From NCBI GenBank assembly GCA_002105175.1, contig MCGE01000021.1, forward strand, positions 248,001 to 312,000: a DNA stretch of 64,000 bases. The letters run 5' to 3'. Positions 1 through 64,000 of this stretch are shown one piece after another. How positions within the stretch are numbered: the first letter of the stretch is position 1; the number at the start of each line of letters is the position of its first letter. A program made the position numbers and the translations under genes. This DNA comes from Absidia repens. Its lineage: Eukaryota; Mucoromycota; Mucoromycetes; Mucorales; Cunninghamellaceae. A model generated the notes under the pieces. That model did not search any database. It was not told the DNA's origin and saw only the letters and a list, made by a program, of their open reading frames with translations.

Positions 1-639
1 CAAGAAGCAAGTGATCTGACAAATCAAGTGGAAAAACTTCAGGTGGAATTGAAACTTTTGAAAGAGGTAAAATGGAAATCAAAGAATGAATGATCCCTTC
101 ACAATCATTAAAAACAACTTGTTTATAGATGGAAGAAATGGCAAGTAAATCAGAGAAACGGATGGAAGTATGTGAAGTATGTGGGGCATTACTGGTAACG
201 CATGATACAACAGAAAAACCTACCGCTCATTTTGATGGCAAGCAACATCTTGGGTATATGAAAATCAGAGAAGCGTTGGACAACCGCCAGGTAAATAATA
301 AACTTGCCAGAAAAAAAAAAAAAAAACAAAGAAAAAAAAAAAAGACTCATCACCTTATTCTTTTCTTATTGTGCTTAGCCCTATCGATCCAATAGTCATC
401 GTCGTAGTGGTGGCGGAGACCGTGATTATGGTCGAGGACGCCATGACTATCACCATCGTCGTGACTACAACAGAGACAGGCACCATCATCGTTCCCGGCG
501 CGACGACAACCAACATCATCGTCGACATCGTGACCGCAGTGGCAATGAGGATGATTGGAATAGTGAAATGGAACGATATGATCGTGGCCGACGTCAACAA
601 CAACGTAGATCTCGCTCTCGCTCTCCTCGACGTTGGTAA
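1..639 (+). CDS. LUC7-like U1 snRNP protein, C-terminal part (5' end outside window)
   Basis: Three exons can be read: 1-66, 129-290 and 379-639, all joined in phase 0, with introns 67-128 and 291-378 (GTAAAA/TAG and GTAAAT/TAG). Exon 1 encodes the end of a coiled-coil (LTNQVEKLQVELKLLKE). Exon 2 carries the second zinc finger of the LUC7 family: Cys-x2-Cys (CEVCGALL) followed by His...His in FDGKQHLGYMKIR. Exon 3 is a basic Arg/His/Ser-rich tail ending RSRSRSPRRW, the RS-like C-terminus of LUC7L proteins. The family belongs to the U1 snRNP and influences 5' splice-site choice in the nucleus. The N-terminal half with the first zinc finger lies upstream of base 1. The family call is secure; the paralogue is not. 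Confidence 0.9.
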
Positions 640-950
640 CTGCTAAAAAAAAAAAAAAAAAAAAAAAAAAAATAGTCGAAAAAAAAAATCAGGGTTTGCT
701 TTACTTTACTCTCTCTCTCTCTTTGGGTTGCGATGATGTAGAATAGCTTTCGTAGTTTATAGTCACATTGTTTTTTTTTTTAATGGAAAATAAAGAAAGG
801 ATGATGATTTTTATTTTGTCTGATGTCTTAGAAAAAAAAAATAAAAGGGGAATGATTTTTTTTAGGGGGTGTGTGTGCTATGGGTACGTTGGGAAAAGGC
901 TGGATATGATTGGCTCCTGGAATCTCATTGATGAAAAAGTGATACGATAG
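640..950. other. Intergenic, homopolymer-rich 3' flank
   Basis: Holds A runs right after the LUC7 stop (about 644-671 and 679-687), a short CT repeat (710-722) and T/A runs. A 60-codon reading frame at 768-950 shows no recognisable protein features. I see no gene here. Confidence 0.5.
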
Positions 951-1247
951 GATCCGGGAAAGAGGGAGGGTGACTACGGACCGACAGCGGGGGCGGACTT
1001 GAATCAGGGCCGAATGAAATTCTCATTGTTATGTCATTTTAAGGAGACATCCGGCCCTTGGAGGGCCTGTGATTGGTTGGGCCGGGGTATCAAATGCTTG
1101 TTTTAGATCTCATTCGTTCTTGTACTTTTTTCTGGTGATTTTTTTTTGGATTCGGAAATACATAAAAAAAAAACCTTTTGCTTTTTTTAACCTTTTGCTT
1201 TTTTTTTCAACTATTCTTCTTTCTTACTTTTATTTATTTTTATTACT

Positions 1248-1299
<52 letters not shown>

Positions 1300-1321
1300 T
1301 ACTAAGCGAACAGAATCCACC
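951..1321 (+). promoter_or_regulatory. Probable promoter and 5' UTR of the PCL-type cyclin gene
   Basis: This stretch is GC-richer than its surroundings (about 951-1085). It contains an inverted CCAAT motif, GATTGGTTGG, near 1071-1080, then pyrimidine-rich DNA and a long CA repeat directly before the start codon context CCACCATGA. Promoter function is inferred from position and the CCAAT motif only. Confidence 0.4.
1252..1300. repeat. (CA)n microsatellite in the 5' leader of the cyclin gene
   Basis: About 18 uninterrupted CA units, then an imperfect ATATACACAT end, sitting 22-70 nt upstream of the cyclin ATG. It would lie in the mRNA leader if transcription starts upstream of it, so length variation could affect expression. 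That effect is speculation. Confidence 0.85.
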
Positions 1322-2209
1322 ATGAACTATAAACATAATCAACAGAAAACAGCAACAAATTCCTGCTCCACCCCTGATACCCTGGCTGACCGCTTAGCAT
1401 ATGTGGAAGCGCTCGTCGATATGAATGCCCTGGTTCTGGAAGCCATCTGGCCATCGACTTGTTCGTCCAGCAACATTGTACCGCTACGCAGTTTTATTCA
1501 TCAAGTGCTCAAACGATCACGCACCACTTACTCGACGTTGCAAACGGCGTTTTTTTACCTTTTCCGTGCCAGACCGGCGATCCTCCGTCAGCTCCATGCC
1601 CAACAGCACCCTCAGCTTGCGTTTATCCAATGTGGACGGCGGATGTTTTTGGCCAGTTTGATGGTCGCCTCGAAATTTGTGCAAGACAAGACCTATCGCA
1701 ATGCGGCGTGGGCTAACATGGCGGGCTTGGATGTACAAGAAATCAATATGGCCGAACGAGTGTTTTTGGAACTGTTAGGGTACCGGCTCTATGTGGCACA
1801 GGCGACCTTTGATCAATGGCATTCCCTATTACATACCCATGTTTACGCAAAATCAATGACCTCCGTACCAACACAACAACAACAACTGTTCCCCTCATCG
1901 ACGACGACAACGACGACAACAACAACGACAAAGAAGAGGCCACTTGCATCATCCTCCTTATCTCCACCTGCCACTCCACCTGCTCTGTCCCCAGCGTCCT
2001 TAGCTTCCTCTTCTACATGCTCGTCACCGAACGTAGCGTCGCCCGCACCTCGCGTACCATCATCCTCATCCATCCTCCATCCTCCTGCTGGCGAGAAAAC
2101 TAGAAATAGCAACAACAAACGATCTCTGGCTCATTTACTCAACTCACCGGTACCAACATCACAAGAAGAACCAGTACGAAAAAGGACATGTCTCGCCTCC
2201 AGTTCTTAG
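1322..2209 (+). CDS. PCL/Pas1-type (PHO80-like) cyclin
   Basis: Intronless frame of 295 codons. I start at 1322 because it has a good context (CCACCATG) and the upstream in-frame codons only translate a CA repeat. Residues about 18-165 form a cyclin box of the Pho85-cyclin class: FIHQVLKRSRTTYSTLQTAFFYL, then CGRRMFLASLMVASKFVQD, then WANMAGLDVQEINMAERVFLELLGY are typical of Pcl1/2/5 and S. pombe Pas1. Such cyclins bind a Pho85/CDK5-type kinase in G1/S or nutrient control. The last ~120 residues are low complexity (Gln run, Thr run, Ser/Pro rich) with a basic KKRP/RKR ending, probably disordered and phosphorylated. Which PCL subtype it is cannot be told from sequence alone. Confidence 0.85.
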   Translation: MNYKHNQQKTATNSCSTPDTLADRLAYVEALVDMNALVLEAIWPSTCSSSNIVPLRSFIHQVLKRSRTTYSTLQTAFFYLFRARPAILRQLHAQQHPQLAFIQCGRRMFLASLMVASKFVQDKTYRNAAWANMAGLDVQEINMAERVFLELLGYRLYVAQATFDQWHSLLHTHVYAKSMTSVPTQQQQLFPSSTTTTTTTTTTKKRPLASSSLSPPATPPALSPASLASSSTCSSPNVASPAPRVPSSSSILHPPAGEKTRNSNNKRSLAHLLNSPVPTSQEEPVRKRTCLASSS

Positions 2210-2579
2210 CATCCTTTTTCTTTTTCCTGTCTCTCCTTATTAGTTTATATCACCTATTCCCTCTCCCCATCCCTTAGCCCCCCTCACATTCATACACAAT
2301 TAGTATATAGTTGTTTTATTACACACACATATATATAATATATCTTAATAATCAAATAAAAATCCATATACCAACCAACCCAATCATTTTATTATTATTA
2401 TTATTATTATTATTTTGTCTCATGATTTTTTCTATTTAATTAAATTTTTTTTTGTTTTGTTTTTTTTTTTTTTTTCATCATGCCATTTTGTGTTAGTTTT
2501 TTTTTTTTTTTTGTTGCATGCGAAGCAACGGGATTGGTGCATTCAAACCCCGCCTGTCAAATTATCCCTATCTTTTTTT
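2210..2579. other. 3' region of the cyclin gene, low complexity
   Basis: Contains an (ATT)n run at about 2389-2414 and T runs near 2460 and 2500. Two overlapping small reading frames are T-tract artefacts. The 3' ends of the cyclin gene (+) and the inhibitor gene (-) converge here. Confidence 0.5.
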
Positions 2580-3138
2580 TTAGTTTTGTTTGGTGGGATT
2601 GTCAGGTGGTACCACGCCAATATCCAGAAATTGACGCAAGGGTCGTGTCCTGCAATGAAATAGGCACACGTTGGGAAACGTCACGGTGGATGGATAGGGT
2701 TCTGAATGATTGGGTAATTGAATGGTAATCGACACCGTCACCGGATCGTATTGATCGGTACACACACAGTCCTCAGGAGGCATTGGGTTGGTGCCAGTCA
2801 GAATACTAATGAATTCATCACACGCCTCGCGTGGATGGGGGTGCGTGCCGCCCGCTGTCTTATTGCCACACCTCAGTTGCTTTGTATCTGTTTTATCATG
2901 ATAGGTTTCGGTGATATCAAACACTTTTTTTTTTTCAAAAGAGTGAGTTTGTGCACGAGGTTATGGAAGACAAAGAAGAAAAAAAAAGTTTACCTATTTC
3001 AGGGGGGTGTGGTTCTCCAGGAGCAATTTTATCCATGTTGAGAAGCAGCGACTCGAGTGTCGTCGTAGGCGCACTTGAACTCATCAGTAGCATCAGTAGC
3101 ATACTCACACATACAGTTGATTTGAAAAACACCATCAT
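2580..3138 (-). CDS. Secreted subtilisin-inhibitor-like (SSI family) protease inhibitor
   Basis: Two exons: 3138-2994 and 2923-2580, joined G|TG (Val49) across intron 2993-2924, giving 162 residues. Residues 1-23 are a hydrophobic signal peptide. The mature part has the SSI layout: LRCG...GTHPHPREAC (Cys67, Cys83), then CVCTDQYDPV (Cys101, Cys103), then FPNVC (Cys135). In Streptomyces SSI the two disulfides link Cys35-50 and Cys71-101; here these correspond to Cys67-83 and Cys103-135. Cys101 and Cys139 are extra and could form a third bridge. The residue matching the reactive-site P1 (Met73 in SSI) is Asp105, which is unusual, and the protein has a C-terminal tail beyond the usual end. Predicted to be secreted and to inhibit serine proteases; the target is unknown. 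SSI is typically actinobacterial, so transfer is possible. Confidence 0.78.
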
Positions 3139-3196
3139 CTTAAAGAAAGAAAGTAAAAATACGATGGGTGAGAGGTGTTTGTAGGGGGGGGGGCTT

Positions 3197-3202
3197 TTTA
3201 TA
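3197..3202 (-). promoter_or_regulatory. TATA box of the SSI-like gene
   Basis: TATAAAAAGCCC on the minus strand, about 60 nt upstream of the start codon at 3138, a normal distance. A G run (plus strand 3183-3193) lies between it and the gene. Confidence 0.55.
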
Positions 3203-3280
3203 CAAGAATCATCGGCTTTTATGCCGGTGGAGAGAGAAGTTTTTTTTTCCAATCATGCTACTGTATGTACAAAGTCGCTT

Positions 3281-3312
<32 letters not shown>

Positions 3313-3699
3313 GGAACATGATGAGGTGTGCCGTGTTCATTCACCGAAGACGTCAATGCGCTTGCTCAGCGTTTTTGGCTCACATCGCACGTCACACGTC
3401 ACTACCCCCTTCCCCTCTTTATCGATCGATGGATGATGGTTATTCTTTCTGAACAAAAGAAATATAATTCGTAAAGGCAGTGAATGGTCATGAAAAAAAA
3501 AAAAAAAAAAAAGTTGAGAAATGTCACTGACCAGGTTGTTTTTTCAATATAAAAAAAAAAGTCGCTGAGAACTACAGTGTGTGCAAACGTCGTGTCATAC
3601 CCAGTTTTCCTAATTTTTCAGATACACACTAACACCCAGAGACACGCACACGCCAGTCTGTTTTTTTTTTTTCTGCTACACAAAATATATCGTCATTCC
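3203..3699. other. Intergenic, no gene seen
   Basis: Long A/T runs at about 3280-3312, 3493-3512 and 3661-3672, and GATCGATCGATGG near 3421-3433. Short reading frames here look random. Confidence 0.5.
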
Positions 3700-4055
3700 A
3701 CAAGACAATGAAACGAATGAGAAAAACGAACGATTAAAAAAAAAGAAAAAGGCATATTTTATTCAGAAATAAGTATAAACTATGACAATTAATACGAAGC
3801 TAAGCTACTAAAGGGGTACCATAAGCCATCTCTAAGATGGAGGCTAATCTAATGTAGATCCTGAATCCAAAATAAAAGTATTATGTTTACAATGCATTTT
3901 TCCAAATGCCTCTAATGCGAGTTCTAAGCATTAATTCCTTTTCGCCAATACCACAATGAAGGTTTTTTCAGTAATGTTGCACTGGAAAAAAAAGGAAGAG
4001 AAAATAGAAAATTCATGTGGGTCGGAGTGCAAATGGGACGCGCGATTTCGCCTTC
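3700..4055 (+). repeat. Dispersed repeat family A, copy 1
   Basis: Opens with AGACAATGAAACGAATGAG, then CATATTTTATTCAG, ACTATGACAATTAATACGAAG, CTAAGCTA, GGAGGCTAATCTAATG and a TGCATTTTTCCAAATGCC block, then an A-rich stretch and a GGGTCGGAGTGCAAATGGG end. The same ordered blocks recur across the window. Divergent: the GGGTTTCCCC core is damaged here. The family is unknown to me; it has no coding capacity. Confidence 0.75.
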
Positions 4056-4670
4056 CCCACCCCCTGATTCTACTTTCGTTATCATGTCATTCAAAAAAAA
4101 AAAAAAAAATGAATACCATGCTCAAAGCGCACATTGGCTGGTAGAGAACCGAACGACACATTCAATTGGCGAAATTTGGTAACCCCTAGTGAACTCTACA
4201 AGTGTCTCTCTCTCTTCACTTTTTTTTTTTTTTTAGTAGTTGTAGTTGTTGTTATTGAAATAGCAGTAGTTATGCCTTTGGATTTTACGATATGTCTTTT
4301 ACGGCATTACCTCTGCGTCAATTCAATACCAAAAAATATGCGTCAATATTCTTTTTGAATTCCTGACAAGTAATTGTGGAAGCACACTATAACGCTAACA
4401 TATATAATACATATTCTATATTATATAACTATGGCATATTAAAGTGACATCCTCTTGCCAAAGAATGCGTCATTTAAAAAAAAAAAAAAAAAAAGCACAT
4501 GCAAGGGATGTTCAAACCTTCTCCTTGAAATTACAATAAAAGTCGTATGACAAAAATAGGAACTCGTGTACTCTAATTTCATGATAAATCAATAAAAAAT
4601 GTCTTAAGCATAGCTTTAATTCATATTAATATAGCCAATAAGGAGGAGAAAGAAAAAAAAACGGTCGGAT
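4056..4670. other. Intergenic, no gene seen
   Basis: AT-rich, with homopolymers near 4094, 4220 and 4475. A 74-codon frame at 4134-4358 has no recognisable features. Confidence 0.5.
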
Positions 4671-5081
4671 TTATTTCTGCTTCGAGACGCAAATGGGAGA
4701 AGTATAGGTTTTGCAAGGGGTGTGATCGGAGGAGCTGATGGATTGTAGACTATCTACCAAACCTGCAGAGCATGGCGATTGGACTTCAAGAATATCAGGT
4801 GTAGTTGTTGCAAGATTTCGTTGGAAAACATATGCTGTATTTTTGATTTTCGCGTGGTGGCAATTGGCAGAGGCTAGTTTGAATTGTGACGTTGCGCCAT
4901 CCTTTTCTGTCCTGGCATTGATAGTGTAACTGCATTTCTTACTATTATCAATGGTTCCTTTGCCTATGGGGCATATGGTAACAACCATTGCCGGATCGCC
5001 TTCGGCGTAGACGGCAGAAACAACGTCGACGCATGTCATAACAGTAACGGCAAGCATAGCGAATAGAACACGTACTATCAT
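4671..5081 (-). CDS. Small secreted Cys-rich protein, unknown function
   Basis: Single-exon frame of 136 residues. The first ~23 residues form a signal peptide (MIVRVLFAMLAVTVMTCVDVV...). The mature part has six cysteines (in TICPIG, KKCSY, ANCHH, SPCSAG, TPCKT, PICVS), an even number consistent with three disulfides, and ends in KQK. There is no transmembrane segment after the signal. I do not recognise the family. Size, secretion signal and cysteine content would suit an extracellular protein or effector-like protein, but function is not assigned. Confidence 0.65.
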   Translation of the reverse strand: MIVRVLFAMLAVTVMTCVDVVSAVYAEGDPAMVVTICPIGKGTIDNSKKCSYTINARTEKDGATSQFKLASANCHHAKIKNTAYVFQRNLATTTPDILEVQSPCSAGLVDSLQSISSSDHTPCKTYTSPICVSKQK

Positions 5082-5170
5082 CTTTAGATATATATATATA
5101 TAAGTTGAAGAACTGGGAAAAGATACACAGGTTTGGAGAGATTATCTCACATTCCTTTCCACACACCCTT

Positions 5171-5176
5171 TTTATA
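5171..5176 (-). promoter_or_regulatory. TATA box of the small secreted protein gene
   Basis: GATATAAAAAG on the minus strand about 90 nt upstream of the ATG at 5081. A (TA)n tract at about 5086-5102 lies in the presumed leader. Confidence 0.5.
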
Positions 5177-5520
5177 TCTCTGACCTTCAAAAAAAAAATT
5201 AAGGGAGACATGCTTGTTGTGGCGATTATTTGCAGGTGAGTGCAATAAAAACTTGGTCCTTGACAGATGCAGGCCTACTTTGCCTCCTCCGTCCTTTTCC
5301 TCTGTGGAAAATCACTTACACTATCAAGGGGGGGGGAGGGGATCTACATGCCGCTTTTATTTAGTACAAAACAACCTTTTTTTTTCTAGCACTAATAACT
5401 CCTTTATATTAGTGGAGCGTCATCAATCACTGTTACTAATCCTTGTTCGTTATAACTGTGAAAGCAAATATCTCTACAAAACATAATATGTATGTGTATC
5501 ACAAATAATAAACGGGCGAG

Positions 5521-5535
5521 AGCTCCGCTGGAGCT
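5521..5535. repeat. Short perfect hairpin AGCTCC-GCT-GGAGCT
   Basis: Six-base perfect inverted repeat with a three-base loop. A closely related hairpin in opposite orientation (GCTCC-AGC-GGAGC) occurs at 60150-60162, in both cases within repeat-rich intergenic DNA. May be an end or internal mark of a mobile sequence. Confidence 0.5.
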
Positions 5536-5734
5536 TTAGAAACGCCAGCATTCAGGTGGGGGGGGGAGTGAGTCATCATAGCAAGTGGGCTTGAAAGAAG
5601 GTGACGGCGACTGATAGCATTTTGACACAGTAGCTACAGCATTAGATTCCGCTTACTATTTAACGGGCCAAAGACGAATTACTTAAAACAGTACATATAT
5701 TTATTTGAAAAAATGTAAAATATGGTCAACGCTA

Positions 5735-6330
5735 AACTAAAGGGGATAAAGCTAACACGAAATTTATTGTAACCATGACAGGGTCTAACAGAGGATTTAG
5801 AAGAATAATGAGCTCTATTCTAAAGCAATGATAGCAAATATGTATATGTTGTACAAGATATGTGAGGCAATAAAAAAAAGGCTCTGATAAAAGAGGATCT
5901 AGCAGAAGAAATGAGAGAGAGATCCTTTTATCACATCATGAAAAAGGGATCTCTGCAATAAGACTAATGGGACATTCTTTTAGTAAAACAAACAAACATA
6001 TTTCAATGAAGTACGCAAAAATAGACATATTTTATTCAAATTTGGATAGGAGCAATTAACAAGCTAACAATGAACTAAGCTAATGAAGACATCTAATGCT
6101 GGTTGCATTGTAATATTGTACTGCACATCCTAGGATCAAAATGAAAGAGTTTCCCCATGCATGATGTAATCCCTGATCTGAAAACCCTTCTAAACAAGAT
6201 CCGATACTAATTTAAGTTCAAAGATTTTGAATGGTGAAGTAAAAAAAAAGAAAAAAAAAAAAAAAGAGTCGAGGAGAAAATAAATCCAGACAACAGATCA
6301 TGTGGACGGAGTGCGAATATTCCGGCACCC
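5735..6330 (+). repeat. Dispersed repeat family A, copy 2 (variant with extended 5' part)
   Basis: The core at about 6020-6225 has GACATATTTTATTCAA, AACTAAGCTAATGAAG, then ATGAAAGAGTTTCCCCATGC and the A/G-rich stretch ending ACGGAGTGCGAATATTCC. The upstream part (GTCAACGCTAAACTAAAGG, GGTCTA..., AGAAATGAG, ATGGGACATT) matches the copy at 61.1-61.5 kb in the same order, so these two belong to one subfamily. No coding potential. Confidence 0.7.
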
Positions 6331-6541
6331 ATTCATTTTTTACCAGACTCAAAGAAAAAAAAAAGCATCATGACGAACGTTTATTGGTAAGCTATAATAA
6401 TAAAGAGAATAAAACTAAAGCAGAAAAATGTGGGGGGGTATATTCATAAGGGGAGTGAGGCTAATGGTATGGAACATAAGGAAGAGCAATCAGGTCAGAT
6501 AAAATGAAGGGTAGAGGAATGAGATAATTGGAATATAAAAA

Positions 6542-8941
6542 CTAAACATGATTTTCATCTTCACCGTCCACTTGAATCGCATACGAGATAGAGGCACCGA
6601 CATCTGTACTTCCTTTCGTTCGGCGTCGCTTGGTGGGGGTATACAACACGTTAGGGGACACATACGGATTGGTTGGAGGGAGCAAATTGTTAAACCAAAT
6701 AAATCGATGTATACTAAAAACCTGTTTATTGCATAATAAAAGATTAAATACAAAATAAGAATATAGTAAAATAAAGAGAGGGGAGGAGACAAAAAGTACT
6801 TACCGTTATATTGAGAACGATTTAGAGTATGAATAAAATAAGAATATAGGGTGAAGAAAAAAAGGAAAGAGAGATAAAAAATATAAAATGTCAAAATATA
6901 AATAAAGTCTAAAATCTAAAATGGGAGTCGGAGTAAAAAGAGAGAAATCAAAAGAGGACCGTTATCACAATACAAATCAACGGACACCAAATTCGCCAAA
7001 ACTGATTGGCTGTCTATCTTGGCAATGGCGGGGCAGCAGGATATCTTTCATGGCACAGTGGTGGTTCTTCCAAACATACAGAGCATCCAAGGTATCAATA
7101 AAGTCCGGAATATTGGCAACATAAGTGGGCAATTCCAAGTTGGCGAACGTTCGAGCTACAAATACATCTTTATATTGCGAGACGGAGAACATATAGCCTG
7201 CAGAGCCTATATAAAACAAAAAGCTAATCAATTCCCCTTCTTCATCGTTACCACTATTCTTCATATGAGAACTATACCTATCCAATCCATCGCCAGCGTG
7301 GAGAGTCTAGGGGTCAATTCTGTAGCAACTGGGTAGGATAACCATTTGGACAATAGCGCCTTATTCATGCGAATGCTTGATATGGATATACACATAATTA
7401 GTATGATATGGTACGAATTTTTTTTTTTCTTCACAGCAGATATCATTATATTTACCTCTTTTCTAATCCAATTCCCGATTTTTTCAATAAGGGCAGTCAA
7501 AGATTCATTTATTTGTAGAGTATACTTCAAAGCGGCGTGCGCACTTTCAGCCTCTTTGCGTGCTTCGTGTGTCCTATAATGCTTTTTGGCGGCACACCCA
7601 AGGACCGCCCCATTTTTCTTTCACTTGCAGAAGTCTGGAAATGGAAATTGTCCTTGATTAGTATAAAATAAGTACAATACAGTCCCTCTTTATTATGGTA
7701 ACCTACCCTTCTGTTTTTGGCCTGCTGCTTCATCAGAGACACACACCCCTACATGCTTCCTTTTTCCATTCGCTGGTACTGAGTGCTCTAGGTTTTCCGA
7801 CTGGATAATCAGGTCAATCCGGCGTCCATTCATCATAAACTTGGTATCAAACGTCTTGGCGTTCGCTTTGCAAATTTGTTTGGAGGTTCTGCTCATCGTT
7901 TCACCACTAAAATACGAAAATATAGTATATAAATATTATATATATTAGCTGCACAGTAAGTACCGTTGCTTTTTTTTTTTTTTTTTTTTTTTTTTCTCAC
8001 TTACTCTTTAAAATCCAGGTAAGCATATAAATGTAGCAATAAAATAAAATAAAGTGTGACATTGATGTGAATCAGGCACAATGCAAGTGAAATAAAAGTG
8101 TCTTCCACAATGATGTCCAAAACTTGGGTTACCTTGCGATAAAAAGTCAGCTCACTTCGAGATTGAGGAGGAGATCCAGTGTCCCTGCAGCACCACCGCC
8201 ATCACATTCAGGATTTGGAACAATTGCTGGTCTTGTTGATTAGATTCATACAGTTCGAGTTTCAACTACCCCGAACAGAAGGCAGAGGAAAAGTCACAAC
8301 CACCAAAAGCACCAAAATGCAGAAACTTGTCGAAACGGTATCCAGAACGAGGTAACACCATGTCTTCAGGGTCGTCTTGGTAAAAAAAGGACTTGACCAA
8401 CGACATATGCTTGATCTTCTGAGTACTACCTTGATCCTTGCAGATGGCTTGATTGAGCAGTGTCTTCTTGATCACGCCGTTACTGTCTTTCCCCAACTAG
8501 AAAATGAAAACATCGGAGTTCGCGTTAATTTCTGGAATCCTTTTTTTTTTCTTTCTTTTTTATAAACATACTTCAATCATTCTATCAAAAATCTGTCTTG
8601 AGTCGGTGCTTATTCCTGGCGCTGAGTCCAAAGTTGATCGTTGTTGATATATTTGCAAAAGAGAGACCTTGTCTGGGGGCTCATGCAGTCGATTACATGG
8701 GATGTGGCGAGCCTGAAAAAAAAATCAGATTTTTTAGAATGTAATTGTATGGCATTTCTCGTCTTCCTTTTTTTTCCCTTACTTTAAAGCAACCATATCA
8801 GTATCAGAATCCAACTTGCCTTTCAGAATGAGTGAAGCAGCCATCTTGTCCAGATAGTGCGCAAGACTGATAGGTTGATAAGAGTTGACAACGGATTGAA
8901 GATGAGCGTAGTCAGCCATACAAAGATCATTGGAGAGCTAG

Positions 8942-8976
<35 letters not shown>

Positions 8977-9786
8977 CGGTGAGTAACAAAGTAATGACTG
9001 TTATGTATATATCCACTTACAGCTTTTAATGACATATCATAGACTTTGTGACGAAATTCAGCATGATTCATGGGAGGCAAAGGTGTGGTGGTTTCAGTGT
9101 CATTGAATAATCGTTGCCAAGATGGCTCCTATTGCTGGTTTGTCGCGTAACCGCAGTCAAAAAAAGACAAAGAAAATGAGTAAGTGCCTCCTGACCAATG
9201 GTATCAAAAAATAAACAAAACTTACAGTAGCAGAGACATCACTTGCAGAGACTGAAGGCACTGAAGCCTGCTTTTGTTTTCTACTTCAAGTATCAAAAAC
9301 AGTTCAAATGGTTTTCTTAGTTCTCAGTTGAGCATGAAGATAGAAAATACTGACAATACCTGTTGTTGATAAAGATAGCCTTGGATGGATTGAAGTTCTG
9401 CTGGCCATAGCTTGAAATTGACATATGATAGGTGCTGGTGGATGGTCCTAGACTTGTTTCTTGGTCCTTCGTACTCTTCTGAGCATATACTTCTTTCACC
9501 CGAATAACAATACCCTATAATAGTTCAAGAAAAAAGACATTTTCAGGTCAACAGTGTTTTTATCAGTATTTTTACTGTTTACCTTCCATTTCTTGAGCCA
9601 ACGCTTTGCATGGGCTTTGGTTGCCTCATTCACTGCAGCAGAAGTAGATATATCTTTCAAGCCACCGTAAAGATGATTTTGAACTTGATCCAATGATGAG
9701 TGTGGATTCTTGTCAAGAGCATAGTCGATGATCAGTGAAATGTCCCACTTTTCGGCTTCATTTTTCAAAAGATATTCGAAAAGCAT
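6542..9786 (-). pseudogene. Decayed multi-exon gene of unrecognised family, nuclear-type C-terminus
   Basis: At least ten exons can be followed on the minus strand. Clear ones are 9786-9583, 9514-9360, 9283-9226, 9128-9021, 8937-8783 and 8712 onward, all phase-compatible with GT/AG borders; the last exon ends at 6542 in TPTKRRRTKGS...EDENHV, with an NLS-like TKRRR. Well-preserved peptides include HAEFRHKVYDMSLKA, LATSHVIDCMSPQTRSLFC, KSFFYQDDPEDMVLPRSGYR, GRRIDLIIQSENLE and LPTYVANIPDFIDTLDALY. Phase-correct reading hits in-frame TAA (8612-8610) and TGA (8579-8577), a stop at about 8266, a one-base shift near 8155 and another in an A run near 7597. I therefore call it a pseudogene; homopolymer assembly errors could explain the shifts but not the stops. 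I do not recognise the family. Confidence 0.6.
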
Positions 9787-11480
9787 GATAAAAAAGATAA
9801 AAATTAAAGCGGAGGCAAAAAAAGTGAAAGGAAGATGAAATTGAGATTTTTTTTTTATGATTTTTTTCCGCGTTTCGTGACTGTGGAGTCTGTTACGGCT
9901 AAATTGGGTGTGAAGCTTGTAACAGAGTAGTGTTTTTGTAGGTTTTTATATTTTTTCGGGTGGAATAGGATGTCTTGAGTTATCCTTTAATATAGCTTTT
10001 GCTTGTTTAGAGCTTGAAAATAAATTCGTTCCTTGGACGGAATTTGAAATATCTTGTTCCTGATTCGGACAAAAATAGAATTGAGAGTAGTGAGCACCAG
10101 AACTTTTGTAGAGAAAGTTTATAAAAAATAAAAAAAGAAAAGTATTGACCTTTGTTGGTTCAATAAAAATAAGTGTATAACACACAGTAAAAATAAAATA
10201 AAAAAGAGGACTTGTAGTCAAAAATAAAAGAAGGTTTCTATGATCCAATAGAAACAGTAGATAATTTGGTGGTGTAAAAACCTTTGTACTAAGTTTTATT
10301 TGATAAAATGAGAAAACTGATAAAAAACTTAAGAGAAATGAAAAGGATAATAATAAAAAGTTGCGATATTTATACTAAATAAAAGGTAATAAATATATGG
10401 GTTATGTTTTTGTGTTGGTTTCGTTGATGGGTGCATTCTATCTCCAACATATATGGAAGCTTACACATCTGTGAGGCCCCAGCCAATCAACTGGTTTATA
10501 TTAAAAATGTCTGCAGCAATGATGCAGGCGGTGTCGTTGATGATGTTGTTGTTGATGTTGCTGTTGTTGATGTTGATGTTGTTGATGTTGTTGTTGGGGG
10601 CGGACTCAGGCCGATCCTCGACAAGTCATAATCTGGCCAGCTGCGTTCAAAGAGTTTCTTTACTATTTTGCTCCCCTCTGAACTAAATTCTTGTAGACAT
10701 TGAACTATGAAAACTAGTATGCCGTGGGTGTTATCAGTAGCAAATGGAGCTCGATTTGTTAGTATCCAGTGTTGTCTCATGCTCGAGGGAGTAAGTGTCG
10801 CGTCTCCGAATGGTACTCGCCTTACGTCTGCCTATATGACAGTCTTATCAGTCGTTGAATAGATGTTATGACGGTTCCTTCTTCTTTCTTCTTTTTGAAG
10901 AGACAGAGGGAATTGAAATAGCATTCCGGCTGTAAAGAGATGTTCATAAGCCATTCCTCTTTGTGGGTGAAGACGGGGGGGATGGTGGGTTGAAAGCGGT
11001 GGGATTGTGATACGCAAGTCAATTATAGCTCTCATTTGCTACCTGCTTGGATTGGAAGAAACCAGAGGATTAAGCTGTCTTACCGCTCCCTCGTACTCGG
11101 TCTACCGAGTTTCTTTTGACATCACGCAAAAAGTGGCTACTGGTTTTTATAACTTCATTATCTACAAGCTTGTATGGCTTTGTAAGTATTGTTTTTGCTC
11201 TTTTTGTTTTGGAACGGTAGTAATCTCCTTCTCTTTTTTTAGTTGCCTTGGAATTTTCTGGTTGTATCATTAGTATATACCCACATATATATATATATAT
11301 ATTTATTTCTTTATTTGTTTACAGAAAATTAATATATCAATAAAGTTATCTTTTGCGCACTTCCTTTTTTTTTTTTTTTTGTTTAGCTGGAAAGTGGATC
11401 GGTTGCGATTGTGTTGGTCTTGGAACTGGGTTCTTGGAAAATGCGGCAGGTTGCGGGTTTTAAATAAAAAAAATTCGACC
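9787..11480. other. Gene-poor stretch with degraded coding-like fragments
   Basis: Reading frames of 60-100 codons on the minus strand (for example 10496-10780 and 10822-11022) look partly coding in composition but have no recognisable domain and no clear exon structure. A TA run sits at about 11287-11300 and a T run at 11365-11381. No gene is supported. Confidence 0.4.
10534..10598. repeat. (GTTGTTGAT)-type low-complexity repeat
   Basis: Imperfect tandem array of GTTGTTGATGTT units. On the minus strand it would encode a Thr/Ser tract; on the plus strand Val/Asp or Leu/Met tracts. Simple sequence without other support. Confidence 0.7.
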
Positions 11481-11489
11481 TTCTATATT

Positions 11490-11740
11490 TCACATTGGCG
11501 TTCTCCTTGATCTTGGTAATCCTGGACCGGGCTTACTTTGTATTTAAAAGGGTTTGCAAACCAACCCATGGGGAAGTCCTTTCATTTCGGGTTTAGGATT
11601 TAAAGGACTTTTTTTCTTGCTGATTGTATTGGTCCGGCTTATGTGGGCATCTTCTTTTAGAAATAGTCGATAGTAGCATTAGTTTTATTAGCATATAGGA
11701 TGGTCTCTTTTTTGAATAAAATGATTTATAATATAGCACC
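11490..11740 (-). repeat. Dispersed repeat family A, reverse-oriented diverged copy
   Basis: Reads on the plus strand as CCCATGGGGAAGTCCTTTCA, then TTAGTTTTATTAGC and TTTTTTGAATAAAATGA. This is the reverse complement order of the family blocks (TGAAAGGGTTTCCCCATG, GCTAATCTAA, TTTTATTCA). Diverged, one of few copies on the minus strand. Confidence 0.5.
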
Positions 11741-12149
11741 GGGTACAATCCAATCGCTTTTGGATAAGGTGGGATGGGATTAGGAATGTGTGGTGTTATT
11801 AGGGAAGCTTACAATAATAGATAAGACAAGAGACGGGTGTATATATGATCAACTGTTGAATAAGTGATTTATGAAAAATAAGACATGGGAGAATTAAGTG
11901 AGATTCTTGTCCATATACTAAAGAGAGAGGGGTTAAACCGTTATTTAAAATCTTGATCTAAGATAATGATCTAAAGCTTTGAAATATCTATCCATTCCTC
12001 CACTCACATCCTCGTATCCCTGTTGCCGCTACCTTTTCAATCACTATAACCAGGACTTTTCAGACAAACTGTAATTAGCATATACTATCCCACCATTGCT
12101 ACATAGAACCCACTAAAACGAGAAATTCAGAGGAGACATGACTTTTTTT

Positions 12150-12600
12150 CCTTCACACAAACACATGCCTTTTTCTCTTCACATAAGTACATGCACACCG
12201 GATTTTACTCGCACATATATCATGCCCATTCAACGAGACAATGAAAGACATGAAGGAGATTAATGGCAAAAAGACGAGATATGTTTAATTCTGATATAGA
12301 TGCAATATAAACTATGGCAACTATCACTAAGCTAAGCTAATGACACTATTCTAAAATGAAGGCTAATGTAATGGAGGGTGGGAATCCTGAATCCAAAATG
12401 AGAGAGTTTCCCCATGATGTTTGCTTTGCGTTTTTAAAAACGCCCCTAATTCAAGTTCTAACACTAATCCTAGATCACCAGTACCCCAATGCGCCTTGCC
12501 AACATATCATTCAGACTGTCATGAAGGAAAAAAAAAAATAAAAAAAGAAAGAAAAAGAGAGGAAAGAAAATCATGTGTGTGGAGTCTAAATAAGTTTTTT
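12150..12600 (+). repeat. Dispersed repeat family A, copy 3 (long)
   Basis: Well-preserved long copy. CACACAAACACATGCC and CACATATATCATGCCC blocks, ACGAGACAATGAAAGACATG, GATATGTTTAATTCTGAT, CTAAGCTAAGCTAATGACAC, AAAATGAGAGAGTTTCCCC, GCGTTTTTAAAAACGCCCC (a short palindrome), then the A/G-rich stretch and GTGTGTGGAGTCTAAAT. Very close to copies at 58.4 and 59.5 kb. Short reading frames inside it are not genes. Confidence 0.8.
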
Positions 12601-12903
12601 GGGAGGTGCGGTGTCAGAAATAATACACCTACCCATCTGAGTACGAACATGCTAATGAAAGCCGGATTAAGGAATAATTAGTCATAATAAATACTAAGCA
12701 TCAGTAACAAGTATCTAAATGGGGCATCATGACAATAAGCACTAGTTTCACATTTACTAATACAAACACCGCTTTTCTTATAAATAACGGGATGGTCAGC
12801 ACAAAATAAAACCATATCAAAAATTTCGTTTATTTTTTATTCTCGTTATTTTCTTTTTACAAACTCTACCACCCATCACATATTTTAAACGAATATTTTT
12901 ATT
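12601..12903. other. AT-rich leader of the gypsy-like element
   Basis: No long terminal repeat or primer-binding site could be recognised by eye in this stretch, although its position next to the gag frame is where an LTR/leader would be expected. Confidence 0.35.
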
Positions 12904-14160
12904 ATGGTTTATACTATTCAAAACAAAAAATCAGCTCAAGAAGTAGAAGCTGTCACTCCTTATGATGAAATGGAGTGTGACCAGGGCAACTTAGCCACTG
13001 AGGAAATGAAATTAGATGATGTTTCACCTGAAAGCAAGAACGATGTGTCTGAAGAAGGATTACTGACTTTGTTAGATGAAAGCATTGCAGTGACAAGAAA
13101 GGCATATGTAAATACACTGGTTGAAGTGAACAACGTTGTGAATGATGAAGATAACCAGCAACGTTGGAGTGAGTTGCATCTTAAAGCTATGAAATTGCGT
13201 GAGCAATTGGAAGCGATGACTAATCAGCGCAACAAGATGCAAAAGCAAGACCAGGATGAGAAGGTTGTGATCCCAGAGAATGTCCCATTGTTGCAGCTCC
13301 CTGGAGACGTTGATATCCAATTGGGCAAGATAGTGCATGAAAACATCTACCGATTTTTAACCACTTTCGAGATGATTGTAGTTAACCAAAATGGGCTTGA
13401 TTTGGAAAAGCACTGGGAAGCATGTCTGATTAATGCGGTGATGCACTCCAATGCCAAAACAACATGGTACCAGCTAAGTATCATGGGTAAGAAACTTTCA
13501 TGGTCGGAAGCCAAGCAGATGGTGATCAAAAGGTACAAAGGTAAACGTATGGAAGCAAAGTATTTCCAGCAATTGATGAGCATGACACCTCGTCCAGATG
13601 AAGACCCGGTAGACTTTATTGACCGATTCCGAATGCGTATGCGAGATGCTGTGGTGCCTGATTCAGCCGCATATGGCAATATCCTGTTACAAATAATGGA
13701 TCGTTGTTATGGTGACTTCTCGGACAAAATTAGGCAAACCAATGCAAGTACCGGAAGTGAAGTAAGACCAAATGTGGCATTCCTGGCGGATGTGGCTCCC
13801 AGTCTGTATGAAGGTAAGAAAAGTGTTCTAGGATTTGGTGGTTCAATGAACAGTAGGAACGCTCCCCAGCCCAAGATGAATGGAAGAGGATACCCGGCTG
13901 AAGGATCCAAAGATGCTGCCCGCAGAAACAGACATAGAGGGTATTCGGACTACTACAACGGTGCTAGACAGGAAGCTGGTGGAAGAATCCGACCTACACA
14001 TCGCAGACAAGAGAGAAGCCATGTATTCAAGAAGAAAGATTACACAGGTAAGTCCGAAGAAAAACAACGATGCCGTAAGGGAGGTCTGTGCTTCCACTGT
14101 AAAAACAGTTGGGTTTCAGGACACAAGTGCCAAGAATACGTGGACCACCGCAATCGGTAG
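12904..14160 (+). CDS. Gag-like protein of gypsy element
   Basis: Uninterrupted frame of 418 residues. The N-terminal ~120 residues are acidic and predicted coiled. A capsid-like region follows (about 150-300: HENIYRFLTTFEMIV, then KRYKGKRMEAKYFQQLMSM, then DPVDFIDRFRMRMRDA). A basic linker leads to a zinc-knuckle-like CFHCKNSWVSGHKC, in which three Cys and one His are present but the spacing differs from the classical CCHC. Binding of element RNA is the expected role. The frame is intact although the pol part downstream is broken. It overlaps the next frame by about 50 nt. Confidence 0.75.
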   Translation: MVYTIQNKKSAQEVEAVTPYDEMECDQGNLATEEMKLDDVSPESKNDVSEEGLLTLLDESIAVTRKAYVNTLVEVNNVVNDEDNQQRWSELHLKAMKLREQLEAMTNQRNKMQKQDQDEKVVIPENVPLLQLPGDVDIQLGKIVHENIYRFLTTFEMIVVNQNGLDLEKHWEACLINAVMHSNAKTTWYQLSIMGKKLSWSEAKQMVIKRYKGKRMEAKYFQQLMSMTPRPDEDPVDFIDRFRMRMRDAVVPDSAAYGNILLQIMDRCYGDFSDKIRQTNASTGSEVRPNVAFLADVAPSLYEGKKSVLGFGGSMNSRNAPQPKMNGRGYPAEGSKDAARRNRHRGYSDYYNGARQEAGGRIRPTHRRQERSHVFKKKDYTGKSEEKQRCRKGGLCFHCKNSWVSGHKCQEYVDHRNR

Positions 14161-15331
14161 GTTGGGATGCTATGGAAGGGGATTCCAAGAACGACAACAT
14201 GCAATGTAAGATGACTAAAAGAAATGCTGAAGAGGCAAAGCTAGATGATGACTCATTTATTGTTCCTATTATCATAGAAAACAGTTACCTATATGCCTTG
14301 GTAGACACCGGCTCAAATTTCAGTAGTATTAGTCACAGTTTTTTGGTTAATAAAATTTTTGTTGTACAAAAGGCTGAAGGCCTCATAACTCTAGCATCGA
14401 CTCCACAATTAAAAAGAATTGGTTACACAGAAATGTTGCATGTAAAATATAATGGCAAAGAACATAAACATAGATTTGAAGCTATGCAGTATGCGGATAA
14501 TACGAAAAACTAATATCAATGTGCTATAGGCACTGATTTGTTTGGAAAATTGGGAATGTTCATAACAGGATTAGCTGTATCATTTAATGATAGAAATCAT
14601 TTTACATTTGATGATAGCTTAAGAGTCAGACATCCCTAAGCCAGACGAGTCACCGGCGGGAACTGAATTAGATCAAAAATTATTTTTTTCTAAAATTCAG
14701 CAGAGCATCGATTTAAACCAAGCCATTAATAAAACATCATTCTGTACGATACCAGAAAGTGTAGTATCATTGAACACTCCGGAAGGACAGACATGTTACA
14801 GAAGACAGTATCCCTTAGCTGATAAGCTCATGCCATTAGTAGATGAAGCCGTAATGAATTGGCTAGACGAAGGAACGATTATTAAGGCATCTGTGAATAA
14901 TCAATGGAACAGCCCATTGACACTGGCACCGAAAAAAGATGTTGATGGCAAGAAAAGTCGCAAAAGACCATGCCTGGATCCACGTCACATTAATAATCTG
15001 TTACCTGATGATAAATATCCTTTACCTTTATCAGAGATATTTTTGGAACATTAAATAATGCTAAGGTTTTTTTCAACTTTGGATTTGGAAACTGCTTTCC
15101 ATCGATTTAAGATTGAACCACGGGATCAACATAAGACAGTTCACGCAAAGAGGAATACAATATATGTTCCGGGGATGCCCATTTGGACTCAAGCCATTAT
15201 CATCTAAATTTCAAAGAGTCACGGCATTAATATTAGAACATATGGATTTTGATACTTCATTCATAGATGACACTGTAGTGCAGCGGTACTTTAAAAAATG
15301 GAGAAATTCAGGTACCATTTTCTCAAAATAG
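14109..15331 (+). pseudogene. Protease and reverse-transcriptase remnant of gypsy element
   Basis: 14109-14513 is open (134 codons) and has a retropepsin-like active site (YALVDTGSNFSSIS). A frame with stops follows. 14770-15054 encodes the start of RT (QYPLADKLMPLVDEAV, NQWNSPLTLAPKKD, RPCLDPRHINNLLPDDKYPLP). After a stop and a shift, about 15070-15331 continues with TLDLETAFHRF, then FRGCPFGLKPLSSKFQRV and the catalytic-site-like FIDDTVV. At least three interruptions make it non-functional. Confidence 0.8.
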
Positions 15332-15340
15332 AAAAATCCA

Positions 15341-15591
15341 GTATCGAAGAGGGGAAAATATCAAAAACCAGGATGAAAGATGACCATACTATCAATTAGG
15401 GCTCACTATGTAAAATAGAGATAAATGCTGTGGCAAATATTAAGGTGACTCAAGCAAGCCAGTGCGACACTCACTTGCGTCCACTCTTTTGATTAGTCGT
15501 CTTCTTGAAACGCCGCATGTACGAAGAAGAGAAGTTCCCAGGCTTTTTTCCGGGTTTTTTTTTCGGTTTTTCTGCTCCATTCAACATCATC
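15341..15591. other. Junction between gypsy fossil and HET gene
   Basis: No recognisable gene. The gypsy similarity fades after about 15340; T runs occur at 15557-15570. Confidence 0.4.
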
Positions 15592-15687
15592 ATGACTAAA
15601 GATGACCAACTTGATCAATTCTTTGAAAGTATGTTAATGTCAAAAGTATATTCCAATAGGATACAGAAAGAAAACATTTTTCATTGA
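15592..15687 (+). pseudogene. Possible original 5' end of the HET gene, cut off by an in-frame TGA
   Basis: 31 codons in the same frame as the HET gene, starting MTKDDQLDQFFESML and ending at TGA 15685-15687, after which the frame is open into the HET domain. A similar N-terminal start in the decayed paralogue 3 kb downstream suggests this was once coding. An intron cannot be excluded. Confidence 0.4.
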
Positions 15688-15705
15688 CAACGGCTCTCAC
15701 CCTCT

Positions 15706-17748
15706 ATGTATATATTCATCGTAGATATATCATATAATGATGCTCAGCAGAAACAACACGACATTTTTCACATTGTCCTTGTCGATATCAAAAGTGCTAC
15801 TCAAGACGAAGAAATTCAGTGCGTTGAGAAACCACTTATGGGAGACGAGGATTTGGAATTTGTTGCCCTGTCGTATCGTTGGGGCGAAATACCCGAACAA
15901 ACCGTCGACACAGAACAGGGCTACCTGGCAAACATTACATCGTTCGCTTTGCATGATTTTTACGGTCTTTGCAAGATGATGATCCAGGAACCTGATTTGA
16001 AGGACATGAAGTATGTGTGGGTGGATGCCATTTGTATCGATCAGGCGAATCCAGTCAAAAGAAAAGCGACCATTCATCAAATGACCACTATTTATGAACG
16101 TGCCAATTATATAGTGGCTGTCCCTGATCTCCATCGGCAGCATCTGGTAAACATCAATGCCAATGGCACTCAAGTTAATGATTATACTTTGCGGGAAGCA
16201 ACCTACTTCTACCACCTGATTCACGGTCACGCGGATCAACTTGCTAAGATGGACGAAGAATGGTTCGATCAAAACGGTGTACCTGAAAACCAACATATAA
16301 GGCAAATGCTTTCAAAATACACGGGTCGTTTCGCAGATCATATTATGGCATATAAGCTCCATGATGGTTCAGACTATCTAAGCCGAGACATATTGAAAGA
16401 TATTTGGACAGCGTCTTGTTTGAGCTATCATGTGCCTAAGCAAGGGAGCGGTATTTGGGATTGGAATAAGCAAAATGTGATCGACCGCCATGATACCAAT
16501 TGCCTGAAGTGCGTGGATCATGATGATCCATTTGCTATTCTAAATGACTTGCCCATCCATCCCAATGAATTATCGGACGAAAATAAATCAAGTCTCGTTT
16601 ATCATGTTCATGCTGTGCTGAAACAAGTCAAGCACGATGAATGGAAACGCTGCATCGCAAAAAGAAGTCAATTTATCGAACAAAAAATGGGATTTTTAAC
16701 GGATCTCGTAAAGGATTGGTCATCTCGTGTATGGGTTATCAGTGAATACAATATTGCAAAAAATCAAAAATCAAAAAAAATGAAATATTGGTTTACTCAC
16801 CTCAATAGTTTGTGTCATGGACCATCTGATGAGCAATATTTATTTTTTGAATTTGATTTTGAGAACCATTCAGTAATGTTCCCTGATACAAGTGAAGCCA
16901 GCGACATCTGCATGATGAAGCATGCGTCATCTTTTCATGCATTAACTGCCAAATTGAATTTTACCTACCAAATATTTCATGATACCATGGCCCGTCAACT
17001 TGCTCAAAAATCGTTTCTTGCCATGATGTTACAATCCATGGCCAGCAAACACGAGGATCGCTTTTACGCCATCTTGCCAATATCCAAATATAAAAACGAA
17101 ATAATGAACAAAAAAAAAGCCATGAATGATATCGATAGTCTCATTAAGGTCAAGTTGAAGCTATTTGACATGATGGACACCGAGGACAAGTTGGCCCTGT
17201 TATTTTTGACAGCTTCAACAAGCGGCTCTCCAGCAAACGGTGCGATGGCCTTACCGACATTTGCCACATTGCCACTTCTTTGGGCGGTCACTACAATGCG
17301 AAACGGTTTAATCTTAGCTGACGATGATATAACAGGGTGTAACTTTGACGAACATTCAACAGCGACCCTGCAGTTAAGTCATCCGTCACCCGGCAGCAAC
17401 CATCGACTCCATTTTAAACCCATCACGTTCTCTGTGTGTGACGCTGCTTTGGATGTGAACGATGCTTTTGAAAGAAATAAACGACTCTGCCGCCGTGTTT
17501 TCAAAAAAGCATGCCATGAGAAGATGTGTCTCGTCCTCATCCCTCATTGCTGTGGACCCACTTTACGACCCGATCATCGTTGTCTAAAATCAATGGACGA
17601 TTCGAGGAAGTTGACGTTGTATGGTAGTTTCGAAGTAAATCAATGGATCCTTGTCCCATACGATGGAAAATATACCTTCAAAAGTGTGGACACCAAGATG
17701 GCTAATGCTTATACTGGTCGACATGGTGTAGGTTTTAATATTTATTAA
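15706..17748 (+). CDS. HET-domain protein (heterokaryon-incompatibility-like)
   Basis: Single uninterrupted frame of 680 residues. The HET domain spans about residues 20-150: FVALSYRWGE, then DMKYVWVDAICIDQANPVKRKATIHQM, then YERANYIVAVPDLH match the conserved HET blocks. The remaining ~500 residues include DWSSRVWVISEYNIAK and DRFYAILPISKYK and have no other domain I recognise. In Ascomycota, HET domains mediate self/non-self recognition and cell death; their role in early-diverging fungi is unknown. In the same frame upstream an ATG at 15592 (MTKDDQLDQFF...) is separated by one TGA (15685-15687), and a paralogue at 19080 starts similarly (MTKENPIGM). So 15706 may be a secondary start, or the gene has lost its N-terminus. 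Confidence 0.8.
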   Translation: MYIFIVDISYNDAQQKQHDIFHIVLVDIKSATQDEEIQCVEKPLMGDEDLEFVALSYRWGEIPEQTVDTEQGYLANITSFALHDFYGLCKMMIQEPDLKDMKYVWVDAICIDQANPVKRKATIHQMTTIYERANYIVAVPDLHRQHLVNINANGTQVNDYTLREATYFYHLIHGHADQLAKMDEEWFDQNGVPENQHIRQMLSKYTGRFADHIMAYKLHDGSDYLSRDILKDIWTASCLSYHVPKQGSGIWDWNKQNVIDRHDTNCLKCVDHDDPFAILNDLPIHPNELSDENKSSLVYHVHAVLKQVKHDEWKRCIAKRSQFIEQKMGFLTDLVKDWSSRVWVISEYNIAKNQKSKKMKYWFTHLNSLCHGPSDEQYLFFEFDFENHSVMFPDTSEASDICMMKHASSFHALTAKLNFTYQIFHDTMARQLAQKSFLAMMLQSMASKHEDRFYAILPISKYKNEIMNKKKAMNDIDSLIKVKLKLFDMMDTEDKLALLFLTASTSGSPANGAMALPTFATLPLLWAVTTMRNGLILADDDITGCNFDEHSTATLQLSHPSPGSNHRLHFKPITFSVCDAALDVNDAFERNKRLCRRVFKKACHEKMCLVLIPHCCGPTLRPDHRCLKSMDDSRKLTLYGSFEVNQWILVPYDGKYTFKSVDTKMANAYTGRHGVGFNIY

Positions 17749-18435
17749 AAAAATAATAAACCACATCCTCTTTTTGGTAGCCATCACGTACGAAACGGCA
17801 TACAGCAAGTATGCTTGTTTTTTTTTTTTTGCTCGATATTATGGTTAGATTGTACTGTACTGTACTGTACACCCTTGATTTAATAATTAATATGTAGTAA
17901 CAACTAGCTGATGCTTCTCTCCAAATATAAACGGATTTTTATAGAAGAATGATGCTTCGACGGTTGATTTCGAAGAACAACCCTACCATGTCCTATAGTT
18001 ACCGCAAGAAAAAAATAAAAAAAAGGGAGAGAGAGAGAGAGATGCTGCTGCACATACATTGGATCATTCAGTATAATTCAAAACATCACTTTTTATTGAT
18101 AAAAGAAGATATAATTATGGGGAGGCGGAGGTGAACTATTACTAAAGCTGCAAGTGGTATAATGGAAAAAGACCAATAACCAATTTTAAAAAGGCAAGAT
18201 ATAACCAATACTATGTATGATTGAAGAATCCATTCTAACTAATACATCATGCGTAACTGAAGGAACACCGAAGAATCAAGCGGGCGATTTTTTTCTTTGA
18301 CAATTGATAGACTGTTCCCTTGAAGGAAAGAGCATGTGCTGAATTATTGCCCGATTCCATTTCTATTGTCCAATGCAACCGTATTTGTGTGTAATAATCT
18401 TGCAGAAAAAGATGACTAGGATCAATGGTATCCAA
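17749..18435. other. Intergenic; GTACT repeat; no gene seen
   Basis: Contains TGTACTGTACTGTACTGTAC at 17851-17870, whose reverse-complement type (GTACAGTACAGTACA) appears at about 53040-53055. A 62-codon minus-strand frame at 18247-18435 is open but unsupported. Confidence 0.45.
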
Positions 18436-18439
18436 TATA

Positions 18440-18795
18440 TAAATATATATTTTATTGAAGATATAAAAAATGTAAAGTAAACATCAAGCTAATCTAATGA
18501 CTGATTCCATTGCTCTAATACGATGATAGTTAATCTAATGGTGGTTGGGGAATTTCGATTTCAAAATGAAAGGGCTTCCCCATGCAAGTTTGTATTGCAT
18601 TTTTCAAAATGCCCCTAATTCAATTTCTAATACTAGCCCAAGATCCCCAGAATCTCATAAAAGTCGCCAATGTAAATGATGTTTTGAAAAAAAAACAAGG
18701 AAAGGGAAGAAAAAGAGAAACATCTGAAAAGTGGGAGGAATTCATGTGGGTCGGAGCGTGAATATTCCACAACTTCGCCATTTCATCTGGTGCCC
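18440..18795 (+). repeat. Dispersed repeat family A, copy 4
   Basis: TATATTTTATTGAAGATATA, AGCTAATCTAATGACTG, AAAATGAAAGGGCTTCCCC, TTGCATTTTTCAAAATGCCC, an A/G-rich stretch, and GGGTCGGAGCGTGAATATTC followed by CTTCGCCATTTC, which resembles the reverse complement of part of the GC-rich tail module. Confidence 0.75.
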
Positions 18796-19079
18796 CCTCA
18801 TCGAAAATTGAGCAAGTACTGTAACCAACAAAGGAAACCAGATGGCTGGATTTATCTATAATGTAGGAGATTGAACTATTCTGAGAAGAAGAAAAAGAGT
18901 TCGTATGACATACACTTCGTGTCACTTCCTGTTCCTCTTTTTGTTGCACTGGACGTATGAAGACTCTTGTGAGGGTATTTTGGGATCCCCCAGTCCTCTC
19001 CCTCCCTCAAACAGCATATATTAGTGTGAGAAATGATCATTCACTTCCCCTCGAGTTTCTTTTCTTCTTTTGCTTTGTT

Positions 19080-19972
19080 ATGACGAAAGAGAACCCCATT
19101 GGGATGGATACTAATGATTTTTTGCTTGTACCTGTCTATAGAAGATTTACCTTGTGATAATCTTCAGCAGCGACAACAACAGCAAATCCCATTTTATATT
19201 GTCCTTGTCGATATCGATTGGGCCGCGATACGTAACGAAATCTGGTGTATCAAAACGCCACTCAGTTCGGATCTGAACTATGTGACATTATCATATCGTT
19301 GGGGCGAGGTTCAAAAGACAATGATTAATACGGGAGTAGGCTACACAGCAACAGTTACATCGTTTGATTTGGAAGTTTTTTTTTCACCTTTGCTACACCA
19401 TGGCGTTTGAGTCTGATTTAGGGACCGTGGACTATGTGTGGGTGGATGCGATTTGTGTGGATCAAACTAACTATGAATAACACAAAGTCACTGTTCATCA
19501 AATGACCAATATCTATCGTTACGCCAATTTCATGGTGGTGCCAGATTTTTACCAGCATTACCTGAAGAGTATATCAACTAATAATATTGAAATCATGAAA
19601 GGTTCGCATCAGTACGATAAAGACATTTACTACCTTATTCAAGGAAATGCCACTAACCTGGCCAGATTGGATGATTATTGGCTCGACAAGTTTGGTATGC
19701 CCAGAGATCCGGCACTGAGATAGCTTTTGACGCAACACACAGATTGTTTTACAAAAGGTTTGATGGAATATAGAGAGCATTTTTTGCGCTACGATCCCCA
19801 GCAGGTACTTGACCACATCTTTGAAACCAGCCAGGCGTCTAACAAGACATCTGACCAGGATTCAGTCTATTCATTCATAAATTATGCATATCTGGGGGAC
19901 GGTATAAATAAAGCATGTGGGTCTCTTGGCGGTGTCGAACGCGCCTTACATATTATCCCAGTGGCTCAATAA
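19080..19972 (+). pseudogene. Decayed HET-domain paralogue
   Basis: Starts MTKENPIGMDTNDFLL in one frame, then shifts. 19150-19370 reads IPFYIVLVDIDWAAI, LNYVTLSYRWGEV; after a second shift near the T run at 19380, YVWVDAICVDQTNYE is followed by TAA (19478-19480), then HQMTNIYRYANFMVVPDF, and TAG (19721-19723) after MPRDPALR. The order matches the intact HET gene 3.4 kb upstream, ending around its residue ~240. At least two frameshifts and two stops. Local tandem duplication and decay is the simplest history. Confidence 0.85.
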
Positions 19973-20059
19973 ACAAAAACGTCCTTTTTATCTACACACA
20001 TACACACAAAACAGTCAATAAGGCACTGGAATTCCTGTGAAAGAAGACTGGTGGGGAGA

Positions 20060-20460
20060 CAGAAAAACGAAATATGGTTTATTTATATGAAGATATAAAA
20101 CTAGGATAATTAATACTAAAATAAGCGACTAAAAAGTTTTCCATTTAATATTCTAAGATGAAGGCTAATCTAATGGATGTGGGTGCCACGTCCCTAAATT
20201 TCAAATTGAAAAGGGTTTCCCCATGCATGTAGGTATTGCATTTTGTGAAAAAGCCCCTGATTCACATTCTAACCTCTAATCCAAGATCAACAGTAACTCA
20301 ATTTGAAGATGTTGACCTAAAAAGAAAAAAAAAAAAGGCAAGCGAAATAAAAAAAGAAGAAAGGGTAAATAAAATAAAAAAGCCAATCGCGGTGTGAATT
20401 CTCCAACCAGTTCCCCCTTTTTTTTTGAGCCCACACGTCGCCATTATTCAAAAAAAGAGG
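20060..20460 (+). repeat. Dispersed repeat family A, copy 5
   Basis: AAATATGGTTTATTTATATG, ATAAGCGACTAAAAAG, GATGAAGGCTAATCTAATGG, AATTGAAAAGGGTTTCCCC, TTGCATTTTGTGAAAAAGCC, an A/G-rich stretch, and CAATCGCGGTGTGAATTCTCC. Same block order as the other plus-strand copies. Confidence 0.75.
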
Positions 20461-21632
20461 GAGGTTAGAAGTTATTTATTTTACAAGCTGAATTAGGCAT
20501 AACCCGGGGTTTGAAACTATCGGGTGCCTTCCTTTTTTTTTGCATGAAATTGAGCGTATAAAAATATTAAAGTTTTTGAAGAGTGTGGGAAAGATATGTC
20601 AAACTAAGAAAAAAAAGAAAAAGAAAAAGATGACTACAACAAATTATTATCAGTGATAAAGTTTATTAACCTTTGACACGGAAAGCCGATATCGAAAAAC
20701 TTGAAGAGGTTCAGCGATACAAGGATGTATTGAACGTCTTGAGGTGCTTGAATGTTGGTAATCACAGGATCCTATTTCACGCGGTAAATACAGATGTTTG
20801 CAGGCATGGCTGATTTCCTATTCACAGACAATCGCCAGTTGCTTCACAAAAAGTCTTTTTTCCACAATCTTCCTCCCACTAGAATAAGGAGGCGTACCAC
20901 CTGCTTGGTCGTTCAAGCGTTAGCAAAAGAATGTGTTCTTGATCAATTATTTTTTATTTTATTCGAAAAAAAAACTTCTTAGTATGCTTACTTTTACAAA
21001 GTATTTGCCGTACAAAGGGTAACAGGAACTTTGACAGATACTCCATATCCTATCAAACGAAAATTCAAGGGGGGGAGGAGAGCGGCGATTCAAATGAACA
21101 AAAAACTATACCGTCAGTCGATTCAGGGGACGACGTGGAGGGAGAGGATTTTCTATATTTTCGTATGTTTGCTACAGAAAAAAAGGGAGTAGTATATTTA
21201 TTTATTCTACCGTACAGAGTGATGAGCTTCATGAATGATCTACTTATATCCCCACTTTTTTTTTTTTTTGGCAAAAAAAAAAAAAAAAAACAATAACAAA
21301 AGGTGAATGATAAAAAAAGAAAAGTAGTCGTTTTCAATCCATTCTACCATTCATAGATAAATCATTCATACACAAAGTAGTTAAAAAAGGTATGTATATG
21401 TATATCACCAAAAAAAAGCAACAGAAAAAAGAGAAAGTACAATTGTATCAAAGTACCAGTAGTAAGCCCCCTTATAATTTAGTGTTATGCCATTAGTCTT
21501 TATCCACACCCCCTTAGCCCCAGCCCGCTTTTTTTTTTTTGGAACATCTAAGAGCAGTCCACAAAAACCTCCCATTTCCCCTCACTCTTTTGCTTTTCCT
21601 TTTTTTTTTTTTTCTCTTTTTTTTACTATAAC
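20461..21632. other. Gene-poor upstream region of the S1 protease gene
   Basis: A frame at about 20668-20817 (LTRKADIEKLEEVQRYKDV...) looks coding in composition but ends at a stop without recognisable homology; it may be a gene remnant. The rest holds homopolymers (21258-21293, 21601-21627). CTTATAATTTAG near 21470 is a weak TATA candidate for the protease gene. Confidence 0.4.
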
Positions 21633-22610
21633 ATGGTACGGGTACTATTTCTTTTTCTTATTGTACTCTTCACCACGACATCCACCCTACATGGATCACC
21701 TTTGAGTACCGTCGCAAATAAGGATGCCAAAATTGTCGGTGGCAAACCAGTACCTTCCGACCAGTTTCCATGGGAACTCTCGATTGGCCTTGCCAAGAAT
21801 CAGAGGGGCAATGCTGCCCAGCGACAACAAGCACAACCTTTATACAAGGAAAGCACACATCATTGTGATGGTGTGTTGCTCAGCCCCGAATGGGTCATGA
21901 CCGCCGGGCATTGTGGCGTGGATGAAAATACACACCAGCCGCTCCAGCCCAAGGATTTGTTAGTGGGGTTCCAAAGTAAAGATTTGGATCAAGTATATGA
22001 TCATGGCCGCTTACCTGTGGCGGAAGTCATCGTTCACCCACAACATCGCCATGGTGTATCGACGTCGCCTAACGATATTACCCTTTTACGACTCGCCACA
22101 CCCTTTCCTAATCAGCAAGGCATAAACACAGGCTCCACGGCGACGGGTGGGGCATCGGCGTATGCGTGCCTTCCTCAACCCTCACGTGCCAGCCCCCATT
22201 ACACGGGCAAACTCACCAGTATCGGCTTTGGAAATACCCATGCCCTGTACTATGATTTGTCCGGCAGCAAGATCGTCAGTGGGATTCAACCATCGAGGTA
22301 TCTGAAAGAAATCGATGTCATGGATATCTCCGACCAGTCCGCCACAAACCAACGCTCGATTTACTGCCGCGGACGTCCCGATTTGATTTGCATCACGGCT
22401 CTCCAGGATCCCGATTCAACGTGCCAGGGAGATAGTGGTGGCTCGTTGATCTACCAGGGCAACTTGGTGATTGGCATCACTAGTTTTGGCGATAACAAAA
22501 ACTACGATGCCACACGCCAAGTCACATGTATTGGCGACACCGCTTATACCCGGCTTTCTATGCAGACCGAGTGGATCAGGTCGCATGTCCCGTCCGTCTG
22601 CTTACGATAA
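21633..22610 (+). CDS. Secreted S1 (chymotrypsin-fold) serine protease
   Basis: Intronless, 325 residues. Signal peptide residues 1-22, short propeptide, then the activation site IVGG (34-37). The catalytic triad is visible: His93 (TAGHC), Asp148 (NDITLLRL), Ser268 (CQGDSGGS). The residue at the chymotrypsin 189 position, two before the conserved Cys264, is Ser262 rather than Asp, which in characterised enzymes favours hydrophobic/aromatic P1 (chymotrypsin-like) instead of Lys/Arg. The usual GDSGGP Pro is Ser. Predicted to be an extracellular zymogen; the propeptide is short and no C-terminal domain is present. The family call is certain; specificity is inference. Confidence 0.92.
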   Translation: MVRVLFLFLIVLFTTTSTLHGSPLSTVANKDAKIVGGKPVPSDQFPWELSIGLAKNQRGNAAQRQQAQPLYKESTHHCDGVLLSPEWVMTAGHCGVDENTHQPLQPKDLLVGFQSKDLDQVYDHGRLPVAEVIVHPQHRHGVSTSPNDITLLRLATPFPNQQGINTGSTATGGASAYACLPQPSRASPHYTGKLTSIGFGNTHALYYDLSGSKIVSGIQPSRYLKEIDVMDISDQSATNQRSIYCRGRPDLICITALQDPDSTCQGDSGGSLIYQGNLVIGITSFGDNKNYDATRQVTCIGDTAYTRLSMQTEWIRSHVPSVCLR

Positions 22611-22882
22611 ATAAAATTGTTTTTTTTTTTTTTTACGACAATAAAAAATGGTGGATCATATCTGTTCAGCCTCTCCGAAACGACTTTTTGATACTTATAA
22701 TATATACATACTCAACAAGAGACAAGAAAAAAAAAATAGCAGTGGATATTTCTTTTTTTTATTATTATTAAAAATGATAAATATATAATATGCTAGATGG
22801 GGGATATATAAATAAATACAAACTAATATACAAAAAAAATAAAACGGGGAGGAGCTATCTATCTAAAACCACAAAAGAAATT

Positions 22883-23461
22883 TCAAGAAGAGGAAGGGCC
22901 ATCGTCTTGTTCCAAATACGTCATCCATTCCGCGCTTTTTGCCGCCATGACATCCAAATGACGCTGCACCTTGGCAATATCGTCCATGACCAACGCATTA
23001 TTCTGGGAAATCGACTTGGTCAACTATGATCAATAAAAGAAAAAAAGAAATATCAATGCAAAGCCACTAATTTTTTTTGGGGGGGAGGGGGAAGATACAC
23101 CTACCTCTTTTTCTTCTGAATGATTGCGTTCCATAAGTTTTGTCTTTTCCTTCCATTGAGCCACTTTATTCACCAAGGTGGCGTTCCGTTTCCTGGAGGT
23201 CTCCACTTGATCAGCCAACGTGAGATCATTTTCAGCTTGCATTACGTCGATGTCACACGTCAATTGTTTACATTCATCTGCCATTTGCGCCAATTGGTCC
23301 AAAGTTGCATTGATGCGATCTTCATAGTACATGCGCTGTGAATCCAATTGAGATGTGAGTAGATATGAGTATTCCAACGCCATGGCATTCCATTTACCCT
23401 ATTATTATTTTTTAATAATAATAAGAAGAGTTGAGTGACGAGAAAAAGTATCCCTCCCATT

Positions 23462-23495
<34 letters not shown>

Positions 23496-24821
23496 TGCGC
23501 CATCTCAGAAACCAATCCATTTCTCTCTGGTTGTTGTTGTTGGATAGGATTGGGTAATTCGACGATTTTCCCATCAACGACATTTTGAATCAAGCGATGG
23601 ACATAGTTATCACCGGCATAATCCCAAACACGTTGTGAGTCGATTTCAAGTGCATACAAATGATGGGTATCAGTGTAATGAGCCAAGGCATGAGCTTCGT
23701 GTTGTTGGCCACATCCGATTTCTCCACACACCAAACAAATCCATAAATGATCCTTGCATCCACACACGTGGCATTGGTTGGTGAACTCGTCTTGGTGAAA
23801 GAACCCGCCTAAAGAGGGATGATCCGCGTTGTCACGACTGCTGACGCCAATGAGCTGTGATAAACGTGGTGGTGGAGGGGATGGCGATCGGGATGAAATG
23901 TCATTGGTGGCGGGTTTCTGTGAATATCTACAAACAGGACAGCTAAACGCCAAAAAAAAAAAAAGGATGAGTGATGAGTATTTATTAAAAAAAAACAAAA
24001 GAGGTTACCTTCCGTCACCCCATTGGCTTAGGCAATGAACATGAAAAGTATGTTGACATAAAGTGGTCAATAGGCCCGTCAGTGCTTCGTCCATTGGATC
24101 CAAACATACCGGACAATTATGCCCTGTGTCATCATTATCATACTCCAGTGAGAATCGGCTCGTATCACCAAGTGTACCATCCATGATACTGATTGTTTTG
24201 ATATAGACCACTTGACACACTTGATCCTACCCCCATTGTGCCATTGAAATAGAATTTGGTTGGATGCGTTCCGTTTTTCTAAATATTATTGTGGTCTTAA
24301 TGAGACTTACTTCCATAGAACTAAATTTCCGTTGGTTGTATTGCTTGTAATAATCATGACCCACTTTTTCGTCCCTGAAAGTCATTAATACAATATATGT
24401 GTGCGGTGTACCATCACTACCACACCCCCCCCAAAAAAAAAAAAAAAAAAAAAAAAGAAATGAGTTATCGTTTCGTCCTGTTGGCATTCGACTGTAGTAG
24501 TTTACCAAAGCACACGGTAATGACGAACAAAAGAATCCACCGGACCCACGAAATTTAGGAAATCCGGAATAGACATGTACGAAGGAATGGAAAATGTGCA
24601 TAATGTCGTGCTTGGACTGAATCCCGCCGCTGCTGTTGCTGATGCTGATGATGACCGACGCTGCGTGCTTGCGCTGATGAAATCCTTGTATGATTTATAT
24701 ATCGACAAGATGGCTTGGTTTGGAGAATTGTTGTTGTTGTTGTTTTCATGATCGGGCGACTTGAGCACGCCAATCGGTGGCCCTCTTGATCCATCGTCTT
24801 TTGGTAGCATGAGGGAAAGGC

Positions 24822-24859
<38 letters not shown>

Positions 24860-25200
24860 AAAGAGACGAATGACTTTTCCGTTCCCGTTGCGCACACACA
24901 CACACACGCATTCATGATCACGCAGGTCAGGTTGAGTCCCCGAAAGAGCATCTGCCCAATTCTCAAATGAAAACACCGCCCCATATACAGAACGAATGGT
25001 ACATCTACAGTGTTTCCGGTCGCATATTTTGAAATCGGTGTCGCGCATAAAAAAAAAAAAAAGAGAGATGTCATGTTTGCACCAAAAGGATGCCAGGAAT
25101 TTTCAAAAGTCATCCTGTCTTATTTTTGATGCTGACTTGTCGTTCCCTCTTGTCTCTAGAGACTTACCCTTTTAAAACGTTCGCGATATTCCGCAGTTTT
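22883..25200 (-). CDS. BRAP2-type RING / ZnF-UBP protein (5' end not resolved)
   Basis: Exons with consistent phase: 24797-24506, 24416-24311, 24226-24009, 23942-23495, 23398-23105, 23023-22883. In order they encode the BRAP2 N-terminal domain ([20 protein letters not shown], then [15 protein letters not shown]), a RING finger ([19 protein letters not shown], then [13 protein letters not shown] and CPVCRY), a UBP-type zinc finger ([44 protein letters not shown]) and a long coiled coil ([20 protein letters not shown]...). Human BRAP and yeast Etp1 share this layout; they bind ubiquitin and act in Ras/stress or ethanol signalling. Upstream, coding-like sequence reaches about 25200 ([19 protein letters not shown]) but I find no ATG in that frame; the first exons remain uncertain. 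Confidence 0.85.
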
Positions 25201-25546
25201 CAACGAGAAGACCAAATTCAAAGACAAAAAATAGAGAATACTCTATAGCTTTTTTATAATAAGACGTCTCATGCTTTAATTGAGTCATCATCTTCCTACT
25301 TTACGTTCTACTTTATTTCTAACAAGCAAATATTTTATTATTAATTTTGGTAAATCAAATCTATTCGAATAAACTGCAGTCAAGATAGTTCTATTGCATA
25401 CAATAATTCAAACTATGTATCATGAAGAAGAAAGAAAGGGAGGAAGGGGGGAGTAAAAAGGTGTAGGGGATCATTAATTATGGACGTGATAATAGGATAT
25501 ACTATTGATGGGCTGCGCTAAGGTAGATATCTCATAAATAGTAGAA
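25201..25546. other. Spacer between BRAP2-type gene and recombinase-like remnant
   Basis: AT-rich. An ATG-rich stretch on the minus strand near 25280-25295 could belong to a missing first exon of the BRAP2-type gene but is in a different frame. No other gene seen. Confidence 0.35.
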
Positions 25547-26815
25547 TCATTTGATCGCCGGTATGTCCTCGTTGAGGTCTTCTAATTTTTCTGGATCTTG
25601 TAGTAACTCGCAACAATCATAAATCTTGACCGTGTTGTCAAATGGCAAGTGACCGACTATAATCTTGTAAATATTCTCATTGTCGCTATAAAAAAAAAAA
25701 GAAAAAAAAAAAGATTCAGTAATCTATTTCCATCAAACTTGTTTTTACAACATTACCGTAAAAAAGTCTCCAAATATTTATCACTAGTTGACAAATCTGC
25801 ATAACCAAGAACAACCAAGTAAATATTCTTATTTCGGCCGATGTAATTAAGCATATCTAAAAAGTTGAATGGTTAGAATCAAGGTAAAATTCATAAATGA
25901 CTTTATTTTTTATTTTTTTACCTTGAGTGTCACCATCGACATCCAGTTGATTCAAAAGATCATTTTTTAGCAGATCCCTTTCTACCATCAGTTCATTGGC
26001 ATTGGTACTAGGGGAAACGAAAACCTTGTCGATTAATGATCTTATTCTTCATTTGTTTTCCATTTCTTGTAACGATCGAATACGTGATTCAGTGCTTTCA
26101 TTACTTTTAGACTTTCTTGCATAGCCTACAAGGTTGTATCCATCCTCCTTGAGATTTTCAATAAACAGCTGATAGTGAGGCAAATAATCCAGTATCTTTT
26201 TTTGCTATATCATCAGAAAATCGGATTAGCACAGATAAATAATATTTAAAAAAAATCATTGCCTTACCAATATACTGTTCCTTTGCCACAAACACTGAGC
26301 GTCCGCTGATTTTCCCACTTTTTACCAAGTCTCCTTTTCGAGGGAAGAGTTGCGGAGTCCACTTGGCTTGTACACCATCTGGTAAAAGAAAGAAGAGACG
26401 GTCTTTTCGTCAGATAAATCGCTATATCTCCAAACCACTGAAAGCACCACCAGGAGTGGAGCCTGCGGCTTAATTTGACTCAACACGGGGGGGTATGTCG
26501 CCGTTGGTTAAAGATTTGCGTTCATAGATTTCTAGCATTCATTGGATCTCAGGGCAAGTAGACCATGTTGAGGAATTGAATAACCTGGGCATGATTAACT
26601 ACAATAAAAGAAAACAAAGATTAGATATCTTAAGAACTGCGAGCGATCATCCATCATTACCAAATTGAACTTCATATTCCTTTTCTTGATGATCATGAGT
26701 ACATGTAATGCCTGTTGGATACAAATGATAACAAAATGGTCGGCCGTTAATAGCAGTAACACTCGCCAAAATAGATTCGGTGGGATTGTCCAAATAACAT
26801 GATTTTTTTTTTTTT
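25547..26815 (-). pseudogene. Decayed multi-exon gene with serine-recombinase-like GYARKS motif
   Basis: Coding segments run from about 26800 to the stop at 25547. In order: NPTESILASVTAINGRPFCY, HDHQEKEYEVQFGNDG, MLEIYERKSLTNGDIPPRV, STPGGAFSGLEI, DGVQAKWTPQLFPRKGDLV, SGRSVFVAKEQYI, ILDYLPHYQLFIENLKEDGY, NLVGYARKSKSNESTESRIR, LNQLDVDGDTQ, DMLNYIGRNKNIYLVVLGYA, NIYKIIVGHLPFDNTVKIYD. The hydrophobic strand plus Y-A-R-x-S followed by Glu, Arg and Leu resembles the N-terminus of serine recombinases (IS607/resolvase type, YARVS), with Ser the presumed nucleophile. Other catalytic motifs are not obvious. At least five in-frame stops (TGA near 26668, then TGA, TAA, TAG, TGA between about 26420 and 26545). 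The upstream end abuts a reverse repeat A copy. Confidence 0.5.
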
Positions 26816-26834
26816 TTTTTTTTTTCACCTTGAG

Positions 26835-27060
26835 TATCGCCATCGACATCCAGGTTTTAAATGAGAGGCATTTTCAAAAACGCAAAACAAACATCCTATT
26901 CATTTTGGATTCGTGATTTCCAACCTCCATTAGATTAGCCTTCATCTTAGACTAGTTAAACACGCCTTGTCTTCTTACCATTCATCGCTTTCATGCGTTT
27001 CATTGTCTCCTTGAATGGGCATGAGTAAAAATCGAAGTGTGTGTTGTGTGTGTCTGTAGA
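26835..27060 (-). repeat. Dispersed repeat family A, reverse-oriented copy next to recombinase-like remnant
   Basis: On the minus strand: CATGCCCATTCAAGGAGACA, ATGAAACGCATGAAAGCGATG, GAAGACAAGGCGTGTTTAAC, AGATGAAGGCTAATCTAATG, CACGAATCCAAAATGAAT, GTTTGTTTTGCGTTTTTG, AAAATGCCTC. It is fused directly to a short CTGGATGTCGATGGCGATAC segment that duplicates an exon end of the adjacent decayed gene. Confidence 0.7.
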
Positions 27061-27719
27061 AAAGCATGTGGTGTTTGTGTAAAAAAAAAAAAAAAAAAAA
27101 AAAAAGTCGGTTAGTGTTAATACTAATTACTCTGGGGGGTTTATATACTGGTAAGTCAAGAGGAAAAAAAATTGCCGCAATTTGATCTAAAAATCTTTTT
27201 AGGGTCACTTGGTTATATTGATAGGATCTCTGCCTTTCCCTACGCTTATTCTTTTTTTTTATCATTTTTTATCTTCTGTTTCGTTTGGATTTTATTTATC
27301 AGTGGCTCCCGATTGGGTATTTTATTTTTTACATGGTTTTCATTTTATTTTATCAACTCAAATACCATACCTCTCAATGATGAAATTGGTCTTGTGTGCT
27401 ACGATGGTCCTGTGGTAGCTATCAAGAATGTTACTCGCTAGTACGTCACTGATAAAAAAAAAAAAAATGTAAAGGTGAATGCGCAGACTATCATGATTAA
27501 ACTAACACCGTTTATTACTTCTGACACTTTTCGGTACGGTTAGGCACAATGTTTCTTACTGTCGTGTCTGTAGTGCCAACCAGGTCACCACATTATTGGA
27601 GAAGTAATGTTGCTCTTAGTCTTCTTCATGTCATGTATATAGTTTCCGTTTTACAGTCGTCCCTTTTAGGTTAGTATTGACCATTCTTCATAGCTCCCTC
27701 TAGTCTCCCTCATGCTACC
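27061..27719. other. Intergenic, no gene seen
   Basis: A-run at about 27081-27103; weak reading frames at 27172-27441 without recognisable features. Confidence 0.45.
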
Positions 27720-27835
27720 TCCATTAGATCCTCCCCTTTTATTATAATGAATGTTCACTTTTAGTTTAGTAATTATCCAATATGCTTCAAATAAAATGTC
27801 ATTTTTATTCATTATACTCTGATCGCATCAGATAT
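27720..27835 (-). repeat. Possible very diverged reverse copy of repeat family A
   Basis: The reverse complement contains GACATTTTATTTGAAGC and TAATTACTAAACTAAAAGTG, resembling the family's opening blocks. The rest is not recognisable. Weak call. Confidence 0.3.
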
Positions 27836-29754
27836 ATTAAGCAAAGTCTTTATTTCGGCGTGCTTTTGTGAGTGTTCCCTACCATACACCTGCTTTCTAG
27901 GTCGTCCCCTCCTCCCCCTTTTTCTCTCTGACCACCTTTTCTCCCAGAGCCCTAATGACTGATCGACAGCCGAAAGCCACATAATATCAAATACGGTCTT
28001 CTATCAATGAACGTTGGTAATGCGGCGAGTGTGGCCATCACTGTATTATACAGTAACATTTCGCTCTTTGACTAGCATACTGTAGCGCACGAATTTTTAA
28101 GGACCGCTCCACCGTGCATACTAATGCACTAAAGCGATCCTTCTGCTGCTATAAGGCACTCCTCCTTAAGCTACTAAATTGAGGTATTTTTAGGTCACTA
28201 AAGAAGTCACTGTTTCTGTTTTACCTTTCAGACCAATTTGCTAGGACTTGTGCTTTCAGCGTAGCCTCGTCAGTTAACAATGAAACTCATAGTCTAGTCC
28301 TGCTTTATGTCGGCTGTGCCTCGACTATTGACATGCGCGTGCGGACGTGAATTTTCTATTATTGGGTCTTCCACAATGTACCATTTATCCCAAAGACATT
28401 AAAGCTCATCCTGTCAATCTTTTTTTCCACTTGATCTGCACAGAGCACAGTCGCCTATATCACGTAGTGACTTGAGACATATGCAATATGTAAGACTATT
28501 TAAAAGGTTAGTTATTTATTGTATCGGATCTCATATCACATATCTTCACACAGTTCAGTACTGAGTAAATCATTTAATCCTCACATTCTTGCAAATTTAT
28601 GCACTTCTGTCTTTTTTGCTCAGTCCGCTATGATATTGGCAACCAAGGTTTTTTTTTACTTTTGTTTTTTTTTAAAAAAAAAAAAGAAAAAGAAAAAATG
28701 AAGTCTACTTGGATTATGCATGGATCTTGCGATTTTCGTTGGTTGGTGATTTTGACTTTGTCAAGTGCAAACCAAAGATCATCTTCTACTGGTGTTTTTT
28801 TTCCAGCATATGACACCTACTCCTTATCTTTCTCATACTGCATACATAACATACCGCCCGTTTCAGTGCAACAGTTTACCTGAGCCAGGTACATGATTTA
28901 ATACAATGTATGATCATCTGTGAACCTATGATGTACTGTTTACGTATGTCCCACTGCAGAACCGGGTTTATACATTCTGTGATCGTTAATTATTATTTAT
29001 TATATTTATTTATTATTATCATTTTTATTATCATTATTATTATTTCTTATTATTTTTGGGCAAGGCTCAGTCGGATGGGTCTCATGAACATGGGACATTA
29101 TAGAACCAAGGTGGAATTTCTGGATCTTCTTTTGCACTATACATGTGAATCTAACAATTAAACAAATCCCATTGTTTATTGTGATGTATTGTTTTGGAAT
29201 AAAACTAATTTATATAACGTACTGTACCAGGAAAAAAAATAAATAAAGAACACAATTATCATTATGAAAATCACACATTAAAAAAAAAAAATGGCAATTT
29301 GAGTTGGATCGACGAATGACAGGTAAGGGACGTCTTTTTGCGATCCTGTGAGTCTTATGTATGATTTTCATTCATTTCACCAAGACATGATATATATAAG
29401 AAAAGGGGATCTTTGCCCATTATAGAAAGTCTCAATATCTAGGATCTACATAGGCTGCAGATAGAGTACGTCTGTAATTAATTACTGTAAAACAGGATTG
29501 TATTCAGTAGGATAACAATACTGATATCATTAGACATAATAATGATGCTATAAAATAACAAACAAATCCAAAATTCATTATGTTTTGAACCCACCTTACC
29601 CACAAAGATGATATCATCAAAAAAGAAAAAGAAAAAAGAGTATATATAAAATAAAAAAAGTATATTATTAGAATAAACATGTGGTTCTTGCCGTATAGGG
29701 AGTGAGGTAACACACAACCCAAAACCAACCAACAAACAAATCATTCTTTATTAG
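27836..29754. other. About 1.9 kb without a gene
   Basis: Composition between 27840 and 28500 is more even than the surrounding AT-rich DNA, but both strands are full of stops. From 28990 to 29057 there is an (ATT)n-like stretch. I see no domain, RNA gene or repeat family I recognise. Confidence 0.5.
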
Positions 29755-31477
29755 TTAGTAGTACCAACTTCGTGTATGATGAGTAGGGACCGCGGTCAAT
29801 TCATTTTGAATTTCTTTAGCAAGATCCCATATATAAAAATCGATCAAAATAGCATTGATATGCGTGTCTGGCATGACTTGTTGTATCCGTTGACGAACCA
29901 GCTCCACTGCCCAAATAGAATTACCACGGATTTCTATTTCTTCTTGACTGCCGGATAATAAATCTTCGCCTTGGATCAACCTTGTTTTTAATGTTGTGTT
30001 ATATTCCAATAAGCCTAAATGATACAATGCCTATCACCGCCAAGGGAAAAAAAAAAAAAAAAAAAAAGTCGATCGTGGGGGAGTGTGAGAACAAGGCCGT
30101 CTGGGCTATTTTTTCGTTTTTTTTATACCTGAGGCACCCTAAAAGAAGAAATATTTGATTAAGTCTTCGTGCAAATGCGGATGCAGATAAAGTTTGTCAT
30201 TTCATACCTATAATCAGCAAACATCGTGATGGTATCAATATCATCGAATCGACCATATGAAATACCATCAAAACAAGCCCTACTCATTAAAAAAAAAAAA
30301 AGAAAGAAGGAAGTAGCGTCATTTTCTGGTCGTTATTTGGGACTCTTCTAAAATATATATGTCTATACCAAAGATCGGCCACCATGATTTGAGCCCGTTT
30401 TAATATATAAACTATAAAGTAGTAATGTATGTGTGAGCATGCAAAGTGTTAAGTCAGTTTCACGCTTGATACCTTGTCTATCCCGAAAAGTATGAATATC
30501 ACGAAATGAAGGGAAATACGTAAGAAGCAAATCAATCAATTGTTGTGCCGAATACTTGGCTTGAGCAATACAATTCACAAATGACCCATCAAAATGCTAT
30601 GGAGAAAAAAAAAATAAGAGTCAGCAAGTCGGGTTCTCGTTTTTTCGGGAAGTGTATACCTTGCATAACATTTGGCCTGCTTCTTTCATTAACATCACAC
30701 GTTCCTTTAACATGGGTACTTGTTCCTTGGTATCTGATCGAAAGATATGCGCCAAAGCTTCATCGGATGCTTCAGCAAGATACTTGCCACTCGTTATAGG
30801 GATACCTTCATCCAAAGCTTCACACAACAGAAAAATAAAAATAAAAATAAAATGAGCGGAGTTTTTTCAAACCAGTGGCGATGCTATCTTATCTATATTT
30901 CTTACCTCGATTGATGGCAGCACACAGAGACCAGTAACCTGTATAAGCAACACCTTGGTATGTTACCGCGTACCGATCAGGGTGTGCCGTGCTTCGATCG
31001 GCATGATCCAAATCACTCCAAAATGAAAAATTCAATAAATCCACCAAGAAAATCCTGCAGCAAAAAATTAAAATTAAAAAAAAAAATGAGTGAATTCCTA
31101 ATGAAAAAATTACAGACGAAACCCTTACCAGTCGACAGTAGACGTGTCTAGACATTTGGGGTTCAACGGGTGCTGGTTCCAGGTCTTTGTACTATATTTT
31201 CGGTGTTCCATACTTTTCAATATCTATACATAACATAGGGTAAGAGTTTGTTCAACTATCTGAACTATGCGACTGACTGTTTTGCCTTACCCGTTCCGTG
31301 GCCTGGTCAATATGATTATAAGGAATCGACACATAGTCACTATGCTACGGAAATAAAAATAAAAGTATAAATACATACATATATGGCAGGACAAGGGACA
31401 GAAAAAAAAAGTACTACCTCAGCAATAAACTTGGCGCTGTCTAACACGCGATCTGTCATGGCAACGGGAATGGACAT
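29755..31477 (-). CDS. QNG1: Queuosine 5'-phosphate N-glycosylase/hydrolase (QNG1, C9orf64/DUF2419 family)
   Basis: Ten exons in consistent phase: 31477-31418, 31344-31291, 31223-31129, 31054-30906, 30817-30660, 30596-30473, 30411-30369, 30279-30208, 30138-30129 and 30030-29755, giving 346 residues, close to the ~340 usual for the family. Diagnostic stretches are HSDYVSIPYNHIDQATER, HPLNPK, IFLVDLLNFSFWSDLD, YTGYWSLCAAINR, LDEGIPITSGKYLAE, ILKRAQIMVADLW, DIDTITMFADYRVPQALYHLG, NAILIDFYIWDLAKE and the C-terminal HHTRSWYY. The enzyme releases queuine from queuosine 5'-monophosphate so that it can be reinserted into tRNA; eukaryotes cannot make queuine. Cytosolic, no signal peptide. One exon is only 10 nt long (30138-30129). 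Confident call. Confidence 0.93.
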
Positions 31478-32891
31478 GTCAGCTGGGGAGTACAAAAAAA
31501 AAAAGAGAGACGGGACGGGATATAGATATTGTATACTACTAGTACCCCTCTTTCTCTCCGTCAAAAAAAAGGCAGCGTGCGTGAGAGGAAAAAAAAAAAA
31601 GACAGGGAACGAGAGCTACGTACATGTGTGAGTGTACACAAGGAAAAAAAAAAAAAAAAAAAAAAAGAGTGACTACTGTTCCCAGGGATTTGGAATACAG
31701 CCAGTCCAGTTTGTTCAAGCAGATCGGATCCCTTTGGGATCTTTTAGCCGGAACACCCAAAAAAAAAAACATTTACCCATGTGCACAGCCAACATATCTA
31801 TTTGTTTGCCAATCGCTAAATTCGCTTAAAATGATAGGAATGATGACAATGAGCATAATGGGTGGATCCTCATCATCATCATCTTGTTACTTGAATCCCC
31901 GCCTTTGGTAAATGGCAATGTGAGCAAAAGAAAAAAGGGCGAAGTTTGGGGACAATCAGAATATATAATAGCTCCGCTCTTTTTTTGATATCATAAGATG
32001 GGATCATCATCATCATCATCATCATCATAAATTTATTATCATCAGGAACGAAACCAAAACGATAGACACAATAATGTTTCAAGTCTAGACTGAAAAAGGT
32101 GTGGATTCTATTTTCCATTTTTGAACCTGTTTTTTAAAAAATGTGTATGTGCTTTGGCTGTGGAAAACGAGATAAAATCGAAATCTCTCTTTTTTTTCGA
32201 ATTTAGTGCGTACGTGCGTGAGTGTGTGATTGACACTATTTTAATGTTACAAAGGCTATTACATAAAAGAATCTATATGCTGATCGTCTCTTTCTTGATT
32301 CATTGCCACCTCCTTTATTGTTCAATTCTCCTTATATTTTTCATTGATTTCAGGCACCAGCTTTTTTTGTTAAAAAGTAAATCCGGCTTGAGCTTTGTAA
32401 AAAAAAAAAAAATCCCTCATTCAGTCATTCGCTCAATTCCCACTTAAGGGTGTGGGCTCGCCCAATTGAATACCCGGCCTATTTCGTAGAGATCACAAGG
32501 ACAAGCGTTTTCTTCTTTACGGTAGATGCCGAAGGTTTCATCGTTTCCCTTTTCATTATTATTTATTATCATAATTGGTACAACCTTGATTTCTACATTG
32601 GGCCTAGTTACCTCCCTGGTGACACAAAAGCGGCATTTCAAAACCCTTTTTTTATTTTACTGCTTTAAAAAACTCAATAAATAAAATCCCATTCTTGTTC
32701 TATTTTCTTCTTGTTCTTTTTTTTTTTTAGTTTTACAAAAACAAAAATCTTTTTTTTTTCTTTCCCTCTTTTTAATTTCACGTCCCACCTCCTCCCTCCT
32801 CTTCCTTCCCCCTTCTTCTTTTCTCAACCATACTCTTTCAACATCCTTATCTCTCTCTTTCTCCTAGGTGAGAAGTCTTAGTCTTTTTATC
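31478..32891. other. Intergenic between divergent QNG1 and proton ATPase genes
   Basis: Long homopolymers (31642-31666, 32399-32412) and pyrimidine-rich DNA at 32690-32865, which is probably the leader/promoter of the ATPase gene. TCTCCTAG at 32861-32868 could end a 5' UTR intron. No further gene seen. Confidence 0.5.
32003..32029. repeat. (ATC)n trinucleotide repeat
   Basis: About nine ATC/CAT units; a shorter run of the same type lies at about 31870-31884. Non-coding position. Confidence 0.8.
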
Positions 32892-33138
32892 ATGTCTGAA
32901 GATCATACAAAGGTTGAAGTGATCACCACCACGACCACCACTACCAATACCTCTGATGAACATATCAAGCGTGAAGTCCCTGCCGACACAGAGGCTCCTC
33001 GCGTTCAGCAACAACACCAACATGTCAAGGGCGATTTGAATACTTTATCTGTAGAAGAGTTGTATGATAAGGAAAAGGTTGATCTGTCTACTATGGATCA
33101 TGCTGATTGTATGGTGCTTTTAAAGTAAGTGCTGATCT

Positions 33139-33173
<35 letters not shown>

Positions 33174-36114
33174 GATCATGAACTCACCATCTATCTTATC
33201 TTTTTTTTTTTTCATGGATCTATAGAACATCCAAGGATGGGTTGACTTCCGATGAAGCTGCTCGTCGTGTGGAGAAATTCGGTCATAACAAGTTGGAAAC
33301 CAAGACGGTGAACCCCTTTTTGCAATTCCTGGGTTTTATGTGGAATCCTTTATCATGGGTCATGGAAATGGCCGCCATTGTCGCTATTGCTTTATCCAAT
33401 GGTTTTGGTCAACCTCCTGATTATCCTGATTTCATTGGTATTGTGTTATTGTTATTGGCCAACTCGATCATTGGGTTTATGGAAGAACGTCAAGCAGGCA
33501 ATGCCGTCAAGGCCCTCATGGAAGCGTTGGCTCCCGAATGTAAGGTCCGTCGTGATGGTGAATGGAAGACCATGGAAGCCGCTGAATTGGTGCCTGGTGA
33601 TATCATTGCTTGTAAATTAGGTGATGTCGTACCTGCCGATGGACGTTTGATTGCTGTAAGTGACATTAAAAAAAAAAAGAGAAGCGGAGTTTTGTCATGT
33701 TTTCCCACTCATCCCCTCTTTTTTTTTTTTTTTGGGAATGGTAAATAGGCGCATGGTCAAGTCTCTATTGATCAAGCTGCATTGACTGGTGAATCATTGC
33801 CTGTAACCAAGGAAGCGGGTGATGAAGTGTTTAGTGGATCTACTGTGAAGCAAGGTGAAGCTGAAGCCGTGGTGATTGGCACTGGGTTGAACACTTTCTT
33901 TGGTCGTGCTGCCAAATTGGTGGGTGATGCTGGTGATGATGTTGGCCATCTTCAACAAATTTTGGCTGCCATTGGTAACTTTTGTCTGTGCACCATTGGT
34001 GTGTTTTTGGTGATTGTCTTGATTGTCCAATATGCTGCGTTCCATTACGATTACCGCCGTGGTATTGATAACATCCTTGTGTTGCTCATTGGTGGTATCC
34101 CCATTGCCATGCCTACTGTGTTGTCTGTGACGCTTGCCATTGGTGCCAAACAACTCGCCGAACACAAAGCCATTGTCACTCGTATTACTGCTATTGAAGA
34201 AATGGCAGCCGTCACCATCCTTTGCTCCGACAAGACTGGTACCTTGACCTTGAACAAGCTGATCGTCGATAAACCCACCATCAAGCCCTATGCCGAATTC
34301 GATGGCGATGATATCATCCGCTTGTCTGCCTACGCCTCCCGCACTGAAAACCAAGACGCCATTGATTTCTGTATCGTCAACTCGTTGCCCGATCCCTCGC
34401 AAGCCCGTGCTGGTGTCGAGGAACTGGAATTCAAGCCTTTCAACCCCGTCATCAAGCGTACCGAAATCACCTATCGCCAAGATGGCCAAGTGTTGCGTGT
34501 GACCAAGGGTATGTCCCATACCATTTTGGATCTGTGTAGCCGTGACAAGACCGAAGAACAAATCAAGGCGTTGAACGATGATGTGGATGAATTTGCTCGT
34601 CGTGGTCTCCGTGCGCTTGCTGTGGCTGTGGATGAAGTGCCCAGTGGTGATGTAGAAGGTGAAGGCCGTGGCTTCCGATTGGTAGGTCTTTTGCCTATTT
34701 ATGATCCTCCTCGTTCCGATACCAAGGAAACCATTGATCGTGCCATTGCTTTGGGTGTTCAAGTCAAGATGATTACTGGTGATCAACTCGCTATTGGTAA
34801 AGAAACAGGTCGTCGACTTGGCATGGGTGACAATATGTTCTTATCCAAGACTCTCAAGGAAGGTCCTCCTGCTGGTTCTGGTTATTCGGATGTTGACCAA
34901 ATGGTCTTGCAATGTGATGGTTTTGCTGGTGTCTACCCTGAACACAAGTACGAAATTGTCGAACGTCTTCAAAACTTGGGTCATATGACGGCAATGACGG
35001 GTGATGGTGTCAACGATGCCCCTGCTCTCTCCAAGGCCAATGTTGGTATTGCTGTTGCTGATGCTACCGATGCTGCCCGTTCTGCTGCCGATATTGTCTT
35101 GACGGAACCTGGGTTGTCTGTGATTATTGAAGCCATCATTGGATCGCGTCAAATCTTCCAACGTATGCGCAACTATGCTATCTACACTTGCTCTGTGACC
35201 ATTCGTGTGGTCGTTGGGTTCTCCATCCTCTGCTGGGCTTTCCAATTCGACTTCCCTCCCTTCTTGGTCTTGATTCTCGCCATTCTCAATGACGGTACCA
35301 TCATGACCATCTCGACCGATCGTGTCCGTCCTAGTCCTTACCCCAATAGTTGGAATCTGCGTGAAATCTTCACCTATGCTGGTGTCTATGGTCTTTATCT
35401 CACTGTGTCCACCGTGGCCTTCTTTGCCGTTGCCTTCAAGACCGACTTCTTTGCGGACAAATTCGGCGTGGACCGTTATGAGGACCCCAACCACGGCGTT
35501 TACCATTCCATTGTCTACTTGCAAGTGTCGACGATCTCTCAAGGGTTGATCTTTGTGACCCGTTCGCGTGGGTTCTTCTTCATGGAACGTCCCTCAGTCA
35601 TGTTGATGTGCGCTTTCATTGTCGCTCAATTGGTTGCCACATTCATTGCTGTGTATGCCGACTGGGGCTTCACCAAGATCTACGGTTGTGGTTGGACCTG
35701 GGCTGGTAAGTTTTTTTTTTTTTTTATACCGACACTGATCTGTGTGATATGATTTGCTAAATCATTGTTATTATTATTATTATTATTTTAGGTATTGTCT
35801 GGATTTGGAACTTTGTTTGGTTTGTGCCTCTCGACTATATCAAGTTTGCCATGCAATATATCTACGAACCCAAGACTACATTGGGCGATGTCAAACCCCA
35901 ACCTGGAGGTGGTTCTCGCCGTGCCTCTGCCATGTCCGGTACTTCATCTGCTCGTTACTATGCTAACCGTACCCGCTCGCTCCGCTCCATGGAACGACCC
36001 CAAAACTTCGGTCAAAAGTTGCTTGGCAAGAACAAGTTGTCATCGGATCCCAAAGAAATGCGTCGTTTCTCTTCTGCTCAAACTTCTCAAGCCGCTCAAG
36101 TGCTGAACAACTAG
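32892..36114 (+). CDS. PMA1: Plasma-membrane H+-ATPase (P3A type)
   Basis: Four exons: 32892-33124, 33226-33655, 33749-35705, 35792-36114, with introns of 101, 93 and 86 nt, giving 980 residues. All P-type ATPase signatures are present: TGES (234-237, actuator loop), CSDKTGTLT with phospho-Asp382, [20 protein letters not shown], and [34 protein letters not shown] split over the hinge. Several hydrophobic segments before and after give the ten-helix fold. The enzyme pumps protons out of the cell using ATP and energises nutrient uptake. The N-terminal ~60 residues (Thr run, His/Gln rich) and the basic C-terminal tail (RRASAMSG...RYYANRTRS) are the usual cytosolic regulatory ends. An antisense frame of 330 codons over exon 3 is a codon-usage shadow. 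Confidence 0.97.
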
Positions 36115-36600
36115 ATTTTTTTTTTTACAACCCTATTATTTATTGATGATCATAGATAGATTTTTTTTCTTTATTATATGTAGTTTAGTTTAGTTATACA
36201 CTCTCTCTCCCTTATATAATATATATATATAAATTATATATGATATATGTGATTCTATGTATGAACAATAAAGTCCTGTTTTTATTATACACTCTATGTG
36301 CATCATTCAAGATGGAAAACTTTCATGTTGTTTAAATGGTATGGGAACAAGAACTGTGAGGAATGGTTTCACTTTTGAACTTTGAATTAGACATCTGTAT
36401 CTCCTTATCAAAGAGTATCCTATAAATCGAGCATCTGCATTAATCTCTAAGGAGTCCCCTACCAAACCCTGCCTGGTTTTTATTTTTTTTCTTCACTCAC
36501 ACATATACACACAGTGGAGGCAACGCGAACTTCATTAAGCAAGGTCAGTACCAAGCAGGTCATTGTGACGTTGCACAATATCGAAACTATTAGCGATAGT
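36115..36600. other. 3' flank of the proton ATPase gene
   Basis: AT-rich 3' UTR-like sequence with AATAAA at about 36266-36271, then an ordinary spacer. No gene seen. Confidence 0.5.
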
Positions 36601-36609
36601 TTTATTTTT

Positions 36610-36960
36610 TTTGGCATATACACGTATACTCATTGACAGGACAAATGGTAGAAGGACAAGACATATTTTATTCATATGTGTATATTAAACAATTACAAAC
36701 TAATACAAAGCTAAGCTAATGACGATTCTATGATATTAATCGAGGATGGAAAACTAATCTAATGTCCGAAATCCTGATTTCAAAAATGAATGGGTTTTCC
36801 ATGCCTGTTTGTTCTGCATTTTTCTTAATGCCCCTGATTCACTGTCTAACCACTAATCCATGATCACCATTACCTCATTGAGGTCGCTAATGAAGATGAT
36901 ATGTAAAAGAAGGAGAAAACATATGAGTCGAAGTATAAAATGTTGCATAAACAATCGTAT
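36610..36960 (+). repeat. Dispersed repeat family A, copy 6
   Basis: GACAAATGGTAGAAGGACAA, GACATATTTTATTCATATG, AAGCTAAGCTAATGACGATT, AAACTAATCTAATGTC, AAATGAATGGGTTTTCCATG, TTGTTCTGCATTTTTC, ATGCCCCTGATTCACTG, then AAGAAGGAGAAAACATATGAG and AGTCGAAGTATAAAATG. Plus orientation. Confidence 0.75.
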
Positions 36961-37251
36961 GAGATCATTAATTCAAGCAGGTAAAAAAAAAAAGTAACAT
37001 AGGGATAATAAGAATAATAAGAATACTGTCTTTTTATTTACTCAAATAGATAAAAATATACAAACACACATACCCCTCTTCCCTGCCCACCCAAAAAAAA
37101 AAAAAGAAGAAGAATAAAGTAAACTAAAATGATAGACTATAAATAAATTCTAAAAGATCCTGATTACAATACAAGTGGGTATTCCCCTCCACGTGCCTCT
37201 TTTGTTTTCCAATCCATTTGCTTTTTTTTTTGTTTTTTTTTTTTTCTGTTA
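36961..37251. other. 3' flank of the F-box gene
   Basis: A/T runs; minor short frames. No gene seen. Confidence 0.45.
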
Positions 37252-38912
37252 CTATAATCGTTGTAATCGGTTGATGTCAATCACCGCTTGATCTATGACG
37301 ATCTCTTTGATATAGCTAGAGCGGGGGATGGAGAATTGAGGGGATCGAGTATGACTACATCCGAAGATTTTGACCGATACCAATTGGAGGGCGCCCCATA
37401 TCAACCGCCGTAGACCATCTGTGGTGATGTGTGTATTGTTGGTAAAATACACCCGAGCAAGATGGGGAAGGCACACCGAAGACATGGCGTACAAGCTGTC
37501 GTCAGTAAAGCATGAATCTTCCAAATGGAGCTCTTGGAGCTGAGGGTGAGACTTGAGAAAGGGTATAAGCGTCGCGTTGTCCACCATGTTGCAGTTGATA
37601 AGATCAAGTTTCTTCAATTGAGGCCAACAAGAGGTTGTGCTGCTGATAATATTGCTGTTGTCGCTGCTGGTATCGCTGTTACTGTCGCTGTTGCTGTCGC
37701 TGTTACTGTCGCTGTTACTATCGCTATCATTCGTGGTCAATGTTGCTGTTGCTGATGCTGATGCCTGACGAAGAAGATGATGGATTGTTCTGGATGATGG
37801 ACCATATATCCTCAAACTAGTCAACAGATGGCATTTCTGGATCCCACCCGTCAACCACATGCATTCTTCTTCTTCATCATTTAAACCTGCACATTCGATT
37901 TCCAGGACTTGTAAGGAGGAGCAGGACGAGATAAGGTCGAAGACATTGGACGGTAAATCGGCGCAGTAATGCAGACGTAGGCGTTCCAATTGATGACTAT
38001 ACTGACCCAGGGCCCAAAACGAACAAGGTTGCGACAGCGTCGCCGCACATATTTCAAGCGATTTTAGTTGTTGACAATAACGTGGAAGGTGTTGGAAACT
38101 TGTATCGGTGACGCTGACTCGAGAGCAAATAACAAGGTGTTCCAAACAAGGCAGATAAGGAAGTAAACGTAAAAAGCGACGATCTGTCCAATAATGCCCC
38201 CGTAAACTGAGATGACGGATAAATTGTTGCGCCATCATTGTCCTCGTCGTAGCCTTGACAATACCGTAAAGGAAAAGTGCTGACGCCGTGTCGCTGTAGA
38301 GGATGGGTACATCCCATAGCAAAGGATTGATGATCATGTTGAATGACTTGCAGACAAGAGAACATTGATGAAGATCGCGTTGTTGAGATAGTTGTCGGAT
38401 AATTTGTAGGACGATTTCTTTGGGCGGTTGGTGAGGTTGAAGCGCTGTAACAGTGGTGTCTTCAAGTTTGGGTTCAAAGCCGGTCTCGTTAGAGTCGCCG
38501 GGACGCTGGTAGTTATACAGTTGGTGATGTTCGGCGAAGTCGCCTAAAATGGATGAAAATACAAAGTGTGAAGTTGGCTCATCAGTTTAGACATCAGTGG
38601 TATTCCCATATCTTCTTTTTTTCTTACATACTAATAGAGTCTAGGTGTAAATCAACATCACTGTCAGAGCCGGATGGGGTAAAAACGGCCTTTGCTTTTC
38701 CTTTGCCCTAAAGAAAGAAACAAGATAGTTGCTGATATTAGTTCCCCATATGTTTAAAAAAAACAGTTTAATACCCAACTTGATGTCCCTTTCAATACCT
38801 TGATACTTGAATCAGCTTCTGTCATTTTTTCATCTTCAGTGGATAGTCGTTGAAAAGCGGCGGTGGAGGGATTGGGGCTTGTTAATCGTAATCTTTTGAA
38901 TTCGGTAGTCAT
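37252..38912 (-). CDS. F-box protein with leucine-rich repeats
   Basis: Three exons: 38912-38799, 38707-38632, 38543-37252, 493 residues. I start at 38912 (MTTEFKRLRL); an upstream in-frame ATG at 38996 would add 28 residues. The F-box lies at about residues 103-142 (PPKEIVLQIIRQLSQQRDL, HQCSLVCKSFNMIINPLLW). AMN1/FBXL-type leucine-rich repeats follow (LPCLEHLVICS, LKSLEICAATL, LERLRLHYCADL, LQVLEIECAGL, LKKLDLINCNMV, LQELHLEDSCF). Such proteins recruit substrates to SCF ubiquitin ligases through Skp1. Between repeats there is a hydrophilic (DSNS)n insertion encoded by a GCTGTTACTGTC-type minisatellite (about 37655-37735). Substrate unknown. Confidence 0.87.
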
Positions 38913-40265
38913 TTGGCGCTTTGAAGCAAACGAGAAAATAGGAACGTCGATGGGTCCTGGGGTTTTAAAAACATAAACATTTAAAATCCAGCTCATGCCC
39001 GATTTGGAACCTCAAAAACCAAAAACATCAAATTCAAATATGACAGAATAAAACGAACACACTGTATATCAGCAACATTCAACTAATATAAAGATGAGAA
39101 GTACTATTGTATTTATTGCGAGTAGATAAAACTATATAGTTATACTGGGCAGCACATTAGACATACAAAGCAGACCATGGTGCTAAATTAAAGACAAAAT
39201 AATGCCGATTCGTTGGTGGTTGCCCTTTTCAAAAAAAGAAAAAAAAAGAAACCCCATCACTACAAATCACTTACAAGAAACTCGGATAACAGGAATCAGC
39301 AAGGCATTAGTACTTATAAATGAATGCGCACAAGAAGAAATAACTGTGAGCTATAAATTAATATAAAAGAGTAAACTAGTTGGTATTTTTTTTTACCTAT
39401 CCACATGGTTTTGATGCACGAAAACTTCTCCCTCCCGTCTCCTCTTCCCACTGTCATCCCCTCAACAACCAGACATTGGCACAGGGTATAATATCACTAA
39501 CGACGCAGCACACATACAAAAAAATAAGAAAACAACAACAAACTTTGTTCAATGACAGATATATACATACGAAGGGCAACTTTGCAAAAGGAAAGGGAGG
39601 TATGACTTTTAACAAGATTAAGGTAGTAATAATAGGTAATGGAAGGATACAAACAATAAAAAATACAAGAGGATAAAACATAGCAAATAATAAATCAACA
39701 CAAAAGGTTTATTGTTCCATCTCTTGGGTTGATGGACGCGAAATTTTTCAGTTGGGATTTTTCAGATGGATGAATTAAATGTCAGTGTGCTGCCCAAGTT
39801 GTGTCGCCGATAAGTATCAATTTCATGCATTCTGCATTGACATACCGAAAAAAAAAAAGATTGAGGTAACAATCAGCTATTTAGAATTAGTGGATTAGTT
39901 TAATATAGTATAGTCTATTATTCTTATAATCAATAAAAAACAACATGATATGGACTCGATTGTTGCTTTTACGAAGTAAAGATATGAAACATATGGAGGG
40001 TATGAAACTCGTCAAGGGGCAAAGAGCTGATTGACATGCTATTGAGAAAACAATGTCAAGTTCAAGAAGTTTGATCTAGTACTCAACATGAATTTAAATC
40101 AATGGTTCAAAAATACAAATATATACTTTATTGAAGTACTGTGCAGTATAAATAAGTGTAAACGAGTATAAATTGGGTGAAGGTCAAACGCTAACCTTAA
40201 TCGGTGAGGTGACGATTGTAAACAACGATCTACTGTTGAAGACAAAGCATACAATATGAGAGAGA
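38913..40265. other. Gene-poor intergenic region
   Basis: AT-rich; frames at 39380-39676 (+) and 39454-39681 (-) overlap each other and have no protein features. A truncated CTTTATTGAAGTACTGTGCA block near 40124-40145 may be a repeat A fragment. Confidence 0.45.
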
Positions 40266-40269
40266 TTTG

Positions 40270-40585
40270 TGGAGCTAATGGTAAAAAGGATAGACACACT
40301 TTATTTAAATCATGACAAACTAAAACTAAGCTAACTTAATGATGGTTTCATGACACATCCTTTAAGATGAAATCCTAATCTAATAGTAGTTTAAATCCTA
40401 CATCCAAAATGAAAGAGTTTCCCCATGTCCTTTGTTGTGCCCTTTTTCAAAACCTGCTAAATCTAACAAAAAATCCCACTCCATGACCATCAGACCCTCG
40501 GAGGACATCATTGTGAAAAAAAAAGGGAAGAAAAATGAAAAAAATTAGAAAGCACAGCTTTTATAAAATCAATTGAAATTCCGAC
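40270..40585 (+). repeat. Dispersed repeat family A, copy 7
   Basis: GGTAAAAAGGATAGACACAC, TTTATTTAAATCATGACAAA, CTAAAACTAAGCTAACTTAA, AAAATGAAAGAGTTTCCCC, CCTTTTTCAAAACCTGC and the A/G-rich end. Plus orientation. Confidence 0.7.
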
Positions 40586-40804
40586 TTTCGGTCTGAGCAT
40601 TTTATGGCAGTGGGATAAAAATTGACTCGTTGGACAATATCAACAGTTTTCTATGGTGCCGCTCTTCTTCCTCCATTTCAAAAGCGAACAAAAATACATG
40701 TACATGTAATAATAATATGGTCATTATTCAAAAAAGAAAATTAGGTGCCATAATTTCTAACTGCCAATATAACAAAGCTGTACCTGTATGATTGTGGGCG
40801 CTCT

Positions 40805-41495
40805 CTAGCTGCATGGTAAGTCCTCTTCAAATGATAGTGAGTGATTTTGTTTGAATCCGTTCCCTTGGGCGGCGACACGTCGATCAATATAGGTCGGCGT
40901 CTCGAAGGGCGGTGCCACCGAAATTCCTACAGAATGTGACAATGTAGCTAGTAATAAACAACAATTGTTTGAATAATAATATGTAACCGCAAACGTCGAA
41001 AAAAGGGGTGAAGAATTAATTGTCAAAAAAAAGCTTAACATGTCAATGTAAAGTGCATGAAATTACCAACTATTTGCGCATTCAGACATTCAATTCATTC
41101 TTCTGAAAAATTCCAGCTAAAAAATTTCGGACGCCCCTAAACTGAAATATCTTCTCAAAGGATGGGACCAAGGAGCAGAGGAATACAAGGTTATTGACTT
41201 TTTTGCAAGACCTTTTCATAACTGTGTTAGTTAAAAAAATATATACAGGGTTATCTGAAGGGCGTACCTTGTCAAGTAATCGCTTTTTGTGTATAAGGAT
41301 AACGGCATTCTTGCTGATGGCGGGTCCGTACCTAGCCACTGGTTTGCCCTTCTTTTTTGCCTTTTCTGCTGCTAATTCATCTGGGTGTGGTTTTGTTCCA
41401 GGCAAAACATATTTATAATCCATGACCGAGCAACTTGCTTCGATGGGCGAAACACAGGACGGTAGGTAACAGTACTATTTTAAAAAGAAAGAGCA
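40805..41495 (-). pseudogene. Unrecognised coding remnant, possibly transposon-derived
   Basis: One good exon, about 41478-41268, reads YLPSCVSPIEASCSVMDYKY, then PHPDELAAEKAKKKGKPVAR and YGPAISKNAVILIHKKRLLD, between a TAG acceptor and a GTACGC donor. A second segment (41232-41082) starts after AACACAG and continues ...MKRSCKKVNNLVFLCSLVPS to a stop. A third at 41041-40805 is open but doubtful. I do not recognise the family. The part near 40860-40950 resembles sequence at 60335-60410, suggesting a dispersed element. Confidence 0.35.
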
Positions 41496-42555
41496 TGGAA
41501 ATATTGCTCGTGGAAACCTTGAATGAATTTGGCTGCAAGGACAAATTCAAGGTCAGTTTTTAATCATCACAAAAGCGCATTTAGTAAAATGGTAATGCTA
41601 ATGCCTGCTGCCGATCGTTCCCTTTACGTTTCGGTTAATCTATTTGGAAAAATAGAAATTAGAAATCATTTTTTATGCTGCTGGTAAATAACTATCATAT
41701 GACTTGACAATCAATCACTTTATATTTGTTTACACCCTTTTTTGTATCAACCATATGGAAGCTCTGAATTTATTCCACACACACAGACACACACACTGCT
41801 TGCTTGGTGTTGGTTGCTGTGGTAGCCCATAGATATAATTTTATTGGCCAGTGGTAGAATAGATATGCTGTAGTAGTAGACTACATGGTTTATTATATAT
41901 GGGATGCCTTTTCCTTCTTTGATATAAATTAAATTAATGTTGTCATTGTCACCATATATTTTATTATGTTATCAGCGCTTGTCTTCTTTTCAGCGTCCCC
42001 ACCAAAAGTTGCATACACTCTGAAAAAAAAGGAGGCCGGCTAAGGTGAACAGGAAAAATGTGCGTTCTATAATGGATACGGCTGGAAACCCTGTTGATGA
42101 ATCCGATGGTATACTAGTAGCAACGAACCTCTCTAACTGTGCTTGATATTGACAAATCCTAATACAACGATGACTATTTGACGTATATTGAATTCTACCA
42201 TTTTTGGAAAAATCCCCTGCATATATACGGTATTTTAAGTTTCAATTGAGACGAAGTGCAATTCTTTTTGGATGATAGAAACCATGCCTTTGCCACCATC
42301 AGCATGTTTCTGACTTCTATTCCAACTCTCGGATTCCAGTAGCGGCCGTGAATGTCGTGAATTTATCTTTTTCAGTGTTCTGAATTGTTTCTTGCCCAAA
42401 ATCTCCAACAATACAATTTGAATATGACTTGTACGTCAAAGTGAATCAGTGAAGTAAACAGAAGAACGAGATGAGCTATGCACAACCTATTCAGGTTGAC
42501 CTTAAAGCAGATCTCAAAAGAATGAAGCCCTTGGTGCTCAAAGTGTAGAAGAATC
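41496..42555. other. About 1 kb without a gene
   Basis: A CACACACAGACACACACAC stretch at about 41777-41797. No open frames with protein features, no recognisable RNA gene. Confidence 0.5.
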
Positions 42556-42557
42556 AG

Positions 42558-42680
42558 TGTTTAAAACTAAAAAGGAAATATTTATTACAGTACATACAGT
42601 AATGCTATGCCAACTAACACTAAGGTAACCTAATGACACTATTCTTAAAATGAAGTCTAATATAATGACAGCATTTTTTG
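42558..42680 (+). repeat. Dispersed repeat family A, partial copy 8
   Basis: AAAGGAAATATTTATTACAG, CACTAAGGTAACCTAATGAC, AAAATGAAGTCTAATATAAT; the 3' half with the GGGTTTCCCC core is missing. Plus orientation. Confidence 0.6.
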
Positions 42681-42815
42681 TTATTAAATATAATAGACAA
42701 TCATGATCAATACTAAACTATACTATACTATACTACTCTATACAGAATAAATGACTGCATTTCTCAAATATTTTTCATTTCATCAAGATATATGGGGTGC
42801 GAAAAGGAGGATAAA

Positions 42816-43954
42816 CTACATTACAATGCAACATTTCAAAAATTTGGTCGGCTTGTCCAAAGTTGCTCGGGCAGCATGTTCAAAGAGTTCGTCTACACCT
42901 TCGTTAGCCTTTGCTGAGCATTCCTAGGAGCCGAAAGAAAAAGAGTCAGTCGTACGAGTTTTTAAAAAGACACATTCTCCCATACCCAGTGTTTGTAAGC
43001 CTTGATTTCTCGAGCTACTGAAATTGCCTATGCCAAACAAGATGAGATCAAAAGTTTTACAAGTTGTTTTATATATATATATAACATCTTACCTGCTCCA
43101 ATGGCACTACAGATGCATGGTCTTCACCAAACCCAGGTTCTTCGCGTAGCTCCTTCTTGAGTCCCACAAGCAGTAGCGGAACATCAGGACAATGACGTCG
43201 TACCTCGGGTACCCACTATATAACAGCATAAACTTAGATCATGATACTTATTTAACCTTTTATTACGCTTACCTTTTCCTGTATTTGTTCCAATGAGGTG
43301 AGACTATCCACTGCATAGCAAAGGCAAACAACATGTGTATCAACGTAGAAAAGCGTGCGCAAGCGATCATATTCTTCTCTACCTGTAAATGACAAAAGAG
43401 AGTGAATATTTTGTTGGTGTTTTGCCTTTTCTGCCATACCAACTGTATCGCATATTTTCACCGCCACAGGCTTATAATCCACTTGGATTGTAGAATTAAA
43501 GTCTTCATAAATTGTAGGTACAAATCTCTGCAAATAAAGGAAATTGAGTTTGACCACATGTTCTTCTATCATTCCCCCCCCCCTCCACCATCTCGTTTAC
43601 CAATGGGAAGATCTTCCTTTCAAATGACGCTACAAGACATGTCTAATTGGATAAAACGAGTGAGTTTTTCAAAATGAGTTTTAATAAAAAAACCTGTAGT
43701 GAAGCAAGGACATACTCTGTTTATCCAAACAATAATGACAAAAGAAAAACACATGATGAGCATCGTCACCATGTACTAAGCTTGGGCAAAAAGCGCGCAT
43801 TCAAACTTACTCTATATATGAAATATAAAAATAAAAAATGAAAAATAAAAAATAAAAAAATCAGCTTTTTTTTAACATGTTCACTATATTACATTGACTT
43901 ACTTCCACAGTTAGGGTCACCAACAAAAAGAATTTTTTTTCTGATATATTTCAT
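42816..43954 (-). CDS. Divergent Rho-family small GTPase with two one-nucleotide exons
   Basis: Proposed exons: 43954-43903, 43811 (1 nt), 43716 (1 nt), 43642-43601, 43527-43440, 43382-43273, 43215-43093, 43027-42986, 42923-42816; 188 residues. G motifs: P-loop GDPNCGKT, effector loop [10 protein letters not shown], switch [14 protein letters not shown], base-contact region VGLKKEL, ECSAK, and a prenylation CaaX box (C-C-I-V-M end, Cys-Ile-Val-Met). Rho-type lengths and order fit throughout. Oddities: Val at the Ras-59 position (usually Ala), Arg at position 61 (usually the catalytic Gln), and Glu where KxD is usual, so GTP hydrolysis and nucleotide choice may be altered. The P-loop Lys codon AAA is assembled from three exons. 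An alternative 23-nt exon (43717-43695) would also keep frame but put seven residues between the P-loop Lys and Thr, which should destroy nucleotide binding. Confidence 0.82.
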
Positions 43955-44366
43955 TTAAAGTAAAAAGGAACAGTTGAACGTGCGTAAAAGAGCTGCGCCC
44001 ATTTCTTCAGGGGTGACGCAAATATTCAAATTCCGATTGTAGCAAGAATAACAATCAAAAAAGGTCAATGAAAAGAAAGACGATCCTCCACTAGACTGGG
44101 CTATGATCATCATTTCAATTTGATCCCGGGTCGTGGAAGGAATGAACACAGACCTGCACATTAAGAATGCGCCAATAAAACACTAAAGGAAAGGTGGTAT
44201 CGTAGTGAGATTTTTTGCATGATTGTTTATCACCGTCGGCCTTATGATCAAAAAAGACAGCAATAAAAGATACATTCTCCAGTACCCAAAATAAGCACAA
44301 ATTAAAATTAGAACGTCACTTTAAAAGATACTTCTGTTTCGTTTGTTCCTGGTTTCTTTTGGTATA

Positions 44367-44368
<2 letters not shown>

Positions 44369-44404
<36 letters not shown>

Positions 44405-44422
44405 TTGTTGTTGTTGTTGTTG
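44369..44422. repeat. (CTG)n-(TTG)n trinucleotide repeat
   Basis: About ten CTG units followed by GTGCTG and six TTG units, about 70-125 nt upstream of the oxidase TATA box. Non-coding as far as I can see. Confidence 0.85.
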
Positions 44423-44492
44423 CTCTTATTGATGGAATCATAATAACGATCATCATTACATTTTTTGGATGTAAACAATAATCCGTCCAGAG

Positions 44493-44498
44493 TATAAA
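44493..44498 (+). promoter_or_regulatory. TATA box of the multicopper oxidase gene
   Basis: AGTATAAAGAG 71-76 nt upstream of the ATG at 44569, in a normal position. Confidence 0.55.
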
Positions 44499-44568
44499 GA
44501 GAGTGCCCATTTTTCTCGTTCCTTCTTTTTTTTCATCTTTATTTTCTTTTAATATACACATTGACAAC

Positions 44569-46657
44569 ATGCATTCTGCTGACCATGTTTCTGTGTTTTT
44601 TATGCTATTTCTTGCATTCATCGTCATGGTAGGGAGGGTAGACGCCAAAGAACGCACATTTGAATTAAATATCACCAAAGGTCCATGGCCCATGAATTGC
44701 AATAATGAACAGCAACAAGACGACCAAGTCATGATGATCAATGGACAACATCCCGGCCCACCCATCCGTGCTACATTAAATGACGATATCCATGTGGTGG
44801 TGCGTAATCATGGCGATGAACCTACAACCGTCCATTATCATGGTATTTTACAAATCGGTACCGTTGAATCTGATGGTATGCCCAACATCACCCAAAGTGA
44901 AATTCAACCAGGTGGTGAATTCCATGCTCGTTTCCGTTTAATTGGTCAATCAGGTACAAAAAAAAAAAAAAAGGCGGTGATTAAAATATTCACTGTTTTT
45001 TTTTGAAAATTCAGGTACATTTTTTTACCACGCGCATGTGGCATTACAAGATGATAGCATTCAAGGACCATTTATTGTATACCCAACCGAAGATGCATGG
45101 CCTCCCAATGTGAATGGCGGTGAACTGGAAAAGCGCAATAATGTTGAACAGGAAGGCTTGAGATTAGTGGATGGACCGTATCGTTATGATGACGAGCGTA
45201 TTGTGCAACTTTCCGAATATTGGGCAGAAAATCCTCATGATCGAATAAACTACTACTTGGGTGCTGAATATCAAGGGTTTATTCCTGCCGATCAATACCT
45301 CATCAATGGCCATGGTGGATCTGCCTCGGTCTCTGCCACTAAATCTGGAAAACATAAACGACAATCTGCGTGCACTGGGATGTCGGCCGTGGAAGTAGCT
45401 CATGGCAAGGTGTATCGTGTACGAGTCATTGGTGCGCTCAGTTTCTCCACACTTGGATTCTCCGTTGCCAAACATAAGATGACGATCATTGAAATGGACG
45501 GTACCTTGATTGAGCCTTATGAAACTGATTATTTGGAAGTCTCCTCTGGTCAACGGTACTCTGTCTTATTGGAAGCCAATCAAGCCCCCGGTAGCTCGTA
45601 TAATATGGATGTGATGCCCTTTTGGATCACTAATACCACCGCCACTGGCCGAGGTATTTTGACCTACCAAGAACAAGAAAGCGAGTCAAGATTGGATGTG
45701 GCCGAAAACTTCCCCAAGGACTTTGCTCTCACCACTCAACAAGCTGCCACCGACGCTACCGAGTTCCAATTCCCTGAGCCTGTCAATCAATGGATCTTCC
45801 AATCTGTCAAGCCTCTAGAAGAAGAAAAATTGGATTTCAATGCCAAGCCGGATCGTACCATTGTCCTGATGCCCATGGAACACCTGGTGGGGGAAATGAA
45901 TACAACACGATGGTTGATCAATGGTCGTCATATGCCTGTGCATGAAACTCCTCTTTTGGAACAACTCAAGAATGACTTCCACGCTGGACACAATGAACGT
46001 CGTTCCATGATGCGTCGTGGAATGAATGCAACAGCCATGAAACTGAACAAGGAAGGCACTTCGGATGGCTTTGATGAAGATTTGCAGACATACCCAATGA
46101 AATATGGCGAAGTGGTGGATGTGGTGATACATACGACTACATTAATTAACCATGGCATTTGTGCAGGTAAAAGGAAAAAAAAAATCAAGGGGACTGGGCG
46201 GCGATTCAAATTAACATGGATTGCCTTTTTTTTTTTTTTTTTTTCTTTTTGGTAGGTCATCCTTGGCATTCTCATGGATTTGTCCATTACCCTATTGCCC
46301 ATGGTATGGGAGAATATAATCATGAAACTGATCAAGATTTACGGACCTATGAACATCCAGTGGCCAAAGATACTACCTTTGTTTACCCCGGCACCACCGC
46401 TTTGGCTCCCGAAGCCGGTATTCCTTGTGGATGGACAAAAGTCAGAGTCTTTGCGGTAAGTTTATATTTCTATTTTTTTTTTAAAAAAAAAAAAAGTTGA
46501 TGGTTTGTTTTTTTTGTGGCTCATCCTTTCTTCCATCTCCTTATAGAATAATCCTGGGTTATGGGCTTTCCATTGTCATATCACTGGTCATATGTTACAA
46601 GGCATGATAGTGATTATAGAAATGGCTACGGATCAAATCAAATACCTTCAACAGTAA
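44569..46657 (+). CDS. Secreted multicopper oxidase (ascorbate oxidase/laccase/ferroxidase family)
   Basis: Four exons: 44569-44953, 45015-46166, 46256-46455, 46547-46657, 615 residues. A signal peptide covers about residues 1-26 (ends VGRVDA). All four copper-ligand segments are visible: HYHG (89-92), FYHAHV, GHPWHSHGF and HCHITGHMLQGM, supplying the T1, T2 and T3 copper ligands. The residue ten after the T1 cysteine is Met, the axial ligand seen in low-potential enzymes such as ascorbate oxidases and Fet3. The HxH element is HYHG rather than the laccase HWHG. No transmembrane anchor after the last cupredoxin domain, so probably a soluble secreted or wall enzyme. Substrate (phenols, ascorbate or iron) cannot be decided from sequence. 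Confidence 0.92.
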
Positions 46658-48027
46658 ATTTTTTATATTATATATTACATCTTCCCTGTGTGTAGAATAG
46701 ATTAACCTAGTATACAAGTAAATCATATTAATAAACCTGTATAAAAAAAAACCATCTGTGTGTGTGTTTTCATCTCTCTCCTTTCTTGTGTTACAAAAGT
46801 CAAAACGCAGTGCCGATGCGACATAAAAGGCAACGCCCCCTTTTTTCGCGCGACCTGTTTTTTCATTGTTCTGTCTACCCCTCGCCATTTTTAAAAATGT
46901 GTGTTTCACTACATCTTTTCATAAGCAATATACTCTAGACCAAAGTATCCCTTGAAAAAAAAAACAAGGCATGAGGGTGAGTGGCAGGGTAGTTTTCATT
47001 TCTATGTGAAAGTCCGCTGATCCATATCAGATCTTTTTTTTTTTTTTTTGTGTGTGGTGTGGATGATTTCCATACTAAAGGTCCCTTTCATTCGATATGT
47101 TATAGTAGCACAAAATATGTCGTTCTTTCTCCACCAATGATGACGACTACCGTTGAACTGACTGTTGATGCAAACATCTAGCCCGCATGGCTTAAAAAAG
47201 TATAATAGTGCATACACACAGACAGACGAGATGCTGATAAGGAAAACTCCGCCTGTCTTTATGATGCCAGTCAATGACATGGACAAACAAATACACTTGA
47301 ATCAATATAGGCAACCCCAAAAAAGTGAATGAATGGTTGACACACATTTGTAGCACCCATATTGCAATAAAAAAAACGATCCCATGATATAGAATATGAA
47401 ATCGTTCTTTAAAATCACTCCCCCCCTCTCTCCTCATTGGGACCATTGTTTTGGCTCTATCGCGCGAAAACGAAGGCAGAGATCAATTTGACAAAGGCAG
47501 AATGTTTTTTTTTGGGTGATATGTTTTTAATGTGAATTTAATATGTATAGTATGGATCACAAAAGTGTGAATCATCGACTTTTTTCCTTGTTGTATGTAG
47601 ATCCATTTCTTTATTCGATCCTCTTGATCGTTTTTGTATGTCCCTGATTCGTCATTCCTTTTTTTTTTTTTTTTTTGTCAATCTGTGAAATAATGAACTG
47701 CATGCATGCGGAAGACATTTTTATTTTCTCATCACTAGTTTTTTCAATTGTTGTCGTGGGCTGAGCATTTTTATTGTTCATAGAAGAAACGATCCTTATT
47801 TTCTTGGGTGTTGGTCATAGCATATCTATATGTATTTATATAAATCTATTGAAATTCGAGATTCTTTGGTCCGTCGCGCGATCTCTTACTCAGTCATATA
47901 AAAATAAACTCGGGTGGGTTGAAATAGGGTAATGATCGTCGTCGTTTAATCCCCTTAATAAAGTCAGCCGAGCTTTCCTTTTATGGAATGGTTAACATGA
48001 AAACGGACACACTTTAAAAAAAAAAGA
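46658..48027. other. About 1.4 kb intergenic; possible small membrane protein on minus strand
   Basis: A minus-strand frame at 47286-47002 (MSMSLTGIIKTGGVFLISIS...) starts with a hydrophobic segment and has Cys, but an overlapping frame 47446-47192 is equally long, so neither is convincing. T runs at 47036-47049 and 47660-47677. No other gene seen. Confidence 0.35.
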
Positions 48028-48035
48028 TATAAAAG
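48028..48035 (+). promoter_or_regulatory. TATA box of the bHLH gene
   Basis: TATAAAAG, 84 nt upstream of the ATG at 48112, with a 22-nt-scale A run just before it. Confidence 0.55.
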
Positions 48036-48111
48036 AACTATGTAAAACCGTCTGTCCTTGTTTGTTTTCTAATTCATTATAATTAATAACAGAAAACAAA
48101 GCAATAAAAAA

Positions 48112-49182
48112 ATGACTACCACCGTTTCTAATTTCCAACCGACTCGACGTAACTCCTCCTCTTCGTCCTCCACCGCTATGAGGATGATGACTTGTTCTCC
48201 ACCTTCATTTGGATTCAGTTCGGTTTTATACTCACCTACTATGAACGATGACCCAAGGTAAATAGAGTAATAAATAACAATCGAGTGTCATTTTACTCAC
48301 ATCTTCTTTTTTTTTTTTTGTTTTTTTGTCAGTGACGAAATCTTGAATGGCGATAAACGATCTGCACATAATGCTTTGGAAAGACAACGTCGAGAAGGTC
48401 TCAACAAAAAATTCCAGCAACTAGCCCATGTTTTGCCCGGGTTACAAAATGTCCGTCGTCCAAGCAAGAGCATGATTGTGGCTAAATCTTTGGAATTTGT
48501 TTCGAAATCTGTGCAACGAGATTCATCTTATCAAAACAAAATCAAACAATTAAGAAAAGAATATCAAACCTTGCGCAAACATACTCAACAGCAACAACAA
48601 CAACAAAGAAGTAAAAAAACCACAGCACCACCACCATTGTTATTGACAAGAAACAACAAAAAACGTGCCCATCGAGAAGATACCAGTCCTTCCAAACGAC
48701 AGAAGCAACCTTATAGTCCTCCTGGTTCCCGTCAAGTGTCCAACGCTACCATTACGCCAACACCATCAGTGACTAAAAAACAGCAAAGTCCCATTCGACA
48801 TAAATTTGTTCATCATCATGCATCAGCATCATCTCCTTCCTCGACATCGTTACCCATTTCACCTGAAAAGAAACCATGCACTGTTTCTCCTCCTCCCGCA
48901 GCACCTGCAGAATCAGCACAAACACAAATGCCAACTACAACAACAACACCACAATACACTATGATAACAGCGCCACCACCACTTGTCCATGAATTTGCAA
49001 TGCAACCCAGTTGGCCACCATTAGACCTCTCTGGAGTCTCCTATATGGACCATTCAGTACCTCCTCCATCTTCGGTGGCGTCGTTGTATCCTTCTCCTCC
49101 TCCCACTGTACCTTTCTTCACAACTCATTCCCCACCTTCCTTTTACCCCACCGATCCTTCTTATGCTTATTTTTGGAAATAA
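48112..49182 (+). CDS. bHLH transcription factor
   Basis: Two exons, 48112-48257 and 48333-49182 (intron 75 nt, phase 2), 331 residues. The basic helix-loop-helix lies at about residues 57-112: KRSAHNALERQRREGLNKKF then LPGLQNVRRPSKSMIVAKSL EFVSKSV. His61, Glu65 and Arg69 are the triad that reads the E-box CACGTG (class B, as in Max/USF). A short coiled stretch follows (QNKIKQLRKEYQTLRKH) with a Gln run, perhaps an abbreviated leucine zipper. The remaining ~200 residues are Pro/Ser/Thr rich and probably disordered. Nuclear, DNA binding as dimer; target genes unknown. Confidence 0.9.
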
Positions 49183-50243
49183 GCAGTACCTTCTTTCTCT
49201 CCCACTCCATTCATTCCCCCTCTCTCATCTTCTTCATACTCCATTTTATGCTTCTTGTTTATGTTCTTTATATACCAATTCTTCCCCCGCCATCCACCCA
49301 CATTTTTTAGATTATTATATATATTATTGTTTTTGATTTTGTTTATATGAACGGGGACTTTTTTTTTTTATATGTTTGATTTTTTATTTCATCTTTTCTT
49401 GGAGGCATAACCGTCCTTTTTTTTTTTTTTCCCTTCTTCTATATAGTGCTTGTATTTTATTTATTCATTTCTAATAAATCATTTTCCCAATATTTTTTTT
49501 TTCTAAAAAGGACCACGAGGACATAGGTCATATGAGTTCTTCTTTTTTTTTTTGACTGATCGACAAATGAGGTTTACTTTTTTTGATACTATGCACTTAT
49601 TGTATCTCTTTCATTGCCTGTCTGCCGGATCTTGTCCATCTCTAGGAATAAATCGTGCTATGAGAATATAAAGAACCCCCTGACTACGTCCCTTTTTTAT
49701 CTTGATTGGTATCATCATTACTCTCTGATAAAATAATAATAAAAAGAATGCACAGCCAAGGATATATAATAGGACTTCATCGTGGTTTTGTGTGACCCAT
49801 GCCAACATCCGAGCACATCGACCCTTTTCCCTTTTTTGTCCACCTGGTTTTCGGCGGACACAAATATTCGCGCGCTATCATCATCACTATCATCGTCATC
49901 AAACCCTGTCCCCCACATCCCATCCCAGTCTATGCTACACAAAAAGACATCCAATTCTTTTTTTGTTATATGGGTCAATCAAATCAAAAGGTTTTTTATT
50001 CTTCCAATCAAAATAAAAAAAATATACAATATTGGTATGGTATTTAACTAATTAACTACTACTACCACTAAAAAGGCCAATAATAATATGTTAATATAAT
50101 AATAATAAAAAAAGTCATGTAGTTAAAAAAAAAAAAAAGACAGCGATGGAGAGTGAAGGGGGAGGGAGTATGATGGGAAGAGAATATACTAAATGTAAGG
50201 GTGTACATGTGTGGAGTGGGGGAGAGATGGGGCGGATCCAATT
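49183..50243. other. Convergent 3' region between bHLH (+) and PP2C (-) genes
   Basis: T/CT-rich 3' UTR-like DNA after the bHLH stop, then AT-rich spacer. Overlapping frames near 49782-50051 in three frames show no protein features. No gene seen. Confidence 0.45.
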
Positions 50244-51795
50244 TCAAATTGATGTGGTGGTGGGAGTATTCGTTGGAGTGCTGTTACTAGTTGCTGTTGC
50301 TGTTGCTTTTGCTGTTGCTGTTGCTGTTGCTACTGATGGGGGAGGTGGTTGAGGAGGTGAGTTGATCTGCGGCGATGTAGGTGGTGGAGATTTGACGACA
50401 TTGGGAGGTAGTTTTGGCATACGTCGTTTTGGTGGGTCGTTCACTTGTTTTGCTGCCATCCAATCATACCACTGAGCCTGGGTCTTTTTACGTAAAAACG
50501 CCACAATGATAACGGTCATATTATCACATCCTATGCCTGTCATGTCGCCACTTTGTGCTAAACAAAAATCCATCAACTCTTCACAAATCACCACCAAGGT
50601 TTTGCGTAATGTCAATGCATGCCGGATATAATCAATCACCTCTTGATTCCGCATACAATCCCAAATCCCGTCGCACGCAAGTACCATGAATTCGTCCAGA
50701 TCCGTCAGTTCGTGCTCGGTGATATCAGGGTCGGCTAATATATTCAATACATAATATGTATGTGTGTCAATAAAGAGAAATGAAGGAGATGATGGGCATT
50801 TGCTTACAAGTGACAGCTTGCTTCTCAGGAGAAAGCTGGGTATTTGTCTTGAAGCCAAAATCACCAATGGCTCGTGAAAGTGCCAAGCTACCTGTAATAT
50901 AAAAAAAAAAAAAAAAAAAGAAAAGAAAAGCAGCAATGAGGTTCTTCAGAGTTCACTCCTTAAAAAAATAAAAATAAAACAAGTTACCGTTGACACGTTT
51001 GAATTCCACATAACCACCTGCGTTTTTGATACGCGCTGTTTCGAGTGGATCGTTCGGTTTGTGGTCTTTGGATAATGGAATAGCCTTCCCTGTTCGAGTA
51101 CTTATCACTGCGCGAGAATCACCAGCATTGCTCTTAAAAATAAAGAAAATGAATGAATATATGTGATTAAAAAGGGAACAAACAAACTTACTACATAGAG
51201 GACATTGTCTTTGGTTATTAACGCTGCTACTGCTGTACAACCGGCTGTATCTTCACGTAAAGAAGGATCTAAAAAGGTGATGTTAGCAACTGACTACGAA
51301 GAACGAAGGTATGAGCTTACCTTGACGAAGATCTTCATCTACCACTAGGTTGCCCCACCGTAAAGCATCTCGGTACCGTTGATCTTTGAACGGTTTTGAT
51401 TGAAATATCCGTTCGTGAAGATGATCGCCACAATATTTCGCCACCGAGTCTCCTACAATACATGTGTCAGTAATATTATAACATATTATTCCGGCCATGT
51501 AATTATTATTCTTTACCTCCATGGCCATCAAAAACGGCAAAAAAACTAGCATTGGTATCTCGATAGCATGGGAAGGCGGCATGACTATCTTCCATACCTA
51601 AGTCAAAAGGTGTAAGCAATAGAGTAGAGTGAGAAATAAGAGTAGATGAGATCTTTTCGGGATGGTCTTTTTTTTTTTTTTTTTTTTTTTACTTATTCTC
51701 CATCCTTGCATGGACGATAAGCCATACATGACTCGTTTATCGCCACCCTGATCCGAATGTTTGGTTGTCACTGGTTCGGATAACGTTTGTCCCAT
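50244..51795 (-). CDS. PP2C-family Ser/Thr phosphatase (PTC2/3-like)
   Basis: Seven exons: 51795-51693, 51597-51517, 51452-51321, 51268-51192, 51132-50988, 50891-50808, 50734-50244, 370 residues. PPM motifs in order: [85 protein letters not shown] and [12 protein letters not shown], including the metal-binding Asp residues (ED, DGHGG, DGIWD, DN). The N-terminus MGQTLSEP has Gly2 in a context favourable for myristoylation, as in yeast Ptc2/Ptc3. The last ~70 residues are Pro rich and end in an Ala-Thr repeat coded by GTTGCT units (50285-50335). PTC2/3 enzymes dampen MAP-kinase and checkpoint signalling; that role here is by family. Confidence 0.94.
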
Positions 51796-53363
51796 GTCGA
51801 TGCAACTGTTGCTGTAGTGGTGCTGTGGAAAAGAGAGATAATAAATAGAAAATAGAAAATAGGTGAGTGCAGAAAAAAAGCCTTGAAAAAAAAATCATTT
51901 CGAACTGCGATTTGCATGTCACCGGTGTGCATGTACCCTCGCCCATCAGTCACATTCCTCTTTTTTTTTTTTTTTTTTTTTGTCGCGCAGATGGATTATC
52001 CTGTAAGCTTCCCTCACGGACCCACCTGAATAAGGTATTTTTACTTGCGCGAACAGGCAAAAATAAAGATATCTGCTTCCCTGGATGATTTATTAAAAAA
52101 TGCTCGCTATTTAAGATATAAGAAATATTAGTTTAGTCTACACTTTATTAATTTTTAAATCGAGACGAGGGTAAAATAAATCAAAACGGTGGTATAATAA
52201 AATTGGGATAGGGGAAGAGAATAAATTAGGACGGTAAATTGCATGGGAATTTTTGCAGCCAAAATATATTGTAACTGGACTCATTTCAGTATCTACTAGG
52301 AACACATGATTTGGAATCACCTAACATGATAGCAAATGTAAATTCCTGGGGAGAGTTGCAACTCCCCCATCCTTTTTTTTTTTTTTTTTTCAGAGCGTCT
52401 AAAAATTAAATCCGCCTACGCTTTAAATTTTATTTTACAGCGTCCCAAAAACCATAACAGGCGTCTCGAAAAGATCTATATGTCGTCTTAATTTCCAGTT
52501 TCCATCATCCATAAAAAATTGTACCTCGTCTCAACTGAACTTGAAATACTGTAGTCAAGTAGTATTGTCTATTATGAAAACTAAGAACTTGTATCTCAAA
52601 AGTGAAGGAATGAAATATAAAACAGCATTTGCTCTGATTTTTAGAATAGGATGTAACACAAAGTCCAATGCCCCATAGAACATTACTGTAGACATTAATA
52701 GGGGACTGCGATGAAGGGAAATATATCCGCGATATTTGTCGAGGAAGGAATTATTTGGAAGAGGCTTCGGATAACTTATGCCGAGTGACGGAGAGGGTGA
52801 AACATGTTGATGTGGGGCGCAAATGCAAGGATGATTCAGCTCGGTGTTATTATTTTCCGCACCCATACAATATATTACTTACTATAATCGTTTCTAAAAA
52901 ATGGGTACTATGGCCAGAGAAGCATTGAATTTTGTCAGGCGAGTTTGATGCCTTCCCTCTCTTCCAGTCCTCCCCCCCCCACAACCAAAAAAAAAAAACC
53001 TGCTAGGTCATTGAAAATGAACATAATCACTACACTAACGTACAGTACAGTACAATACGTACTCTAGATATATGACTTCTGACTATTGAATTGAGTTTGT
53101 TTTGATCAAGTAAACTTAATTCGGCTTGTTGCATTTTTTTTATTATGCAACATCAGTGCCAGTATGTCTACTTTGGGCCCTTTTTTTTTTTAGTAAGAAA
53201 TACATAAAAGCAAACGATCGGTTACACAATATATATTGAGATTTTTGTGTGTAAAAATACATAAGGTTATGAACATACCCAGTGAGTTACAAAAGACAGG
53301 TGAAGTAAAAATAAATTAAATTTATCAACATAAAGAGTATGTTACAAAACTTCAAGAAATAAC
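51796..53363. other. About 1.6 kb intergenic, no gene seen
   Basis: T runs at 51960-51981 and 52374-52391, a C run at 52973-52981, and GTACAGTACAGTACA at about 53041-53055. Reading frames (for example 52555-52866 minus) have no recognisable features. Confidence 0.5.
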
Positions 53364-53370
53364 TATAAAA
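53364..53370 (+). promoter_or_regulatory. TATA box of the 85-residue secreted protein gene
   Basis: CTATAAAAGT, 59-65 nt upstream of the ATG at 53429. Confidence 0.6.
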
Positions 53371-53428
53371 GTACAGGAATTCATCGAGTTTCTTTTAAAA
53401 TCATTATTTTTCATAACTATACTTCAAC

Positions 53429-53686
53429 ATGAAATTGGCTTTCACTGTCCTCGCTGTCTTCTTGTTCATCAACTCCATCTTTGCGTCCCAATACACTGCT
53501 ACTTTTGATAGCTTTGAAGGTGCTGTCGGTTGTCTCTCCAAGAATGTCAAATATATCAAGAAGGTGTCTGGCGATGTTCAAGTCCATGGTCAAGAACTCG
53601 TTCTCCTTACCACCGGTGCATGTGGCAATGCCATCCAAGATAATCTCAAGTCTGTTTGCAATAGTGAATCAGTCGTTTGCGAATAA
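53429..53686 (+). CDS. Very small secreted Cys-containing protein, unknown function
   Basis: 85 residues. Signal peptide 1-20 (MKLAFTVLAVFLFINSIFAS). The mature ~65 residues carry four cysteines (VGCLS, GACGN, SVCNS, VVCE), enough for two disulfides, and ITS-like beta-rich spacing. TATA box and start context support a real gene, and codon use (GTC, CTC, ACC) resembles the well-expressed genes of the window. Family not recognised; extracellular localisation is the only prediction. Confidence 0.65.
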   Translation: MKLAFTVLAVFLFINSIFASQYTATFDSFEGAVGCLSKNVKYIKKVSGDVQVHGQELVLLTTGACGNAIQDNLKSVCNSESVVCE

Positions 53687-54990
53687 TTACATTGGACTGT
53701 CTAAATCTCGTGCTTTTTTTAAGACATCATATATATGACAGATCTGTAGTAATAAAATTCGATGATTACTTGAATAAAAAAATTTTATGACAAAATACAT
53801 CCAGTGTGTGTTGCACCCAACCCCCCGCAAAAAAATGTATACTTTTTGACGATGCGTCAAACACTTGTTACCTGACACGTCCTTTGTCTTCAAGTTGTGA
53901 GCCATTGTATGATTATAGCCTATCTAGCTTCATAGCTCCTTATTACAGTTGGTCACTGGTAAATATCCCAAGTACTGTGGCTCATTAAGCAAATGCATTT
54001 TTACATGACTTCCTTGACCTTGGTATCAATATCCTGACCACATGAACTAATTTGAAGTCGGAATAAATGGTAGAGACTTATAAACGCTGCTGATACAAGA
54101 AATACTGATACTGTTCTGTAGGTCTCTGTAAATATATTCTTATTTTTAATTCTCAGCATTGATCATTATATGTTAACTCAAAGACACAATGGTAAAAAGG
54201 GAACTAATATATAATATTGTACAGAGCATGAAAATGACTAAACCAATCTATTTAATTGAAGCATAGCAATAGTTAGTATTAATCTGTATGGATGACGATA
54301 AAAAGCAGTCTATAGCATAAGACATGAGAAAAATCAATGGGATATTTTTCATTGGGACGAGTAGAAAGACTCATATTTTATTGAACAGTATTAAAGACAA
54401 ACTGTCATCAGATTTTTAAAGCCCAGCTAACTTACTAGTGCTAAAACGGTGTTGCTTTTTGCCGTCTTTCTACCCAATCCCACCCCTCTATTTCTCTTTT
54501 CCACCAATCAATTCTTCCAGTTTTCTCCTTCTTCCAAGTTAGCTCTGAGAATGAACTTGCTAAATTAGAGGACATTATTACTCCTGCACCCTACTGAGGC
54601 ACAATCACCCAGAACGATTTATTTGTAAATCATGGAAAATATCAGTTTTCGCTGAAAATGAGCTGAGACCCTATATAACCCACTTCGGTATGATATGCAG
54701 AGGACCCAATAAACTGAATACTCTATACTTTTTTTCACACAAGCACATACCCATTCTTTTTCTCTGCCGAAATATATACAGTATACATTCCTGATCCACG
54801 AAAGATGGTTCACACCGTATCTTCAATGTTTCTATATTAATTCCAGGTCGATTTGAGTAAAAATTTGAAATGGGTGTCATTTTTCGCTGAAGATGAATTG
54901 TAGTTACACAAACATTACTTTCCCCACCATTGCTACTCTACATAACCGCCTAGGTATGAAATACAGACGGGCTAACAAACTAAATATTCT
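53687..54990. other. Repeat-fringed gene desert
   Basis: No gene. A fragment of repeat A (GAAAGACTCATATTTTATTG, about 54364-54383, followed by CCCAGCTAACTTACTAG) and blocks such as TCACACAAGCACATACCC at about 54737-54754 belong to the 5' extension of the repeat family. Confidence 0.5.
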
Positions 54991-54994
54991 GTAG

Positions 54995-55790
54995 TGCATT
55001 TTTTCTTACGCAAACACATGGCTATTTTTTTTTCTACGTTCAAATATATACATGAGGTGATGGACAAAGTCATCTTAATATCCCGCACATTTTCTTTCCA
55101 CGCACTCAAACACACCAATTTATTTCTATGTCCATGTATACCCATTCGTCAATACAAACAATTTAAACTTATAACAAAGAAACTAACGATAAAAAGAGAC
55201 AAGTGTATTTTATTTGGATGAAGTTAAAAACCATGACAAACTAGCACTAAACTAAATTATTGGTGGTTCAGTTATAACTATGGTGAAGCTAATCTAATGA
55301 GTGGATCCAAATCTTGAACCCAAAATGAAAGGGTTTCCCCATGCATGTTTGTATTGCATTTTTCAAAATGCCCCTGATTCACGTTCTAATTCTAATCCAA
55401 GATCACAGCACATTGAAGAATTAATGGAGAAAGGAAATAAAAATGAAAAAATGAAAAAAGCGAAAAAAGACAAAAATAAATAAAAAAAAATAAAGCGTAA
55501 GCGGAGTGTAAATGATGCCACCGTCCATATAGTCGGGCGATTGCCTCTTTTTTTCAACATCCAAAAGCCAAAAAAAAACCAAGTCCTGACTGAGCGCTGA
55601 GCAACGACGGATGGGCCCCAAGGGGCTGCCCTCCATAGTGCGAAATTGCGAAGTCGTTCAACTGCCTTTTTTTTTTTAACCATACAGAAGAAAAAAAAAA
55701 CGAAGTCCTGACTGAGCGCTGAGCAACGACGGATGGGCCCCAAGGGGCTGCCCTCCATAGTGCGAAATGGCGAAGTCATCCAACTGCTCT
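54995..55790 (+). repeat. Dispersed repeat family A, copy 10, with tandem GC-rich tails
   Basis: A 5' extension (TTCTTACGCAAACACATGGC) and core (AAAAAGAGACAAGTGTATTT, GCTAATCTAATGAGTGG, AAAATGAAAGGGTTTCCCC, TTGCATTTTTCAAAATGCCC) run to about 55490. After AAGCGGAGTGTAAATGATGC come two copies of a GC-rich module whose core GGGCCCCAAGGGGCTGCCC is at 55613-55631 and 55735-55753, a 122-nt period, each followed by CTCCATAGTGCGAAATgGCG-like sequence. Confidence 0.8.
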
Positions 55791-55909
55791 TTTTTCACCA
55801 CGCTTTTTCTTTTTTAGTACTCTAATAACCTTCTCTATCCTAACACATTACAGATGACACTTTTTGTAAAACATTGAGTAGCACTCTATCAGACAAACTG
55901 TATAATATT

Positions 55910-56245
55910 TTATTCAGGCAGTAGTTGTTTTATAATTTGGACGATTAGGGTGAGTGGTGTGTGTGGGGGGGCTGGTTCTGTTGTAGATTCAAATCATGAT
56001 ATGAGGAAACTAACACTAAGCTAAGCTCCCCAGATTCTAGATCTAAAATGACAGGATTTCCCCATACGGAGTGAACCCCTCCTAAACTAGCCCTAACATT
56101 AATCTAAGTCCGCCATAACTCCGTAGTGTTACAACCGTGAAGATTAAAGAAATAAAAAAAAAAGAAAGAGTGAAAAAAAATAAGAGCGAAAATTAAAAAA
56201 GAAGCACATGAGCGGGACTTCATACCTTTTTGCGGTCTAGGATTA
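55910..56245 (+). repeat. Dispersed repeat family A, copy 11 (shortened)
   Basis: TTTATTCAGGCAGTAG, ACTAACACTAAGCTAAGCTC, AAAATGACAGGATTTCCCC, CCCCTCCTAAACTAGCC, an A/G-rich stretch, ACATGAGCGGGACTTC. Plus orientation. Confidence 0.65.
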
Positions 56246-56916
56246 GCGGGTGGATACAAAGCAGATGCCCATTTTCTATTTTACAACATTCAACACCATG
56301 CAATACCCACATACTTTTTTTCTTCTCATGATGAAACGGCTTCAACGCCTTCGCATTTTTATCTTTATTGAGTACTATAATCAAAACAGAGGACCTCGCA
56401 GGTAGTTTATAAAATAGGTAGATATCTCACATGGGTCCTTTTTAAAAAAAAATAAAACAACAAAAACAGCTTTTATTACAAAAAATACACAAAACATGAA
56501 GAGTGTTGACTGTGACGAATGATGAAAATGTATTACCTAATTTGACAGATATCAATTGCCCGCTTGATTTACATCTTTCAGGGCACATTACAGATTTGCT
56601 CTTGATCATTTTGTCAAGTTGGTTGTGCTGACATGTGGTCCAATCAAAATTATATGGAATCTATATTCACTATACATTCAGCTTTGAAAGCCTTACAACA
56701 TATGCTTCATTGTATGAAAACCAAGGCCAGAATAAATGCAAAATTTTGTTGTCCGACCGTCCTCTTATTTTTTCTCAAAAAAGTTTGACAAACGTTTGGC
56801 ACAGCAAAGGAAGTAAGTCTGTACAAAATATGCGTTGTTACACCAGCGCTCTTTGTTCATTACAATCTAGGCATGTCTTATGTTATAGAAAATGAACCAG
56901 ATTTCTATTTATTATA
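56246..56916. other. Upstream region of the unrecognised 57-kb gene
   Basis: A frame at 56635-56895 is open on the plus strand and might be an upstream exon, but shows no recognisable features and no clear splice link to the next frame. Confidence 0.35.
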
Positions 56917-57822
56917 ATGAATGAGCAGTATTCTAGTCTAATGCTTTTTTCTTTATCCTCTTTCTCGTCGAACCTGGTTTACTTACAAATGTTACCATAT
57001 ATACAGCCTATTGACCCTCCTTTGGGTATCCCTATGATCCAAGCTTTTGTAAGCGAGTGCAATGGAATCTTGCAGCCTGTGGATGATGATCCGCTTCATG
57101 AGTTGAACCTTCATCAATATCTTTTGTTATCAACATGCAGTATAATATCAAGGCGATACATCAATTATATTAAATCAAGCAACGATTGGCCAAAAATACG
57201 AGAAGAGCATAGCCGTCCTGATTATCGATGGAAATTTCATAATTATTATGGACAAGGCGTATCATCCAGGGTACCACATTATGTTCGCTTGTTGAACCCC
57301 TCCAGTAACATGCCGGTCAGTGAGGGTGACTATGATAGGCCCCCTCCTACTAATGCTGCTGCGTCTGTCTACCAGAAGCCACATATTGATACTACTCTTG
57401 ATGAAAGAAACCGATTGATGACGGAGAACATTCACAATACAGGACCTACCAGTGACTTTCTGAGACCCAGCACCTCTCCTATATTTGCAACTTCCTCTGA
57501 AGCAGATTTTGAATTACGCTCTTCCAGAGTATCCAGTGTGCCTGTGGATGCCGGATTATCCAATGTCAATGAACGGACAGCAAGACCACGAAAACCCCGC
57601 CCTGTAGACCCTCTAAGACTTCGTAAACGTATCAAGGTAGCTGTTAGGGCACTCCGAACCCTAAATGGTAAAGTAACAAAATTTAGAAATCTTCCTTTGA
57701 ATTTCCAATACCGCGGCATGCGTCTCTTGGAGCTAGAATGTGAAAAAATGGGTGTAAACACTCCAGTTAATCTTAAAGACTTTTTGGAGCTTTACTTTAA
57801 TAAGAAGGCAAGACGTCAATAA
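56917..57822 (+). CDS. Unrecognised protein with basic C-terminal region
   Basis: Open frame of 301 residues. The true start is uncertain: ATATATACAG just before residue 26 (PIDPPLGIP) looks like an intron acceptor, so the first 25 residues may be non-coding. Residues 30-110 are mixed and probably folded (HELNLHQYLLLSTCSIISRR); 130-225 are polar and disordered; 226-301 are basic (RPRKPRPVDPLRLRKRIKVA, then LNGKVTKFRNLPLNFQYRGM) and end in a helical KDFLELYFNKKARRQ. No signal peptide or membrane segment once the doubtful start is ignored. I do not recognise the family; the basic end could bind nucleic acid. It sits alone among repeats, so a transposon-derived origin is possible. Confidence 0.5.
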   Translation: MNEQYSSLMLFSLSSFSSNLVYLQMLPYIQPIDPPLGIPMIQAFVSECNGILQPVDDDPLHELNLHQYLLLSTCSIISRRYINYIKSSNDWPKIREEHSRPDYRWKFHNYYGQGVSSRVPHYVRLLNPSSNMPVSEGDYDRPPPTNAAASVYQKPHIDTTLDERNRLMTENIHNTGPTSDFLRPSTSPIFATSSEADFELRSSRVSSVPVDAGLSNVNERTARPRKPRPVDPLRLRKRIKVAVRALRTLNGKVTKFRNLPLNFQYRGMRLLELECEKMGVNTPVNLKDFLELYFNKKARRQ

Positions 57823-58435
57823 ACTTTTTTTTTGGAACCACTCAGTCTATGTCTATATCTAATATTTTTATACAGCTCACAAAGTCTCGCGGTACTGAAT
57901 GCAGCATTTATCATGTTGCACTGTATATGTACGGACTGTTCTGAATCATTGGACTCTCGTTAACCATTCCTGAGACCTTTTTTTTTCTACAATGCACAAT
58001 GCTACCTCTCCTTATAAGCGTGGCATTATCATGGCACCTCGATTTCAGAGGATTTCATCGAATATATATGCATCCAAATTTTCGTCGAAATGTCTCATTT
58101 AAAGTCACGGGGGTTCCATATATCGTCATAGCCTGCACTTTTCATTACCTGTCAACATAAACAGTATTCCGGAGTGTCATTCTTCATTCTGCAAAAGAAC
58201 AAAAATCAAAATCAATAAAGGCAAAAGTATATATATGTACGAGTGATAATAACACGGTTTTTATTAATATATTAAAAAGAGCATGGTCCAAATCCTTATC
58301 TAAGATAATGATCTACTTTGTATTTTCCATCCATTTCCTCCACTCACATCACTGTATCCATGTCGCTGATACAATCTTGGGGAGGGTTTTTTTTTGGCAA
58401 CTGTACGTAGCATTTTACATACAAGTTTTTTTTTT
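57823..58435. other. Intergenic, no gene seen
   Basis: T run right after the stop at 57823; otherwise ordinary AT-rich sequence without protein or RNA features. Confidence 0.5.
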
Positions 58436-58960
58436 CTACGCATAAACTCCCCACCCCACACACACTCTCATTTTCCACGCACATACGCCATGCTCATTCA
58501 GCGAGACAATGAAAGGCATGAAAGAGACTAATAGTAAAAAGACAAGACATGTTTAATTCTGATATAGATGCAATATAAACTATGACCACTAACGTTAAGT
58601 TGAGCTAATGACACTATTCTAAAATGAATGCTAATTTGAGGACGGTCAAAGATCACGAATACAAAATGGAAGGGTTTCCCCATGATGTTTGTATTGCACT
58701 TTTCAAAAGACCCCTGATTCAATTTCTAACCACTAATCCAAGATCACTAAATCCACAGTTGAAGTTGATGTTCTAAAAAAAAAAAGAAACGAAAGAAAGA
58801 GGAAGAAAAAAATGGGCAACAGAAAATTTAAATCCATGGAGGCGGAGTGCGAATGGTTCAGTCACCATATTTTTCGACCTTTTTTAAAAAAGTGTCTATT
58901 GACGACGCGCTGAGCACGACGGTCGGGCCCCAAGGGGCTGCCCACCAAAGTGCGAAATGG
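58436..58960 (+). repeat. Dispersed repeat family A, copy 12, with GC-rich tail
   Basis: Close relative of the 12.2-kb copy: CACGCACATACGCCATGC, AGCGAGACAATGAAAGGCAT, AGACATGTTTAATTCTGATA, GAGCTAATGACACTATTC, AATGGAAGGGTTTCCCCATG, then GGCGGAGTGCGAATGG and the GC module core at 58925-58943 (GGGCCCCAAGGGGCTGCCC). Confidence 0.8.
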
Positions 58961-59100
58961 CGGAGGCCTTAATCCCTTCCCTATTTTTTTTTTTTCAGCA
59001 CACATAAAAACCCATAGACGACGCGCTGAGCACGACGGTTGGGCCCCAAGGGGCTGCCCACCAAAGTGCGAAATGGCGGAGGCTTTAATCCTATCCCATC
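58890..59100 (+). repeat. Tandem pair of the GC-rich tail module
   Basis: Two copies, cores at 58925-58943 and 59041-59059 (period 116 nt), each within GACGACGCGCTGAGCACGAC, core, CACCAAAGTGCGAAATGGCG and GAGGCTTTAATCC. A partial third (GCTGCCCACCCATAGTGCC) is at about 59168-59186. Confidence 0.85.
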
Positions 59101-59309
59101 GAAACCCACACTTTAATAAAAAACTGTGACACCCAGTAAATCGAAAGATTTCCAAAAGCTCCGAATCGCTGCCCACCCATAGTGCCAAATCACAGAGTCT
59201 TCCATCAGAACCCACACATTAGAAACCCCCCTGCCACCCAGTGACTACATAATTAATATTATTCTCAACTTTATTCTTCAATATCCCCCACCACAACAAA
59301 ATACACTGT

Positions 59310-60175
59310 AATAGCTGTTTTTTCACACAAACACATCCCTGTTTTCTTTTATACGCACAAACTTATAGACTTGGTGGAAGAAGTCTCCATAATACAGTAC
59401 CTAATCCGTTCCTTTCTCATATATATATATAGACACACTTTTTTTTTTTCTTTGCATATGTAATACACATTCAATGAAGCTCATAATGTAAACGTAGAAC
59501 AGAGATACTAAATATAATAAAAAGAACATATTTATTCAGTCGTAGATATAAACAATGACAAACTATTACTAAACTAATGAGTGCTAATCTACTGTCGTTC
59601 CCAATCCTTCATCCAAAATGAAAGCGTTTCCCCATGATGTTTGTTTTGCGTTTTTTAAAACGCCCCTGATTCAAGTTCTAACACTAATCCTAGATCACCA
59701 GTTCCCCAATGAGCCTTGCCATCATATCATTCAGACTATCATGAAGGAAAAAAATAAAAAAGAAAGAAAAAGAGAAGGAAAAAAAAGGGGACCAAAAAAA
59801 AAATAGAAAGCAAAATGCGGAGCCTGAATCATCCAGCTTTTTTTTATCTCAAAAAAATGAAGGAAATGCAAATCGCCATAATTACCATAGTGCATAATTC
59901 GTTTTATCTTCCAGTGGAAATGCAGTTGCAACCCCTAAATAATCAAGCTCCAATCTCTCTGATGCTTTCAAGTAAGCTATTATTTCAGCACACAAAAAAC
60001 CCATTGACGACGCGCTGAGCACGACTGTTGGGCCCCAAAGGGCTGCCCACCAAAGTGCGAAATGGCGGAGGCTTTAATCCTATCTCATCAAAACCCGCAC
60101 TTTAATAAAAAAAAACTGTGACACTCAATAAATCGAAAGATTTCCAAAAGCTCCAGCGGAGCGCCAGAGCTTTTA
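59310..60175 (+). repeat. Dispersed repeat family A, copy 13, with GC-rich tail and hairpin
   Basis: CACACAAACACATCCCTG, AAAAAGAACATATTTATTCA, AAAATGAAAGCGTTTCCCC, GCGTTTTTTAAAACGCCCC, an A/G-rich stretch, TGCGGAGCCTGAATCATCC, GC core at 60030-60048 (one base different), then AGCTCCAGCGGAGCGCC hairpin at 60149-60165. The 3' half from 60003 repeats 58890-59160 closely, including AAATCGAAAGATTTCCAAAA. Confidence 0.8.
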
Positions 60176-60229
60176 TAAAAAAAAAAAAAAAAAAAAAAAA
60201 AAGTATTTTAATAATTTCTAACTACAAAA

Positions 60230-60440
60230 TGTAATAAGGCTTTTGCTTATGGTTCTGGGTATCCTATAGCCACAAAATGTGACAAGACCATATTTTAAAT
60301 GATCGTCAGTGACTTTATTCAATACACCAAGCAATGTAGATCGGTGTCCGGAAAGGCCGCGCCACTGAAATGCCACCGAAATGCGACAGTGAGGCCAGGT
60401 ACTATAAACATTCGACCTAAATCCTTTCAATGTTGCCTTT
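60230..60440 (-). repeat. Fragment shared with 40.86-40.95 kb
   Basis: The minus strand reads CATTTCGGTGGCATTTCAGT, then CCGGACACCGATCTACATTG; at 40.9 kb the minus strand has ATTTCGGTGGCACCGCCC then GAGACGCCGACCTATATTG. This suggests a second, unclassified dispersed family. Coding capacity is not clear. Confidence 0.4.
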
Positions 60441-60600
60441 GCAGCGTTTCCAGTATATCATTCAGGAGTTTTTATTGGTTTCCGGTAGATAATCATTGGG
60501 ATTTGTAAGAGAGAGAGCTTTTTTCACATCGATAGACAAAAATAAAGTGAGCTAACAAATTTGAAAAGATCAACACCACATACTAACCTAAATAGACAGA

Positions 60601-60783
60601 TCAAATCTGTTGCAGCACCGATTTGAAGATATAAATGAAATATTCCGCAAAAATAGCACGTCTGCTGGGGAAGACGGCGTAAGCTGGCTTAACACAATTA
60701 ACGTTGTCTTCACCATACGTAGATATGCTAGAAAGTGGCATAAAATGTTTGACAGCGACATGCATATCGTGTCCTAGCTTCAT
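60601..60783 (-). pseudogene. Short coding-like remnant
   Basis: 60-codon frame MKLGHDMHVAVKHFMPLSSI... ending FIYIFKSVLQQI and a stop. Composition looks coding, but no neighbouring exon was found and I do not recognise it. May be the last exon of a lost gene. Confidence 0.3.
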
Positions 60784-61130
60784 TTATATGATTAGTCAAG
60801 CACAAATGTGGCAATGTATATTTGATAATAAGTAATCTAATAATGTCAACCAGTTCCTGGGACTTTAAATGGGAAAAAGTGATCATAGTGGGTAAACCAG
60901 AAAACAAGTGCTTAGTAGGACGCTCACAAAATACATATTACATAGTTTACTGTACTATGTGCCAGAAGGTAGTCAGCAAAAAATGAAACCATTTAGTAAA
61001 GTATATTGGTAGCCATTGATAGATATTAAAATTTATGACGAAGGGTTTAGTGCAACAAGGGAGTTGACGGTAATATCTTTTAGAGGAAGATTGAGGGAGA
61101 CTAATATGAGATTTGAAGAATAGTCAACAC
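60784..61130. other. Intergenic, no gene seen
   Basis: AT-rich spacer without open frames of note. Confidence 0.45.
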
Positions 61131-61520
61131 TAAACTAAAGGAAAATTGTAAAACGGGGTCTACTGCGCAAGAAATGAGTGAGGCTTATGGGACATTTTTC
61201 ATTGAGGCAAAGTAAAAAGAGACATATTTTACTCAGATGTAGATACAAACTATGAACTAATTAGAACTAACTAGAACTAACCAAGCTAATGAAGGCATCT
61301 AAGATCGTCTAATGGTATTACTATATGAAAGGGTTTCGCCATGCATTTTGTAATCCCTGGCCTGAAAACACTTCTACGCTAGTACTGATGCTAATCTAAG
61401 GTTAGCATAACCTCAAACAAGTTGAATGGTGAAGAAAATGAAAGTCAAGAGAGACAAAGCCCCAAAAAAGGGAGTAAATAAAATTCACCACGTGGGCTGG
61501 ATTCTAATTTGTGTTTTTTG
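61120..61520 (+). repeat. Dispersed repeat family A, copy 14 (same subfamily as the 5.7-6.3 kb copy)
   Basis: GTCAACACTAAACTAAAGG, GGGTCTACTGCGCAAGAAAT, TTATGGGACATTTTTCATTG, AGACATATTTTACTCAG, CTAACCAAGCTAATGAAGGC, ATGAAAGGGTTTCGCCATGC, TAATCCCTGGCCTGAAAACA. The ordered blocks match copy 2 better than the other copies. Confidence 0.75.
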
Positions 61521-61947
61521 GAACGCCCCAAGGCCAAAAAGTGCCTCCACATTATCGGGGAAGGGGGGCAGTGGGCGCCTAGTTATCAGTCGCCTGTAGC
61601 AGTACTGATTTTATAAACGAAAGTATTTATGCTCTACTCAGTTCAACCACTTTTTTTTGTCAATATACATTATTGGCGGTTATCATCTCATTTATTTAAC
61701 AAAAGCAGATCGTTGCCTCCAAAATGTCGACACCCCAGTATGTATACCTTCCCAATTTTCGGCTAAATGTTTCTGAATTTGTCAGAAGGTCGAATGCACC
61801 TTTTCAAGTGCGACGAATGTGCGACTGAATACCCACACAGCATTTCCATCGCCGTTTTAACTGTTCAAAAAAAAGTTGCCCAACCTCCGAGCAAATGGAG
61901 AGAAACACAAAGTTTTTTTCCCGTTTGCTCAAGAAATATAAGGAAAA
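61521..61947. other. Promoter/leader region of the M20 hydrolase gene
   Basis: Contains an upstream ATG at 61724 followed by a GTATGT donor, which could start an alternative first exon (ATGTCGACACCCCA spliced to 61958). No separate gene seen. Confidence 0.4.
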
Positions 61948-63655
61948 ATGTCGAACAGTGATATCAAAGATTCAATCACACAAACTATTGATGGCTTGGA
62001 TGCCACTCTTCGTGAAATCAGCTTAAAGGTAAAGGAGAAAATATAGGTAGAAGCTCTCTTTTATAAATAAGCACCCGTGTCTTCCTTTCTTTCTTAGATT
62101 CATGATGACCCCGAACTTGGTAATAGAGAATTCCACGCCTATGAATTATTAACCCGGTACCTCAAAGAGCAAGGATTCAACATTGTATATGGAGCTGCTG
62201 GAATGAAAACAGCCTTTATTGCGGAATACACCAATGGCCCTGGACGAAGAGTCGGGTTCTGCAGTGAATATGATGCGTTGCCTGGGTAACCAAGGAGAGG
62301 ACGGGTACACAATATGTATAGTAGACTAAGTATAGTTAACCAAGCCTCTTTCTTTTTGTATGCTTCATAGAGTTGGACATGGCTGTGGACATAATCTTAT
62401 CGCTATTGCAGGACTTGCCTGTGCCATAGCAACGAAACGCTTATTGGAAGAAAACAAGATTCACGGTACTGTTGTCTTATTTGGCACACCTGCCGAAGAA
62501 AGTACTAGTGGCAAAATCACATTTGTCAAATCTGGAGAAGTCAACAAGCGGGTGGACGTTGGTATGATGCTGGTAAAGTATATTTTGTGATGAATGCAAA
62601 GCAGAAAATAATAAATCGTTTCTATATCGATTTATCATATCATTATTTGGAGTGTTAGCCCTAAGGTCAGAGGAAAATATAGGCATTTAACCACTTTTAT
62701 TTTTATTTTTTGATAAAGCATCCTTTTGCAGAAGATGGACTATATGCTAATATGTTGGCTTTGGATACCTTGGAAGTTGAATTTTTTGGAAAACAAAGCC
62801 ATGCCGGTATGGCTCCTTGGAATGGCATTAATGCAGTCGATGCCATCATGCAAGGTTTTGATAATATAGCCATGTTGAGACAACAAATTCTGCCTACTAA
62901 CAGGTAAAAACCACAAAAAATGCTATTTATATCAACAAAAAAAGAAGATGCAATGACCTTCATTAATCTCTTTTCTTTTGGCGGGGAATAAAGAATGCAT
63001 GGCATTATCACTGATGGTGGAGAAGCAGTAAGTTTTCTCTGATTTAGTTTTAGTTTTTTTACGCTCATTCTCTTCCATTGTAGGCGAATGTGATACCAGC
63101 TCATTCTGCAGCACGCTTTTATGCAAGATCTGTCACGCGGGAGCAACTTGCCGATTTGAAAGCGAGAATGGAAAACTGTTTCAAAGCGGCAGCAAAGGCT
63201 ACTGGATGTACTTACAAGATGTCATGGGGTCCCAATGGTCCAGTGGAAGGTAAATAAAATAAATAAATAAATAAATAAAAATATTTTAGCAAGTGTCTCA
63301 CGATAATCGAGTAGACGTATTTATGAACACCACACTTGCGGAATATTACAAGGCTTTAATGGAAGAACAAGGCGTGAAATATCTTCCTCGTGCAGAAGAA
63401 GAACAAATCATCGGTGCCTCGACTGATATGGGTAACTTCAGCTATGCCGTCCCTTGTATTCATCCTGCGTATGGTATTGATACCACTGCAACAAACCATA
63501 CTAAAGAATTTGCTACCGCTGCATCCACATTGAAAGCGCACCAAAACACTCTTCGCGCTGCAAAATGCTTGTCTCTCACTGCTGCCCATGTATATCTTTC
63601 TGATACCTTCTATGAAGCTGCAGTAGTTGATTTTAAAAAAGGGAAGACCCAATGA
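61948..63655 (+). CDS. M20-family metallo-amidohydrolase (PM20D2-like)
   Basis: Seven exons: 61948-62028, 62098-62285, 62371-62572, 62719-62903, 62994-63027, 63084-63249, 63294-63655, 405 residues. Characteristic M20D segments: LKIHDDPELGNREFHAYELL, GFCSEYDALPGVGHGCGHNL (metal-binding HGCGH), GTPAEESTSGK, the dimerisation domain start (HPFAEDGLY, EVEFFGKQSHAGMAPWNGIN), GGEAANVIPAHSAARFYARS, and the C-terminal STDMGNFSYAVPCIHP. Relatives hydrolyse N-acyl amino acids or dipeptides; PM20D2 removes unusual dipeptides. No signal peptide, hence cytosolic. The C-terminus lacks any extra domain. An alternative start at 61724 through a 219-nt intron would give MSTPHDIKDS instead of MSNSDIKDS; 61948 is preferred because the alternative acceptor has no pyrimidine tract. 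Confidence 0.93.
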
Positions 63656-63828
63656 AGCGGAAGAGCAATACCTGCCATACATACATGAAAAAATAAATAA
63701 TTCATAGTAGTGATTTCCTACGCTTTTTTTTTATCCTAAACATTATATATGTTCGGGCGAAACTGCAAATAATGTATTCCAAAGCATGATGACATGAATT
63801 TTATCTTTATTTTATTTTTTATATGATG

Positions 63829-64000
63829 AATTTTTGTAACGTGCACTGAAACAAACGAGGTTCAGTGGAGTAAATATCCATATGAAGCGATCGCTCGAAT
63901 TGAACGAATGTTGCGTTGTCAGGGTGAGTGTGCTGTGCAAGAGAATACAACTGTTTCATGTGTGATGGTGGCACAATTTCGTCCCGTTTCGAGGACAAAA
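63829..64000 (+). other. Open frame running off the window edge
   Basis: From 63829 one plus-strand frame stays open to base 64000 (TNEVQWSKYPYEAIARIERM, LRCQGECAVQENTTVSCVMV). A good donor (CAGG|GTGAGT, about 63922) lies inside it. Composition suggests part of an exon of a next gene, but the family is not recognised and the gene is incomplete. Confidence 0.3.

Follow-up and report, generated by a model that had tools for sequence, protein, structure and literature searches.

The window, a 64,000-nucleotide stretch of the 47.4-Mb genome of Absidia repens (Mucorales; G000:C14:248001-312000), contains a Rho GTPase gene that runs from position 43954 to position 42816 on the minus strand and comprises nine exons of 52, 1, 1, 42, 88, 110, 123, 42, and 108 nt. 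The joined coding sequence of 567 nt is open and encodes 188 residues, with the P-loop GDPNCGKTC and the C-terminal end ...CCIVM*. This protein displays the features of a Rho-type small GTPase, i.e., a Ras-family domain (Pfam Ras, E=1.5e-39), a P-loop of the form GxxxxGKT, and a CaaX end (CIVM), and its top matches among solved structures are Rho1 proteins. The exons, together with the three introns around the P-loop lysine codon, are laid out as follows in window coordinates.

43903-43954, minus strand: exon 1, 52 nt, ends ...GGA A and supplies base 1 of the P-loop Lys codon
43812-43902, minus strand: intron 1, 91 nt, GTAAGT...ATATAG
43811, minus strand: exon 2, one nucleotide (A), base 2 of the Lys codon
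43717-43810, minus strand: intron 2, 94 nt, GTAAGT...AAACAG
43716, minus strand: exon 3, one nucleotide (A), base 3 of the Lys codon
43643-43715, minus strand: intron 3, 73 nt, GTATGT...AATTAG
43601-43642, minus strand: exon 4, 42 nt, opens at the P-loop Thr codon ACA (ACA TGT CTT)
43440-43527, minus strand: exon 5, 88 nt, switch I region
43273-43382, minus strand: exon 6, 110 nt, switch II region
43093-43215, minus strand: exon 7, 123 nt
42986-43027, minus strand: exon 8, 42 nt
42816-42923, minus strand: exon 9, 108 nt including the stop codon, C-terminal CIVM (CaaX)

Alignment to the structure matches revealed atypical GTPase residues (43930-43380, minus strand), with GDPNC versus GDGAC in the P-loop and DTVGRE versus DTAGQE further on. 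The Gln-to-Arg change in DTVGRE falls on what is presumably the position of the catalytic Gln, and GTP hydrolysis by this GTPase may be poor. In the tree the gene lies on a long branch and is weakly placed; its tie to Rho1 rests on the common exon structure described below, not on the tree. Upstream of the gene is a (CAA)n repeat followed by a (CAG)n repeat (44361-44420, minus strand). Adjoining it on the plus strand are ORFs at 44503-46255, which we take from their motifs to be multicopper oxidase-like, and a further plus-strand ORF at 48343-49182 has a start that is presumably bHLH transcription factor-like (HNALERQRREGLNKKF).

The deposited A. repens protein P0001 equals the spliced product of the window gene at 188 of 188 residues, GKT included, and deposited P0172, from the related locus L060, contains the full 187-residue L060 model with GKT. 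The presence of GKT in both agrees with the proposed micro-exons and is not proof of them. P0001 leaves the Lys codon unfixed because AAA, given by the micro-exons, and AAG, given by a non-canonical acceptor 2 nt upstream, both encode Lys; an aligner could still obtain Lys without 1-nt exons because two extra bases could be placed on the AG at the intron end. The ortholog from Absidia cylindrospora, P0002, is 72% identical over 165 residues, keeps the C-terminal CCxVM, and also has GREE. Both P0002 and P0166, a Rho protein of Absidia glauca, are annotated without a P-loop, and P0002 begins M-TSLVASF, at the point where exon 4 begins in the window gene. The missing P-loops possibly reflect gene predictors stumbling on similar micro-exons.

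Splicing solutions at the P-loop lysine codon

An earlier sequence-only reading of this DNA had placed two successive 1-nt exons, at 43811 and 43716, within the P-loop Lys codon, separated by introns of 91, 94, and 73 nt with the donors GTAAGT, GTAAGT, and GTATGT, and direct reading of the strand bore this out base for base. It had also held that joining A+A+A yields Lys in GDPNCGKTC with the frame kept right to the CaaX end, and that the frame is lost without the single bases; indeed, the 567-nt coding sequence is open, and all three modelled skip products are frameshifted and reach a stop by codon 25.

All chains of GT/GC-AG introns (minimum length 40 nt) that can link the Gly codon to ACA were enumerated. 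The window gene gave 2960 chains, of which 169 are in frame and free of stops; a single one of these leaves just three nucleotides, AAA, encoding Lys. At 43811 as at 43716, one base lies between AG and GT and is needed for the frame and for the conserved residue, the GKT solution being unique in this gene. In a second, nested enumeration, as many as three GT-AG introns of 45 nt or more could be excised in succession, also at sites formed by earlier joins. The sequence-only reading had offered a stwintron-like arrangement as an alternative, for which this procedure gave no support, as it yielded no other solution in the window gene and no internal intron splitting a donor or an acceptor. At a ratchet point of recursive splicing the acceptor abuts the donor and no base is kept; here one base is retained at each of both sites. 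The competing 23-nt exon does keep the frame and places seven residues between Lys and Thr (GKYVLASLQTC), as had been stated, but it occupies 43716-43694, one base off the location originally given. Altogether, the results support the reading in which the P-loop Lys of the window gene is completed by one 1-nt exon directly after another; this gene offers no other canonical solution.

Micro-exons in related genes of the A. repens genome

Paralogs were found by a protein search of the genome and were then read and chain-enumerated. The following genes carry double micro-exons at the same codons, slashes marking the intron positions; L059 and L064 are taken to be Cdc42-like from their sequence type.

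L063 (C32), Rho1-type: GGA A/A/G/ACN, two 1-nt exons
L061 (C67), Rho1-type: GGA A/A/G/ACN, two 1-nt exons
L060 (C56), Rho1-type: GGA A/A/G/ACN, two 1-nt exons
L059 (C23), Cdc42-like: GG/AA/AG/ACC, two 2-nt exons
L064 (C2), Cdc42-like: GG/AA/AA/ACC, two 2-nt exons

By enumeration, the double micro-exon chain is the sole 6-nt chain in L063 and alone of 3 chains spells Gly-Lys in L064. Gly-Lys is spelled by 3/3 chains in L060 and in L061 and by 3/10 in L059, and the alternative Gly-Lys chains of these three genes use weaker donors or acceptors, one in L059 adding a GC-AG intron. The nested enumeration found a single set of kept bases spelling Gly-Lys in the window gene, L060, L063, and L064, and two such sets in L061 and L059.

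Chance was gauged with dinucleotide-preserving shuffles of the composite intron, in which the outer ends were fixed and each shuffle was counted once, by the first solution met. With good splice sites required, as defined by a rule that was fixed after the genes had been seen, two-micro-exon solutions were absent (0/20,000 shuffles for each gene), and one-micro-exon solutions occurred in 23/20,000 for the window gene and 20 to 36/20,000 across the six. When any GT and any AG were accepted, the frequency of two-micro-exon solutions was 4/3000 for the window gene and 17 to 67/3000 for the remaining five, and that of one-micro-exon solutions was 136/3000 (window gene; 105 to 235/3000 across genes).

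We also used our own spliced aligner, which has ad hoc scores, BLOSUM62, and no limit on exon length, with Halteromyces rhoA (P0113) as the query. Without prior knowledge of the micro-exons it picked the double micro-exon model in 6/6 genes. When exons shorter than 3 nt were disallowed, the score dropped by 10.4 to 26.7 units and the P-loop was corrupted in all six, as given here by gene, change in score, and resulting P-loop.

Window gene: 416.0 to 400.5, GKYT
L059: 491.7 to 481.2, GKTT
L060: 694.4 to 683.4, GKYT
L061: 934.3 to 907.6, stop
L063: 914.8 to 903.4, GKYT
L064: 488.2 to 469.0, stop

Compared without the last exon, which is cut by the query, the aligned exon lengths are 52, 1, 1, 42, 88, 110, 123, and 42 nt in the window gene versus 52, 1, 1, 42, 88, 110, 135, and 42 nt in the three Rho1 copies, differing in exon 7 only; in L060 the start Met precedes the aligned start by one codon. 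No exon shorter than 9 nt was seen in the eight other Rho loci modelled (L062 and L065-L071); of these, the models of L062 and L071 are doubtful in places and were excluded from the intron statistics. The look at further small GTPases covered 30 loci, 16 of which gave no P-loop-like match and 7 of which were viewed, and the 120 top-ranking of 7992 matches to a Rho1 query in a protein search included no separate Rho1 of A. repens.

Over same-length exons, the coding identity of the paralogs is 55 to 88%, and their intron interiors mostly align little better than mononucleotide shuffles (21 comparisons; z of at least 2.5 in five). Site 1 is kept as TAG/A/GTAWGT in the four Rho1-type genes, and site 2 reads TAG/G/GTARGT in the three Rho1 genes and CAG/A/GTATGT in the window gene; the sites of the Cdc42-like pair are TAG/AA/GTAAGY and TAG/AR/GTAAKT. 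Across the three Rho1 paralogs, then, the micro-exons are retained while the introns diverge. Because micro-exons and splice sites persist in paralogs whose intron interiors are mostly unalignable, sequencing error, a pseudogene, and chance are all unlikely.

The 18 introns adjacent to micro-exons have a median length of 92 nt (62-145), and 56 other introns from 12 gene models one of 82 nt (57-413, the 413 coming from a doubtful model end). Composite introns would measure 246-337 nt (258 nt in the window gene), unlike ordinary introns. Branch-point-like matches, by our own scoring, exceeded those of shuffled introns in both classes (p=0.0013 and 6e-5, where shuffles of one intron are not independent). 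The exact TACTAAC occurs in 5/18 micro-exon-adjacent introns, and the matches in introns 1 and 2 of the window gene are modest. Over the six genes, 18/18 modelled skip products (3 per gene, some identical) are frameshifted, with a stop at model codon 20-44.

Four pattern scans of the genome covered some donors only and required the two sites to be 36-96 nt apart, a pattern outside which L060 falls. The first, for tandem micro-exons, gave 2 matches, both Rho1 (C32 and C67), with 0 in the control; the second gave 3 (the window gene, C32, and a repeat-like one at C45; control 6); the third gave 6, none in the Rho genes studied (control 4); and the fourth, for 2-nt pairs, gave 2, at the Cdc42-like L064 locus and at C5 (control 8). 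The control was clearly exceeded by the first scan only, and the likely cases across scans are the loci already known. The tandem 2-nt exon pattern at C5 (L085, G000:C5:797094-797198) is probably due to chance because the controls of that scan gave 8 matches. Scans this narrow neither show nor exclude other arrays.

A separate observation concerns a Ras-like gene, L030, where a single 2-nt exon (AG; L030:1163-1164, C78, ~64.3 kb) is needed for a Glu codon in switch I (FVETYDPT), and whose paralog L034 has one intron at that place. Judged from its sequence, L030 would add a micro-exon of 2 nt or less that is independent of the arrays above.

Alternative readings, splicing mechanism, and origin

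A single composite intron of 258 nt that uses a non-AG acceptor 2 nt upstream (...AATT/AG ACA) would produce the mRNA GGA AAG ACA. Because the introns end in AG, this arrangement gives AAG, hence Lys, in all four Rho1-type genes, and it leaves the deposited protein unchanged. We nevertheless consider it very unlikely: the acceptor would have to end in TT, AT, GT, and AT in those four genes, it is impossible for the two Cdc42-like genes, where GG joined to TTAG makes a stop, and it leaves the retained AG/N/GT sites without explanation. Hardly conceivable, in our view, is an assembly or sequencing error by which two bases went missing at the end of exon 1, with one ordinary intron between Lys and Thr. 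That exon end is A-rich (the stretch at issue is GGAAGTAAGT), and two bases added before the first donor would restore an ordinary gene, yet the same shortfall of 2 nt with complementary micro-exons would be needed at four Rho1-type loci, and a 4-nt version at the two Cdc42-like ones, on six contigs.

It is extremely improbable that a longer exon is used instead, of either 5 nt (GKYT) or 23 nt (seven extra residues). Both are in frame in the window gene, but the 5-nt exon relies on the weak donor GTCCTT and its model scores 15.4 units lower, the analogous L061 model contains a stop, the 23-nt exon inserts into the invariant GKT, and the deposited protein is without either insert. The long branch and the altered GDPNC and DTVGRE motifs could also be read as signs of a paralog in decay, yielding no protein and retaining its splice sites as relics. 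There is very little chance of this, given that the reading frame is open through all nine exons and ends in a CaaX motif, that the A. cylindrospora ortholog retains 72% identity over 165 residues as well as CCxVM, and that the well-conserved Rho1 copies have the same structure, with the 2+2 version in the Cdc42-like genes.

In all likelihood, the window gene encodes a divergent GTPase of the Rho1 type, three exons each contributing one base of its P-loop Lys codon, and three short U2-type introns are removed one by one under intron definition. Having a donor, an acceptor, and a branch-point-like sequence to itself, each intron (91, 94, and 73 nt) could be recognized as a unit, and the three would be removed one after another because a spliceosome cannot sit on both sides of a one-base exon simultaneously. 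From this geometry we infer a stepwise, recursive-type process in which each upstream excision would re-form a donor at the end of exon 1 (GGAA/, GGAAA/, and GGAAAA/ plus GT), and the mature mRNA would join A+A+A. Since skipping any micro-exon results in a frameshift and an early stop, only complete processing would yield the GTPase; decay of the mis-spliced RNA is plausible.

Relative to the Thr codon, the introns lie at -2, -1, and 0 in the Rho1-type genes and at -4, -2, and 0 in the Cdc42-type genes; L065 and L066 carry a single intron each, at -4 and -5, respectively. Two of the three positions, behind GGAA and behind the Lys codon, are common to both families, so that the array must either predate their divergence or have arisen twice at this codon. 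For another fungal gene it has been proposed that a lost exon-end base was rescued by a cryptic 1-nt exon (PMC12940212), and by analogy such an origin would fit the present array. Tandem intron duplication as the origin is not supported, as introns 1-3 within a gene are little alike (18 comparisons, z -2.1 to 3.1, highest in L063).

Relation to known micro-exons and significance

The comparisons that follow draw on portions of the cited papers. The single-nucleotide exon of Arabidopsis APC11, for which intron definition and recursive splicing were proposed (PMC4674806), and the 1-nt microexons of plant APC11 and VPS55 (PMC8831610) resemble the window gene in that a frame-essential one-base exon stands between two introns. 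They have one such exon per gene, whereas A. repens has two in one codon of a fungal Rho GTPase, repeated in paralogs. Closer in setting is the single-nucleotide exon of Fusarium CYP621A, likewise fungal and within a conserved protein motif, which was first deduced from the reading frame and later confirmed by 18 RNA reads (PMC12940212); it is a single micro-exon (AG/G/GT) in a 139-nt composite in F. graminearum, compared with two in composites of 246-337 nt, in 1-nt and 2-nt versions in sister genes, in A. repens. Stwintrons are also adjacent fungal introns that need consecutive splicing reactions (PMC5639578, PMC9024468), but the A. repens introns are complete, with no splice element interrupted and with bases kept between them. 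Re-formation of a donor after the upstream intron leaves, as proposed for A. repens, is described for recursive splicing and RS-exons (PMC6224609); unlike ratchet points, the A. repens sites each keep one or two coding bases. Neighbouring tiny exons occur in rice Os08t0562700 (adjacent microexons of 5 nt and 12 nt; PMC8831610) and in human RPS24 (PMC11162997), and these are not described as 1 nt in the text drawn on. Single-base nuclear exons were found for only a few genes in the literature, chiefly outside subscription journals, and at the level of titles and abstracts that literature yielded no two 1-nt exons in a row, no such array common to paralogs, and no micro-exons in a Rho P-loop. 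Single-base exons tend to escape annotation tools (PMC8831610).

In A. repens, three exons appear to supply one codon of an essential motif, and six genes of the genome follow this pattern in two versions (1+1 and 2+2). The six genes are natural replicates for studying how a spliceosome copes when there is no room between introns, the order of intron removal, and the origin of the array. They also give warning that Rho P-loop exons may be mis-annotated, with one P-loop-less model in each of two other Absidia species. The arrangement in these Rho genes would push the lower limit of gene splicing. That the Gly-Lys array of three introns with 1- or 2-nt exons is selected as a stepwise gate for the fidelity or expression of Rho1 and Cdc42 is a speculation we think rather unlikely; if true, any missed step in the array would frameshift the master polarity GTPases.
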